Position numbers and translations under genes: made by a program. Positions 1-44,685 of a DNA stretch of 44,685 bases are shown here, one piece after another. The stretch covers positions 1-44,685 of the forward strand of contig CAIVZM010000006.1 in the NCBI GenBank assembly GCA_903910385.1, given 5' to 3'. A model generated the notes under the pieces. The model searched no databases. It saw only the letters and a list, made by a program, of their open reading frames with translations, and was not told where the DNA came from. Numbering within the stretch: the first letter of the stretch is position 1; every line of letters starts with the position of its first letter. The stretch is from an uncultured Armatimonadota bacterium (lineage in GTDB: Bacteria; Armatimonadota; Armatimonadia; Armatimonadales; Armatimonadaceae).

Positions 1-98
1 AGGATGGCTTCGAGGCGATAGCGTCTGCCATGCCGACTGCGAAAATCGGGTACTTGCTTCAAGAAATCCATTAAGGGAGGAACCGTTTCTATAGCCAT
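1..98 (-). CDS. ISAs1-type transposase, N-terminal fragment (cut by window edge)
   Basis: Reading the minus strand from an ATG at 98 gives about 32 residues that run off the window. The stretch MDFLKQVPDFRSRHGRRYRL (residues 10-29) resembles the DDE_Tnp_1-associated N-terminal domain of ISAs1-family transposases, which typically has a P-D-x-R-x-x-x-G-R-R-x-x-L pattern. The catalytic DDE domain lies outside the window, so it cannot be said whether the gene is intact. The nearby CAGGG-type terminus at 137-141 fits the same family. The family call is from recalled motif similarity only. Confidence 0.65.
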   Translation of the reverse strand, partial: MAIETVPPLMDFLKQVPDFRSRHGRRYRLEAI

Positions 99-141
99 GC
101 CTATAGTTTACCCACAATAACAAAATAACTGAATAGCCCTG
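1..141 (-). mobile_element. End of an ISAs1-like insertion sequence
   Basis: On the minus strand, sequence beginning CAGGGCTATTCAGTTATTTT at 141 leads into the transposase start at 98. ISAs1-family elements commonly begin with CAGGG, so 141 is the likely outer end of the element. The opposite end and the target duplication are outside the window. The boundary is inferred from the terminal motif alone. Confidence 0.5.
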
Positions 142-190
142 TTACCGCAGGATGACAGAAGGAAAAAAGACGCCTCTTAGTAAATAGTCC

Positions 191-196
191 TATAAT
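191..196 (+). promoter_or_regulatory. Possible -10 element for the DUF1080 operon
   Basis: A perfect TATAAT lies about 90 bases before the DUF1080 start, between the IS end and the gene. No good -35 hexamer is visible 16-18 bases upstream, so the call is weak. Confidence 0.3.
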
Positions 197-283
197 TGAT
201 CGAACCGTACAGGCTGATTTGTTTACGATGAGAAATCATGCCAGTTTTCGGCGTTCCGCCGTTGTGCGCGTTCCAGGAGGACT

Positions 284-1576
284 ATGCTTTTCCGATTTCG
301 CGCTTCGCTATGGCCCCTGTTGGTTTTATGGCTGCTTTCTGGAGGATTGTCTATGAACGTCGCTGAGGCTGCTGAGGATGGTTTCACGCCTCTGTTCGAT
401 GGGAAAACGCTGAACGGGTGGACACTGGTCGGCAGAGTCGGACCAGGCTATATTCCTGAAAACGGCGTCCTAACCTGCCCTGCCGATGGCGGCGGAAACC
501 TGTTCACGGAGAAGGAATACTCTGACTTCATCCTCCGCTTCGAGTTCAAACTTTCCGCCGCAGGAAATAATGGCATCGGCATTCGCGCTCCGCTGGAAGG
601 CGACGCCGCCTATGTGGGCATGGAAGTGCAGGTTCTGGATGATTCCTCCCCAGAGTACGCGAACCTCGAACCGGGACAATATCACGGTTCTATCTATAAG
701 GTCGTTCCATCGAAGCGCGGGGCATTGAAGCCGGTCGGGGAATGGAACGTTGAGGAAATTCGGGCTGTTGGTCGTCATATCAAGGTCACATTGAATGGCA
801 AAGTGATCGTGGATGCCGATTTGAACTCGGTAACGGATCCGCATACGCTGTTCGAGCATCCGGGCTTCCGACGCGGTAAAGGTCATATCGGCTTTCTGGG
901 TCATGGTTCGCTGGTGCAATTCAGGAATGTCCGCATCCGCGATCTGAACAAGCCGGAGAAGGACAATCGCGCCCCGGATGGCTTTTACGCCCTTTTTGAT
1001 GGGAAAAGCCTTGCCAACTGGAAGGGGTTGGTAGCGGATCCACCCGCCCGTGCAAAGATGTCCGCCACCGAGTTAGCGACGGAGCAGAAAAAGGTCGATG
1101 AACAGATGCGGACGCACTGGCGCATCGAGAACGGCGTCCTGGTATACGATGGCAAGGGAAACAGCCTTTGCACCGCACGCGATTTCCGCGACTTTGAAAT
1201 GATAGTGGATTGGAAGATCGGCGCCGGTGGCGATAGCGGCATTTATCTGCGCGGTAGCCCTCAGGTTCAGATATGGGATAATCCGCTGGGTTCCGGAGGG
1301 TTGTATAACAACCAGAAGAATCCCAGCAACCCGACTGTCAAGGCGGACGCTCCCATCGGGGAGTGGAACCGATTCCGTATCCTGATGGTCGGCGAACGGG
1401 TAACTGTCTATTTGAATGACGTTCTCGTAACCAATAATGTCCTGATGGAGAACTACTGGGAACGTGACAAACCGATCTATCCTTTAGGGCAGATCGAGTT
1501 GCAACACCATGGTGAGACACTTTACTTCAAGAACATCTACATTCGCGAGATTCCAGCGATGAAAGGCGGCAAGTAA
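284..1576 (+). CDS. Exported protein with two DUF1080 (3-keto-disaccharide hydrolase-type) domains
   Basis: A 430-residue protein with an N-terminal signal peptide (hydrophobic core about residues 10-25, likely cleavage after AEA near 30). It carries two copies of the DUF1080 / 3-keto-disaccharide hydrolase fold. The first opens with [15 protein letters not shown] near residue 33 and the second with [15 protein letters not shown] near 233. These are jelly-roll domains that bind or cleave sugars; characterised members act on 3-keto glycosides. The start is supported by GGAGG at 275-279. The gene ends one base before the Gfo/Idh gene, so the two are almost certainly co-transcribed and co-translated. 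The exact substrate cannot be read from the sequence. Confidence 0.88.
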
Positions 1577-1577
1577 G

Positions 1578-2861
1578 ATGTCATTGCGTATCAATCGGCG
1601 CCGCCTTCTGGAGACATCCGCACTCATGGGCGCAAGCGTATTGCTGACACGAAATTCAAAAGCGGCGCCACCCCGTTCAGTGAACGAAAAACTCAATATC
1701 GGCGTCATCGGTATCGCCAATCAGGGAGCTTACAATCTCGAAAGCGTGCAAAGTGAAAATATCGTCGCCCTGTGTGATGTCGATGACAACTATCTGGCGG
1801 CGACGGCGCAACGCTTCCCCCGTGCGGTGACCTACAACGATTACCGCAAGATGCTGGAGCGCAAAGACCTGGACGCCGTCGTCATCGCCACGCCCGACCA
1901 TACCCACGCGCCCGCCACTCTGGCAGCCCTGGAGACTGGACGGCACGTGTACTGTGAGAAACCGCTCACTCACACTGTTGTGGAGGCGCGTCGCGTTGCC
2001 GAAGCGGCGAAAAAATACAAGCGGGTGACCCAGATGGGAACCCAGATCCATGCCAGCAACAACTATCGCCGTGTGGTCGAATTGATCCAGAGCGGCGCTA
2101 TCGGCGCAGTTACCGAGGCTCATGCCTGGGTCGGTCGCGTCTGGTCCGGCGAGGAAATCCCGGCGGTATCGCCGCCGGTTCCGGCGAATCTGCACTGGAA
2201 TCTCTGGCTGGGTTCCGCGCCGACGCGCCCCTATCAACCATTATACGCTCCGGCAAACTGGCGCGGGTACTGGGCGTTCGGCGGCGGGACGTTGGGCGAT
2301 ATGGGCTGTCATCATGTAGATTTGCTCTTCTGGGCGCTAGACCTGCGGTATCCGAGCGCCATTTCCGCCGAAGGTCCACCAGTACATCCCGAAATCACGC
2401 CGAAATGGCTGATCGCTCACTATGACTTCCCGGCGCGTGGGAAGAAGCCACCTGTCAAACTGACGTGGTATCACGGCGAGAAGCGTCCCCCACAGTTCGC
2501 CGAAGGGGCGCTTCCCCAATGGGGCGACGGGACGCTGTTCGTCGGCGAAAAGGGCATGTTGCTTGCTGACTACGATCGTCATCTCCTGTTGCCGGAGAAG
2601 GATTTTACCGGGTTTGTTCCGCCACCGCACACGATACCGGACTCCATCGGGCATCATGCGGAATGGATTCAAGCGTGCAAGACAGGCGGGCTTACCACCT
2701 GTCGCTTCGATTATTCCGGAGCGCTCACCGAGACCATCCTGCTAGGAAATGTGGCGTACCGCACCGGCAAGAAACTGGAGTGGGACGCTAAAAATCTGAA
2801 AGCGAAAAACGCGCCGGAGGCTTCCCAGTTCCTCTATCCGACCTATCGTTCGAACTGGTAA
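1578..2861 (+). CDS. Tat-exported Gfo/Idh/MocA family oxidoreductase
   Basis: A 427-residue NAD(P)-dependent sugar oxidoreductase. Residues 6-25 form a twin-arginine signal (NRRRLLETSALMGAS), implying folding with cofactor before export. The Rossmann part begins at GVIGIANQG (about residue 42), and EKPLTHT near 133 matches the EKP motif typical of the family. DMGCHH near 240 fits the C-terminal substrate-binding domain. The neighbouring DUF1080 protein ends one base upstream. In known 3-keto glycoside pathways a Gfo/Idh enzyme oxidises the sugar at C3 and a DUF1080 enzyme breaks the glycosidic bond, so the pair may do this in the periplasm. The substrate is unknown. Confidence 0.88.
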   Translation: MSLRINRRRLLETSALMGASVLLTRNSKAAPPRSVNEKLNIGVIGIANQGAYNLESVQSENIVALCDVDDNYLAATAQRFPRAVTYNDYRKMLERKDLDAVVIATPDHTHAPATLAALETGRHVYCEKPLTHTVVEARRVAEAAKKYKRVTQMGTQIHASNNYRRVVELIQSGAIGAVTEAHAWVGRVWSGEEIPAVSPPVPANLHWNLWLGSAPTRPYQPLYAPANWRGYWAFGGGTLGDMGCHHVDLLFWALDLRYPSAISAEGPPVHPEITPKWLIAHYDFPARGKKPPVKLTWYHGEKRPPQFAEGALPQWGDGTLFVGEKGMLLADYDRHLLLPEKDFTGFVPPPHTIPDSIGHHAEWIQACKTGGLTTCRFDYSGALTETILLGNVAYRTGKKLEWDAKNLKAKNAPEASQFLYPTYRSNW

Positions 2862-2867
2862 AGAATA

Positions 2868-2911
2868 TCCTTGTCTCCTGCGATTTCTAAGGATATCGCA
2901 GGAGACAAGGA
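2868..2911 (+). terminator. Perfect 17-bp inverted repeat after the oxidoreductase gene
   Basis: Bases 2868-2884 and 2895-2911 are perfect reverse complements (core CCTTGTCTCCTGCGA), separated by a 10-base loop. The repeat starts 7 bases after the stop codon. No T tract follows, so it may stop transcription by another route, stabilise the mRNA 3' end, or act as a leader hairpin for the downstream acetyltransferase. Confidence 0.5.
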
Positions 2912-3011
2912 CGAGAACGCCCTACCAGACAGATTTTTCTCCGAAGACTTCTTTAGCAGTACGCCTCCGTTTGGAGATAGAGAAGCCGAACGACAATGGA
3001 GGGGCTTTTGT

Positions 3012-3992
3012 ATGTCTGCCGCAATTGAGATCCGACCTTTTACTCCTGATGATTACCCGGTGATAGCGATGATCGGGAACGCCTGCTTCCCCGAATATGC
3101 TGATACCCCGGAGCAATTGGCGCACAACGACTCGATACGGGAACCCTATATCAAATGGAATAACTATATTGCGGAGAGGGAAGGTAAAGCGGTTGCGATC
3201 GCTTCCTATTCGCAACAGGTCAGTATGTACCACCCAGAAAAGTTCGGTATCGATATTTGTATTCTCCCCGAGTATCAGCGCCGGGGAATCGGTTCCCTTC
3301 TCTACCATCATCTTCTGAAAGAGCTTGAACTCTACTCACCCTTGATGATTCGTGGCAGTGCGAAGGATGGATGGATGGGCGGAGCAGAGTTCCTGACCCA
3401 TCATGGCTTTGTCGAAGTCATGCGTGACTGGGAGTCGCGGCTCGATCTTCCCGCTTTTGATCCCACCCCCTATGCCTACGCACTGGAACGCGCCGAACGC
3501 GAAGGCATCTCCATCCGCCCTCTTGCGGCTCTGGCTTCCGACCTCGACCGTGATTACAAACTCTATGAGATGGACTGGGAGGTTACCCTCGATATCCCGG
3601 CGACCGATACCCGTACCAAACCAACTTTCGAGTACTTCAAGAAGCGTAATCTCGAATCCCCGGACTTTCTGCCCGAGGGGTGGTTTATTGCGCTGGATGG
3701 TGAAAAATATGTCGGTGAGTCCGCCATCTGGCGTTCCCTTGTCGACAATGATCTCTACGTGGGAACGACCGGTGTCTTGCGGGAATATCGTCGCCGGGGA
3801 ATCGCCATAGCATTGAAGATCGCCGCTACCACTTTCGCGAAATCGCAGGGAGCGGACGTACTCAAGACCTGGAACGCACAGAATAACCGGGCGATGCTCT
3901 CGATAAATGAAACGCTGGGATTTGTCAAACAACCCGCCTGGGTGTCTTTTGAAAAGTGGCTGCGCGAGAAACCCGATAGTTCGTTTATGTGA
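3012..3992 (+). CDS. Tandem GNAT-family N-acetyltransferase
   Basis: The open frame begins at 2871, but the ATG at 3012 is preferred: GGAGGGG lies at 2998-3004, and the first recognisable domain residues (AIEIRPFTPDDYP) follow at once. The resulting 326-residue protein has two GNAT modules. The first has the acetyl-CoA loop EYQRRGIGSLLYHHL near residue 90, and the second has REYRRRGIAIALKI near 257. Double-GNAT proteins usually acetylate small amines, antibiotics or peptide N-termini, and one module is often inactive. The substrate is unknown. The region from 2871 to 3011 also contains the 17-bp hairpin, which argues against translation there. Confidence 0.82.
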   Translation: MSAAIEIRPFTPDDYPVIAMIGNACFPEYADTPEQLAHNDSIREPYIKWNNYIAEREGKAVAIASYSQQVSMYHPEKFGIDICILPEYQRRGIGSLLYHHLLKELELYSPLMIRGSAKDGWMGGAEFLTHHGFVEVMRDWESRLDLPAFDPTPYAYALERAEREGISIRPLAALASDLDRDYKLYEMDWEVTLDIPATDTRTKPTFEYFKKRNLESPDFLPEGWFIALDGEKYVGESAIWRSLVDNDLYVGTTGVLREYRRRGIAIALKIAATTFAKSQGADVLKTWNAQNNRAMLSINETLGFVKQPAWVSFEKWLREKPDSSFM

Positions 3993-4244
3993 AGAAAATC
4001 AAAGAGGAACCACTGGAGGGAGATTTCAATCCGACCTGTTAACGGCGTCGAAAAAAAGCGGGTATGAGTCGTGCAAGAAACCGTATCCGCAGAGTCCTGT
4101 GATGCCGGAGAGATTTTGACACCTATAAAGCGCTCCCGACCTGGGATTGTTTACTCTTGTAACAAAACGAACAAATAATGCTTCCGTTGATGGCAAACGC
4201 AGATTTTGAAGGTATTCCCCATATCTTCGTGGAAGTGAACGGGC

Positions 4245-7200
4245 ATGTATCAACGCCTGATAGCCCGTAGCGTCATTATTAGCGCCCTTTTCTTTGTCGT
4301 CGTAAACGCATTCGCACAAGACTCGCTTCAGAAAAACTTCCAGAATCCCCCCGCATCCGCCAAACCTCACACCTGGTGGCACTGGATGAACGGTAACATT
4401 ACCCGCGAAGGTATCACAGCGGATCTGGAAGCGATGGCGAAGGTCGGTATCGGCGGCGCACAGATTTTCAATGTCGATCAGGGGGTTCCTGCCGGAAAGA
4501 CTCCGTTCATGTCGCCGCAATGGCGTGAAGCGATGGTGCATGCCGCGAAGGAAGCCAAACGCCTGCGCCTTGAACTGTGCCTGCACAACTGCGCGGGTTG
4601 GTCGTCGTCAGGCGGCCCCTGGATCGATCCCGCCCATTCGATGCTGATGCTGACCTGGACAGAAACGCCGACGGTCGGCGGTCAAAAAGTCGCTGTCGCA
4701 TTGCCCGAACCCGCGAAAAGAGAAGGGTTTTATAAAGATATCTGCGTCCTCGCCGTCAAACAGTCGGCGGCGGAGACGGCGCGGATTCCCGATATCCGCA
4801 CCAAGGCGTTGTTTGAACGAGGGAGCGGGGCGATACCGGCGCCGGGAGCAGGTCAGGCGACCGGCGGCGGCGTCAACCCGAAACAGGACATCGTTGTCCT
4901 TTCCTGCGCCGCTGATGGCAGTTTCAACTGGGACGCTCCCGCAGGCACGTGGACGATTCTTCGTATGGGTTACACCACTACGGGAGCGGTCTGCGCACCT
5001 GCCCCTGCCGCAGGACGAGGGTTAGAATGCGACAAACTGAGTCGAGAGGCGATGAACCTGCACTGGAGCAAGGGTATCGCCCCCATCCTGAGCGACATGG
5101 GGCCGGAACTGGCGGGGAAAGTCCTCAACAATGCGCTGATCGATTCCTATGAAGTCGGTTCCCAGAACTGGACTCCGGCATTGCGTGAAGAATTTCAGAA
5201 ACGGCGAGGCTATGATTTGCTTCCCTGGCTGGTGACTGTTACCGGGCGTGTGGTCGGAAACCCGGAGCAATCGGAACGGTTTCTCTGGGATTTCCGTCGG
5301 ACCATCTCTGACCTGTTCGCAGAAAACTATGCGGGACGGTTCAAAGAGCTTTGCCATAAAAACGGCATGAAGTTCTCCGTAGAACCCTACGGCAACGGAA
5401 CGTTCGATAACCTGCAAATCGGCGAACAGGCAGATATTCCGATGGGCGAGTTCTGGATCGGCGGTCTGGCGCAGGAGACAATCAAGATTGCGGCATCCTC
5501 GGCGCATGTCATGGGAAGGAGCATTGTCGGCGCGGAATCGTTTACGGCGGACGATATTCGCGGACGATGGCAGGTTGAGCCTTATGGCATCAAGACTCTG
5601 GGTGACCGGATGTTCACGCAGGGCTTGAACCGCTATATCTTCCACCGCTACGCGCATCAACCGTGGATCGGGTTAAATCCCGGTATGACCATGGGGCCAT
5701 GGGGAACGCACTTCGAGCGAACGGTCACCTGGTGGGAGCAGAGCCGCGAATGGCTAAAATATATCGCACGTTGTCAGTATCTTCTGCAATCCGGGCAGTT
5801 CGTCGCCGATGTCCTGACCTTTTCGGGCGATGACGCTCCCAATGACCTTTTCCGCCCGGAACTTCCGTTCGGTTTCGACTACGATGGATGCGACCGCACC
5901 GTTTTGATGACCGCCCGTGTCGAAAATGGGGAAATCGTCCTGCCCGGCGGAGCGCGTTATCGAGCGCTCTTGTTACCCGACTCGTCCTGGATGACACCGG
6001 AGACCGCACGGAAGATTGCGGAACTATCAAAGGCGGGCGCGACTATTGTCGGACGCAAACCGGTGAAATCGCCCAGCCTTTCCGGCTATCCCGCCTGTGA
6101 TGCGGCAGTGCAGAGCGCTATCGCAAATCTGAACCTGACGCCGCCGTCACGTCTGAGTCGTATACTCGGAAATCCGGATGTACGGTTCACAACAACCAGT
6201 TCCTCCAATGCAACCAGTGTTCCGCTCCCCTGGATTCACCGCCAGACCAAGGATGCCGACATCTATTTCGTCAGTAATCCGCGCTATATCAATCAGCAGG
6301 CGAGGGCGACCTTCCGCGTTCGAGGCAAAACGCCGGAACTCTGGCATCCCGAAACGGGCAAGATGGGAGATGCGCCCGTCTGGAGCCGTCACGGCGATTT
6401 TACCGAGGTGACATTGAACCTTAGCCCGGCGGAATCGATTTTTGTCGTTTTCCGAAAGCAATCAAGCGCCGATTCCCTGATCCGGGTGGAATTGACCGAT
6501 GCGCCGGTATCTGCGACCCAGGAAAATATCATCGTCATCGAAAAGGCGATGTATGAAGCGGTAGACGGTTCCGGCGGCGCGGATGTGACGGAAAAAGTGC
6601 GAAATCTGGTGGAGAGCGGCGAAGTCGAAATTCCCGCAACCAACGCTCTCTTCGGCGACCCGGCTCTCCTTCACGTCAAACGCCTTCGTATCCAGTATAC
6701 ATTGAACCAGAAGCGTCAGGACAAAGCGGTCGGGGAGAACGAGACGATATCGCTGACCGGTTCCACACAGGATTCCGTCCTGCCTCCCTATGAATGGAAA
6801 GACGGTAATCTTGTCGCCTATACGCCGGGAACCTATGTCCTCACCGGAACCACGGGCGCCCAGCGACGGATTGTTGCGCCCGCACCCCACGAACAGACGT
6901 TGACGGCGCCGTGGACGCTGACCTTCCCGCCACACCTGGGCGCTCCTGCCTCGGTAACGATGGATAAACTGATTTCCTGGTCAGAAAGCCCCGTTCCCGG
7001 CGTCAAATACTTCTCCGGGTCGGCGACGTATGCGACTTCATTCAATCTGTCTCAGGAAATGCTCACCCGCGATCACGCCCTGATTCTGGATTTGGGCAGG
7101 GTGAAAAATTTCGCGGAGGTGACAATCAACGGTAAACCGTTGCCGACGCTCTGGAAAGCCCCCTGGCGCGTGGACGTCACCGGCATGGCGAAGCAAGGGG

Positions 7201-7466
7201 CGAACACGTTGTCTATTCGCATTACGAACCTATGGGTGAATCGCCTGATCGGCGATGAGCAATTGGAACCGGAAGTAAAGTGGAGCGGAGCGACCGGTCC
7301 GATTCAGGAATGGCCGCAATGGTTAATGGATGGTAAACCACGTCCCGCTACCGACCATATCGCCTTCTCGACCTGGCGCTTCTGGGGAAAGAACGACCCG
7401 CTTCTTGAATCCGGTCTTCTGGGCCCGGTCGTCCTGCGCTCCGCGCCTCTGGTCAAAGTCCGGTAA
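4245..7466 (+). CDS. Secreted glycoside hydrolase family 106-like protein (putative alpha-L-rhamnosidase)
   Basis: A 1,073-residue protein with a Sec signal peptide (hydrophobic residues 8-22, cleavage after AFA near 24). The region PHTWWHWMNGNITREGI (about 41-57), the following DLEAMAKVGIGGAQIF and LCLHNCAGWSSSGGPWI near 110 match the start of the GH106 catalytic barrel. The C-terminal 200 residues look like a beta-sandwich carbohydrate-binding domain (ALILDLGRVKNFAEVTINGK). The length is normal for the family, which removes alpha-L-rhamnose from plant or bacterial polysaccharides. The start is backed by GGAAGTGA about 8 bases upstream. No polysaccharide transport gene is adjacent. The catalytic acids were not assigned. 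Confidence 0.82.
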   Translation: MYQRLIARSVIISALFFVVVNAFAQDSLQKNFQNPPASAKPHTWWHWMNGNITREGITADLEAMAKVGIGGAQIFNVDQGVPAGKTPFMSPQWREAMVHAAKEAKRLRLELCLHNCAGWSSSGGPWIDPAHSMLMLTWTETPTVGGQKVAVALPEPAKREGFYKDICVLAVKQSAAETARIPDIRTKALFERGSGAIPAPGAGQATGGGVNPKQDIVVLSCAADGSFNWDAPAGTWTILRMGYTTTGAVCAPAPAAGRGLECDKLSREAMNLHWSKGIAPILSDMGPELAGKVLNNALIDSYEVGSQNWTPALREEFQKRRGYDLLPWLVTVTGRVVGNPEQSERFLWDFRRTISDLFAENYAGRFKELCHKNGMKFSVEPYGNGTFDNLQIGEQADIPMGEFWIGGLAQETIKIAASSAHVMGRSIVGAESFTADDIRGRWQVEPYGIKTLGDRMFTQGLNRYIFHRYAHQPWIGLNPGMTMGPWGTHFERTVTWWEQSREWLKYIARCQYLLQSGQFVADVLTFSGDDAPNDLFRPELPFGFDYDGCDRTVLMTARVENGEIVLPGGARYRALLLPDSSWMTPETARKIAELSKAGATIVGRKPVKSPSLSGYPACDAAVQSAIANLNLTPPSRLSRILGNPDVRFTTTSSSNATSVPLPWIHRQTKDADIYFVSNPRYINQQARATFRVRGKTPELWHPETGKMGDAPVWSRHGDFTEVTLNLSPAESIFVVFRKQSSADSLIRVELTDAPVSATQENIIVIEKAMYEAVDGSGGADVTEKVRNLVESGEVEIPATNALFGDPALLHVKRLRIQYTLNQKRQDKAVGENETISLTGSTQDSVLPPYEWKDGNLVAYTPGTYVLTGTTGAQRRIVAPAPHEQTLTAPWTLTFPPHLGAPASVTMDKLISWSESPVPGVKYFSGSATYATSFNLSQEMLTRDHALILDLGRVKNFAEVTINGKPLPTLWKAPWRVDVTGMAKQGANTLSIRITNLWVNRLIGDEQLEPEVKWSGATGPIQEWPQWLMDGKPRPATDHIAFSTWRFWGKNDPLLESGLLGPVVLRSAPLVKVR

Positions 7467-7471
7467 AAAAC

Positions 7472-7515
7472 GGCGGGGGAGGGGCTTTATTACCAGATGA
7501 GCCCTCTCCCCCGCC
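7472..7515. terminator. Bidirectional terminator between the GH106 gene and purA
   Basis: A strong GC-rich inverted repeat (7472-7486 with 7500-7515, one bulged base) sits between two convergent genes. In the purA direction it is followed by a TTTTTT run (7475-7465 side), a classical intrinsic terminator. In the GH106 direction it is followed by ATCTATCTTT, a weaker tail. Confidence 0.75.
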
Positions 7516-7539
7516 ATCTATCTTTAAATATCAAAAGAT

Positions 7540-8889
7540 TCAGACAACATTCGCCGGCACGACAGGAACGCCAGAAGCGACATGGAACAGATGCCGGGGA
7601 GCAGGGATACCCGGCGGAACCAGTGTTTGATCGCGGCGCGGACCGATGGAGACGAGAACAGCCGGAACCCCCGCTATCTCAGCGACGCGATGCACATAGG
7701 CGCGTGCGTTCACCGGCAGGTCTTCAAACCGGGTGATATTTGTAATATCGACATCCTGCCAGCCCGGAAGAATTTCGTATTCCGGTTCGCAACCGTCCAG
7801 CAGGGAAACGTCCCCCGCCGGGAATTCCGTCAACCGGACGCCATTTTTGCGGTAGGCGACACAAATCTGCACCTTATCAAATCCCGCCAGAACATCCAGA
7901 TGCCCGACGCAGATTCCGGTCAGACCATTGACCCGCACCGAATAGCGTAACGCCACGGTGTCGAGCCAGCCACAACGGCGCGGCCGTCCGGTAGTAGTTC
8001 CATACTCATGACCCCGTTCCCGGATGCGGTCGCCCTTTTCGTCCAGAAGTTCCGTCGGGAAGGTTCCTGCGCCGACACGGGTGGTATACGCTTTGACGAC
8101 GCCCAGAACCTGGCCGATTGCGGTGGGCGGAATGCCGGTTCCAATAGTCGCGCCGCCGGAAATAGGATGTGAGGACGTGACATAAGGATAAGTCCCGCCG
8201 TCGATATCCAGCAGGGTTGCCTGCGCGCCTTCAAACAGGATGCGCTTGCCGGAAGTTTGCGCTTCTCCCGCCAACGCCTGCGTATCCGTAACATAGGGAG
8301 CCAGTTTTTCCGCCAGCGGCGTCAGTTCGGCAAGCAGGGTTTCCTGATCAAAAGGTTCGGAATCGTAAATTTTGGTCAGGAGGGCGTTCTTGTGTGGGAG
8401 AACAGCTTTCAACTTTTCGCGCAGTCGGGTCAGGTTGACCAGATCACCCATACGGATGCCAAGACGCGCCGCCTTATCGACATAGCAGGGACCGACACCA
8501 CGACCGGTCGTTCCGAGCGCCGCGCCGCCTTTGGCGATTTCTTCCAATTTGTCCAGCTTCGCATGATAGGGAAGTATCACATGCGCGTTCTGTGAGATAC
8601 GCAGGTTATCGAGGGAGATGCCGCGTTCGGTCAGGCTTTCCATTTCCTTAACCAGAGTGGCAGGATCGATCACCATGCCGTCCGCCATGATGCAGAGGGT
8701 TTTCGGGTTGAGAATACCGCTGGGAATCAGGTGGAATTTGTAGGTATTCTCCCCCACGATAACCGTGTGACCAGCATTCGGGCCACCGCCATAACGGATG
8801 ACCACATCGGCGTCCTGCCCGATCAGGTCAACGAATTTGCCCTTTGCCTCATCGCCCCAGTGCGTTCCAACAACAACCACCGCTCCCAT
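7540..8889 (-). CDS. purA: Adenylosuccinate synthetase
   Basis: This enzyme joins IMP and aspartate using GTP, the first committed step to AMP. The frame extends to 8910, but the ATG at 8889 is the family start: MGAVVVVGTHWGDEAKGK places Asp13 and, in GGPNAGHT, His41 exactly where the catalytic pair lies in E. coli PurA. AGAAGG at 8896-8901 provides the ribosome site. The 449-residue length is close to the usual 430. GRGVGPCYVDKAAR and TTTGRPRRCGWLD are also family motifs. The gene has its own promoter and a leader of about 160 bases with an intrinsic-terminator-like hairpin, listed separately. No other purine genes are adjacent. Confidence 0.96.
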   Translation of the reverse strand: MGAVVVVGTHWGDEAKGKFVDLIGQDADVVIRYGGGPNAGHTVIVGENTYKFHLIPSGILNPKTLCIMADGMVIDPATLVKEMESLTERGISLDNLRISQNAHVILPYHAKLDKLEEIAKGGAALGTTGRGVGPCYVDKAARLGIRMGDLVNLTRLREKLKAVLPHKNALLTKIYDSEPFDQETLLAELTPLAEKLAPYVTDTQALAGEAQTSGKRILFEGAQATLLDIDGGTYPYVTSSHPISGGATIGTGIPPTAIGQVLGVVKAYTTRVGAGTFPTELLDEKGDRIRERGHEYGTTTGRPRRCGWLDTVALRYSVRVNGLTGICVGHLDVLAGFDKVQICVAYRKNGVRLTEFPAGDVSLLDGCEPEYEILPGWQDVDITNITRFEDLPVNARAYVHRVAEIAGVPAVLVSIGPRRDQTLVPPGIPAPRHLFHVASGVPVVPANVV

Positions 8890-8905
8890 AAGTCGCCTTC
8901 TACGA

Positions 8906-8938
8906 CCCATTTCGTTGCGCTTCGCGGGGCGAAATGGG
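8906..8938 (-). promoter_or_regulatory. Hairpin just upstream of the purA ribosome binding site
   Basis: CCCATTTCG (8906-8914) and CGAAATGGG (8930-8938) are perfect complements around a 15-base GC-rich loop. In the purA mRNA this stem ends four bases before the AGAAGG ribosome site, so it could affect translation. No known riboswitch class was recognised. Confidence 0.45.
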
Positions 8939-8999
8939 CATTTTATTTTGATGACCGGAGCGACTCTGAATCGCTTCGTCCACCTTTCTTTTCGCCCCG

Positions 9000-9029
9000 A
9001 AAAAGAAAAAGGATAGCGAACGCTATCCT
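9000..9029 (-). terminator. purA: Intrinsic terminator (attenuator-like) inside the purA leader
   Basis: Read on the minus strand, a 9-bp perfect stem AGGATAGCG / CGCTATCCT (9010-9029) is followed immediately by TTTTCTTTTT (9009-9000). This has the form of a Rho-independent terminator. It lies about 20-50 bases downstream of the predicted purA start point and about 110 bases before the purA ATG, with no gene between, so it most likely acts as an attenuator. Confidence 0.6.
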
Positions 9030-9056
9030 GGAGGAGGAATCTCGAATGAACGCCGT

Positions 9057-9086
9057 ATTGTAACCTGATATCGGGTACAGTGTCAA
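9057..9086 (-). promoter_or_regulatory. purA: purA promoter
   Basis: On the minus strand TTGACA (9086-9081) and TACAAT (9062-9057) are separated by 18 bases, a near-consensus sigma-70 type promoter. It points toward purA and predicts a start point near 9050. Confidence 0.6.
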
Positions 9087-9125
9087 GTAGAAGAACAAGC
9101 AGTAGATAGGGATGGAGGTCTTGTT

Positions 9126-10538
9126 GTGGCGTACCGACAGTTTCAATGTACCAATACAGGATTTTGTAAAAAGGCGGATTCTCGTGAGATCATTTCTTCG
9201 TCGGCAGTCGGTCAGGTATTTTGTCCGGAGTGCGGCAAGGAATTAACAGCGCTCGACATGGGAGGCAATGCAAGCGAGGGCGGTCTTCCCTTAGGTAGAA
9301 TTGCGGCTGGCGTCGGCGCGGTTGCGCTCCTCGCAGGTCTGGCGTTTCTCGTCCCCCGCTTTTTGGGTTTCGGAGGCGGCGCTCCTACGCCATCGCCATC
9401 GCCCGCCGCAACAGCAAGCGCGCCCTCTGCGCCCTCCCCTTCTTCGAATGCTGCCGCTTCACCCGGCGGCAATGACTTCGATGCTCCTACCGTCACGGGC
9501 GAAGCGCCTTCCTTGAATTCGAACGTTTTCTTTGTCTACGAAAAAAGCCTCCAGAAATGGCTCGAACCGATTCAGAGCGGAATCAACCAGAAAAGCGCCG
9601 GGCAGGGCGAACTCAAGATGGATTATCGGGGTTCCCGTGATGGCTTTCAGGAGATTCTGTATGGCAAATCGAAGCCGGTTCTCTGGAATCCCGCGGACAC
9701 CTACTGGACAGAACGCTTGCGACAATCGTGGCGCGATCCGAAATACGGCGGCAATTCCAGCGATATTCTCCCGGATGCTCCCACCGTTATTGTGACATCC
9801 CGCCTTGTGCTGGTCATGCGACCGGACAAGGCGAGAGTATTCGAGGTGACAGCGCGACGCCCCGAATATCGTAACAGGACATGGAAACTCCTGCGCGATC
9901 TGGCGACAAAGGGGTGGGGCGACCTCGGCGGCGAACCTTCGTGGGGAAAGCTCCGTCTGGCGCATTCCAATCCTCTGGAATCCAACTCCGGTACCCAGAC
10001 GATAGCCCTGATCTTTGCGGAATATCGGCGCGATAATCCCGGCGCAACTCCGGCGTCGCCGGGGTTTCTCGCTTTTATGGGCGATATCGAACGCTCGGTC
10101 GTCAAGTTTCAGGATACGACCAGCAATGTTCTCAAGGATTTGACGGGGAACAAGGCGGATATCGCTATCGCCTATGAGCAGAACGCGCTCGCTAAAGTGG
10201 ATGAAGGAGAGAACCTGCAATTTATCTATCCTTCGCCCACCGTATTGATCCGCTTCCCTGCGGTTGTCCTCAATGCTCCCTGGGTCACTCCTGCACAGGC
10301 GAAAGACGGTCAAAAAGTCATTGATTATCTGCTGACGCCAGATGTCCAGAAACAACTGATCACGAAGGGCTTTCGTCCCAGTCGCAACGACCTCCGGGCG
10401 GATATCGACCGGGAACTCAACACCGGAAAACGTGCAGACGCCGGATTTCAGATAAGCCCGAACGCGGTGGAATCCGCCGCCGATGTGCAAGCCATTAATG
10501 ACCTTCAGTTTCGCTGGAACCAGTTATTCGGCAAGTAA
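9126..10538 (+). CDS. Membrane-anchored substrate-binding-like protein with an N-terminal zinc ribbon
   Basis: A 470-residue protein. Residues 8-36 carry four cysteines (CTNTGFC and CPEC) like a short zinc ribbon. A transmembrane helix lies at about 57-77, then a Pro/Ala/Ser linker to about 120, and then a domain resembling type-2 periplasmic binding proteins (SBP_bac_11-like): NSNVFFVYEKSLQKWLEPI, then KPVLWNPADTYWTERLRQ, VTSRLVLVMRP and TPDVQKQLITKGFRP. The ribbon should be cytoplasmic and the binding domain outside. No ABC permease or ATPase is adjacent. A GTG start is chosen because GGAGG lies at 9114-9118 with a 7-base gap. The ligand is unknown. Confidence 0.7.
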   Translation: MAYRQFQCTNTGFCKKADSREIISSSAVGQVFCPECGKELTALDMGGNASEGGLPLGRIAAGVGAVALLAGLAFLVPRFLGFGGGAPTPSPSPAATASAPSAPSPSSNAAASPGGNDFDAPTVTGEAPSLNSNVFFVYEKSLQKWLEPIQSGINQKSAGQGELKMDYRGSRDGFQEILYGKSKPVLWNPADTYWTERLRQSWRDPKYGGNSSDILPDAPTVIVTSRLVLVMRPDKARVFEVTARRPEYRNRTWKLLRDLATKGWGDLGGEPSWGKLRLAHSNPLESNSGTQTIALIFAEYRRDNPGATPASPGFLAFMGDIERSVVKFQDTTSNVLKDLTGNKADIAIAYEQNALAKVDEGENLQFIYPSPTVLIRFPAVVLNAPWVTPAQAKDGQKVIDYLLTPDVQKQLITKGFRPSRNDLRADIDRELNTGKRADAGFQISPNAVESAADVQAINDLQFRWNQLFGK

Positions 10539-10577
10539 GGGAAGGTATGCTGAAAACGCCCCCAGAATGGGGTGTGG

Positions 10578-10583
10578 TACAAT
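10578..10583 (+). promoter_or_regulatory. Possible extended -10 promoter for ruvA
   Basis: TGGTACAAT (10575-10583) is an extended -10 form (TG-N-TACAAT), 74 bases before ruvA. A small hairpin (CCCC/GGGG, 10559-10572) overlaps the expected -35 area and could end the upstream transcript. Confidence 0.35.
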
Positions 10584-10656
10584 TTCCCGGAAATTTGATG
10601 AAGGAAGCGGCATCGTTGAGTATCCAACAAAGGGATAAACAGGCAGGAGCGCAACC

Positions 10657-11289
10657 ATGATAGCGCAACTGACGGGAACTGTGGCGCGCATGGGCGGCGG
10701 GTTTATCATCCTGAATGTGGGCGGGATAGGCTATAAGGTCAGCACCCCCATCTCCACGATGGAAAGCTTGCCCAAAGACGGAACAGCGGTCACTTTGTTG
10801 ACACACTTGATCGTGCGCGAAGACGATTTGAGTCTGTACGGATTCGCCGATGAGTTGGACTTGCGCGTCTTTGAACTGGTGTTGACCGTCTCCGGCGTTG
10901 GTCCCAAAGTGGCGCTGGCGCTACTATCCAACCTATCTGCGGAAGATTTGGCGCGGGCGATTGGAAGCGAGGACGTCAGAACCCTGACGAAAACGCCCGG
11001 AGTCGGCGCAAAAACAGCGCAACGCATGACGCTCGAACTGCGGGATAAGATGAGCGCCCTTGGTTTCGAACGCCGCGTCGATGCTATCGCCTCGACAGGT
11101 AAAACCCGACAAAAGGACGCATCAGCGGCGCTGGCGGATGATGTCGTTTCCGCTCTGGAAAACCTGGGATACAGTCGCACGGACGCCAACCGCGCCGCCG
11201 CCGCCGCACTGGAGGAAAAAACAGCATCCGGTCCGCCGCCGGATTTCACCATCCTGTTCCGCGCCGCACTCAACAGACTGACCAAGTAG
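10657..11289 (+). CDS. ruvA: Holliday junction DNA helicase subunit RuvA
   Basis: RuvA binds the four-way junction as a tetramer and loads the RuvB motor. The 210-residue protein begins MIAQLTGTVARMGGGFIILNVGGIGYKVSTP, the OB-fold domain I. Two helix-hairpin-helix motifs follow, TVSGVGPKVALALLS (about 77-91) and KTPGVGAKTAQRMTLELRDK (about 112-131). The C-terminal domain III (ADDVVSALENLGYSRTDANRA, about 155-175) contacts RuvB. AGGAG is 8 bases before the ATG. ruvB follows 179 bases later on the same strand. No ruvC is present in the window. Confidence 0.96.
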   Translation: MIAQLTGTVARMGGGFIILNVGGIGYKVSTPISTMESLPKDGTAVTLLTHLIVREDDLSLYGFADELDLRVFELVLTVSGVGPKVALALLSNLSAEDLARAIGSEDVRTLTKTPGVGAKTAQRMTLELRDKMSALGFERRVDAIASTGKTRQKDASAALADDVVSALENLGYSRTDANRAAAAALEEKTASGPPPDFTILFRAALNRLTK

Positions 11290-11402
11290 GCGCCGAAACG
11301 CCTTTAGCGCGAATGTCTTTGTTTTTGATTTGGTCATCACGGGCGCCATCAGAGGTACCTTTCCGCCTTGGCGATGTTTTTGAAAGTATAGGGAGGAAGA
11401 AT

Positions 11403-11452
11403 TGGGTCGAATCTGTGACGTTTTTTTGTGACGTTTCAAACGCATCGACCCA
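11403..11452 (+). promoter_or_regulatory. Hairpin with internal direct repeats between ruvA and ruvB
   Basis: TGGGTCGA (11403-11410) pairs with TCGACCCA (11445-11452). Inside lie two copies of TGTGACGTTT (11414-11423 and 11427-11436), 13 bases apart. The second arm ends about 17 bases before the ruvB ATG. It could be a leader structure or a binding site. No LexA-type box was recognised. Confidence 0.35.
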
Positions 11453-11468
11453 TTAGAGGAAAATTAAA

Positions 11469-12551
11469 ATGCCTATTCAATCCTCCGGTTTCGGCGGCGG
11501 AAGCGGCGGGAACGGAAACGATAAAGACCCGGCTCGCATTATTGGCGGCGGATTTCAAAAACAGGCGGATGGGGAAGAGTTTTCTCTGAGGCCGCAACGG
11601 CTTTCCGAGTATATCGGGCAACCCAAAATCAAAGAGATGCTGGGCATCATGCTGGCGGCGGCGCGTATGCGCGGCGAGCCTCTGGATCATCTCCTGTTAC
11701 ATGGACCTCCCGGACTGGGAAAAACCTCTCTGGCGAATGTCATTGCACGGGAAATGGGCGCCGGGATGCGCGCGACTTCCGGCCCGGCAATCGAAAAACC
11801 GGGCGATCTGGTCGCTATCCTGACGAATCTGGAAGAAGGTAGCGTCCTCTTTATCGACGAGATTCATCGTCTGAACCGGGTGGCGGAAGAGTTTCTCTAT
11901 CCAGCGATGGAAGACTACAAGATGGATATCGTCCTGGGTTCCGGGGCGTCCGCACGGACGGTGACCGTTCCGTTGCCACATTTTACACTGATCGGGGCGA
12001 CGACCCGGCCCGGTCTGCTTTCTAACCCGTTGCGTGACCGTTTCGGAATCGCGCACTATTTCGAGTTCTATGATACGCAGGACTTGACGCGTATCATCGT
12101 TCGCTCGGCGGAATTACTGGGCGTGGGTATCGATACCGAGGGAGCGATGACCCTTGCACGACGCTCCCGTGGCACACCGCGTATCGCCAACCGTATCCTC
12201 AAGCGGGCGCGGGATTACGCGCAAGTCCGTGGGGACGGTAACATCGACCCGGAGATTGCTAACGCAGCATTGGACATGCAGGGAGTCGATGAACTGGGTT
12301 TGGATGACTTCGACCGCAAGTTCTTACGAACCTTGATCGAAAAATTCGAAGGCGGTCCAGCGGGCGTCGAAACCCTTGCTGCGACCCTGCAGGAAGAACG
12401 CGATACGATTGAGGATGTATACGAGCCATATTTGATGCTACTGGGCTTCCTGAACCGGACTCCCAGAGGCAGGGTTGCAACACGGGGAGCCTACGAACAT
12501 CTGGGTGTTCCGTATCGTCCCACGAAGAGCGATGACCCCTCATTGTTCTAA
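11469..12551 (+). CDS. ruvB: Holliday junction branch migration ATPase RuvB
   Basis: A 360-residue AAA+ motor that drives branch migration with RuvA. Walker A is GPPGLGKT at 79-86, Walker B is LFIDEIH near 127-133, and sensor I is GATTRPG near 177. The C-terminal winged helix includes [14 protein letters not shown]. The first 27 residues form a Gly/Asn-rich extension not usual in RuvB. AGAGGA lies about 10 bases before the ATG. It forms a conserved pair with ruvA upstream, though the 179-base gap with hairpin and repeats suggests separate control. Confidence 0.97.
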
Positions 12552-12609
12552 ATGGAGACGCCTGATATCGGTTTGATTGATCGTGGAAATCAGTCATAAC
12601 AATAATAAT

Positions 12610-12651
12610 TTTGTCCGTTGGTAGCGTATGAAAGCGCCACCAACGGACAAA
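12610..12651. terminator. 13-bp perfect inverted repeat between ruvB and the zinc-ribbon TPR gene
   Basis: TTTGTCCGTTGGT (12610-12622) and ACCAACGGACAAA (12639-12651) pair perfectly around a 16-base loop, ending 10 bases before the next ATG. No T run follows on the plus strand. It may end ruvB transcription, or it may act as a leader hairpin for the downstream gene. Confidence 0.45.
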
Positions 12652-12661
12652 GAGAAAATCT

Positions 12662-14089
12662 ATGCTTTGTCCGAACTGTAAAACCCGAAATCCTATAGGC
12701 TTCAAGTTCTGTCACGAGTGCGGGGCGCCCATGGCGGCGCCGGTGGGCGAACTTGCGGTGGAAGAAGCGCTTCAGGCGGAAACGGAGCGGCGTCACCAGC
12801 ACGCCGCCGCGTTGCTTGCCGGGGCTTTGGAACTTCGGGAACAACGGCAATATCCCGAAGCGATTCCCCTTGCGGAAGAAGCTTCCGAGATCATGCCAGA
12901 TTCGGCGAGCGCATTTACCCTCCTTGCTTCGCTTTATGAACGGACGGGCGATCATGAGCGGGCGATTCTGGCGATGGAAAGAGTCGTCGCGATCAACCCG
13001 GAATCCGTCGAGGATAAAGTCCGGTTGGAGCGTATGAAGGATGGGATCGTCCTTCCAGAGGAACCTCGTCGTAATCCGATATGGTCTCAGTTGCTCCCGG
13101 TCGGAGCGGCGGCGGGCGTCGCTGCTACCATTTTCGCCATCGGATATCCGATACTGAATGGGTCATTCAATACGAAAGCTGCCGCGAAGACCACGATTAT
13201 CGAAACGACGGGACAGACGCAGGAAACAATCGGCGCTCCGGAAATTCCTGTCCCTACGCCCGGAGCCATGAGCTCTCCTACCTACGCCCCCTTGCCTACG
13301 GAGAGCCGCCCCGATCCTTTCACTCCTCTGGTACAAAAAGCGTATTCAGACCCGTCACCCACGGCGGATACGGCGGCTCCGCGTCTTCCCTCGACAAAAA
13401 CCGAACGTTCGCAAGTGCGGGAACGTGAAAGGGAATCCGCTCCAAGGGACGCCGGTTCACGCGATACCAGCAATAACCCTACTATCAATCGTCGCGTCCC
13501 CCCGGCTACTATCCCCGCACAGAATAACGGCGGGGATAATAAAAACAGCGACTCCAGTGACCTGACCGGCAATGGGTTACCCGGTCTGGGTAGTGTCGGT
13601 AACAGCGTCAACGGCAATAACTCGACGGGCGATGCCAGCAGTAATTTCGGCGCGGGCGGACGGTTGCGTGTCGGACCTCCTACGGGAAATTCCACCGCAG
13701 GAAATGCTGGTAGCGGAAATGATACGCCCGCCTCTTCGCAAAATTCCGGTGATAGCTATATCCGTATTCAGGTAAAGCCGCCGTCCGAACAAACCCGCGT
13801 TACCGCCCCCTCCCAGCGATCCGATGAGTCCGACACTCGTCCCGGCGAAAGCGCTATGGCGAGAGGCCGGCGATTGTACCGTTCCGGAAAATACCGTGAG
13901 GCGATTGCCGCGTATCGTGAAGCGGGCGGAGCAGAGGCGCAACAGGGGATCGCCACTTCACAACGGGCGCTGGGCGACAATGAAGGAGCCCGTGGCGCGT
14001 ATCGCGAGGCGGCGCGTCTGTATGAAGCGCAGGGTAATAGCGCCGGAGCCCAGACCTGTCGCGCCGCACTGGAGGCACTTGGTGGGTAA
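12662..14089 (+). CDS. Zinc-ribbon, membrane-anchored protein with TPR repeats
   Basis: A 475-residue protein of unknown function. Residues 3-20 hold CPNC and CHEC, a clear four-cysteine zinc ribbon. TPR-like helices follow at about 45-130 (ALELREQRQYPEAIPLAEEA and LASLYERTGDHERAILAMER). A transmembrane segment lies at about 140-165. A long Asn/Ser/Gly/Pro-rich linker runs to about 395, and a second TPR block (YRSGKYREAIAAYREAGG) closes the protein. The N-terminal part is probably cytoplasmic and the C-terminal TPRs outside. The following exported TPR gene overlaps the stop by 8 bases, implying coupled translation and a shared role. Confidence 0.7.
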   Translation: MLCPNCKTRNPIGFKFCHECGAPMAAPVGELAVEEALQAETERRHQHAAALLAGALELREQRQYPEAIPLAEEASEIMPDSASAFTLLASLYERTGDHERAILAMERVVAINPESVEDKVRLERMKDGIVLPEEPRRNPIWSQLLPVGAAAGVAATIFAIGYPILNGSFNTKAAAKTTIIETTGQTQETIGAPEIPVPTPGAMSSPTYAPLPTESRPDPFTPLVQKAYSDPSPTADTAAPRLPSTKTERSQVRERERESAPRDAGSRDTSNNPTINRRVPPATIPAQNNGGDNKNSDSSDLTGNGLPGLGSVGNSVNGNNSTGDASSNFGAGGRLRVGPPTGNSTAGNAGSGNDTPASSQNSGDSYIRIQVKPPSEQTRVTAPSQRSDESDTRPGESAMARGRRLYRSGKYREAIAAYREAGGAEAQQGIATSQRALGDNEGARGAYREAARLYEAQGNSAGAQTCRAALEALGG

Positions 14090-15752
14090 CGCGGTAGAAC
14101 GGCAGATCGGACAGGTATTGTTTGACAGCGGGCGCATCTTCCGTCTGATTCCTCATTTCTGGATCATCGTCGCCCTGACAGGAATGCTCTCCGGGACAAT
14201 CACCGGGTTCTGTCGAGCGCAGACGCCTCGCCCTCTGGTCGTCGTGTTTCCGGCAGGGCAGGTAACGTCTCCGGGTATCGGCGGAGCGAAGGACGAATCG
14301 ACGACCGCCGCCGGAAGAACGCTGGCGTCCGCTCGCGCCTTGCGAGATCGTCTTGCCGATTCCAATGCGCTTTTGACTCTGGTCTATACGCCGGAGTCGC
14401 CGGTGTTCGCGCTTGCCGCTCAGCAGATCAAGCTGGATCTCAAGAAGGTGTCCGAACTCAAGCCGGAGCAACAACTGGCGATGGCGAAGGCGGCGGGAGC
14501 GGTCTACATGGTCGCTATCAGTTCGCCCAAAGCCCCACCGGTCGTCAACCAACCGGAGACGGAAGGGCTTTACGAGATGATTATCTCCGGGCGCGAAGTT
14601 GTCGGTAAAAGCAAGGAGTATCAGGACAAAATCCTTTTCCAGACAGCGGTCATTAAAGCCGGGGACACTGACGCCGTTCCCACCGCCAATCTGACGCCAC
14701 AGGCAGCTCAGGTATCCCTCGACTCTGCCGCCAATACTCTTGCCGTCCGCCTCCTGAACGGTCCTCTGGGGGCTTACGGACGACCCGCCGCCACTCCGCA
14801 ACAACTCCCCGTCGCTCCCACAAAGGCGCCAGTCGAGGAGCCTGCCGCTGAGATCGATCAGTCTGGCGCCGCTTTACAGCAAGCGCGATCTCAGATCGCC
14901 AGCAACGATGTGGATGGAGCGATTGTCACTCTGCGGAAAGCGATCAATCATTCTCCCCTTTCGCTTTCTCTGCGGCTTGCGCTGGCAAAAGCCTATGTTG
15001 CGGCGGATCGCCGCCCAGAAGCGGCGCAGGAATCCAGACGCGCCCTGACCCTGGCGGGATCGGACAATCCGCAGGAGCGAATGGAACTCGTGCGCCTCCT
15101 GACGGACACTTTGAAGCAAAGCGGCGATATCGCAACAGCGAAACAGACCTTCCTGCAAATCATTACAGCGCAACCTCGCGCCGTGTGGGCTCGCGTTGGT
15201 CTGGGCGATACCCTTATCGCTACCGGTGAGGCGGAAAAAGCGGAAGAACAATACCGCATGGCTCTGGAAACCGAACCCAGTAACCAGGACGCCGCTGCCG
15301 GAATCGCCCGCGTCCACGCCGCTCGTGGCGACTATCAGGGGGCGCTCAATGAATTGACCGCCACAGGCAAATCTGGATCGCCGAATGCCCGACAGAACGC
15401 GGTTATCACCATTTTCAATGACGCGGCGCCGGAAATCGCCCGGTTGATGAAGACGAACCGAGAAGCATGGGAGGGAAAAACCCTGTCCCGTGAAGCCTTC
15501 TACAATGCCACTCAATCGCAATCGAAACGCGCAAACGCTCTGCTCAGTATGCTTCGGGCGGCGCCGCCTTCGGAGTCTTCCGGAGAAGCGTTGCGAAAAA
15601 AGCACAATCAGCGCATCTTCGCCGCATCGCTTCTGGCGCAAGCATCCGCCTCTCTCCTGAGTTATCTGGATAGCGGCGATGCAGAGGCGGGAGAACAGGC
15701 GACTATCTATCTCGATGACTTCGAAAAAGAGATGAAATCCTTGCGTCAATAA
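14082..15752 (+). CDS. Exported TPR-repeat protein
   Basis: The frame is open from 13824, inside the previous gene, but the best start is GTG at 14082 with GGAGG at 14071-14075. This gives 556 residues. A signal peptide or N-terminal anchor lies at about residues 22-42 (FWIIVALTGMLSGTITGF), with possible cleavage after CRA. An N-terminal domain (RPLVVVFPAGQ and following) is followed by TPRs between about 260 and 430, for example ALQQARSQIASNDVDGAIVTL, LAKAYVAADRRPEAAQES and GLGDTLIATGEAEKAEEQYR. No enzymatic motif was seen. It probably acts with the upstream zinc-ribbon TPR protein as a scaffold in the envelope. The function is unknown. Confidence 0.72.
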   Translation: MGNAVERQIGQVLFDSGRIFRLIPHFWIIVALTGMLSGTITGFCRAQTPRPLVVVFPAGQVTSPGIGGAKDESTTAAGRTLASARALRDRLADSNALLTLVYTPESPVFALAAQQIKLDLKKVSELKPEQQLAMAKAAGAVYMVAISSPKAPPVVNQPETEGLYEMIISGREVVGKSKEYQDKILFQTAVIKAGDTDAVPTANLTPQAAQVSLDSAANTLAVRLLNGPLGAYGRPAATPQQLPVAPTKAPVEEPAAEIDQSGAALQQARSQIASNDVDGAIVTLRKAINHSPLSLSLRLALAKAYVAADRRPEAAQESRRALTLAGSDNPQERMELVRLLTDTLKQSGDIATAKQTFLQIITAQPRAVWARVGLGDTLIATGEAEKAEEQYRMALETEPSNQDAAAGIARVHAARGDYQGALNELTATGKSGSPNARQNAVITIFNDAAPEIARLMKTNREAWEGKTLSREAFYNATQSQSKRANALLSMLRAAPPSESSGEALRKKHNQRIFAASLLAQASASLLSYLDSGDAEAGEQATIYLDDFEKEMKSLRQ

Positions 15753-15754
15753 AG

Positions 15755-15790
15755 AAGAAATCCGGGCCAGCATTGACCCAGATTTCTTTT
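15755..15790. terminator. Bidirectional terminator between convergent genes
   Basis: AAGAAATC (15755-15762) pairs with GATTTCTT (15781-15788), with inner GGG/CCC pairing. The plus-strand tail is TTTT and the minus-strand tail is a short T-rich stretch, so it can serve both convergent genes. Confidence 0.6.
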
Positions 15791-15817
15791 CCAGCGAGAT
15801 GTATCCAAGATCGCGGT

Positions 15818-16669
15818 TTAGCGACCGTACCCCCGAACGAACCCGATGCTCTGCGCGACATCCGGAACATTGTTATCCCAGTTGTACTCATACTCGACCG
15901 AAATATTGCCATCGAACTTCTGGCGACGCAACTGATCCAGAACCGCGCGAATATCGGAGACGCCCGTACCAAAAGGCACATCGTGACCGTCCGGCGCGAA
16001 CACATCCAGGTCTTTCATGTGAACATTGAGTACGCGCGACCCCAGTTTTTTCAGAGCGTCCGTCGGCTTGATGCCTGATCGTACCCAGTGACCGATATCG
16101 GCGCAGGAACCGATCCTACTGTCCCGATTTTTGACCAGTGACAGAACATAGTCCGGGTTCCAGAACTGATAGCCGGGATTGTTGCTTTGTCGGGGATGGT
16201 TGTGAATAGCGACACGGATATTGAACTCCTTGACCAGCTTTTCGATATTGTCCATTCCCGCAGGGTCTGGTTCCGAAGTGATCGTTCCGATACCCATCTT
16301 CTTACAGAAAGCGAACGTTTTCCGGTTTTCCGCCTCGTCCTTACCCAGTCCAGTAACGCCGAACGCGACGGGGCGAACATTATATTTCGCCAGTTGGGCT
16401 TTGACAGCGAGGATATCCTCATCGGAAAGGTTGGGGCCGAAGCCGACATCACGTTTGTCGTCGGAAAGCCGTTGACCGGGGAAGAACTCAATGCAGACGC
16501 CGCCCGCTTGAGCGGTCTTTGCAATGGCGTCCATCACCGAATAACGATTGAACGACCATGCCTGACAGCCCATATTGAATCCGCTGATCGTACGGACTTC
16601 ACCGGGCGTTTGCGCCATTGACGGCGCGCATAAAAGGCAACATAGAACAAACAAAAAGAGACGTTTCAA
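15818..16669 (-). CDS. Exported sugar phosphate isomerase/epimerase-like TIM barrel
   Basis: A 283-residue AP-endonuclease-2/xylose-isomerase-like barrel with an N-terminal signal peptide (LFLFVLCCLLCAPSMAQ, cleavage near 20). Likely metal ligands are the Glu in ITSEPDP, His in AIHNHP, Asp in CADIGHW, His in LNVHMKD and Glu in SVEYEY, matching the family pattern. Export is notable because phosphorylated sugars are cytoplasmic, so the substrate is probably a free or keto sugar. The start is TTG at 16669 with AAGGAG six bases upstream. It lies 38 bases downstream of the FAH-family gene on the same strand, probably in one operon. Confidence 0.82.
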   Translation of the reverse strand: MKRLFLFVLCCLLCAPSMAQTPGEVRTISGFNMGCQAWSFNRYSVMDAIAKTAQAGGVCIEFFPGQRLSDDKRDVGFGPNLSDEDILAVKAQLAKYNVRPVAFGVTGLGKDEAENRKTFAFCKKMGIGTITSEPDPAGMDNIEKLVKEFNIRVAIHNHPRQSNNPGYQFWNPDYVLSLVKNRDSRIGSCADIGHWVRSGIKPTDALKKLGSRVLNVHMKDLDVFAPDGHDVPFGTGVSDIRAVLDQLRRQKFDGNISVEYEYNWDNNVPDVAQSIGFVRGYGR

Positions 16670-16707
16670 ATTAACTCCTTACTGATTTCTCGGGCAAAAT
16701 GCCAACG

Positions 16708-17571
16708 CTATGCGACAGGGTTTGTCAGCGTCCCGGCATCTTCGACAGAGATAGAAACGACATCGCCACTTTGCAGGGTGAAATCATCCGGCGGAATCAA
16801 CCCCGTGCCAGTCATCAGGAAGACGCCGTTCGGAAAACTCATTTCGCGGAACAGATAATCTCTCAACTCCTCCAGCGTTCGCTTCATCCGCGACGTAGTC
16901 GTCACATCCTCATAGACCGTTGCGCCATCACGCCGAATTTCCAGTCGGATCGCCCGGTGACGTAAAACTTCCAGATTTTCCACCACGACGATACGAGGCC
17001 CCAGAGCGCAAGCGCCGTCATAACACTTTGCCTGCGGCAGATAAAGCGGGTTTTCGCCTTCGATAGAGCGTGATGACATATCGTTCCCTGCCGTATAACC
17101 GACAATGTTCCCATTGGCGGCGATTACCAGCGTCATTTCCGGTTCAGGCACATTCCAGGTGGAATCCTTGCGAATCCGTACCGGCGAGTTCGGCCCGACC
17201 ACCCGTGAGGCGACCGCTTTGAGAAAGAGTTCGGGGCGATCCGCCGCATACACCTTATCGTAGAAATCACCGCCGTCTGCGCTTTCTTCCATGCGGGCGA
17301 CGCGGGAGCGTTCATAGGTAACGCCCGCCGCCCATACTTCCTGCTGTCCCACCGGCGCGACGATAACGGCATCCGGGGGCAACGGCGCGGACACTCGCTC
17401 CGCCCGCTCCTGTATCCAGGCAATGGGATCAGGATGCCGCAACCATGCTTCCATGGAAAAGAAGCCGGGGACTAGAAAATCGGAGAGTTCGAACTGCCCC
17501 CGTTCGGTCTCGATACCCAATCGCAGACCCGGCGATTCCGTACGTGTCAGAAAATGGAACAGAGAAATCAT
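16708..17571 (-). CDS. Fumarylacetoacetate hydrolase family protein
   Basis: FAH-family enzymes are metal-dependent and cleave or isomerise acyl-pyruvates and 2-keto-3-deoxy sugar acids. The protein has VWAAGVTYERSRV, a PELFLKA segment, PEPEMTLVIAANGNIVGYTAGNDMS (metal-binding Glu pair) and LMTGTGLIPPDDFTLQSGD near the C-terminus. The frame opens at 17607 with GTG; ATG at 17571 is preferred because AAGGTGG precedes it and the common N-terminus begins there (287 residues). Paired with an isomerase-like gene, a role in sugar-acid breakdown is more likely than tyrosine degradation. The substrate is inferred. Confidence 0.85.
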   Translation of the reverse strand: MISLFHFLTRTESPGLRLGIETERGQFELSDFLVPGFFSMEAWLRHPDPIAWIQERAERVSAPLPPDAVIVAPVGQQEVWAAGVTYERSRVARMEESADGGDFYDKVYAADRPELFLKAVASRVVGPNSPVRIRKDSTWNVPEPEMTLVIAANGNIVGYTAGNDMSSRSIEGENPLYLPQAKCYDGACALGPRIVVVENLEVLRHRAIRLEIRRDGATVYEDVTTTSRMKRTLEELRDYLFREMSFPNGVFLMTGTGLIPPDDFTLQSGDVVSISVEDAGTLTNPVA

Positions 17572-17780
17572 TTCGTTTTTATCCACCTTTTCGAAATCAG
17601 AATCCACCTTACCGTTACCCCGGGCTATGTCGCTCTTCTTCTCAGGAAGGTGGACTTCGCCCTCTGTCCGGGGCGACCAATGGCGACTTGAGCGTTTTTC
17701 AGTTCCACGTCTCTACGTCAGATTCCTTTCCTGTGGGAGTCATCCCCCTTCGGTAGGCGAGCATTTATCGCTTGATGCCT

Positions 17781-18017
17781 CTACAGGCTTGTTTCTATGC
17801 TATTTTCCGTCAGAAAGAACAATTCCTCCACCGGTGCTCTCAACGCTTTCGCCATCTTGAGAGCCAGTACCGTAGAAGGAATGAAGACACCATTTTCCAC
17901 GGTATTCACCGTCTTCCGCGAGACTCCGATCTGTCCCGCGAGTTGCTCCTGCGTCAAATTCCGCCGAACACGATATTCCTTGAGCCTGTTTTGCAGACCA
18001 TCGCCTGTTTCTCCCAC
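17781..18017 (-). CDS. XRE-family helix-turn-helix regulator
   Basis: A 78-residue single-domain DNA-binding protein. The helix-turn-helix is at about residues 21-45: LTQEQLAGQIGVSRKTVNTV. The C-terminal tail (KALRAPVEELFFLTEN) is typical of small XRE repressors that accompany membrane proteins. The GTG start at 18017 lies 11 bases after the stop of the membrane gene on the same strand. It probably binds the two GTAACC palindromes upstream of the operon and represses its own expression. Confidence 0.85.
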   Translation of the reverse strand: MGETGDGLQNRLKEYRVRRNLTQEQLAGQIGVSRKTVNTVENGVFIPSTVLALKMAKALRAPVEELFFLTENSIETSL

Positions 18018-18028
18018 GGTGTTTTTTT

Positions 18029-18487
18029 CTACTCCCGTTCACGCCAGAGAAAACTTCCGGCGAACGAAAGGCAGGCGACCATCAGGATCAAGGAACTCAT
18101 TGCAGTGGGGTGAATCCAGTGAGGATAGGTGGCGCCGGGAATGCCGAGCGCTGTCGTAACGATCAAAATCGCCCAGAACGAATCACGCCATGCCAGAAGG
18201 CGATTATGCTCAATTCTCTCATCGTTCAGAGCGCCCATCAATTGCTTCCGATCCGCTTCATTGCGTCGGTACAAACGTAATATCCAGAGGCTCAATTTGA
18301 CCATCGCCCCACCAAACAGGACAAGAACTGCCATCGCCATCATCCTGCGCGTCCCGGCGCTCATTTCTGGCAAAGAATAGAACGCGATCTGACTGCCGCA
18401 GAGCGCTACCACTCCCGGCAGATACCACAGCAACAGGCGCCGCCGCCCACGCTCGAACTGTTGCACTTCTTCCATCGGTACCGCCAT
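18029..18487 (-). CDS. Small integral membrane protein, partner of the XRE regulator
   Basis: A 152-residue protein with about four transmembrane helices: LLLWYLPGVVALCGSQIAFY (about 18-37), MMAMAVLVLFGGAMVKLSLWIL (about 49-70), FWAILIVTTALGIPGATY (about 104-121) and SLILMVACLSFAGSFL (about 131-146), with a basic loop between the second and third. The start at 18487 is supported by GAGGA. Such two-gene operons of a membrane protein and an XRE repressor are widespread; most have no assigned role. No enzyme motif was seen. Confidence 0.75.
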   Translation of the reverse strand: MAVPMEEVQQFERGRRRLLLWYLPGVVALCGSQIAFYSLPEMSAGTRRMMAMAVLVLFGGAMVKLSLWILRLYRRNEADRKQLMGALNDERIEHNRLLAWRDSFWAILIVTTALGIPGATYPHWIHPTAMSSLILMVACLSFAGSFLWRERE

Positions 18488-18513
18488 CAGCGTTTCCTCA
18501 TGACAATTGAATA

Positions 18514-18529
18514 GTAACCTTAAGGTTAC
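18514..18529. promoter_or_regulatory. Operator palindrome 1
   Basis: GTAACCTTAAGGTTAC is a perfect 16-bp palindrome located at and just after the predicted start point of the XRE/membrane operon. Its centre is 25 bp from that of the second site. Confidence 0.7.
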
Positions 18530-18535
18530 ATAGCA

Positions 18536-18564
18536 AGTGTAACCTCAAGGTTACTCATTGTCAA
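18536..18564 (-). promoter_or_regulatory. Promoter of the membrane protein/XRE operon
   Basis: On the minus strand TTGACA (18564-18559) and TACACT (18541-18536) are exactly 17 bases apart. The spacer contains operator 2, which also touches the -10 element, so a bound repressor would block RNA polymerase. Confidence 0.65.
18539..18554. promoter_or_regulatory. Operator palindrome 2
   Basis: GTAACCTCAAGGTTAC differs from the perfect palindrome of operator 1 by one central base and lies in the spacer between the -35 and -10 elements. Confidence 0.7.
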
Positions 18565-18582
18565 GGGGAGTAGCGCCGTTTT

Positions 18583-19344
18583 TTAAGCATCCGGCTTCCA
18601 GCGGCGAAGCACGGTGTGAATCCGCCCGAAAAGTCCCAGAAGAATGCCCAGTTCCTGCCGGTTCGGCGAGGCGCGGCGCAGGAGGCTCTTGATAATGTCC
18701 GGCGTCGGCGCAGGCGACCCGGATCGGATAAATCCGCTTTCGCTCATGACCCCGTCCAGAAGGCGATCCAGTTGGAAAAAGTCGTTCCAGGTAGGGCTTT
18801 CTCGCGCTTCCTCCACACCGGGAGCGGTGAGCGGCGCGGATTCGGGCAGGGCTTTGGTGATTTCGTACAGGGTCAGTAGCGCCGACTGCGCCAGATTGAA
18901 AGAATCGTACTCCACAGCGGAGGGAATCCGGATGATCCAGCGGCATAGATCCAGATGCTCCTGCCGCAGACCGCAATCTTCGGGTCCGAAGACCAGCCCG
19001 GTCTTTCGCCGGGGAACCTGCGGTAGTTGTGTCGTCCAGTCGGTCAGCGTCCCGAACTGTGCCGGGTTTCTTCCGCGTCGTAGCGAAAGCCCGACCACCT
19101 CTTCCATGTCCGCAATCGCTTCCGTGAACGTCGCATGAAACTGCATCGTTTCCAGAATCGGGCGGGCGGAAAGCGCCGTCGCGTTCGCTCGTTCCGGGTC
19201 GTACTGCGTCGGAGCCACCAGATGCAAATGTCGAAACCCCAGATTCTGCATCGCCCGCGCCGTCGCCCCTATATTGAGGCTATAAGCAGGTTCCACCAGA
19301 ATGATATGAAAGTCGTTCAATCGGTCATCGTTCATTGGTATCAT
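18583..19344 (-). CDS. SpoU/TrmH-family RNA 2'-O-methyltransferase, TrmJ-like
   Basis: A 253-residue SPOUT enzyme. FHIILVEPAYSLNIGATARAMQNLGF (about 11-36) is the first SpoU motif, with the N-I-G-A-x-A-R-A catalytic Arg region. LVFGPEDCGLRQEHLDLC near 117 is motif 2, and IPSAVEYDSFNLAQSALLTLYE near 140 is motif 3, which forms the trefoil knot for S-adenosylmethionine. This arrangement fits TrmJ, which methylates position 32 of tRNA. It appears as a single gene. Starts at 19344 and 19335 are both possible. Confidence 0.85.
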   Translation of the reverse strand: MIPMNDDRLNDFHIILVEPAYSLNIGATARAMQNLGFRHLHLVAPTQYDPERANATALSARPILETMQFHATFTEAIADMEEVVGLSLRRGRNPAQFGTLTDWTTQLPQVPRRKTGLVFGPEDCGLRQEHLDLCRWIIRIPSAVEYDSFNLAQSALLTLYEITKALPESAPLTAPGVEEARESPTWNDFFQLDRLLDGVMSESGFIRSGSPAPTPDIIKSLLRRASPNRQELGILLGLFGRIHTVLRRWKPDA

Positions 19345-19444
19345 CGCCCCGGTTCCAGAGAATCCTCATCATCTCCGGAGATTATAAGGCGAACGACAAC
19401 CCAATGCCTGATTACCCTTCGATTGTAGCGAATCTTACGCAGGG

Positions 19445-19870
19445 TTAAGTCGTATCGTCAGGCGGGTGTAATCCAGCGGGGATCAATAATTTTCGTAGAT
19501 TGACGGCTTCCTGACGGTTCATCTGCAACCGTTCGATAGTGGCTCGTCCGGTGAGGGTGATTCCAATAATATTCAGTTCGTCTTCGCTCCACATAAAATG
19601 ATCATGCCACTTTTGGTTGCGAGGGTGAAAAAGAGGGGTCATCAGGAGAGTCGCTGGGTCAAGCGCCTGTATAGCGACCGCCTTATGAGAATTACAGTTA
19701 CCACACGACCATGCCAGATTGGAAAGAGAATCCGTTCCACCTAATTTTTTAGGGTGTATGTGTTCGACGGTAAAACGGCTCAGAGAAAAATCACTGCGAG
19801 ATCGACAGTACTCGCACAGATGTCTGGCCCGCTCCGCGATTTTACGTATCGTTTGTTCGCTAATCGCCAT
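19445..19870 (-). CDS. HNH endonuclease
   Basis: A 141-residue protein with a canonical HNH module. CEYC (about residues 19-22) and CGNC (about 56-59) form the structural zinc site. TVEHIHPKKLGGTDSLSNLAWSC carries the EHI-H and N residues of the beta-beta-alpha metal nuclease. The C-terminal part (GITLTGRATIERLQMNRQEAVNLR) matches a common extension of phage- and plasmid-type HNH proteins. It lies 11 bases downstream of a small helical protein on the same strand, probably in one operon. It may be a restriction, homing or defence nuclease; the target is unknown. Confidence 0.88.
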   Translation of the reverse strand: MAISEQTIRKIAERARHLCEYCRSRSDFSLSRFTVEHIHPKKLGGTDSLSNLAWSCGNCNSHKAVAIQALDPATLLMTPLFHPRNQKWHDHFMWSEDELNIIGITLTGRATIERLQMNRQEAVNLRKLLIPAGLHPPDDTT

Positions 19871-19881
19871 GTCGCCGGGAT

Positions 19882-20286
19882 TCAGGGAATAGTAACGGGC
19901 CCGACGCCGAGGGTTTTCATGATTTCCGGCAGGGTGACGCCGCGCCGTTGGGCGAGAAACGAAAGCGCAGTCATACGCTCTACATTGAGCTGCTCCGCTC
20001 GTTGATTCATGCGGATAAACTCCTGCCGTTCGTTGTCGGTCAACTCTTCCGCTTCAAGGAGGTCACGCAGATTGCGGTAGCGTTCGACAAAGGCCAGAGG
20101 TAATCCAGCGTTGATTTGAAGCAATAACTCGCTGTCGCTGGCATCCTCGCCAGGTGAACGCCGCGCTGTCGCCCACTGATTTTCCAGAAGGCGCGCCGCT
20201 ACCGCCTCTTTTGAAACGCCTTCCCGCGCCGCCTCTTCCTGCAACCACTCCTCCGCCTCAGGCCGCACCAGAACCGTCAATGCCAT
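19882..20286 (-). CDS. Small helical protein, antitoxin-like N-terminus, paralogue of the gene at 21532
   Basis: A 134-residue acidic helical protein of unknown function. The N-terminus (LTVLVRPEAEEWLQEEAAREGVSKEAVAARLLE) resembles ribbon-helix-helix antitoxins. The C-terminal 50 residues (ERQEFIRMNQRAEQLNVERM, then RRGVTLPEIMKTLGVGPV) closely match the C-terminus of the 107-residue protein at 21532-21855, so the two are paralogues with different N-termini. Located directly before the HNH gene, it may regulate or recruit the nuclease. No database family was recognised. Confidence 0.7.
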   Translation of the reverse strand: MALTVLVRPEAEEWLQEEAAREGVSKEAVAARLLENQWATARRSPGEDASDSELLLQINAGLPLAFVERYRNLRDLLEAEELTDNERQEFIRMNQRAEQLNVERMTALSFLAQRRGVTLPEIMKTLGVGPVTIP

Positions 20287-20399
20287 ACAACGCCTCCGCG
20301 CTATTGTACCCTACGTCTCCCTGATGAACCTTAGCGAGGTTTCTTGCTCTCCTACGATTCGGCGCTTGCCTTCTCATGTCGAGAAAGCAAGACATCAAA

Positions 20400-20603
20400 T
20401 TAGCGCATGGGTATTCCGCGTAACCGCAGTAACACTTCCTCCACGACAAGCGGGTCATCCGGCAACTGGAATCTGAGCGCATCACCATTACGGGTCGTCT
20501 GGTCGGAACGGGGGCATCGCACGACGAATTCCGCCTCGAAATGGAGGACAGGGCAATCCTCACCGGAAAAGTATTCGATAAAGAAGTCGTCTACATTAGA
20601 CAC
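20400..20603 (-). CDS. Small protein of unknown function (67 residues)
   Basis: The frame from GTG at 20603 gives an acidic protein beginning SNVDDFFIEYFSGEDCP and ending LVVEEVLLRLRGIPMR. Codon choice matches the neighbouring genes, while the overlapping plus-strand frame is Ser/Thr/Arg-rich and looks like a shadow. The start is uncertain: GGAG overlaps the GTG too closely, and the frame stays open upstream. It is transcribed divergently from the DUF4365 gene. No family was recognised. Confidence 0.5.
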   Translation of the reverse strand: MSNVDDFFIEYFSGEDCPVLHFEAEFVVRCPRSDQTTRNGDALRFQLPDDPLVVEEVLLRLRGIPMR

Positions 20604-20634
20604 TCCTGCGTCCGTTGATTCTGCGACTGCATGG

Positions 20635-20640
20635 TATGAT
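20635..20640 (+). promoter_or_regulatory. Extended -10 promoter, apparently giving a leaderless DUF4365 mRNA
   Basis: TGGTATGAT (20632-20640) is an extended -10 element. The ATG of the next gene lies only 8 bases further on, and no ribosome site is present, so the transcript would start at or very near the ATG. Confidence 0.5.
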
Positions 20641-20648
20641 AGCGTTAT

Positions 20649-21212
20649 ATGGCGCGACGCGGACGACCCCGCCAAAATGCCCTGCCGCCCAATCTCTATC
20701 CCCGGCGGACGCGGGAACATATCATTTCTCACCTCAGCGTTCGCGCCGTACAGTGGCTCGCGGCGAAATGCGGTTTCATCGCCGAAGCCCCGGAACACGA
20801 TTACGGTTACGACCTGTATTTATACACATTCGATGCCGAAGGGCGTCCTGAATTCGGCACGGTAGCGATACAGCTAAAAGCGACGGATAATCTGCAACCA
20901 TACCGCCTTGCCGATAATTCTGGGATGGCCTTCCCGGTCGAGCAAAGGCATTTGCAGTATTGGAAGGACAATTTTCTGCCTGTCATCTTCATTCTTTACG
21001 ATGCGGCGAATCAGGCAGGGTACTGGCTTTACGTCCAACGCTATCTACACGAGATTGATTTCGTCGCCGACCCGAATCAGGCGTTCGTAACGCTCCGTGT
21101 TCCCTTAAAGAACGTTCTGAATGAAGCGGCGATACAAGAATTTCGACGGTATAAAGAGTTGGTGAGAGGGCGTATGGCGGAGGTTGTACATCATGGCGAA
21201 AACGGACGTTAG
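20649..21212 (+). CDS. DUF4365-domain protein, nuclease-like fold
   Basis: A 187-residue protein. HIISHLSVRAVQWLAAKCGFIAEAP and DYGYDLYLYTFD, followed by VAIQLKAT, fit DUF4365, a domain related to PD-(D/E)XK nucleases. Asp55 and Gln75-x-Lys77 occupy the positions of the D...(E/Q)xK active site. Q rather than E is accepted in several families (for example Mrr-like). The remainder (MAFPVEQRHLQYWKDNFLPVIFILYD) matches the domain end. The next gene starts within its 3' end, so the two are coupled. DUF4365 genes are frequent in defence and mobile regions. The activity here is inferred. Confidence 0.75.
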   Translation: MARRGRPRQNALPPNLYPRRTREHIISHLSVRAVQWLAAKCGFIAEAPEHDYGYDLYLYTFDAEGRPEFGTVAIQLKATDNLQPYRLADNSGMAFPVEQRHLQYWKDNFLPVIFILYDAANQAGYWLYVQRYLHEIDFVADPNQAFVTLRVPLKNVLNEAAIQEFRRYKELVRGRMAEVVHHGENGR

Positions 21213-21498
21213 TTACGCACAGTTTGAGGAAACCCTGCACTTCTTAGGCTTTACTGAGAAAGGCAGTGCCGATGGGGTTATCGTTTTTCGTCACCCCGAA
21301 ACCGACTTACTGGTTGCCGCGCCCGTTGGCGCGGCGGAAGATATTGTCCCGGGTATGTACTATGAAGTGGCGCAACGCACCATCGAACTACGCGGCATCG
21401 CCACCAGACGCCAATTTGAACAGGCATTGTCACAGGCAGGCAAACCCTCCCGGCGCGTTACCAAACGCCCCCACCCCGTCCTATCCGCAACGCCCTAA
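21193..21498 (+). CDS. Small protein coupled to the DUF4365 gene, weakly HicA-like
   Basis: A 101-residue protein starting at ATG 21193, with GGAGG at 21179-21183, overlapping the end of the DUF4365 gene by 20 bases. The part YAQFEETLHFLGFTEKGSAD followed by VFRHPETDLLVAAP recalls the HicA/YcfA double-stranded RNA-binding fold (LGF, then RHP), but the match is weak and the usual catalytic His context is not clear. The basic C-terminus (KPSRRVTKRPHP) could bind nucleic acid. The function is unknown. Confidence 0.6.
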   Translation: MAKTDVSYAQFEETLHFLGFTEKGSADGVIVFRHPETDLLVAAPVGAAEDIVPGMYYEVAQRTIELRGIATRRQFEQALSQAGKPSRRVTKRPHPVLSATP

Positions 21499-21531
21499 AC
21501 CCGTCGCCGCCGTTCCGCACGGATTGCTTTT

Positions 21532-21855
21532 TTAGACCGCTTGCACCGGGCCGACGCTTAACTGTTTCATGATTTCGTCGAGGCAGAGGCCGCGCCGCTT
21601 CCCAAGAACAGAAAGAGCTTCCAATCGCGCCACGTTCAGCCGTTCTCCTTGCGTCGTCATGCGAATAAATTCCCGGCGTTCTTTTTCGGTCAATTCCTCA
21701 TCCTCGAGGCGTTGATGCAAAACCCGATAACGCGCCTTAAAATCATCCTGCAATTCGATGTGGATTCGCCGTATCAATTCCGTGACGTCCATTGTCTCCA
21801 CCACCCACCGCACCGCCATTTCTTCTTTGATTCGGTCTAATGTAATAGGTTCCAT
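21532..21855 (-). CDS. Small helical protein, paralogue of the gene at 19882
   Basis: A 107-residue acidic helical protein. Residues 55-107 (KERREFIRMTTQGERLNVAR, then KRRGLCLDEIMKQLSVGPV) repeat the C-terminal motif of the protein at 19882-20286. The N-terminus (LDRIKEEMAVRWVVETMDVTELIRRI) differs from that paralogue. It is transcribed away from the TcmP operon. No function is known. Two copies flanking nuclease genes suggest a family that travels with mobile or defence genes. Confidence 0.65.
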   Translation of the reverse strand: MEPITLDRIKEEMAVRWVVETMDVTELIRRIHIELQDDFKARYRVLHQRLEDEELTEKERREFIRMTTQGERLNVARLEALSVLGKRRGLCLDEIMKQLSVGPVQAV

Positions 21856-21922
21856 TTGCTATTCCATTTTACCCGATCATGCCACCATCAATGTTTATGA
21901 GACGAAAAATAATCGTGACGGC

Positions 21923-21953
21923 TTGACTGAATCAGCGGCTTTTATGGTATAGT
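21923..21953 (+). promoter_or_regulatory. Promoter of the TcmP operon
   Basis: TTGACT (21923-21928) and an extended -10 TGGTATAGT (21945-21953) lie upstream of the TcmP gene. The 19-base spacing is long, but the TG extension compensates in many promoters. The leader is about 27 bases and includes TTGAGG as the ribosome site. Confidence 0.5.
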
Positions 21954-21986
21954 AATACAAATGTTTGCTTTCTTGAGGTTAAAGCA

Positions 21987-23102
21987 ATGCCACGTAAAAA
22001 ACAACCAAAGGTTTGGAGTGCCGAGCAGCATACACTGGCAAAAATTGCTATGTTAAGCGACTATCTGCAACGATGGTTTCAGATTTTTGGTATTGCCTCA
22101 AAAGGCGAGAACTTGGTTTATATAGATGGCTTTGCTGGCCCCGGAGAGTATACGAATAGCCCGCATGGGTCACCATTGAAGGCGGTGATTGCCGCAAAAA
22201 CAGCACGTGCGGATAGCCGAACTAGTTGGAATGCTGGCGTTATTCATTGTGTGTTCATCGAAGCGGATGAGGAACGATTCGAACATCTTAGTGAGCGGAT
22301 GAAGCCCTTTTCAGGAACACCTGAAGTACAAATTCATTTGGTTCATGATCAGTTCGCCAATGGGATGATACGTCTAAAAGACCAAATGCCTGACCTGTTT
22401 CAGCAAACTTGCCCTAAGTTTTTTTTCATTGATCCGTTTGGTGCAAAGGGCGTCCCGTTCGCAACAGTTTCGGATATTTTGAGTAACCGCTTCACCGAGG
22501 TATTAATCAATTTAGATGCGGACGGAATAGCAAGAATTCTTCGGGCGAATACATCAGCGGTTTATGAGCGCCTCCTAACGGAGATTTTCGGGGATGATTC
22601 GTGGCGCAAAATCAGCCGCTCTTCGTCCTTTTCTCAGCAGTGTCGTGAAGTGTTAAATTTGTATAAAGGCAATTTACGCAAACACGCTCAATATATTTTT
22701 TCATTTGAGATGAAAACCTCCGAGAGTGCCCTCAATTATTTTCTTGTTTTCGCCAGTCAACACCCACGTGGTTTGGAAAAGATGAAGGAAGCCATGAAAA
22801 AAATTGACCAAGACGGTTCTTACCGCTTCTCCGATACAAGTGTCGGACAAACAATTATGTTTCGTGGCGATGATTCAAACTTATTCTCGAAGGCTATGAA
22901 AATGCATTTCGCGGGTAGGAAAGTTTCTTTTGAGGAGTTGCGAGATTTCGCGTTAAACGAAACGCCGTTCCTTAACCCCAAACAGATGCTTAAACAGTTA
23001 GAAGCTGACGGGTTTATCACCGTCGAATCTTCTGACCAACGACGGAAAGGGACATTCAACGAGGCCAAAATAAGGTCTATCGAATTTCGCCCAGAGACTT
23101 AA
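21987..23102 (+). CDS. tcmP: Three-Cys-motif partner protein TcmP
   Basis: A 371-residue protein matching the TcmP family, which is found next to a three-Cys-motif protein. Recognisable parts are [11 protein letters not shown] (45-55), a methyltransferase-like Gly-rich loop; [15 protein letters not shown] (about 87-101); [13 protein letters not shown] (145-157), comparable to a (D/N)PP(F/Y)-like acceptor motif; and a helical C-terminal domain. The family looks like a Rossmann methyltransferase, but its activity is not established. The partner gene begins two bases after the stop. Both genes are visibly more AT-rich than their neighbours, which suggests recent transfer. Confidence 0.85.
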
Positions 23103-23104
23103 TT

Positions 23105-23857
23105 ATGGCGACTAACTCACATATCGAATGGACTGAGATGACATGGAATCCGGTAACAGGTTGCACTAAAGTATCTCAGGGATGTAAAAACTGCTACGCA
23201 GAGCGTATGGCGAAGCGGCTACAAGCAATGGGTATGGATCGATATGCCAACGGGTTCAATGTCACTATGCATGAAGACCTGCTTGATTTGCCCTTTCAAT
23301 GGAAAAAGCCGCGACTGGTTTTTGTAAACTCTATGAGCGACTTGTTTCATCCACAGGTTCCTATTGAATTTATTGAGCGCGTATTCGATACGATGCGTCA
23401 GTGTCCGCAACACACGTTTCAAGTCCTAACGAAACGGAGTGAAAGGCTTCGAGAATTAGCGCCTCAATTACATTGGGCTAAAAATATTTGGATGGGAGTT
23501 TCGGTTGAAAACTCAGACGTGGTTCACCGTGTCTATGACCTACAATCCGTGAATGCAACCGTCCGCTTCTTATCGGTTGAACCTTTTATTGGTCCTATAG
23601 ACAGCTTGCCTCTTGAAGGAATTCACTGGGTAATTGTTGGAGGAGAATCAGGCCCAAAATCCCGCCCAATGCAAAAGGAATGGGTAGAATCCATTCATCA
23701 GCAGTGCCGCGACAATGATGTAGCCTTCTTCTTTAAACAGTGGGGAGGCGTGCGAAAAGACTTGACCGGGCGAGAATTAAACGGGCAGGTATACAATGAT
23801 ATGCCTCCTCGTACTAATATCCACCTTCAGCCAAAAATCTCACTTACAGTCGTATGA
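23105..23857 (+). CDS. Phage Gp37/Gp68 family (DUF5131) three-Cys-motif protein
   Basis: A 250-residue protein. [20 protein letters not shown] followed by [15 protein letters not shown] carries Cys20, Cys27 and Cys30 (C-x6-C-x2-C), suggestive of an iron-sulfur cluster in a radical-SAM-like barrel. [44 protein letters not shown] and [14 protein letters not shown] are family signatures. The family is common in phages and mobile elements. It is translationally coupled to TcmP (two-base gap, no separate ribosome site). The substrate is unknown; a nucleic-acid or nucleotide modification by the pair is an inference. Confidence 0.85.
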
Positions 23858-23873
23858 GTTTTTATGAAGACAG

Positions 23874-23909
23874 AAAAAGCGGAGAGGGCATTAACCCACT
23901 CCGCTTTTT
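23874..23909. terminator. Bidirectional intrinsic terminator between the three-Cys operon and nrdJ
   Basis: AAAAAGCGGAG (23874-23884) pairs perfectly with CTCCGCTTTTT (23899-23909), with inner GGG/CCC pairing. T runs lie on both sides, so it ends both the plus-strand operon and the minus-strand nrdJ transcript. Confidence 0.85.
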
Positions 23910-23919
23910 CTTGTTTTAT

Positions 23920-26900
23920 CTACGAGCAGCCGATGCTGGTGCCGCAGTTGGCGCAGCGGTAGCAGGCGCCGTTGCGGGTGGTGATACTGCCGCAGTCGGG
24001 GCAGGGGGGGGCGTCCGCCTGAGTGACGAAGACCTGACGCTCGGCGGCTAAGGCGCGGCTCTCGCCCGTTGCGGCAGGAACTCCGGCAGGGCCTGCCTGA
24101 CCGGGGGTTCCGGGTTCGGGGCGAACCGGAGCGACGGTCAACAGGGGCGCGTTGCCCATGTCGGTGGGGTCGCCGTACTCGTCGGTTTGATCGGCGAGAA
24201 GTCCTACATTGCCGCGTTCGTCCTTGTTCAGGAACTTGAGCGCCATGTACCGGAACAGGTAGTCCATGATCGACTTCGCCATCGGAATCTCCGGGTTACC
24301 GGTGAAGCCGGACGGTTCGAAGCGGGTGTGCATGAACTTGTCCACCAGCGTCTTGAGCGGGACGCCGTACTGCAATGCCAGCGAGATCGAGGTTGCGAAG
24401 GCATCCATCAGACCGGAGACGACCGACCCTTCCTTGCTCATCGTGATGAAGATTTCGCCGGGCTTGCCATCCGGGTACATTCCGATGGTCAGGTAGCCTT
24501 CATGACCGCCGACGCTGAACTTGTGGGTCAGCGACTGCCGTTCATCGGGCAACTTCCGCCGCAGAGGGCGCGTCTCCACCGCCGCCGGGATGGCGACTTC
24601 TCGAACCACTTCGCGAATGATTTCTTTCGGCGCTTCGGTTGGCTTGTCTTCCGCTTTCCCGGTGGAAAGGGGCTGCGTCTTTTTGGAGCCGTCGCGATAG
24701 ATGGCGAGCGCCTTGACGCCGAGTTGCCATGCCTGCAGGTACGCCTGAGCGATCTCGTCCGGAGTGGCTTCATGGGGCATATTGACCGTTTTGGAGATCG
24801 CGCCGCTGAGGAACGGTTGAACGGCGGACATCATCTTGATATGTCCCATGTAATGAATGGAGCGGACGCCGTTTCGGGCGCGGAAGGCGCAGTCGAACAC
24901 GGAGAGATGATCTTCCGAAAGACCGGGAGCGCCTTCGATAGTATCGTTGGCGTCGATATAGTCCAGAATCAGCTTGCGCTCGGAGGCTGAATAGCCCAAT
25001 CGTTCCAGCGCTTCAGGCACGGTTTGATTGACAATTTTGAACATCCCGCCGCCGACCAGCGACTTGTACTTGACAATGGCGATGTCGGGTTCCACTCCGG
25101 TCGTGTCGCAGTCCATCAGGAAGCCAATGGTTCCGGTGGGCGCCAGCACGGAAATCTGCGAGTTACGGTAGCCGTTGACGCCGCCCAGGTCGATAGCGTC
25201 GTTCCAGCAGTTTTTCGCCGTCGCGACCATCGCAACCGGGACCGTTTCGGCGGCATGGATGGTATCGACATGGTCACGGTGCATTTGCATGACCCGGAGC
25301 ATCGGTTGCCGGTTCTTTTCGAATCCGGCGAACGGTCCGACGCGACCCGCCACCTTCGCCGACTGATGGTAGGCGGTCCCGGAAAGGATAGCGGTAATGG
25401 CGGCGGCATAGGCGCGACCTTCATCGCTGTCATAGGCAAGCCCACGCGCCATCAGCAAGGCGCCGAGGTTCGCGTAGCCCAGACCGAGCGGTCGGTAATC
25501 GAACGAGTTGACAGTAATCTTGTCGGTCGGATACGCGGCATTCCCGACCATGATTTCCATTGCGGTGATCGTCACCCTGACTGCGCTCTGGAAGGCCGCA
25601 ATATCGAACTCATAGTCCGGGGTGCGGAACTTCATCAGGTTCAGCGATGCCAGATTACAGGCGGAATCGTCCAGGAAGAAGTATTCGGAGCACGGGTTAC
25701 TGGCATTGATGCGCCCGCTATTGGGGCAGGTATGCCAGCGGTTAGCCGTGGTATCGAACTGCATTCCGGGGTCACCGCACACCCAGGTGGCTTCCGAAAT
25801 CTTCTTCATCAGATCGCGGGCTTTGAAGGTGGCGGACGGTTCCCCGGTCGTCACTTCGTAGGTTGTCCAGTCGGCGTCGGTCTCGACCGCTTTCATGAAA
25901 CCATCCGTGGCGCGGACGGAGTGGTTGGCGTTCTGGAAATAGACCGAGTCATAAGCGCCGTTCGGAACATTGAACGCTCCGGAGTAGCCCGCTTCGATCA
26001 GGGCATGCGCCTTCTTTTCGGCATCCGCCTTACATTCGATGAATTCTTCGATATCCGGGTGGTCGGCGTTCAGAATGACCATTTTGGCGGCGCGACGGGT
26101 CTTTCCGCCGCTCTTGATCGCTCCGGCGAAGGCATCGAATCCGCGCATGAACGATACCGGACCGGAAGCGGTGCCGCCGCCCTTCAGTCCCTCCTGCGAG
26201 GAGCGAAGAATGGAAATGTTCGTTCCAGTGCCGGAACCCCACTTGAATAGCATCCCTTCGGTCTTTGCCAGAGTCAGGATGCTCTCCATGGTGTCGTCCA
26301 CCGCGTTGATGAAACACGCGGAGACCTGCGCCCTCTCGCCGGGGACTCCAAGGTTGAACCAGACCGGGGAGTTGAACGCCATGTACTGGTGCAGGAGCAG
26401 GTACTTGAGTTCGTTGTGGAACGTCGTGGCGTCCTCATCGGTGGCGAAGTAGCCGTCCTTTTTGCCCCATTCGTAGATGGTGTCCGCGACGCGAGAGATC
26501 AGTTGCTTGACGGATTTTTCACGTCCCGGCGTCCCGACTTTCCCCCGGAAATACTTGGAAACGACGACATTGGTCGCCAGCATAGACCAGGCTTTGGGAA
26601 TCTCGCAGTCCTTCTGCTCGAAGACGACCTTGCCTTTTTCGTCCTTGATTGCGGCGGAGCGGTAATCCCATTCGGTGGTGTCCCAGACATCGACGCCTTC
26701 CTTGGTGAAGTAGCGCTCGAATTTCAGGCCATCATCCGCGAAGATGCTGGAGGATGCCCCGCCGCTTCGGGCTTCCGCGATGCGTGCCGGCAGGGGCGGG
26801 GCGGCATAGTTCGCCGGGGAAGTCGGGGCGGCCATCAGGGGCGCGGCGCCGCCGGGTTCCGTGGACGAAGCGGCGCTCAGTCCGTTCAGACCTTCCTCCG

Positions 26901-27099
26901 GTTCATCGAACGGGGCTTCCATTGTCACGACCGTTCCGCCCGCCGGAATCGCGATTGCCGCAACGGGTCCGGTTGCGACCGGGGAGGCTTCCTCGGTCTT
27001 CTTACTTCCCCGACCTGTCGCGCCGGACTTCGTTCCATTACCATTCCGGGCGGACTTAGCGGGAGTTTCCGGTTCATCATCAAAAAGTTCGTTTGCCAT
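23920..27099 (-). CDS. nrdJ: Vitamin B12-dependent ribonucleotide reductase (class II)
   Basis: This enzyme reduces ribonucleotides to deoxyribonucleotides using adenosylcobalamin and works with or without oxygen. Landmarks in the 1,059 residues are SACFIN with redox Cys262, NPCSEY (468-473) with the thiyl Cys470 and Glu472, and PTGTIGFLMDCDTTGVEPD. A C-terminal Cys-rich zinc motif (CPDCGSITTRNGACYRCANC) fits the class II family. The first 120 residues are a low-complexity Ala/Gly/Pro/Ser extension longer than usual. AAGGA precedes the ATG. It lies 73 bases downstream of nrdR on the same strand, so NrdR probably controls both genes. Confidence 0.95.
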   Translation of the reverse strand: MANELFDDEPETPAKSARNGNGTKSGATGRGSKKTEEASPVATGPVAAIAIPAGGTVVTMEAPFDEPEEGLNGLSAASSTEPGGAAPLMAAPTSPANYAAPPLPARIAEARSGGASSSIFADDGLKFERYFTKEGVDVWDTTEWDYRSAAIKDEKGKVVFEQKDCEIPKAWSMLATNVVVSKYFRGKVGTPGREKSVKQLISRVADTIYEWGKKDGYFATDEDATTFHNELKYLLLHQYMAFNSPVWFNLGVPGERAQVSACFINAVDDTMESILTLAKTEGMLFKWGSGTGTNISILRSSQEGLKGGGTASGPVSFMRGFDAFAGAIKSGGKTRRAAKMVILNADHPDIEEFIECKADAEKKAHALIEAGYSGAFNVPNGAYDSVYFQNANHSVRATDGFMKAVETDADWTTYEVTTGEPSATFKARDLMKKISEATWVCGDPGMQFDTTANRWHTCPNSGRINASNPCSEYFFLDDSACNLASLNLMKFRTPDYEFDIAAFQSAVRVTITAMEIMVGNAAYPTDKITVNSFDYRPLGLGYANLGALLMARGLAYDSDEGRAYAAAITAILSGTAYHQSAKVAGRVGPFAGFEKNRQPMLRVMQMHRDHVDTIHAAETVPVAMVATAKNCWNDAIDLGGVNGYRNSQISVLAPTGTIGFLMDCDTTGVEPDIAIVKYKSLVGGGMFKIVNQTVPEALERLGYSASERKLILDYIDANDTIEGAPGLSEDHLSVFDCAFRARNGVRSIHYMGHIKMMSAVQPFLSGAISKTVNMPHEATPDEIAQAYLQAWQLGVKALAIYRDGSKKTQPLSTGKAEDKPTEAPKEIIREVVREVAIPAAVETRPLRRKLPDERQSLTHKFSVGGHEGYLTIGMYPDGKPGEIFITMSKEGSVVSGLMDAFATSISLALQYGVPLKTLVDKFMHTRFEPSGFTGNPEIPMAKSIMDYLFRYMALKFLNKDERGNVGLLADQTDEYGDPTDMGNAPLLTVAPVRPEPGTPGQAGPAGVPAATGESRALAAERQVFVTQADAPPCPDCGSITTRNGACYRCANCGTSIGCS

Positions 27100-27172
27100 G
27101 ACCTATTCCTTCAACAATTATTACTACAAAAAAGCGGCGGTTCGATCTGACTCTTACCGCGAATGAGGCGTG

Positions 27173-27652
27173 TTATTTACTGCCACGCGCGGTGCGGCGT
27201 GGGGCCAGACGGTCGACGATCTGTCGGAACTGCTGGGCATCTTCAAACTGGCGATATACCGATGCAAAACGGACATAGGCGACCTGATCCAGCGCTTTCA
27301 GGCGCTCCATTACCATCTCGCCGATTTCCGCCGAAGGGACTTCTTTTTCCTGACGGCTATACAACATCCGCTCGATGTCGGTGATGACATTTTCAATCTG
27401 CTCCGCTGTCACCGGGCGCTTTTTACAGGCGATCTCAATCGCTTTTTGCAATTTGCTCCGTTCGAAAGGTTCGCGGGAACGCCCTTCCGATTTGACGACG
27501 GTAAGGCGAAGGATTTCGATTTCCTCAAAAGTGGTAAAGCGGCCCCGGCACGCATCGCATTCCCGACGACGTTTGATAGACTCGCCTTCCCGGACGGGAC
27601 GCGAATCTAACACATGGTCTTTATCCAGAGCGCCGCAATAGGGGCATTTCAT
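27173..27652 (-). CDS. nrdR: Transcriptional repressor NrdR
   Basis: NrdR senses ATP/dATP and represses ribonucleotide reductase genes. The 159 residues begin with the zinc ribbon CPYC (3-6) and CDAC (about 31-34), followed by RFTTFEEIE. The ATP-cone starts at LTVVKSEGRSREPFERSKLQKAI (about 51) and ends near 140. The gene precedes nrdJ on the same strand, and two NrdR boxes lie in its promoter, so autoregulation is likely. Confidence 0.96.
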   Translation of the reverse strand: MKCPYCGALDKDHVLDSRPVREGESIKRRRECDACRGRFTTFEEIEILRLTVVKSEGRSREPFERSKLQKAIEIACKKRPVTAEQIENVITDIERMLYSRQEKEVPSAEIGEMVMERLKALDQVAYVRFASVYRQFEDAQQFRQIVDRLAPRRTARGSK

Positions 27653-27670
27653 GGTCGTTTTCCTGCCGCC

Positions 27671-27686
27671 GGACTACATCTTGTAT
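27671..27686. promoter_or_regulatory. NrdR box, gene-proximal
   Basis: GGACTACATCTTGTAT matches 12 of 16 positions of the NrdR box acaCwAtATcTtGtgt. It starts exactly 32 bp from the second box, the three-helical-turn spacing known for NrdR sites. Confidence 0.6.
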
Positions 27687-27697
27687 ACCGCACGAAT

Positions 27698-27725
27698 AAT
27701 ATACACCATATATAGTGCCTGTCAA
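27698..27725 (-). promoter_or_regulatory. nrdR: nrdR promoter
   Basis: On the minus strand TTGACA (27725-27720) and TATATT (27703-27698) are separated by 16 bases. The distal NrdR box fills the spacer. Confidence 0.6.
27703..27718. promoter_or_regulatory. NrdR box, distal
   Basis: ACACCATATATAGTGC matches 12 of 16 positions of the NrdR consensus and is close to a perfect palindrome. It sits between the -35 and -10 elements of the nrdR promoter. Confidence 0.7.
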
Positions 27726-27771
27726 GGGTATCAACGCCGTCTATTATCAAGATATGCTATACCGAAAGCTC

Positions 27772-27797
27772 TTATGATACTACCTGTAGTATCATAA
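27772..27797. promoter_or_regulatory. 26-bp perfect palindrome upstream of the small ORF and isomerase gene
   Basis: TTATGATACTAC (27772-27783) and GTAGTATCATAA (27786-27797) are perfect complements around two central bases. The short centre suits a protein-binding operator better than an RNA hairpin. It overlaps a possible -10 (TATCAT, 27790-27795) for the rightward genes. The regulator is unknown. Confidence 0.5.
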
Positions 27798-27809
27798 AGA
27801 CGGAAACCG

Positions 27810-27947
27810 ATGCCTTTCCGGGGACAAGACCACGGTTTTTACGAAGGAAAGCGCGTCGAACCGGTAAATTCAGACGCTCTTAATGCCGGGGGCGGACGGG
27901 AAGGTTTTCCCGGTCAGACCGTCGAAACTTTTGACGAAAGTGAGTAG
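27810..27947 (+). CDS. Possible small protein (45 residues)
   Basis: An ATG frame encodes MPFRGQDHGFYEGKRVEPV and continues to GFPGQTVETFDESE, then stops at 27945. It ends 12 bases before the isomerase gene and starts 13 bases after the palindrome, so it could be the first gene of that operon. GGAA before the ATG is only a weak ribosome site. The composition is hydrophilic and acidic at the C-terminus. No family was recognised, and it may be non-coding. Confidence 0.35.
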   Translation: MPFRGQDHGFYEGKRVEPVNSDALNAGGGREGFPGQTVETFDESE

Positions 27948-27959
27948 GGATTTCTAAAA

Positions 27960-28718
27960 ATGAGCAAGATTCCGATTGCATTACAACTGTATTCCGTCCG
28001 TGACGATGCGGCGAAAGATTTAGCGAGCGTTCTGGACACCGTGGCAAAGGCTGGCTATGATGGTGTCGAGTTTGCCGGGTACTACGGGCATGACGCCCCG
28101 ACCCTGAAAAAGATGCTGGATGACCGGGGATTGAAATGCGCCGGAGCGCATGTCGGTCTCGATACCCTTATCGGGGACGAGTTCGAGAAAAGCGTCGAGT
28201 TCCACAAGATTCTCGACAACCCCTACCTCATTGTGCCGGGCCTTGCGGAAAGCCGACGCAACAGCGCCGCCGCATTGAAGGTCACTGTCAGCATCTTCAA
28301 CGATGTCGCCGCCCGACTCAAGCCGCATGGGCAATTCACCGGCTACCATAACCATGCCATCGAGTTTGTCCCGATGGGCGACAACGGCGAATTGATGTGG
28401 GACCTGTTCTTCGGCGAAACATCGCCGGATGTCATCATGCAGTTCGATACCGGAAACGCTCTGCATGGCGGCGCAGATGCCCTGCCCTATCTGGAGCGGT
28501 ATCCCGGTCGCGCGGTCACCGTCCACCTGAAGGAATACTCCGCGACCAACGACAAGGCGCTGATCGGGGAAGGCGATGTGCCTTTTTCCCGGATTTTCGA
28601 TGTCTGCGAATCTACCGGCGGCACGAAATGGTATATCGTCGAGCAGGAAAGCTATGCCTATCCCCCGCTGGAATGCGCGGAGCGTTGCATCAAGATTCTT
28701 CGTGACTGGGGCAAGTAA
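27960..28718 (+). CDS. Sugar phosphate isomerase/epimerase-like TIM barrel
   Basis: A 252-residue cytoplasmic protein (no signal peptide) of the AP-endonuclease-2/xylose-isomerase-like family. It starts IPIALQLYSVRDDAAKDLASVL, typical of the group. Likely metal and catalytic residues lie in DGVEFAGYYG (about 34), GYHNHAIEF (about 129), MQFDTGNALH (about 161), VHLKEYS (about 190) and YIVEQES (about 224). Such proteins isomerise or epimerise sugars or inosose; the substrate is not readable. AGGGA lies about 10 bases before the ATG. It is followed by a strong hairpin, so it probably ends its transcript. Confidence 0.85.
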   Translation: MSKIPIALQLYSVRDDAAKDLASVLDTVAKAGYDGVEFAGYYGHDAPTLKKMLDDRGLKCAGAHVGLDTLIGDEFEKSVEFHKILDNPYLIVPGLAESRRNSAAALKVTVSIFNDVAARLKPHGQFTGYHNHAIEFVPMGDNGELMWDLFFGETSPDVIMQFDTGNALHGGADALPYLERYPGRAVTVHLKEYSATNDKALIGEGDVPFSRIFDVCESTGGTKWYIVEQESYAYPPLECAERCIKILRDWGK

Positions 28719-28732
28719 ACTGTCCTGATAGA

Positions 28733-28763
28733 TTCGGGGAGTCGGCATCGCCGACTCCCCGAA
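28733..28763 (+). terminator. 14-bp perfect hairpin after the isomerase gene
   Basis: TTCGGGGAGTCGGC (28733-28746) and GCCGACTCCCCGAA (28750-28763) pair perfectly around ATC. No T run follows, so it is a T-less terminator or an mRNA-stabilising stem. Confidence 0.6.
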
Positions 28764-28809
28764 CCTCCATCTATAGCTTGTGCCTATCTTTCCTATCCAA
28801 AGCTTATGC

Positions 28810-28838
28810 TGGACGGGGGGAATCGCAGGACGTATAAT
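28810..28838 (+). promoter_or_regulatory. leuD: leuD promoter, apparently leaderless
   Basis: TATAAT (28833-28838) lies 17 bases after TGGACG (28810-28815). The leuD ATG is only 7 bases past the -10, and no ribosome site is present, so the mRNA probably begins at or next to the start codon. Confidence 0.5.
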
Positions 28839-28845
28839 CCGTAGC

Positions 28846-29442
28846 ATGGATGCTTTTGTGAAATTGACGGCAATTGCGGCCCCGATGGATCGGGTAAACG
28901 TAGACACCGACCAGATTATCCCCAAACAGTTTTTGAAACGCATCGAGCGAACGGGCTTCGGCGAGTTTCTCTTTTTCGACTGGCGATATCTCGCCGATGG
29001 TAAGACGCCGAACTTGTCGTTTGAGTTGAACGCTCCCACGCTCCGAGACGCGAAGATCCTCGTCACCGGTAAAAACTTCGGTTGCGGTTCCAGTCGCGAA
29101 CATGCGCCGTGGGCGCTCAGCGATTACGGCATCCGCGCCGTTGTCGCCCCTTCCTACGCCGATATTTTCTACAACAACTGTTTCAAGAACGGTATTCTTC
29201 CAGTTACCTTACCTGAAGAACAGGTATATGATCTGATGGGTAAACTGCAAGCGAATCCCGGCGCAACGGCGACCGTGGACCTTGAAACCTGCACGGTCAT
29301 CGGACCGGACGGGTTTTCCGCCGCCTTTACTGTCGATCCCTTCCGCCGCGAATGCCTTCTGAACGGTCTGGACGATATCGGCCTCACTCTGCAGCACGAA
29401 CCCGATATCACCGCATACGAAACCCGACGCGGCATCAAGTAA
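28846..29442 (+). CDS. leuD: 3-isopropylmalate dehydratase small subunit
   Basis: LeuD completes the aconitase-like enzyme that interconverts 2- and 3-isopropylmalate in leucine synthesis. The frame opens at 28780, but ATG 28846 matches the family start ([20 protein letters not shown]). [33 protein letters not shown] and [19 protein letters not shown] are the swivelling-domain signatures. At 198 residues it has normal length. The usual partner leuC is not in this window, so the two subunits are encoded apart, unlike the common leuCD operon. LeuD-like subunits of homoaconitase are hard to tell apart. Confidence 0.92.
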
Positions 29443-29480
29443 TGCGTTAATCGGGCAGTATCTTAATCCGCAGGAACGCA

Positions 29481-30257
29481 TCAGGAATCGCGCAATGTTA
29501 CTGTCCAATCGACGATGTCCAGAGAAGGGTCATCGATGGGCGGGAAATTGAGCCGGTCTAAAACATCGCCGGACGGTTCCTGATCCGTTCCGATGACATC
29601 GGTGTTGCGCAGGGTCAGATTTTGCCGCGAGTCCATACGGATGATGTAATTCCGCGAACTGGAATCGCGTCCCGAACCCAGAGCGTCCCACCGCTTGACC
29701 GTATCCTGTGCTCCCGCTGGTCGAGCGTCGGTGGCGATCATATTGATCAGCAGGTAGGGCTTGGCGGAATTGGGCAATCGCGCCAGATTCACCTCGAAGG
29801 AGAGGCGCACATCGCCCGATGCCGGAGTCGACACCCGATCGGGCGCTCCCAGGTCTATGAACTGGTTAAAGGTAGGGTTGATCAACGCCCCATTGGAATC
29901 GGTAGCGCACTGGTAAAGTTTGTACCCACCCAGCGACGATTGCGTGCGCCGACTATATTCCACAAAGCCGACAAAGCCCTGCGCTCCCTCCTGCGCCGGA
30001 GCCGCGAATCCGTTTCCCCACGGCGGCGCGATGACCGCAATTGGGCCGGGGTCATTGATATTGTCCGTCCGATGGATCAGAAAGAAGTAATAATTGCCTC
30101 CGTTGAGCGGCTTGGAGATATCCACCGGGCCGCGCAATGTCACGGTAATCGCCAGGACCTTGGAACGCGTTGCGCTCTCCCCCGCCGGAACCCGGGCGCA
30201 ACTCGACATCAGCAAAAATAAACAGGCTAACCCTGCTGTCGCCGCCATGCGGCTCAT
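29481..30257 (-). CDS. Lipoprotein of unknown function
   Basis: A 258-residue lipoprotein. Starting at ATG 30257 (AAGG upstream), a signal peptide ends in the lipobox LMSSC with Cys20. The mature part has no recognised domain. It contains AITVTLRGPVDISKPLNGGNYYFFLIHRTDN, a predicted beta-rich region, SFEVNLARLP near the middle, and a C-terminal WTVTLRDS. Longer starts exist at 30272 and 30311 but lack good ribosome sites. It converges with leuD. It may bind a ligand at the outer membrane or periplasmic face. Confidence 0.65.
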   Translation of the reverse strand: MSRMAATAGLACLFLLMSSCARVPAGESATRSKVLAITVTLRGPVDISKPLNGGNYYFFLIHRTDNINDPGPIAVIAPPWGNGFAAPAQEGAQGFVGFVEYSRRTQSSLGGYKLYQCATDSNGALINPTFNQFIDLGAPDRVSTPASGDVRLSFEVNLARLPNSAKPYLLINMIATDARPAGAQDTVKRWDALGSGRDSSSRNYIIRMDSRQNLTLRNTDVIGTDQEPSGDVLDRLNFPPIDDPSLDIVDWTVTLRDS

Positions 30258-30332
30258 CACGCCTTTTCGCATCACTCCCTGTACGACAACGAAAGCGACC
30301 CAGCGCTTCACCCGTTTTCGTTCGCATCGCTT

Positions 30333-30983
30333 TCATTCCGGGACTCTCCCCCCTATCGCAGTGCGCCGACCAGCTACCGCGAAGAGCGGGTCACTCCTGC
30401 GCACGGAAGCGCGATCGGAGCGATCCAGTACCTGAATGCGGTCGAAGGCGCCCGTTTCCGTCAGGTAATACGCGACAAGCCTGCCATGATCCTCGTCCGA
30501 AAGCGACTGCCAGACCGCGACCGCTTTGGTGGGAAAGCAACGGTTCGAGAAGGTAACAATGGGCGCATTGGGCGTCAGAACCCGTGCGACTTCTTCCAGA
30601 ACAGCGACCGGGTCAGTCAGGTACTGTATGGACACGCAGATCCCGCAGGCATCGAAGGAAGCGTCGGCGAAGGGGAGCTGCGGATTCTCGTTGAGGCTTT
30701 GCACCAGCCATTCATCCAGACGTGGGTTCGCCGCCAGTTCCTCTGCATTCATCCCCAGCCCGACAACATGGGAATACCTGACCTCCTCCGGCAAATGACT
30801 GACCCAACTGCTCATCAAATCCAGAATCCGTCCGTTCGGCGGGAAAAACTCGCGATAAAGTTGTGTCACAGCAGCGATCGCCGTCTCATCGATATGAGTC
30901 ACCAATCGCGGAAAGGCGTAAAATCTGGCGTCATCGGATTCATCATGCCGCCGGAATAGATCAGGCGTCAGCGTAGAGGACAT
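30333..30983 (-). CDS. Class I SAM-dependent methyltransferase
   Basis: The frame extends to 31223, but ATG 30983 with GGAG eight bases upstream gives a compact 216-residue enzyme. Motif I is GRILDLMSSWVSHLP (about 52), where the usual GxGxG is replaced by LMSSW. FADASFDACGICVSIQYLTDP (about 110) is motif II and III of the Methyltransf_11 fold, and VARVLTPNAPIVTFSNRCFP follows. The altered motif I occurs in a known subgroup and may still bind cofactor. The substrate is unknown. Confidence 0.75.
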   Translation of the reverse strand: MSSTLTPDLFRRHDESDDARFYAFPRLVTHIDETAIAAVTQLYREFFPPNGRILDLMSSWVSHLPEEVRYSHVVGLGMNAEELAANPRLDEWLVQSLNENPQLPFADASFDACGICVSIQYLTDPVAVLEEVARVLTPNAPIVTFSNRCFPTKAVAVWQSLSDEDHGRLVAYYLTETGAFDRIQVLDRSDRASVRRSDPLFAVAGRRTAIGGRVPE

Positions 30984-31090
30984 TTTCGTTACTCCGCTCG
31001 GTAGCGTATTTCGTTCGTGGTTTTCGGTATGGGCGTTCATTTGTCCAAAGGCGAAAATCGCGAGTGGAGTTCCCCGGATTTTGTCCGCGC

Positions 31091-31096
31091 TATAAT
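31091..31096 (+). promoter_or_regulatory. Possible -10 element for the isomerase gene at 31250
   Basis: A perfect TATAAT lies in the gap between two divergent genes. The -35 region is poor, so the call is weak. Confidence 0.35.
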
Positions 31097-31249
31097 GAGG
31101 CGACAATGAAGCGGAAGGTTTGCCCACGAATCGCGCCGGAGCGCAGGAAAGTATTTCAGCAGTTATCCGTGATTTGCAGGACGCCGGGGGGGACGGCGCG
31201 AATACTTCGGCATAGAGAAACACAATGTGAAAAAGACTGAGGGGGGAAA

Positions 31250-32116
31250 ATGTATAAGTGCTTGAGTCCCGGCGCGATTGGCGTCCGGGTCGGGAGTCTG
31301 GAAGAAGCCATTGCAGCGGCGAAGACGGGCGGCTTCGAGGGAGTGGAAATCAATCCCGGCGAAGTGGCGACACGGTTGGAAAACGGCGAAACCGCCGACG
31401 ATCTCAAAGGACTATTCGCCGCAGGCGGAATCCATCCGGGCGGATGGGGACTGCCGGTAAACTGGCGAGAATCCGATGAAAAGTGGCAGGAAGGTCTGGA
31501 CGCTTTCCCACGCCTCGCCGCCGCCGCCGGGGCGATTGGCTGTACGCGTTGTTCGACCTGGGTGCTTTCCGGTTCCAACGACCGGGAGTTCGACGCAAAC
31601 TACCAGCTCCATATCGACCGATTCACACCCATCGCGAAGATTCTCGCCGACAATGGCTGTTCGCTCGGATTGGAGTTTATCGGCCCGAAAACATTGCGCG
31701 ACACCCTGAAATACCCCTTCATCTACCAGATGAACCCGATGCTGGAGTTGGGGGCGGAAATCGGTCCGAATGTCGGATTGTTACTCGACATCTTTCACTG
31801 GTACACCTCTCACAGCGATGAAAGCGAACTCCGCGCCCTGCATCCTGAGCAGATTGTGTATGTTCATGTGAACGATGTTCCCGCCGGAAAAGAAATCGAT
31901 GAGCATCTGGACTGGGTGCGTGGTCTGCCCGGCGAGACGGGCGTCCTTCCCATCGCCACCTTCCTGCAAGCGTTGCGGGATATCGGCTATCGTGGCCCGG
32001 TAACTCCAGAACCGTTCAAAAAGGAACTGAGCGAGCTGCCTTCCGATGAGGCGCGTTTGCGTCTGGTCGGAGCAGGAATGGACAAAATTTTCCATCAGGC
32101 ATTCGCCGGAGAATAA
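31250..32116 (+). CDS. Sugar phosphate isomerase/epimerase-like TIM barrel
   Basis: A 288-residue cytoplasmic barrel of the same broad family as those at 15818 and 27960, but only distantly similar to them. Family positions lie in GFEGVEINPGEVA (about 28), LGLEFIGPKTLR (about 138), LLLDIFHWYTSHS (about 176), YVHVNDVPAG (about 204) and VTPEPFKKEL (about 252). GGGGGG lies just before the ATG. A strong terminator follows at 32162. The substrate is unknown; hexose or inosose is plausible. Confidence 0.85.
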   Translation: MYKCLSPGAIGVRVGSLEEAIAAAKTGGFEGVEINPGEVATRLENGETADDLKGLFAAGGIHPGGWGLPVNWRESDEKWQEGLDAFPRLAAAAGAIGCTRCSTWVLSGSNDREFDANYQLHIDRFTPIAKILADNGCSLGLEFIGPKTLRDTLKYPFIYQMNPMLELGAEIGPNVGLLLDIFHWYTSHSDESELRALHPEQIVYVHVNDVPAGKEIDEHLDWVRGLPGETGVLPIATFLQALRDIGYRGPVTPEPFKKELSELPSDEARLRLVGAGMDKIFHQAFAGE

Positions 32117-32161
32117 CGGAACGGGCGAATACCCTCACCGATGGTCTGATATAGACGGATG

Positions 32162-32199
32162 AGGCGGGCGTAGATGTTTCTGCGCCCGCCTTTCTTCTT
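32162..32199 (+). terminator. Intrinsic terminator
   Basis: AGGCGGGCG (32162-32170) pairs with CGCCCGCCT (32183-32191), followed by TTCTTCTT. It closes the isomerase transcript. Confidence 0.8.
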
Positions 32200-32265
32200 G
32201 CGGATTATTCACCTCGCCACCTACCTTCCTTGTTTTTTGTGACCAGAGTGAGGAATTTATCAAAT

Positions 32266-32287
32266 TTCTGTGATTGATATCACAGAA
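32266..32287. promoter_or_regulatory. CRP/FNR-type activator site
   Basis: TGTGATTGATATCACA (32269-32284) has the full TGTGA-N6-TCACA form of a CRP-family site, in a 9+9 perfect inverted repeat (32266-32287). Its centre is about 42 bases before the predicted start point, the class II activator position. The E. coli consensus is used only as a guide. Confidence 0.6.
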
Positions 32288-32306
32288 GGCGATGATCACA
32301 TACCTT

Positions 32307-32312
32307 TATAAT
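32307..32312 (+). promoter_or_regulatory. -10 element paired with the CRP-type site
   Basis: TATAAT, with no recognisable -35 hexamer (AGAAGG at that position). An absent -35 is expected if an activator bound at 32276 recruits polymerase. Confidence 0.55.
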
Positions 32313-32543
32313 CAGACCATAGGCGGATTTAGTTGACGCTTACAACTGTATGCCAGCAAAAGTGGCGAATATGTAGAGCCAGCGTAACTCCGGACAGAAA
32401 CGGGAAATGATATGCTATTCTGATTAATGACCGTATCGCCCTTCAGGGAAAAAGATATCTGAGGCGCATCCGAAATTCTGAGGAAAACTATCACTAATCC
32501 TAAGGACACGTCCCCAACCGAAAAGGCGAGCGCGACGCCTCCG

Positions 32544-33527
32544 GTGCAACCGGTAACCAAAAAGGGAGCGTTGAAGAATCGCGTCTGGCAACGTTTTTTG
32601 CTCGCGACGTTCAAGAGCATAACGGGTGGCATACAGCGTATAGACCGCACGAAAGCCCTGCGTCTGGGCGTCAATCTGGGGCGTATTGGCTATCGGGTAG
32701 ATCAACGACGACGTCAGTACGCGCTCAAAAATCTTCACCTCGCCTACGGGGATTCGCTGACACGAGCGGAACGTGAAACGCTGGCGCGTCAGGTTTTTGA
32801 GCGATGGGGGGAAAGTACGATTGATTTCCTTCGCATTCCTGCGCTGAGTCCCGCCGAGAGCGCTGAACTGGTCACTGCGGTGGAAGGGCGGGAGCATCTG
32901 GAGGCTGTCCGTTCGGATGGGCGCGGTTTTATCGTGGTAACCGGGCACCTGGGCAACTTCGAGTTTCTGGGGAGGTGGATGGCGGATCAGGGCGTACCCT
33001 CGACCGCTATTGTCCGCGAGCCTTCCGATCCCGCTTTCGCCGCCTATGTACGACAGATTCGGGAGTATGGCGGAAACGAAACGTTGAACCGGGGAACCTC
33101 GCCCCGCGAACTTCTCTCCCGTCTCCGCGCCGGTCGCGTCGTCACTCTGGGAATAGATCAGAACGCAACCGAGAGCTTCATTCCGTTTTTCAACGTCCCG
33201 GTCGGAACGGTGACCGGTCCCGCCGTTCTGGCGTTTCGCACCGGAGTCGCTCTCTTACCGGCATACTGTGTCCGCGAGCCGGATAATTCGTATAGGATTA
33301 TATTCGACACCCCTATCGAACCGGCGACAAAAGAAGATCGGGACGCCGAAATCCTGCGTCTCACCCACGCCGCCAGCGACTCTCTGGAACGCATGGTACG
33401 CCGTTTCCCGGATCAGTGGCTCTGGCTCCATAATCGGTGGAAATCAGCATTCGACCCGCGAAACCGGGAGCGCTGGCCCGAGGATTATAACTATGAGGAG
33501 TTACGTTCACGATGGGAAGGAAAGTAA
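32544..33527 (+). CDS. LpxL/HtrB-type lysophospholipid acyltransferase
   Basis: A 327-residue membrane-associated acyltransferase of the lipid A biosynthesis (LABLAT) family, which adds a secondary acyl chain to lipid A or a related lipid. VVTGHLGNFEFLG (about 131) contains the HX4E catalytic motif. TLGIDQNATESFIPFFN (about 199), GTVTGPAVLAFRTGVALLPAY and QWLWLHNRWKSAF (about 290) are family motifs. The start is uncertain: GTG 32544 lacks a ribosome site, and the frame is open back to a TGA at 32460. ATC 32490 has a good GAGG upstream but is an unusual start. It lies upstream of two fatty-acid-modifying genes. Confidence 0.82.
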   Translation: MQPVTKKGALKNRVWQRFLLATFKSITGGIQRIDRTKALRLGVNLGRIGYRVDQRRRQYALKNLHLAYGDSLTRAERETLARQVFERWGESTIDFLRIPALSPAESAELVTAVEGREHLEAVRSDGRGFIVVTGHLGNFEFLGRWMADQGVPSTAIVREPSDPAFAAYVRQIREYGGNETLNRGTSPRELLSRLRAGRVVTLGIDQNATESFIPFFNVPVGTVTGPAVLAFRTGVALLPAYCVREPDNSYRIIFDTPIEPATKEDRDAEILRLTHAASDSLERMVRRFPDQWLWLHNRWKSAFDPRNRERWPEDYNYEELRSRWEGK

Positions 33528-33806
33528 ATTATCGCCATAATCACGGTAATTAAGAAAAGTGTAAAAGGCAAATCAATGCCCTATATCCATCAATTTCCGT
33601 CTCTGCTTTGATGTTTAAAAAGCGCCGTCCTCGCCATACTGGTCGGAACGCGATAGAATCCCTATACATTTCTCAGGAATCTTTTTACGTCAGGGCTATG
33701 CGGCGACAACCTATCTGACCTCTGCGTTCCATTATTCCTGCGACCCGCCCGGCGAAAAATCCTGCGGCGCGGGCCGTTCGTCAGGGAAAATAAGAGGCTC
33801 TTTACT

Positions 33807-34703
33807 ATGTCGGGAAAGCGGGGCGTCGAATTTACGCCCGACAAACAATTTTATCAATCCTATTCCACCGAAGAAGATAAATCTCGTACCAATACGCACT
33901 ACGAACAGCCGGTCGCATTTTTTAATGCCGTCACCGGGGGACGCTGGAATGTCTACTCCTGCAACCTGTGGGATGATACGGATGACCAGACTGCCAGTCA
34001 GGAAGCGAAATTAGACCTGATGGCGAGTCTGATGAACCTGCAGCCCGGTCAGAGGATTCTGGATGTCGGTTGCGGATGGGGCGGACCGTTGACTTACCTC
34101 TGCAAAAAGTACAATGTAGAAGGCGTCGGTCTTACACTGTCACCCTCGCAACGTGTTTTCGCTCAGGAACGCGCCGACCGTGAAGGCATCCGGGCGGAAA
34201 TTATCGAATGCCACTGGCGCGACTATACCGATGATCGCGGTTTCGATATTGTCTACACAGATGAAGTCATCGTTCATTTCAATGATCTGGGCGGATTTTT
34301 CCAGAAAGCGTTCGACATCCTCAAAGATGGCGGTCGCATGGTCAACAAGGAACTGCATTACACCCATTCCCGTTACAGCGAGATGACACGCGGTCTGTCG
34401 CATATCAACGAGATCTATGGTTCAACCGGGAACTACCGAACCCTTGCCGACGAACTCGGTCTGTCGAACGCCGCAGGGTTTGAGGTGCAGACGATCCATC
34501 AGATTCCGCTGGCGCAATATCGCCGGACAATGTCGCAGTGGATGAGTAACATGAAGTCTAATCGGGCGGAACTGGAAGCGCTAGTCGGCCCGGAATACTT
34601 CAAGCGCTTCCTGATGTATCTCAAAATCTGCCACCGCATTTTTTACACGCAAACGATGACAATGGATATCATTGTTTCGCATAAGGCAGCCACTTCTGCC
34701 TGA
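33807..34703 (+). CDS. Cyclopropane-fatty-acid-synthase-like methyltransferase
   Basis: A 298-residue SAM-dependent enzyme of the mycolic acid/cyclopropane synthase family. FYQSYSTEEDK and FFNAVTGGRWNVYSCNLW match the family N-terminus. Motif I is RILDVGCGWGGPLTY (83-97), followed by GVGLTLSPSQR. FDIVYTDEVIVHFNDLGGFFQKAFDILKDGGRMV is the middle segment. Where classical CFA synthases have a bicarbonate-binding Glu near this point, the Glu in TDEVIVHF may serve. It could add a methylene bridge or a methyl branch to an unsaturated lipid. GAGG lies about 9 bases before the ATG. The desaturase gene follows after 41 bases. Confidence 0.82.
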   Translation: MSGKRGVEFTPDKQFYQSYSTEEDKSRTNTHYEQPVAFFNAVTGGRWNVYSCNLWDDTDDQTASQEAKLDLMASLMNLQPGQRILDVGCGWGGPLTYLCKKYNVEGVGLTLSPSQRVFAQERADREGIRAEIIECHWRDYTDDRGFDIVYTDEVIVHFNDLGGFFQKAFDILKDGGRMVNKELHYTHSRYSEMTRGLSHINEIYGSTGNYRTLADELGLSNAAGFEVQTIHQIPLAQYRRTMSQWMSNMKSNRAELEALVGPEYFKRFLMYLKICHRIFYTQTMTMDIIVSHKAATSA

Positions 34704-34744
34704 GCTCGCAGTAGTCCGAATTCGGAAAATGATCGGAGAGAACT

Positions 34745-35629
34745 ATGAGCGCGGGACGTAGCGTCGCCTCGCAGATTGAGGATATTTTTCACGACAACTG
34801 CCTTCGTTTTTTTCAAAATGCGGAGGCGAAACGTCGATGGAGCATTGAACGCGATATCAACTGGAACGGGGTCAATCCGGAATCTTCGGAACTGACCGCT
34901 CTGATCGTCCAGTTTTTTTCCGCTGTCGAAATGTATCTGCCGGATTATACCGCTAAGATGATGCAGATGATTCGACATTCCCGGGGACGCGCCTGGTTCC
35001 ATATGAACTGGGGCTATGAGGAATCCAAGCATAGCATAGTCCTCGAAGACTGGCTGATCCGATCTGGGAAACGGACTGTGGAGCAGGTGCGCGCTTTTGA
35101 AAACACTCTCCTGACCGGCGAGCAGTGGGAATTACCTTTCGATCATCCGAGGCAGATGCTGATCTATACGATGATTCAGGAACTGGCAACCGGTCTAAAT
35201 TATACGAATCTGCGCCGCCGCGCTCAGGATGAAGGCGATATGGCATTATCCAGTCTGCTCCGATGGGTCGCCGCCGATGAATCCGCGCACTACAATTTTT
35301 ACCGCAAGGGCGTAAAAGTCTATCTTCAACTGGAACCGGAAGAAACGATTGCGGATATCAAGTATGTCTTCGATAACTTCGCGATGCCGGCACGGACGCT
35401 CATTCCAGGTTTCGATGAATGTAGCAAAGCCATCGATGCCGCCGGAATCTATGGTCCTCGTATGTTTCTCCAGCGTGTCCGTCACCCGATTTTAGAAGAC
35501 CTTGGCATCACACGGCAACAGTTGAAAACTGTCGGACTCAATGAAAAGGAAGCGGATATCATCGCGGATCACGCTGACTACAGGGCAGACCTTGCCCGAC
35601 TGGCAATCTATCGCCGTAGCTATTTTTAG
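34745..35629 (+). CDS. Acyl-ACP desaturase (soluble diiron)
   Basis: A 294-residue soluble fatty acid desaturase (FA_desaturase_2), which makes a double bond in acyl-ACP using oxygen and a diiron centre. The ligand set is complete: Glu62 in VEMYLPDY, ExxH in EESKH (93-96), Glu146 in MIQELATG, and ExxH in DESAH (179-182). This matches plant and actinobacterial acyl-ACP desaturases. GAGAGAACT precedes the ATG. It directly follows the CFA-synthase-like gene, so the product of this enzyme is a natural substrate for that one. It ends before the convergent RND gene. Confidence 0.88.
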   Translation: MSAGRSVASQIEDIFHDNCLRFFQNAEAKRRWSIERDINWNGVNPESSELTALIVQFFSAVEMYLPDYTAKMMQMIRHSRGRAWFHMNWGYEESKHSIVLEDWLIRSGKRTVEQVRAFENTLLTGEQWELPFDHPRQMLIYTMIQELATGLNYTNLRRRAQDEGDMALSSLLRWVAADESAHYNFYRKGVKVYLQLEPEETIADIKYVFDNFAMPARTLIPGFDECSKAIDAAGIYGPRMFLQRVRHPILEDLGITRQQLKTVGLNEKEADIIADHADYRADLARLAIYRRSYF

Positions 35630-35711
35630 ACGCTATCGGCGGACGTTTGTGACGGCCGCCAATATCTTCCCTCACTTCCCTAAGCGATCTCCCGGTAATA
35701 TCTCCGCAGAT

Positions 35712-38700
35712 TCACAATGCGGTTGGGATATTGACAACGCTTCGTCGATCACTTTCCCGTCGTTCTCTCGTTCCGGCAAGGACGGCATAGACGGAAGGAA
35801 CGACGATTAGAGTCAGAACAAGTGACCCTAATAAACCAGCAATCAACGCCCATGCCATCGGCGGCCAGAGATTGCCCCCATTCACCGCCTGCGGAATCAG
35901 GCCGCCGATACTCAATACAACGGTCAGCAGGATCGGGCGCAGACGTAACCTTCCCGCTTCAACGAGCGCATCGGCAAGGGGAAGTCCCTTTCTTTGTTCC
36001 TCCAAAGCGTACTCGAAGAGAACGATGGCATGATTGGTGACGACGCCCCCCAGAGAGATAATCCCGACAAACGCCATAAATCCAAACGGTTGATTCGCCA
36101 TGAACAGGCCGGCAATCGCTCCGGTGATGCCGAAGGGAACCGCCGCCATAACAGTCCATGCCACTTTGAAAGAATTGAACTCCCATACGACAATCGCCAG
36201 GTTCGCCGCCAGCGAGAGCATCAGAATGAACACCAGTTCCACGAACGATTTCCCAACTTCTTCCGCTTCGCCGCCGTAGCCAGCCGAAACCCCTGACGGC
36301 ATTTTGAGACCGACGATGCGCTTCTGGACATCGGACAAAATAGCGGATGGTAACCGGGAACCATCGCTGAAGGCAGAGACGGTCAGGGTGCGAACGCCGT
36401 TGCGACGGACAATGCGGACGGATTGACCTTCCAGAGAGACACGCGCCACCTGACGCAAGGCGGTAGCGATTCCGCTGGGAGACGGAAGATAGAGATCGAG
36501 TAAGTCACCGGGTTTGGTGCGTTCCTCCGCACTTAGACGCAAATCAATCGGGATTTCCCGGTCGCCTTCGCGGAGTAAAGCGGCAGTCTGCCCCGAAAAG
36601 GCGAGATTCGCAAACTGGGCGACGCTTTGCGGCGATAACCCCAGAGCGGCGGCGCGATCCGTATCGACATCCACCTTCAAACGCAACGACATTTCGCCGT
36701 AGTTATCATGGACAGAAGCCGCTCCCGGCGTTTCGTTCAGGATAGCCTTGATATCGGCGGCGGCGCGACGCAGATCAGTGATATTGTCCCCGATCAATCT
36801 TACTGCAATGGGAGCGCCGACGGGCGGACCTTGCTCCAGAATGCGAGCGGTTACACGCGCCTCGGCAATAGTCGCATTCGCCTCTTTTTGAACGGCGGCG
36901 GTGAGTCGTTTGGTTGCGGCGATACTTTCCGTATTTACGATGATTTGTGCATAGTTGGCGGTCGGTGGTTCCGGGTTGATGTTGTAGTAAAATCGCGGCC
37001 CGCCCCGCCCGATATGGGTCACGAAGTTACGAACCCCTTCCTTCGATGCGATGATACGTTCCACACGGGTAGCCACCTCGCCGGTCGCTTTGATGTCACG
37101 CCCCTCCGGCAGCCAGACATCAACTGTAAATTGGTCACGCTCCGCCAGAGGGAAGAACTGTGAACCGAGACGCCCGATATTACCGAAGGCGAACGCCATG
37201 ACAGCAACCGCCACGGTCACCGTAATAAAGGGTCGACGTAGTCCACGTTGCGCCACACTCGAAAAGAAGGCGCGGAGTCCGTCGATAAATTTACCCATTC
37301 CCCGCTGAACAAAACCGGTTTTTTCCGGGTGTCCCGGTCGCAGGAAAGCGATTGCCAGAAGCGGCGTCACCGTGACATTCAAAATGACGGAGACAATGGT
37401 CGAGAGTGAGGTGACAATGCCGAGGTCTTTGACAAATTCTCCCACCCCGCCGGAAAGGAACATCAGAGGGGCGAAAGACGCGATGGTCGTCAGATTGGAG
37501 GTAATGAGCGGAACCAATAACTGGTTCACGCCCGCTATCGCCGCTGTTTCGGCATCAAGTCCTTCCGTCATTTTCTTTTCGATATTGTCAATGACAACAA
37601 TCGAGTTATCCACCACCAGTCCCAGGGCTATAATCAGGGCGGCGATGCTCATCTGTTGGATATCGCGACCCGCCGCCATCATCGCCGCAAAAGTCCCCAG
37701 AATCGTGATCGGGAGCATCGCTCCCACGATAAGCGCAGATCGCAATCCCATAAAAAGGAACATTACCGCAAAAATCAGGGCGATCCCGGCGCCGAGGTTT
37801 TCAAAAAACTCGCCCATTCGTCGCTTGACCGAACGGGGCAGATCATTGACAGCGGTTATCCGGACACTGTCCGGTAATTCCTTCCGCAGCGGAGCTAACT
37901 CTTGCTCAACAGCGACACCCATATCGCTGATGTTGCCGCCTTTTCGCAGAGTGACCGTAACTCCCACCGCAGGCTCCCCATTAACACGCATTACATACGG
38001 AGAAGGATCTTTGTAGCCCCGTGAGACGCTCGCAACATCGCGCAGGTACACCGGTTGTCCGTTGATTCCTTGACCAATGACCAGCGGCGACAAATCCGTT
38101 TCGGTACGTAATTCATTTGTGGGTTCGATGGTCAATCGCGTCGCTCCCACGGAAAGAGAACCGCCTGACTGCGGCAAGACATTCGCACGAGCGATCGCCT
38201 CCGCAACCTGCGCGGCGCTGACACCCATCTGAGCAAGCCGGGTCGCGGACAGGGACACCGTAATGACTTCCTGTTGTTCCCCGATCAGTTTCGCCTCACT
38301 GATATCGGAAAGGCGCTGGAGACGAGCGCGCAACTTCTTGGCAATATCTTCCCTATCACGATCGCTCGCGCCAATTTTCGATACTGCAAACACCATCGCC
38401 GCCGTATCGGAGAAGCAATCATTGACGATAACGGAGGTCACTCCGGCAGGGAGATCGCCGCGCAGATCGTCCGCACGGTTACGGATATCTTTCATCATCT
38501 TCGGCAAATCGCGGGCTTTGTCCGCCGCCTGAAACTCGACGACGGAAAGTCCCGGTCGGGAGACACTGGTTACCGTTCCGACGGCGTCCACCTCCCGGAT
38601 CGTTCGTTCCAATCGGTCGGTCACCAGTTGTTCCACTTGCGCCGCACTCGCTCCGGGATAGATTGCTACTACCTGAGCGAATCTGGCGGATAAATCCGGA

Positions 38701-38810
38701 TCTTCTCGACGCGGCAGGGCGAACAGGGCATAGATTCCGGTCGCCATCAGAACGATAGTCAATAAATAGGTTAGTGGACGATACTGTAAAGCGGCCTGAG
38801 TCGGCGTCAT
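35712..38810 (-). CDS. RND-family efflux permease
   Basis: A 1,032-residue inner-membrane pump of the HAE1/AcrB type, driven by protons. It has twelve expected transmembrane helices with two large periplasmic loops. IIALGLVVDNSIVVIDNIEKKM near residue 400 is TM4: the first relay Asp is kept and the second is Asn, a variant known in this subfamily. GFMAFVGIISLGGVVTNHAIVLFEYALEEQRKG near 920 is the TM10-11 motif. GAGGA lies 7 bases before the ATG. The membrane-fusion gene lies 50 bases upstream, so they form one operon. An outer-membrane TolC-like partner is not in the window. Confidence 0.93.
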   Translation of the reverse strand: MTPTQAALQYRPLTYLLTIVLMATGIYALFALPRREDPDLSARFAQVVAIYPGASAAQVEQLVTDRLERTIREVDAVGTVTSVSRPGLSVVEFQAADKARDLPKMMKDIRNRADDLRGDLPAGVTSVIVNDCFSDTAAMVFAVSKIGASDRDREDIAKKLRARLQRLSDISEAKLIGEQQEVITVSLSATRLAQMGVSAAQVAEAIARANVLPQSGGSLSVGATRLTIEPTNELRTETDLSPLVIGQGINGQPVYLRDVASVSRGYKDPSPYVMRVNGEPAVGVTVTLRKGGNISDMGVAVEQELAPLRKELPDSVRITAVNDLPRSVKRRMGEFFENLGAGIALIFAVMFLFMGLRSALIVGAMLPITILGTFAAMMAAGRDIQQMSIAALIIALGLVVDNSIVVIDNIEKKMTEGLDAETAAIAGVNQLLVPLITSNLTTIASFAPLMFLSGGVGEFVKDLGIVTSLSTIVSVILNVTVTPLLAIAFLRPGHPEKTGFVQRGMGKFIDGLRAFFSSVAQRGLRRPFITVTVAVAVMAFAFGNIGRLGSQFFPLAERDQFTVDVWLPEGRDIKATGEVATRVERIIASKEGVRNFVTHIGRGGPRFYYNINPEPPTANYAQIIVNTESIAATKRLTAAVQKEANATIAEARVTARILEQGPPVGAPIAVRLIGDNITDLRRAAADIKAILNETPGAASVHDNYGEMSLRLKVDVDTDRAAALGLSPQSVAQFANLAFSGQTAALLREGDREIPIDLRLSAEERTKPGDLLDLYLPSPSGIATALRQVARVSLEGQSVRIVRRNGVRTLTVSAFSDGSRLPSAILSDVQKRIVGLKMPSGVSAGYGGEAEEVGKSFVELVFILMLSLAANLAIVVWEFNSFKVAWTVMAAVPFGITGAIAGLFMANQPFGFMAFVGIISLGGVVTNHAIVLFEYALEEQRKGLPLADALVEAGRLRLRPILLTVVLSIGGLIPQAVNGGNLWPPMAWALIAGLLGSLVLTLIVVPSVYAVLAGTRERRESDRRSVVNIPTAL

Positions 38811-38860
38811 GGTTATTTCCTCAGCAGAATCGAAAGAAAATCAACAGCGTACGCCACTCT

Positions 38861-40468
38861 TTAGGGGCGATCTGTTGCTGTAGCCAGCCGGATTTTTGCG
38901 CCGCCGGTAAGCCGTTGCGGTGTTTTAGCGATCACTTCGCCGGAAGTCAGACCGCTGACAATCTCGACGGCATCGGTTCCAGCAGGAGCGCCAATGGTCA
39001 CAGCGCGACGGACGGCGACGCCATCTTTTAGCGCGATGACATAACTTCCCACCTCATCCGAAGCTACTGAAGAAAGCGGCGCCACCACAATATCCTTCCG
39101 GGGCGCTTCCGCCAGAGAAAGTCGGGCGACCATACCGGGCAACAGAATCTCTCCTGCATTTGACACGGTAATTTCCACCGGGAATGTCCGGCTCCGACTG
39201 TCAGCCTCATAACCGATAGTACGGACTCTTCCCAAAAACGTTTTGCCACGGACGGCGTCAGCGGATATGGAAATAGCCTTTCCTTCCTGCAACAGAACGC
39301 GGGACGCTTCCGGAACAGCGAATACCGCTTTTACCTGACGGATATCGCCGATTTTGAGCACAGGGGAACCGGGGGAAGTCATTTCGCCGACCTCGACGCG
39401 CGTTTCCAGAATCCGAGCGGGAAAAGGAGCGTGGATGACATGCTTGCCCAGAGCGATTCGGGCGGCGCGAACGGCGGCGGCGGACTGCTCCTCCTGCGCT
39501 TTAAGAGCGGCGATCTGCTCCTGAATCGATGCCAGCCGTGCAGGTCGTGAAGCGGCGCTCAGGACGGCGGCGCGCGCCGACTCGGTCTGAGCGGTGGCAG
39601 CGGCTATATCTTCCTGACGCGCCCCCTCACGAGCAAGCGATACCGCCTGCTCCGCCGATTCCCGGCGCGAGATCGCCACATCCAGAACCGCCTGCCGTTG
39701 ATCCAGAACCTGCCGTGCGACCGCCCCCTGATCTACCAAACGGCGATACCGTTCCGCTTCAATTCGGGCGAGATTTTCGTCGGTCTGCGCCTGTTTCAGG
39801 GAGGATTCCGCCTGACGCAATTCCTGATCCCGGGTAGCGGAGCGGGTCTTCTTTTCGCCCGCCTGCGCCTGACTCAGTTGCGCTTTCGCCTGTTCCTGAG
39901 CGGCTTGAGTCTCGGTGGCGATTCTGCCATAATCCTGTTGAAGCTGTCGTAATGCGGCGCTTGCCTGTGACTGTGCAGCGATCGCTTGATCCTGAGTCGC
40001 TCGCGCCGACGCATCGTCCATCACAACCAATGCCCCGCCCATCGGGACGGCGTCTCCTCGTTGCACCGGACGCGATACAACGCGAGCGGAGACTTCCGCA
40101 GCGATCATCGCCACCGCAACCGGTTCGATCTGTCCGGAGATTATCACTGAACCGCCACCCCGTGCTGCGACGACAGGAACTCCCTCCGCCAGCAGAACAG
40201 GTCTGGAGTCTCCAGATGAATTGACGGAGGAGTCGGCGGATTTCGGAACGCCGCCATTTGCCCTTATTCGGACATCCTTACTCTCAGGAGTTCCGTTCAT
40301 TCCCAGTGATTGCCAGAATTCCAGATTCGGCAGAAAATACATACCGACAAAAAACATTGCAATAGTAGCGATAATTACCACCAGAGTTGCGCGCCCGACA
40401 CTACGAGAGCGACGAGAGGGAGCGGTTGCCATTTCTGTATTGTTCGTTTCTGTTTTTGTCATATCCAT
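38861..40468 (-). CDS. RND efflux membrane-fusion protein
   Basis: A 535-residue periplasmic adaptor linking the RND pump to an outer-membrane channel. A transmembrane anchor lies at about 27-48. The biotinyl-lipoyl domain (ARVVSRPVQRGDAVPMGGALVVMDD) is split by a very long alpha-hairpin at about 150-350, rich in Gln/Ala/Glu (QAQEQAKAQLSQAQAGEKKT), which makes the protein longer than the typical 380-400 residues. The beta-barrel is at about 380-460 (VKAVFAVPEASRVLLQEGKA). Three 18-bp repeats run into the start codon. The gene is between tetR and the permease gene. Confidence 0.9.
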   Translation of the reverse strand: MDMTKTETNNTEMATAPSRRSRSVGRATLVVIIATIAMFFVGMYFLPNLEFWQSLGMNGTPESKDVRIRANGGVPKSADSSVNSSGDSRPVLLAEGVPVVAARGGGSVIISGQIEPVAVAMIAAEVSARVVSRPVQRGDAVPMGGALVVMDDASARATQDQAIAAQSQASAALRQLQQDYGRIATETQAAQEQAKAQLSQAQAGEKKTRSATRDQELRQAESSLKQAQTDENLARIEAERYRRLVDQGAVARQVLDQRQAVLDVAISRRESAEQAVSLAREGARQEDIAAATAQTESARAAVLSAASRPARLASIQEQIAALKAQEEQSAAAVRAARIALGKHVIHAPFPARILETRVEVGEMTSPGSPVLKIGDIRQVKAVFAVPEASRVLLQEGKAISISADAVRGKTFLGRVRTIGYEADSRSRTFPVEITVSNAGEILLPGMVARLSLAEAPRKDIVVAPLSSVASDEVGSYVIALKDGVAVRRAVTIGAPAGTDAVEIVSGLTSGEVIAKTPQRLTGGAKIRLATATDRP

Positions 40469-40521
40469 TTGTCGTACCCTGCCGTTTTGTCGTACCCTGC
40501 CGTTTTGTCGTACCCTGCCGT
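40468..40521 (-). repeat. Three tandem 18-bp repeats covering the ribosome site of the fusion protein gene
   Basis: The unit ACGGCAGGGTACGACAAA (minus strand) occurs three times in succession, at 40521-40504, 40503-40486 and 40485-40468, with the last A belonging to the start ATG. Each unit contains GGCAGGG, a usable Shine-Dalgarno-like core, so the gene has three tandem candidate ribosome sites. Confidence 0.85.
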
Positions 40522-40575
40522 TGACGGCTTATTTCCAAAACGATTTCTCCGGGCGATTCGATTATTACGATGTTT

Positions 40576-40594
40576 ATATTAAGTACACTGTTAA
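40576..40594. promoter_or_regulatory. Candidate TetR site upstream of the pump genes
   Basis: On the minus strand TTAACAGTGTACTTAATAT matches the site at 41283 in 12 of 19 positions, including TNACAGTGT. It lies about 110 bases before the fusion-protein start. Confidence 0.4.
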
Positions 40595-40609
40595 CTTACA
40601 GAACACATA

Positions 40610-40636
40610 AAAGGACGCTCTTGGGAACGTCCCTTT
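40610..40636 (-). terminator. Hairpin at the end of tetR
   Basis: AAAGGACG (40610-40617) pairs with CGTCCCTTT (40628-40636) with one bulge. On the minus strand it overlaps the tetR stop and ends in TTTTATG. It may end or reduce read-through from tetR into the pump genes. Confidence 0.5.
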
Positions 40637-41273
40637 AGTTGGAGTTCGTGGGCGCAGGCGCTGTCAGACCGCGTATCGATAGCTCCAGCAAGTTGTCGTA
40701 AAAAGCCTGATGAAGCTCCTGCGGCAACATACCCAACCTGCCGGACAGCGTGAGTGAAGCCGCGCCATGCACGCCCGCCCAGATGCTATGCGTCAATACC
40801 AGAGGATGAGCGCTCGGAGTAATGATTCGCTGATCGATTCCCTCCAGTATGCAACGCATCATAAAACTGAAGCAACGGTATCCCGCCGACTCCGTTTTTT
40901 TTGCCATGTCCATCTCAAGAGCATTGTCCTGCATCTCAAACATAATGACATAGTACTGAGGTTGCTGCTTGGCGAATTGGATATAGCGAAACCCGCCTTC
41001 GCGCAATCGCTCCACCGGATCTTCGATGGAATTCACTCCTTCAAGACACGCCGCCATCAGCAAGAAACCTTCATCGCAGAGCGCCTTCAAGATTTCGGAC
41101 TTGTCCTGAAAATGGAGATAGATAGTAGTGGGTGAGTATTCGATTTTCTCCGCAATTTTCCGCATCGAGACATTGTCATATCCTTCGGAAATGAACAGTT
41201 CCCGCGCCGCATCCAGAATGGCGCGTCGCAGGTTTTCTTTTTCTCTTTGTCTTCGCTGTTGCGTTGGAGTCAT
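40635..41273 (-). CDS. TetR-family transcriptional regulator
   Basis: A 212-residue regulator starting at ATG 41273 (a GTG at 41276 is also in frame). The N-terminal helix-turn-helix is clear: LRRAILDAARELFISEGYDNVSMRKIAEKIEYSPTTIYLHFQDKSEILKAL (about 14-64). The C-terminal ligand domain (TetR_C, about 75-200) includes YYVIMFEMQDNALEMD and HSIWAGVHGAASLTLSGRLG. It lies upstream of the RND operon on the same strand, as in many self-regulated pump operons. No ribosome site is evident, and the predicted leader is only about 15 bases. Confidence 0.9.
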   Translation of the reverse strand: MTPTQQRRQREKENLRRAILDAARELFISEGYDNVSMRKIAEKIEYSPTTIYLHFQDKSEILKALCDEGFLLMAACLEGVNSIEDPVERLREGGFRYIQFAKQQPQYYVIMFEMQDNALEMDMAKKTESAGYRCFSFMMRCILEGIDQRIITPSAHPLVLTHSIWAGVHGAASLTLSGRLGMLPQELHQAFYDNLLELSIRGLTAPAPTNSN

Positions 41274-41282
41274 CACTTTTAC

Positions 41283-41301
41283 TTTACAGTGTTAAGTATA
41301 C
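41283..41301. promoter_or_regulatory. Candidate TetR operator at the tetR promoter
   Basis: TTTACAGTGTTAAGTATAC overlaps the -10 of the tetR promoter. It shares the core ACAGTGT and flanks with the site upstream of the pump genes. Confidence 0.45.
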
Positions 41302-41322
41302 ACGCCTTTGCCAACCTGTCAA
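41295..41322 (-). promoter_or_regulatory. tetR promoter
   Basis: TTGACA (41322-41317) and TATACT (41300-41295) on the minus strand are 16 bases apart, near consensus. Confidence 0.65.
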
Positions 41323-41407
41323 GGCATTGCTTGCTCGACTATTTTATTGTTTTACCCGGTCGCCCCCGCCGTATTCCATCGCGAAATCGGGAAGGAATTA
41401 GCGCAAT

Positions 41408-41435
41408 TTGGACGATAAGAGAGACGGGGTATACT
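41408..41435 (+). promoter_or_regulatory. plsY: plsY promoter
   Basis: TTGGAC (41408-41413) and TATACT (41430-41435) are 16 bases apart, 22 bases before the plsY ATG. TAAGAGG is a candidate ribosome site. Confidence 0.6.
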
Positions 41436-41457
41436 CTAAACACGGGGTAAGAGGCAT

Positions 41458-42132
41458 ATGTGGGAGAATCTGGCAGTAAGAGAAGGGACGGTATGCATTG
41501 CGGCGTTTTTTCTGGGAGCGATTCCTTTCGGATTGATTGCGGGAAAACTACGCGGCGTCGATCTTCGTCAACGCGGTTCTGGCAATATCGGGGCGACGAA
41601 TGCGCTCCGTGAACTGGGCGTTCCGATTGGAGTCACGGTTTTCCTGCTGGATGGGTTGAAAGGGCTACTACCTGTACTTGCCGCCCGCTGGCTTGATCTG
41701 CCGTCCTGGTGGGTCGTCGGCGCCGGGCTATGCGCGGCATTGGGGCATATATTTTCGCCCTTCATCAGGTTTAAAGGCGGTAAGGGAGTCGCAACCAGTC
41801 TGGGCGTTTTGATCGGTCTTTCGCCGCTGGTGGCGGGCATTTCATTCGGAGTGTTTCTGGTCGCTGTCTTCCTCACCCGCTACATCAGCCTGGGTTCGAT
41901 TCTGGGCGCCGCGACGCAGATGGGGTTGTTTGTCCTTCTTCCTGCTATCTATCTGACGGGTAACCCTTTGCCGTATCGAATTTTTGGCGCGGTTGCAGGG
42001 TTGCTGGTCATATGGCGGCATCAGACCAATATCAAGCGCCTTCTTGCGGGTACAGAAAGCAAGTTCGGGAAAAAAGCGACCCCTGCGCCGACTTCTCCTT
42101 CCCCTACCCCGGCAGGGGGAGAAGAAGGGTAA
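41458..42132 (+). CDS. plsY: Glycerol-3-phosphate acyltransferase PlsY
   Basis: PlsY moves an acyl group from acyl-phosphate to glycerol-3-phosphate, the first step of phospholipid synthesis. The 224-residue inner-membrane protein has multiple transmembrane segments. The three signature loops are present: LRQRGSGNIGATNALRELG (about 37-55), HIFSPFIRFKGGKGVATSLG (about 97-116) and IWRHQTNIKRLLAGTESKFG (about 184-203). The C-terminal tail is Pro/Ser/Ala/Gly-rich and longer than usual. It converges with the large exported protein gene. plsX is not in the window. Confidence 0.95.
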   Translation: MWENLAVREGTVCIAAFFLGAIPFGLIAGKLRGVDLRQRGSGNIGATNALRELGVPIGVTVFLLDGLKGLLPVLAARWLDLPSWWVVGAGLCAALGHIFSPFIRFKGGKGVATSLGVLIGLSPLVAGISFGVFLVAVFLTRYISLGSILGAATQMGLFVLLPAIYLTGNPLPYRIFGAVAGLLVIWRHQTNIKRLLAGTESKFGKKATPAPTSPSPTPAGGEEG

Positions 42133-42171
42133 GCGGAACGCAGGGGTTCTTAACGATCCGGATTCGTTTGC

Positions 42172-44499
42172 CTACTGCTTGATGGACTTGACCGTCTTGC
42201 CCGCCGCCGCCGCTTTAAGGTTTAGCGTCGCACGAAGCAAAGCGGCGCGGTTTGCCTGAATCTGCGCCGGACTGAGCGACAAAAGATCCTTGCTCATGAG
42301 AGCGGAGATATAGGAATCGGCCTCATCGGTCAGATCTTTTCGTTTTTTGGCATCCTTCAGGTCACGGGTCGCCGATTTGAACGCGCCGATATACCGGATA
42401 TCATCGACGCCCGCCCGGACGGCCTCCCACTGCACCGTATCCAGAACGCCACTGCTGACCGGGAATGTCGTCATATTAGCGGTTCCATCTTCCGGATTCA
42501 ATTCATCATAAGGTTCCGCGCCAGTTGGGATATCCTGGTAGGGGCCGGGCAACGCCCCATAAAGCGACGGGCCGGTCTGATACAAAAGATAGCCTGTGTA
42601 TAGACGGTTTCTTACCGGGGTCTGTGTGGGGATATTCCAGGTCCAGTAGTCACGGTTCGGCGTCGAGCGCTTGCGATCCTTGAGTATCTTTTGACCGTAC
42701 TCGGAAGAAATCGGGTAGACTGCCGCCATCTTTTCGCCAATGGTATCGTTGAGGCTGGACTTGAGCGCGTCATATTCCGCGATTGTCTGGATGTACGCCC
42801 CGGTCAACTGATTGCGGTTCCGTTGCTTAACAGCGGAATCATAGGCGGCGATCCCGCCTCGCTTGACATTATCAGAGGCGAGATAATACATTTCAAAGCC
42901 CGGCGCCAGCCCCAGAGTCGCGCCCATCGCTTCCGTTTGCGATACCTTTCCGGCATCATCCGCAGCAATAAGAACCGGCCCGGTGCGGCTGAGGTTGGCG
43001 TCATTGTAGGCTTTTAACGATGCGCCCAGATTCTGAGTGTTGGACAAGACGATCAGTTTGAAGCCGTGGTCTTTGATGTTTGCCAGTTGCGCCTTGAACG
43101 CGGCTTCAGAAAGCGCATTGCCCGCCGGCGCTTCACCGGCTTCGGCAATCCGGTTTTTCAGTTCGACTCCGTATTGCAAAAAGGCGGTCTTCAATTCCAG
43201 ATTGGGAACTTCGACCGTCAGCGGAATATCGGTAGGGGTCAATCCGGCGGATGCAAACCGCAACTTGCCCTTGTAAACGCCCGGAGCCTGGTTGTAGGGG
43301 ACGCTTATAGTAATCCAGAAGCGCTTGCTGGTTTCCGCAGGAATATCCGTCGTTGCATCTCCGGTCAAACGCACGACCGGCAATCCACCGGTCAAGGATT
43401 GCCGATCATCCTTCATTAACAATTCGGGAGCGGTGGGGCTTTCGCCGACACGGACAACGCGAATATCGACGGAACCAGCGGGCATCTTCTGTCCAGCGGC
43501 ATTAGCGGGCGAAGCAAGCACAGTTACCGTCGCGTTCTTGATAGCTTTAGCGGCATAGACAGCGAATGTCCCCGGCTCTTTCTGGTCACGGCAGGCGGTA
43601 ACGCTGAGCGTAGGAACCGTTTTGATTTCCGTAGCCGAAGGGACGCTGGTCGTGTAGACCGTATCGAACGGCGACCGGGCGAAAACGGCATAAGGCATTG
43701 TCGGCTTCGCGACCAGGGTCTTGTTGACGACGGGGCGGTTGATCTGCGCTTCATCCAGCAGGTTCGCACGGACAATGAACTGCAACGAAGGCTTGCCATC
43801 CTTAGCGTAGGGCGCTACCGTCGTCGAGCCGAATCGGACGGAGCGCAACTGATCGTAATCGCCCACCGGTTGCCATTCTTTAGCGCCCGTGGCTCCAAAG
43901 TCTCCAATAGGCGCAGCGGCGTTATCGCCACTCGCCCATGCCAGATCATTGAAGAATAATTTCGAGGATGCCCCAAGCAGGACAATCTGGATTTTGGTCG
44001 ATTGCCCCAGAGCGGAAGCGGAAGAAAGACCATCTTCCGTCGCGCCGGGATTCGTGTCGGAATTGAATTTGAAAGACGAAAGCGGCAATGTTACCGTCTT
44101 CCAGCCCTCGAAATCCACGACCATCAGTTCGGAGGCGAAGAAACCGGAAAGTTTTCCCGACTGGGCGGCACTGAGCAGACGTACCTGAACCTTAGCCCCA
44201 GACTTATCTCCGTAAACGCTCAAACGAATGCCATCCGCGCCGGAAGGCGCAGCGGAAATAGAGCGCATCAGAATGCCTCGAACAGGCGGGGTCGCCGCCG
44301 CCGGACGCGAAGAAATAGCGATGGTCAACACCGAAAGCGCTGTCAGAGAAAGCGCCCCGGAAAGTGAGACAGCGCCAGTCGATGTGGCGCCAACCACAGG
44401 AAATACACAAAGCGCGGCGCGAAGAGCGCGGCGGGAGTTAAAATGCGATAGCGAAAGCGGCACGAAAAACGTCCTCCACCTTTTCACACGGAAAATCAT
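42172..44499 (-). CDS. Large exported DUF4091-like protein
   Basis: A 775-residue exported protein. A long N-terminal signal-like region ends near ISSRPAAA (about 69). Residues 80-200 look like a carbohydrate-binding beta-sandwich (LMVVDFEGWKTVTLPLSSFKF, KIQIVLLGASSKLFFNDLAWA). A beta-rich middle part follows (FWITISVPYNQAPGVYKGKL), then a TIM-barrel-like region from about 440. The ending SSGVLDTVQWEAVRAGVDDIRYI resembles the C-terminus of DUF4091/glycosidase-like proteins. Glycan-active function is inferred, not proven. ATG 44499 has a weak ribosome site; GTG 44463 follows GGAGG and is a good alternative. Confidence 0.65.
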   Translation of the reverse strand: MIFRVKRWRTFFVPLSLSHFNSRRALRAALCVFPVVGATSTGAVSLSGALSLTALSVLTIAISSRPAAATPPVRGILMRSISAAPSGADGIRLSVYGDKSGAKVQVRLLSAAQSGKLSGFFASELMVVDFEGWKTVTLPLSSFKFNSDTNPGATEDGLSSASALGQSTKIQIVLLGASSKLFFNDLAWASGDNAAAPIGDFGATGAKEWQPVGDYDQLRSVRFGSTTVAPYAKDGKPSLQFIVRANLLDEAQINRPVVNKTLVAKPTMPYAVFARSPFDTVYTTSVPSATEIKTVPTLSVTACRDQKEPGTFAVYAAKAIKNATVTVLASPANAAGQKMPAGSVDIRVVRVGESPTAPELLMKDDRQSLTGGLPVVRLTGDATTDIPAETSKRFWITISVPYNQAPGVYKGKLRFASAGLTPTDIPLTVEVPNLELKTAFLQYGVELKNRIAEAGEAPAGNALSEAAFKAQLANIKDHGFKLIVLSNTQNLGASLKAYNDANLSRTGPVLIAADDAGKVSQTEAMGATLGLAPGFEMYYLASDNVKRGGIAAYDSAVKQRNRNQLTGAYIQTIAEYDALKSSLNDTIGEKMAAVYPISSEYGQKILKDRKRSTPNRDYWTWNIPTQTPVRNRLYTGYLLYQTGPSLYGALPGPYQDIPTGAEPYDELNPEDGTANMTTFPVSSGVLDTVQWEAVRAGVDDIRYIGAFKSATRDLKDAKKRKDLTDEADSYISALMSKDLLSLSPAQIQANRAALLRATLNLKAAAAGKTVKSIKQ

Positions 44500-44561
44500 C
44501 TAATGACAGTTCCCGTTAACCTATTGTAACGAGTATATTACTACTATAACGTGAGTTCGGG

Positions 44562-44685
44562 TTAAGGTTGGGTCAATGCTCCCACGTCTCGCAGGTGCAG
44601 CGACGGCTTCGTAGGCTGGTGGCAATACGCAATCAGTCCCGCCGCCAGATTCCACAGAAAACCGCACGGACCACGGTGACGACTA
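44562..44685 (-). CDS. C-terminal fragment of a protein, possibly a transposase (cut by window edge)
   Basis: The minus strand from the window edge reads RHRGPCGFLWNLAAGLIAY followed by HLRDVGALTQP and a TAA at 44562. The pattern G-x-x-x-x-L-x-N-L-A-x-G-L-I resembles the C-terminal end of ISAs1-like transposases (LRNLAIGLL), but only about 40 residues are visible. No CAGGG terminus like the one at 141 was found after the stop, so it is probably a different element or a remnant. Confidence 0.35.
   Translation of the reverse strand, partial: SRHRGPCGFLWNLAAGLIAYCHQPTKPSLHLRDVGALTQP

Follow-up and report, generated by a model that had tools for sequence, protein, structure and literature searches.

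A stretch of 44,685 nt from an uncultured Armatimonadota bacterium, here called the window, contains three lipid genes in a row, and the question is whether they act on one acyl chain and what they would make of it. According to the original prediction, the desaturase (DES) supplies a double bond, the methyltransferase (MT) converts it to a cyclopropane or methyl branch, and the LpxL-like acyltransferase (LPX) places acyl chains on an outer-membrane lipid, all behind one regulated promoter. The three genes were found as described, on the forward strand and with Pfam scores far above the cut-offs. The features of the locus are as follows:

32161-32192, forward strand: terminator-like hairpin with 14 pairs, 3' of the preceding TIM-barrel gene
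32269-32284, no strand: exact CRP-like palindrome TGTGA-N6-TCACA
32307-32312, forward strand: TATAAT, possible -10 element, from sequence only
32544-33527, forward strand: LPX, LpxL-like acyltransferase, GTG start, PF03279 with 154 bits
33807-34703, forward strand: MT, methyltransferase with a CMAS domain, from a separate clade, ATG start, PF02353 with 144 bits
34260-34265, forward strand: codons of Asp152-Glu153, invariant in 8 of 8 members of the MT clade
34272-34274, forward strand: codon of Val156, in the place of the bicarbonate-binding Glu
34347-34349, forward strand: codon of Lys181, in the place of the bicarbonate-binding His
34745-35629, forward strand: DES, acyl-ACP-desaturase-like diiron protein, ATG start, PF03405 with 97 bits

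The hairpin is the probable upstream border of the locus, but says little by itself since terminator-like sites in the whole scanned region (three) did not exceed the 3.5 expected in shuffles. The palindrome occurs once in the window, with the TATAAT 33 bp downstream (centre to centre), a class II-like distance for a CRP-type site. It is mildly over-represented in the genome, with eight copies compared to one of the reversed control pattern and about 3.3 expected from the base composition of the window. The exact site was absent from the LPX loci of 12 relatives that were scanned (in L107, L109, L111 and L135 the other neighbours are listed incompletely). In the 279 nt separating LPX and MT, terminator-like sites are absent and a single promoter-like match, a weak one, was found (9/12, at 33631-33659); promoter-like sites in the whole scanned region showed no excess over chance (five versus 3.5 expected). 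Between MT and DES there are 41 nt, and these two genes may be co-transcribed. The upstream elements are present, but a single regulated promoter for all three genes is only a possibility.

MT matches the CMAS model, including the SAM motif, over nearly its full length (cut-off 27 bits), and its next Pfam model reached 51 bits. The nearest solved structure was MmaA1 (E 2.6e-37), followed by UmaA, CmaA1, MmaA4 and bacterial CFA synthases. No other CMAS gene above the cut-off is present in the genome. In a tree calculated without L098 (truncated) and L099, MT and seven relatives formed one clade with a support of 100/100 on a long stem of 4.09 changes per column. Compared with the CFAS-type proteins examined, its members reach 28-34% identity at best. 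An AlphaFold model of MT, obtained with a two-row alignment, was too poor for use (mean pLDDT 44, pTM 0.37).

The bicarbonate ligands of cyclopropane synthases are a Glu, a His and a Tyr, namely E140, H167 and Y232 in CmaA1 and E239, H266 and Y317 in the E. coli enzyme (PMC9821293, PMC11387697). They are termed strictly conserved and essential (PMC9821293), and their mutation lowered the activity (PMC11387697). The Glu is found in none of the eight proteins of the MT clade, compared to 22 of 22 other CMAS proteins examined, and the His in none of the eight, compared to 19 of 22. The Tyr is kept in all eight as well as in all 21 others having a residue there. At these positions MT has Val, Lys and Tyr and therefore lacks the full ligand set of a functional CFAS, while its C-terminal part including the Tyr aligns with CMAS enzymes. 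Glu153 of the invariant Asp-Glu pair lies three residues N-terminal to the position of the lost Glu; the motif of the clade is YTDEVIVHF ... NKELH. A Cys of the active-site region is missing in three of the eight members. Because two of three bicarbonate ligands are absent from the whole clade, cyclopropane formation is unlikely, and cyclopropane synthase was rejected as the likely function of MT. Of the two products originally proposed, the ring is thus weakened and the methyl branch now favoured.

This constellation differs from the characterised enzymes in several respects. MmaA1, MmaA4 (Hma) and UmaA of Mycobacterium tuberculosis resemble MT in having a single CMAS domain (287-318 aa) without the N-terminal lipid-binding domain. 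Products other than cyclopropanes have been described for this group; the one assigned to MmaA1 is a trans double bond with a vicinal methyl group. In printed alignments, MmaA1 shares with MT a Glu at the Glu153 column and a changed bicarbonate Glu (Asp in MmaA1); it has kept the His that is Lys in MT. Unlike the mycolate methyltransferases, MT has the invariant Asp-Glu pair, and its clade is found in other bacteria. The trans double bond with a vicinal methyl has also been credited to UmaA1 (PMC8708032), and the precise role of MmaA1 has been termed unsettled (PMC3245277). Hma/MmaA4, whose action results in hydroxylated chains, is described as having both Glu146 and Glu149 (PMC8708032). The CFA synthases of E. 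coli (Cfa, PDB 6BQC) and L. acidophilus (5Z9O) have the CMAS catalytic domain, the SAM motif and the Tyr in common with MT, which in turn has neither their N-terminal domain nor the bicarbonate Glu and His. 'Small CFAS' proteins have 280-320 aa and, in their larger group, no N-terminal domain; the groups reported either possess a complete, CmaA-like catalytic domain or are without the Tyr ligand (PMC11387697). MT resembles them in size and the larger group in the missing domain, but differs from the reported groups as it has kept the Tyr and lost Glu and His.

A CMAS-type methyltransferase beside a second fatty-chain enzyme is also known from the 10-methylstearate pair BfaA/BfaB (TmsA/TmsB), with a methylene or methyl branch derived from an unsaturated chain as product type, as is favoured for MT. 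In that pair, a FAD-binding oxidoreductase is presumed to take over once the methyl group is in place (PMC5660069), whereas the partner of MT is a desaturase, which would precede the methylation. No FAD-binding reductase was found among the neighbouring genes identified, namely those for a TIM-barrel protein, LPX, DES and an RND pump. In the literature searched, no work linking cyclopropane, desaturase and fatty acid with Armatimonadetes was found, and nothing useful on a link to branched lipids of Chloroflexota. Among the matches listed, work joining acyl-ACP desaturase, cyclopropane, methyltransferase and operon concerned mycolic acids.

DES is an acyl-ACP-desaturase-like diiron protein with putative desaturase activity. 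The PF03405 match (cut-off 22.7 bits) covers the diiron helices, and all six candidate ligands are present: E62, E93, H96, E146, E179 and H182, in the pattern E-(EExxH)-E-(ExxH). Five of them were aligned to the castor desaturase structure 1AFR, where the corresponding residues are the diiron ligands; E62 was assigned by its invariant column and because it lies where the Pfam match begins. DES shares this pattern and the Thr following the third Glu with the castor delta-9 acyl-ACP desaturases (PF03405; PDB 1AFR, 7PP7). It is shorter than the solved enzymes (294 versus 331-363 aa) and matches them weakly (best E 2e-14). DES is one of two paralogues; within its family, 11 of 12 genomes have a desaturase of this type, and in the tree it falls within this family without a resolved exact sister.

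LPX contains the PF03279 domain, but its best score of 139 bits is below the curated NCBIfam cut-off for LpxL/HtrB (248 bits), and its best PDB matches are PIM acyltransferases. The gene is present in 29 of 31 genomes of the lineage, its own included, and is thus a general gene of this lineage; its tree position, too, is within the family with the exact sister unresolved. LpxC was found in the same genome with 276 bits and the organism therefore probably has lipid A.

MT, in contrast to LPX, is distributed patchily. In its own phylum, its clade was detected in one of the 291 genomes, that of the window itself, and elsewhere in seven of the 400 genomes around its relative L008, with only the best first-look candidates scored (up to eight and five per genome, respectively), to which the absences are limited. 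L008 itself had been found via MT alone in a scan of named genomes with six short patterns, which reaches close relatives only. The 400 genomes were drawn from the phylum to which the genome with L008 belongs, that genome included, and the name Chloroflexota is that in the title of L008. Plasmid relatives of MT amounted to 291 records, all below 60% identity; among the matches listed, the best 15 of 291 had 25-30% identity and were mostly annotated as CFA synthases. No relatives were found on viral contigs. From the patchy distribution, MT looks to be of foreign, horizontally acquired origin. The G+C contents of MT (0.515) and DES (0.511) are both slightly below that of the window (0.552), but base composition was dropped as a sign of transfer since DES is equally low and has native relatives.

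The pairing of MT with a desaturase recurs once. In L008, a Chloroflexota MAG contig, MT directly adjoins a PF03405 gene in reversed order compared to MT-DES, and this gene ends 52 nt before the ATG taken as the start of MT. The desaturase, cut by the contig end, has 51-55% identity to seven desaturases of that group and 29% to DES and hence belongs to another subfamily. It is the sole supporting adjacency. The chance of one such adjacency among seven loci was estimated by hand at about 0.001, assuming that each genome has around one PF03405 gene and that every kb holds roughly one gene. At the other six of the seven loci, no desaturase was found beside MT in the fetched stretch (about 1.5 kb of flank on each side, less at contig ends such as that of L022, about 0.6 kb from MT; all ORFs of at least 60 aa were used). 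PF03405 matches were found in three of the seven MT genomes compared to 39 of the 393 others (about 0.03 by hand), and none in the remaining four. A desaturase partner is thus not obligatory for MT. Two genomes, G133 and G142, have a DES-type desaturase (53% identity) located away from MT; as the identity between the two is 80% for MT and 88% for the desaturase, this co-occurrence may represent one lineage. A strict co-occurrence of both genes was rejected as weak, as G133 and G142 are close kin and DES-type desaturases occur without MT in the related G177, at the limit used, and in the family of DES itself. A weak MT-like match (E 4e-6) was observed at L035, a desaturase locus of the phylum of the window. 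The predicted protein families are supported, and so, by the adjacency in L008, the one named relative, is a link of methyltransferase and desaturase, which is unmatched at six of the seven other-group loci.

The complete trio was not seen elsewhere in the loci scanned. Of the desaturase loci, all 29 in the phylum (out of 34 matches beyond the window itself, flanks of about 1.5 kb) and all 30 in the other group (out of 45 matches) had no LPX beside them, and neither did the nine MT/CMAS loci of the Chloroflexota group, with every ORF of at least 60 aa taken into account. A conserved trio was therefore rejected, with one partial exception: in G022, an ordinary CFA synthase, of a branch other than that of MT, is followed after 82 nt by an LPX-like gene (one of 17 CMAS loci and one of 30 LPX loci of the phylum), and an acyltransferase-CMAS link is therefore possible. 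Separate, unlinked occurrence in relatives, which had been named as evidence against the trio, was mostly observed for LPX and in part for MT and DES (six of seven loci).

We tentatively favour, with somewhat less than even confidence, a two-gene acyl-modification unit of MT and DES that would make a methyl-branched or methylene chain. LPX, a lipid A-type acyltransferase gene upstream, could be part of the same transcript and act on the same substrate, or could do neither. As a soluble diiron acyl-ACP desaturase, DES would give an acyl chain a cis double bond. MT would bind SAM and the unsaturated chain and transfer a methyl group to the double bond, like CFA and mycolate methyltransferases. 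The resulting cation would be quenched in another way than in cyclopropane synthases because MT lacks the residues holding the bicarbonate that takes up the proton there; the simplest route would be to hand the proton to an acidic residue, for example Glu153. The product would be either an alkene with a methyl branch or a chain with an exomethylene group. Several observations count against this unit. UmaA, by structure a near relative of MT, gave no new fatty acid upon expression in E. coli (PMC5660069); the Cys is lost in three of the eight members; and the pair in G022 points to a role of LPX that is left aside here.

The originally proposed pathway, in which MT makes a cyclopropane from the DES double bond and LPX transfers the modified chain to lipid A, appears very improbable. 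The family names, the common strand with a possible promoter upstream, the LpxC gene and the gene pair in G022 fit it, but the missing Glu and His in MT and its seven relatives as well as the position of LPX, beside neither MT nor a desaturase in the scanned loci, argue against it. Moreover, lipid A acyltransferases normally take chains delivered as acyl-ACP, and LPX shows no sign of specificity for modified chains. Alternatively, the genes could be neighbours by chance: MT would have an unrelated task, namely to methylate N, O or C in a headgroup or small molecule, and would have been inserted by transfer between LPX and a surplus paralogue of the desaturase. We regard this as rather unlikely, though worth keeping in view. 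It would agree with the six unlinked loci, the single genome within the phylum and the diphosphomevalonate decarboxylase gene that follows MT in L008. In addition, phosphoethanolamine N-methyltransferases were matched by the MT-clade profile with E 7.7e-20 at best, in the SAM-binding part only. The second adjacency with a different desaturase subfamily, the wide lead of CMAS over the next Pfam model and the aligned C-terminal part with the Tyr speak against it.

Compatible with the MT-DES unit is a single CRP-type-regulated operon of all three genes that responds to a stress or nutritional cue by remodelling acyl chains of the envelope, irrespective of the reaction that MT performs. We consider this improbable. 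The perfect palindrome with its class II-like spacing, the hairpin preceding it, the lack of one between LPX and MT and the 82-nt pair in G022 would suit such an operon. The long gap after LPX, the mild excess of the palindrome, its absence from the relatives' LPX loci and the rarity of the G022 pair, with a synthase of another branch, weigh against it.

Beyond the MT-DES unit itself, a wider proposal drawn from sequence comparison is more doubtful than probable: the MT clade may be an undescribed CMAS branch without a bicarbonate site, present in at least two phyla, which would use an Asp-Glu acid/base route and would have been coupled independently with two desaturase subfamilies into cassettes for mid-chain methyl-branched or methylene lipids. 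A CMAS domain alone is easily taken for a 'cyclopropane fatty acid synthase', and the MT clade cautions against inferring cyclopropane lipids from it. The clade would also offer a natural case of how the same cation derived from SAM and an olefin could go to a branch and not to a ring. A cassette of two genes leading from a saturated to a methyl-branched chain would serve the production of branched lipids.

The trio of lipid genes described in the original prediction is present, with all three genes on the forward strand:

32544-35629, + strand: LPX (LpxL-like acyltransferase, PF03279), MT (CMAS-domain methyltransferase, PF02353) and DES (acyl-ACP-desaturase-like diiron protein, PF03405), in that order

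LPX and MT are separated by 279 nt, MT and DES by 41 nt. A terminator-like hairpin lies upstream of LPX, as does the perfect palindrome TGTGA-N6-TCACA with a TATAAT 33 bp downstream of it. The palindrome pattern occurs eight times genome-wide versus once for the reversed control pattern, with ~3.3 copies expected by composition. Of the regulated promoter proposed for the trio, these elements were recovered, but they are suggestive of a CRP-type promoter and no more. Convergent with DES, an RND efflux pump, a membrane-fusion protein and a TetR-type regulator are encoded on the - strand (35712-41276); the latter bears a weak likeness, under cut-off, to the fatty-acid regulators FasR/FabR. A further lipid gene, for the glycerol-3-phosphate acyltransferase PlsY (TIGR00023, 178 bits), follows 6 kb downstream at 41458-42132 (+). 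Elsewhere in the window (21987-23857, +), TcmP (TIGR04474, 193 bits) is followed after 2 nt by a DUF5131/radical-SAM-mobile-pair-like gene (PF07505, 340 bits); the two genes have matches among the PADLOC candidate defence models (PDC-M30, PDC-M41).

According to PMC9821293, the cyclopropane ring cannot be made without three strictly conserved bicarbonate ligands, a Glu, a His and a Tyr, and in PMC11387697 mutating these residues lowered activity. MT and seven relatives from a 400-genome draw (together the clade) were aligned with 22 other CMAS proteins, namely 17 from the phylum besides the window's, two weak matches from the same draw and three annotated plasmid cyclopropane fatty acid synthases (CFAS). 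The bicarbonate Glu was absent from all eight clade members (seven Val, one Gly) and present in 22/22 others. The His was likewise replaced in 8/8 (seven Lys, one Arg), versus 19 of the 22 others retaining it (three Gln). The Tyr was kept throughout the clade and in all 21 others with a residue at that column; a nearby Cys is retained in five clade members. Asp152 was found in 8/8 clade members versus 0/22 others, and Glu153 in 8/8 versus 6/22. In printed alignments, MmaA1 shares a Glu at the Glu153 column but has Asp at the bicarbonate-Glu column and retains the His. Judging from their spacing, Glu146 and Glu149 named for Hma in PMC8708032 would correspond to the Glu153 and bicarbonate-Glu columns. 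Cyclopropane formation by MT, one of the two outcomes originally suggested (the other being a methyl branch), is thus disfavoured by the defining feature tested, the bicarbonate ligands. L089 and L090 (in G036 and G060), both full-length, CFAS-like and from the same phylum, carry SIEMFEHV with an extra Glu; in place of the bicarbonate His they have Gln, a Gln also seen in L099. L089 and L090 are possibly another non-cyclopropane branch.

Full-length MT had no match at E 1e-30 in 100 relatives. A profile built from the eight clade members matched 17 of 291 genomes of the window's phylum at E 1e-30, at clade level only the window's own (537 bits; next best 162 bits); the bicarbonate Glu is kept in all 17 phylum matches other than MT. 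Scanning the genomes of named species by sequence pattern yielded one MT relative (57% over the best segment) on L008, a MAG contig titled Chloroflexota. In the 400-genome draw from its phylum, L008's own genome counted, the clade occurred in seven genomes (348-653 bits), and the two weak matches (127 bits) were CFAS-type proteins of 444-458 aa. In the tree, all eight members cluster together with 100/100 support on a stem of 4.09, separate from 20 other CMAS proteins. Given this distribution, MT was probably acquired by horizontal transfer.

Of the 101 genomes in the relatives' draw, 28 carry PF03405; within the window's family the figure is 11 of 12, its own genome counted. The window's genome has two copies, 64% identical to each other:

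G000:C33:97490-98104 (locus L002): second desaturase paralogue, on a stretch that also holds a ketopantoate hydroxymethyltransferase gene

DES contains 6/6 candidate diiron ligands. By sequence comparison it is a native desaturase paralogue, since the gene is widespread in the family, its nearest relatives (66-69% identity) belong to that family and the tree places it inside the family clade of 12 rows (support 99/98), although without a resolved exact sister.

L008 was retrieved via MT alone, and a PF03405 gene with the same diiron ligands as DES ends 52 nt upstream of MT's ATG as used, its start being cut off by the contig end. This desaturase shares 51-55% identity with seven desaturases from the L008 group and only 29% with DES, and the gene order is the reverse of the window's; the two adjacencies therefore look independent. 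The expected linkage in relatives held for MT and a desaturase at this locus, but at the other six of seven MT loci of the group no desaturase lay within the 5.4 to 17 kb retrieved. Four of the seven MT genomes lacked a PF03405 match. G133 and G142, close kin with the MTs nearest to the window's, carry desaturases of the window's type (53%) at other genomic sites, and G177 has such a desaturase and no MT. In L008, diphosphomevalonate decarboxylase (1743-2819) directly follows MT, a possible isoprenoid link or chance.

The top PDB matches of LPX were phosphatidylinositol mannoside acyltransferases, followed by a lipid A acyltransferase; it stayed under every NCBIfam cut-off. The genome holds a second PF03279 gene, and a lipid A pathway is likely because LpxC (276 bits) is present. 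Of the 31 genomes searched, the window's own counted, 29 had an LPX homologue. In G006, the homologue (48%, blastp) has a cytidylyltransferase-like gene starting 18 nt behind it, with a family 2 glycosyltransferase next in line, a neighbourhood that would fit lipopolysaccharide synthesis. LPX was absent from 29 desaturase loci of the phylum (~1.5 kb flanks; 28 from other genomes and the own paralogue, with 34 matches outside the window in total), from 30 examined in the L008 group (45 matches in total) and from nine MT/CMAS loci of that group. An LPX-like gene was found at one of 17 other phylum CMAS loci, in G022 (L105):

G022, L145 4565-6932, same strand: full-length CFA synthase, then an LPX-like PF03279-type acyltransferase 82 nt on

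The 30 LPX loci scanned, 29 plus that of the own paralogue, included no other with a CMAS gene within range, and a DES homologue was present at none of the 30. The acyltransferase-CMAS link is thus seen once more, involving a different CMAS branch, and possibly represents a pair of its own. As a linked set, the trio was encountered nowhere else among the 17 CMAS, 30 LPX, 29 + 30 desaturase and nine MT/CMAS loci scanned. LPX may or may not use chains modified by MT and DES, the G022 pair being the sole hint.

The MT clade is the novel element here; searches of a limited open-access library with a few terms turned up no description of it. MT and DES are plausible as a functional unit, with L008 as one independent supporting locus. 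From family chemistry, DES would put a double bond into an acyl chain and MT would methylate it; without bicarbonate, the resulting cation would give up a proton elsewhere, and the end product would be a methyl-branched or methylene chain.
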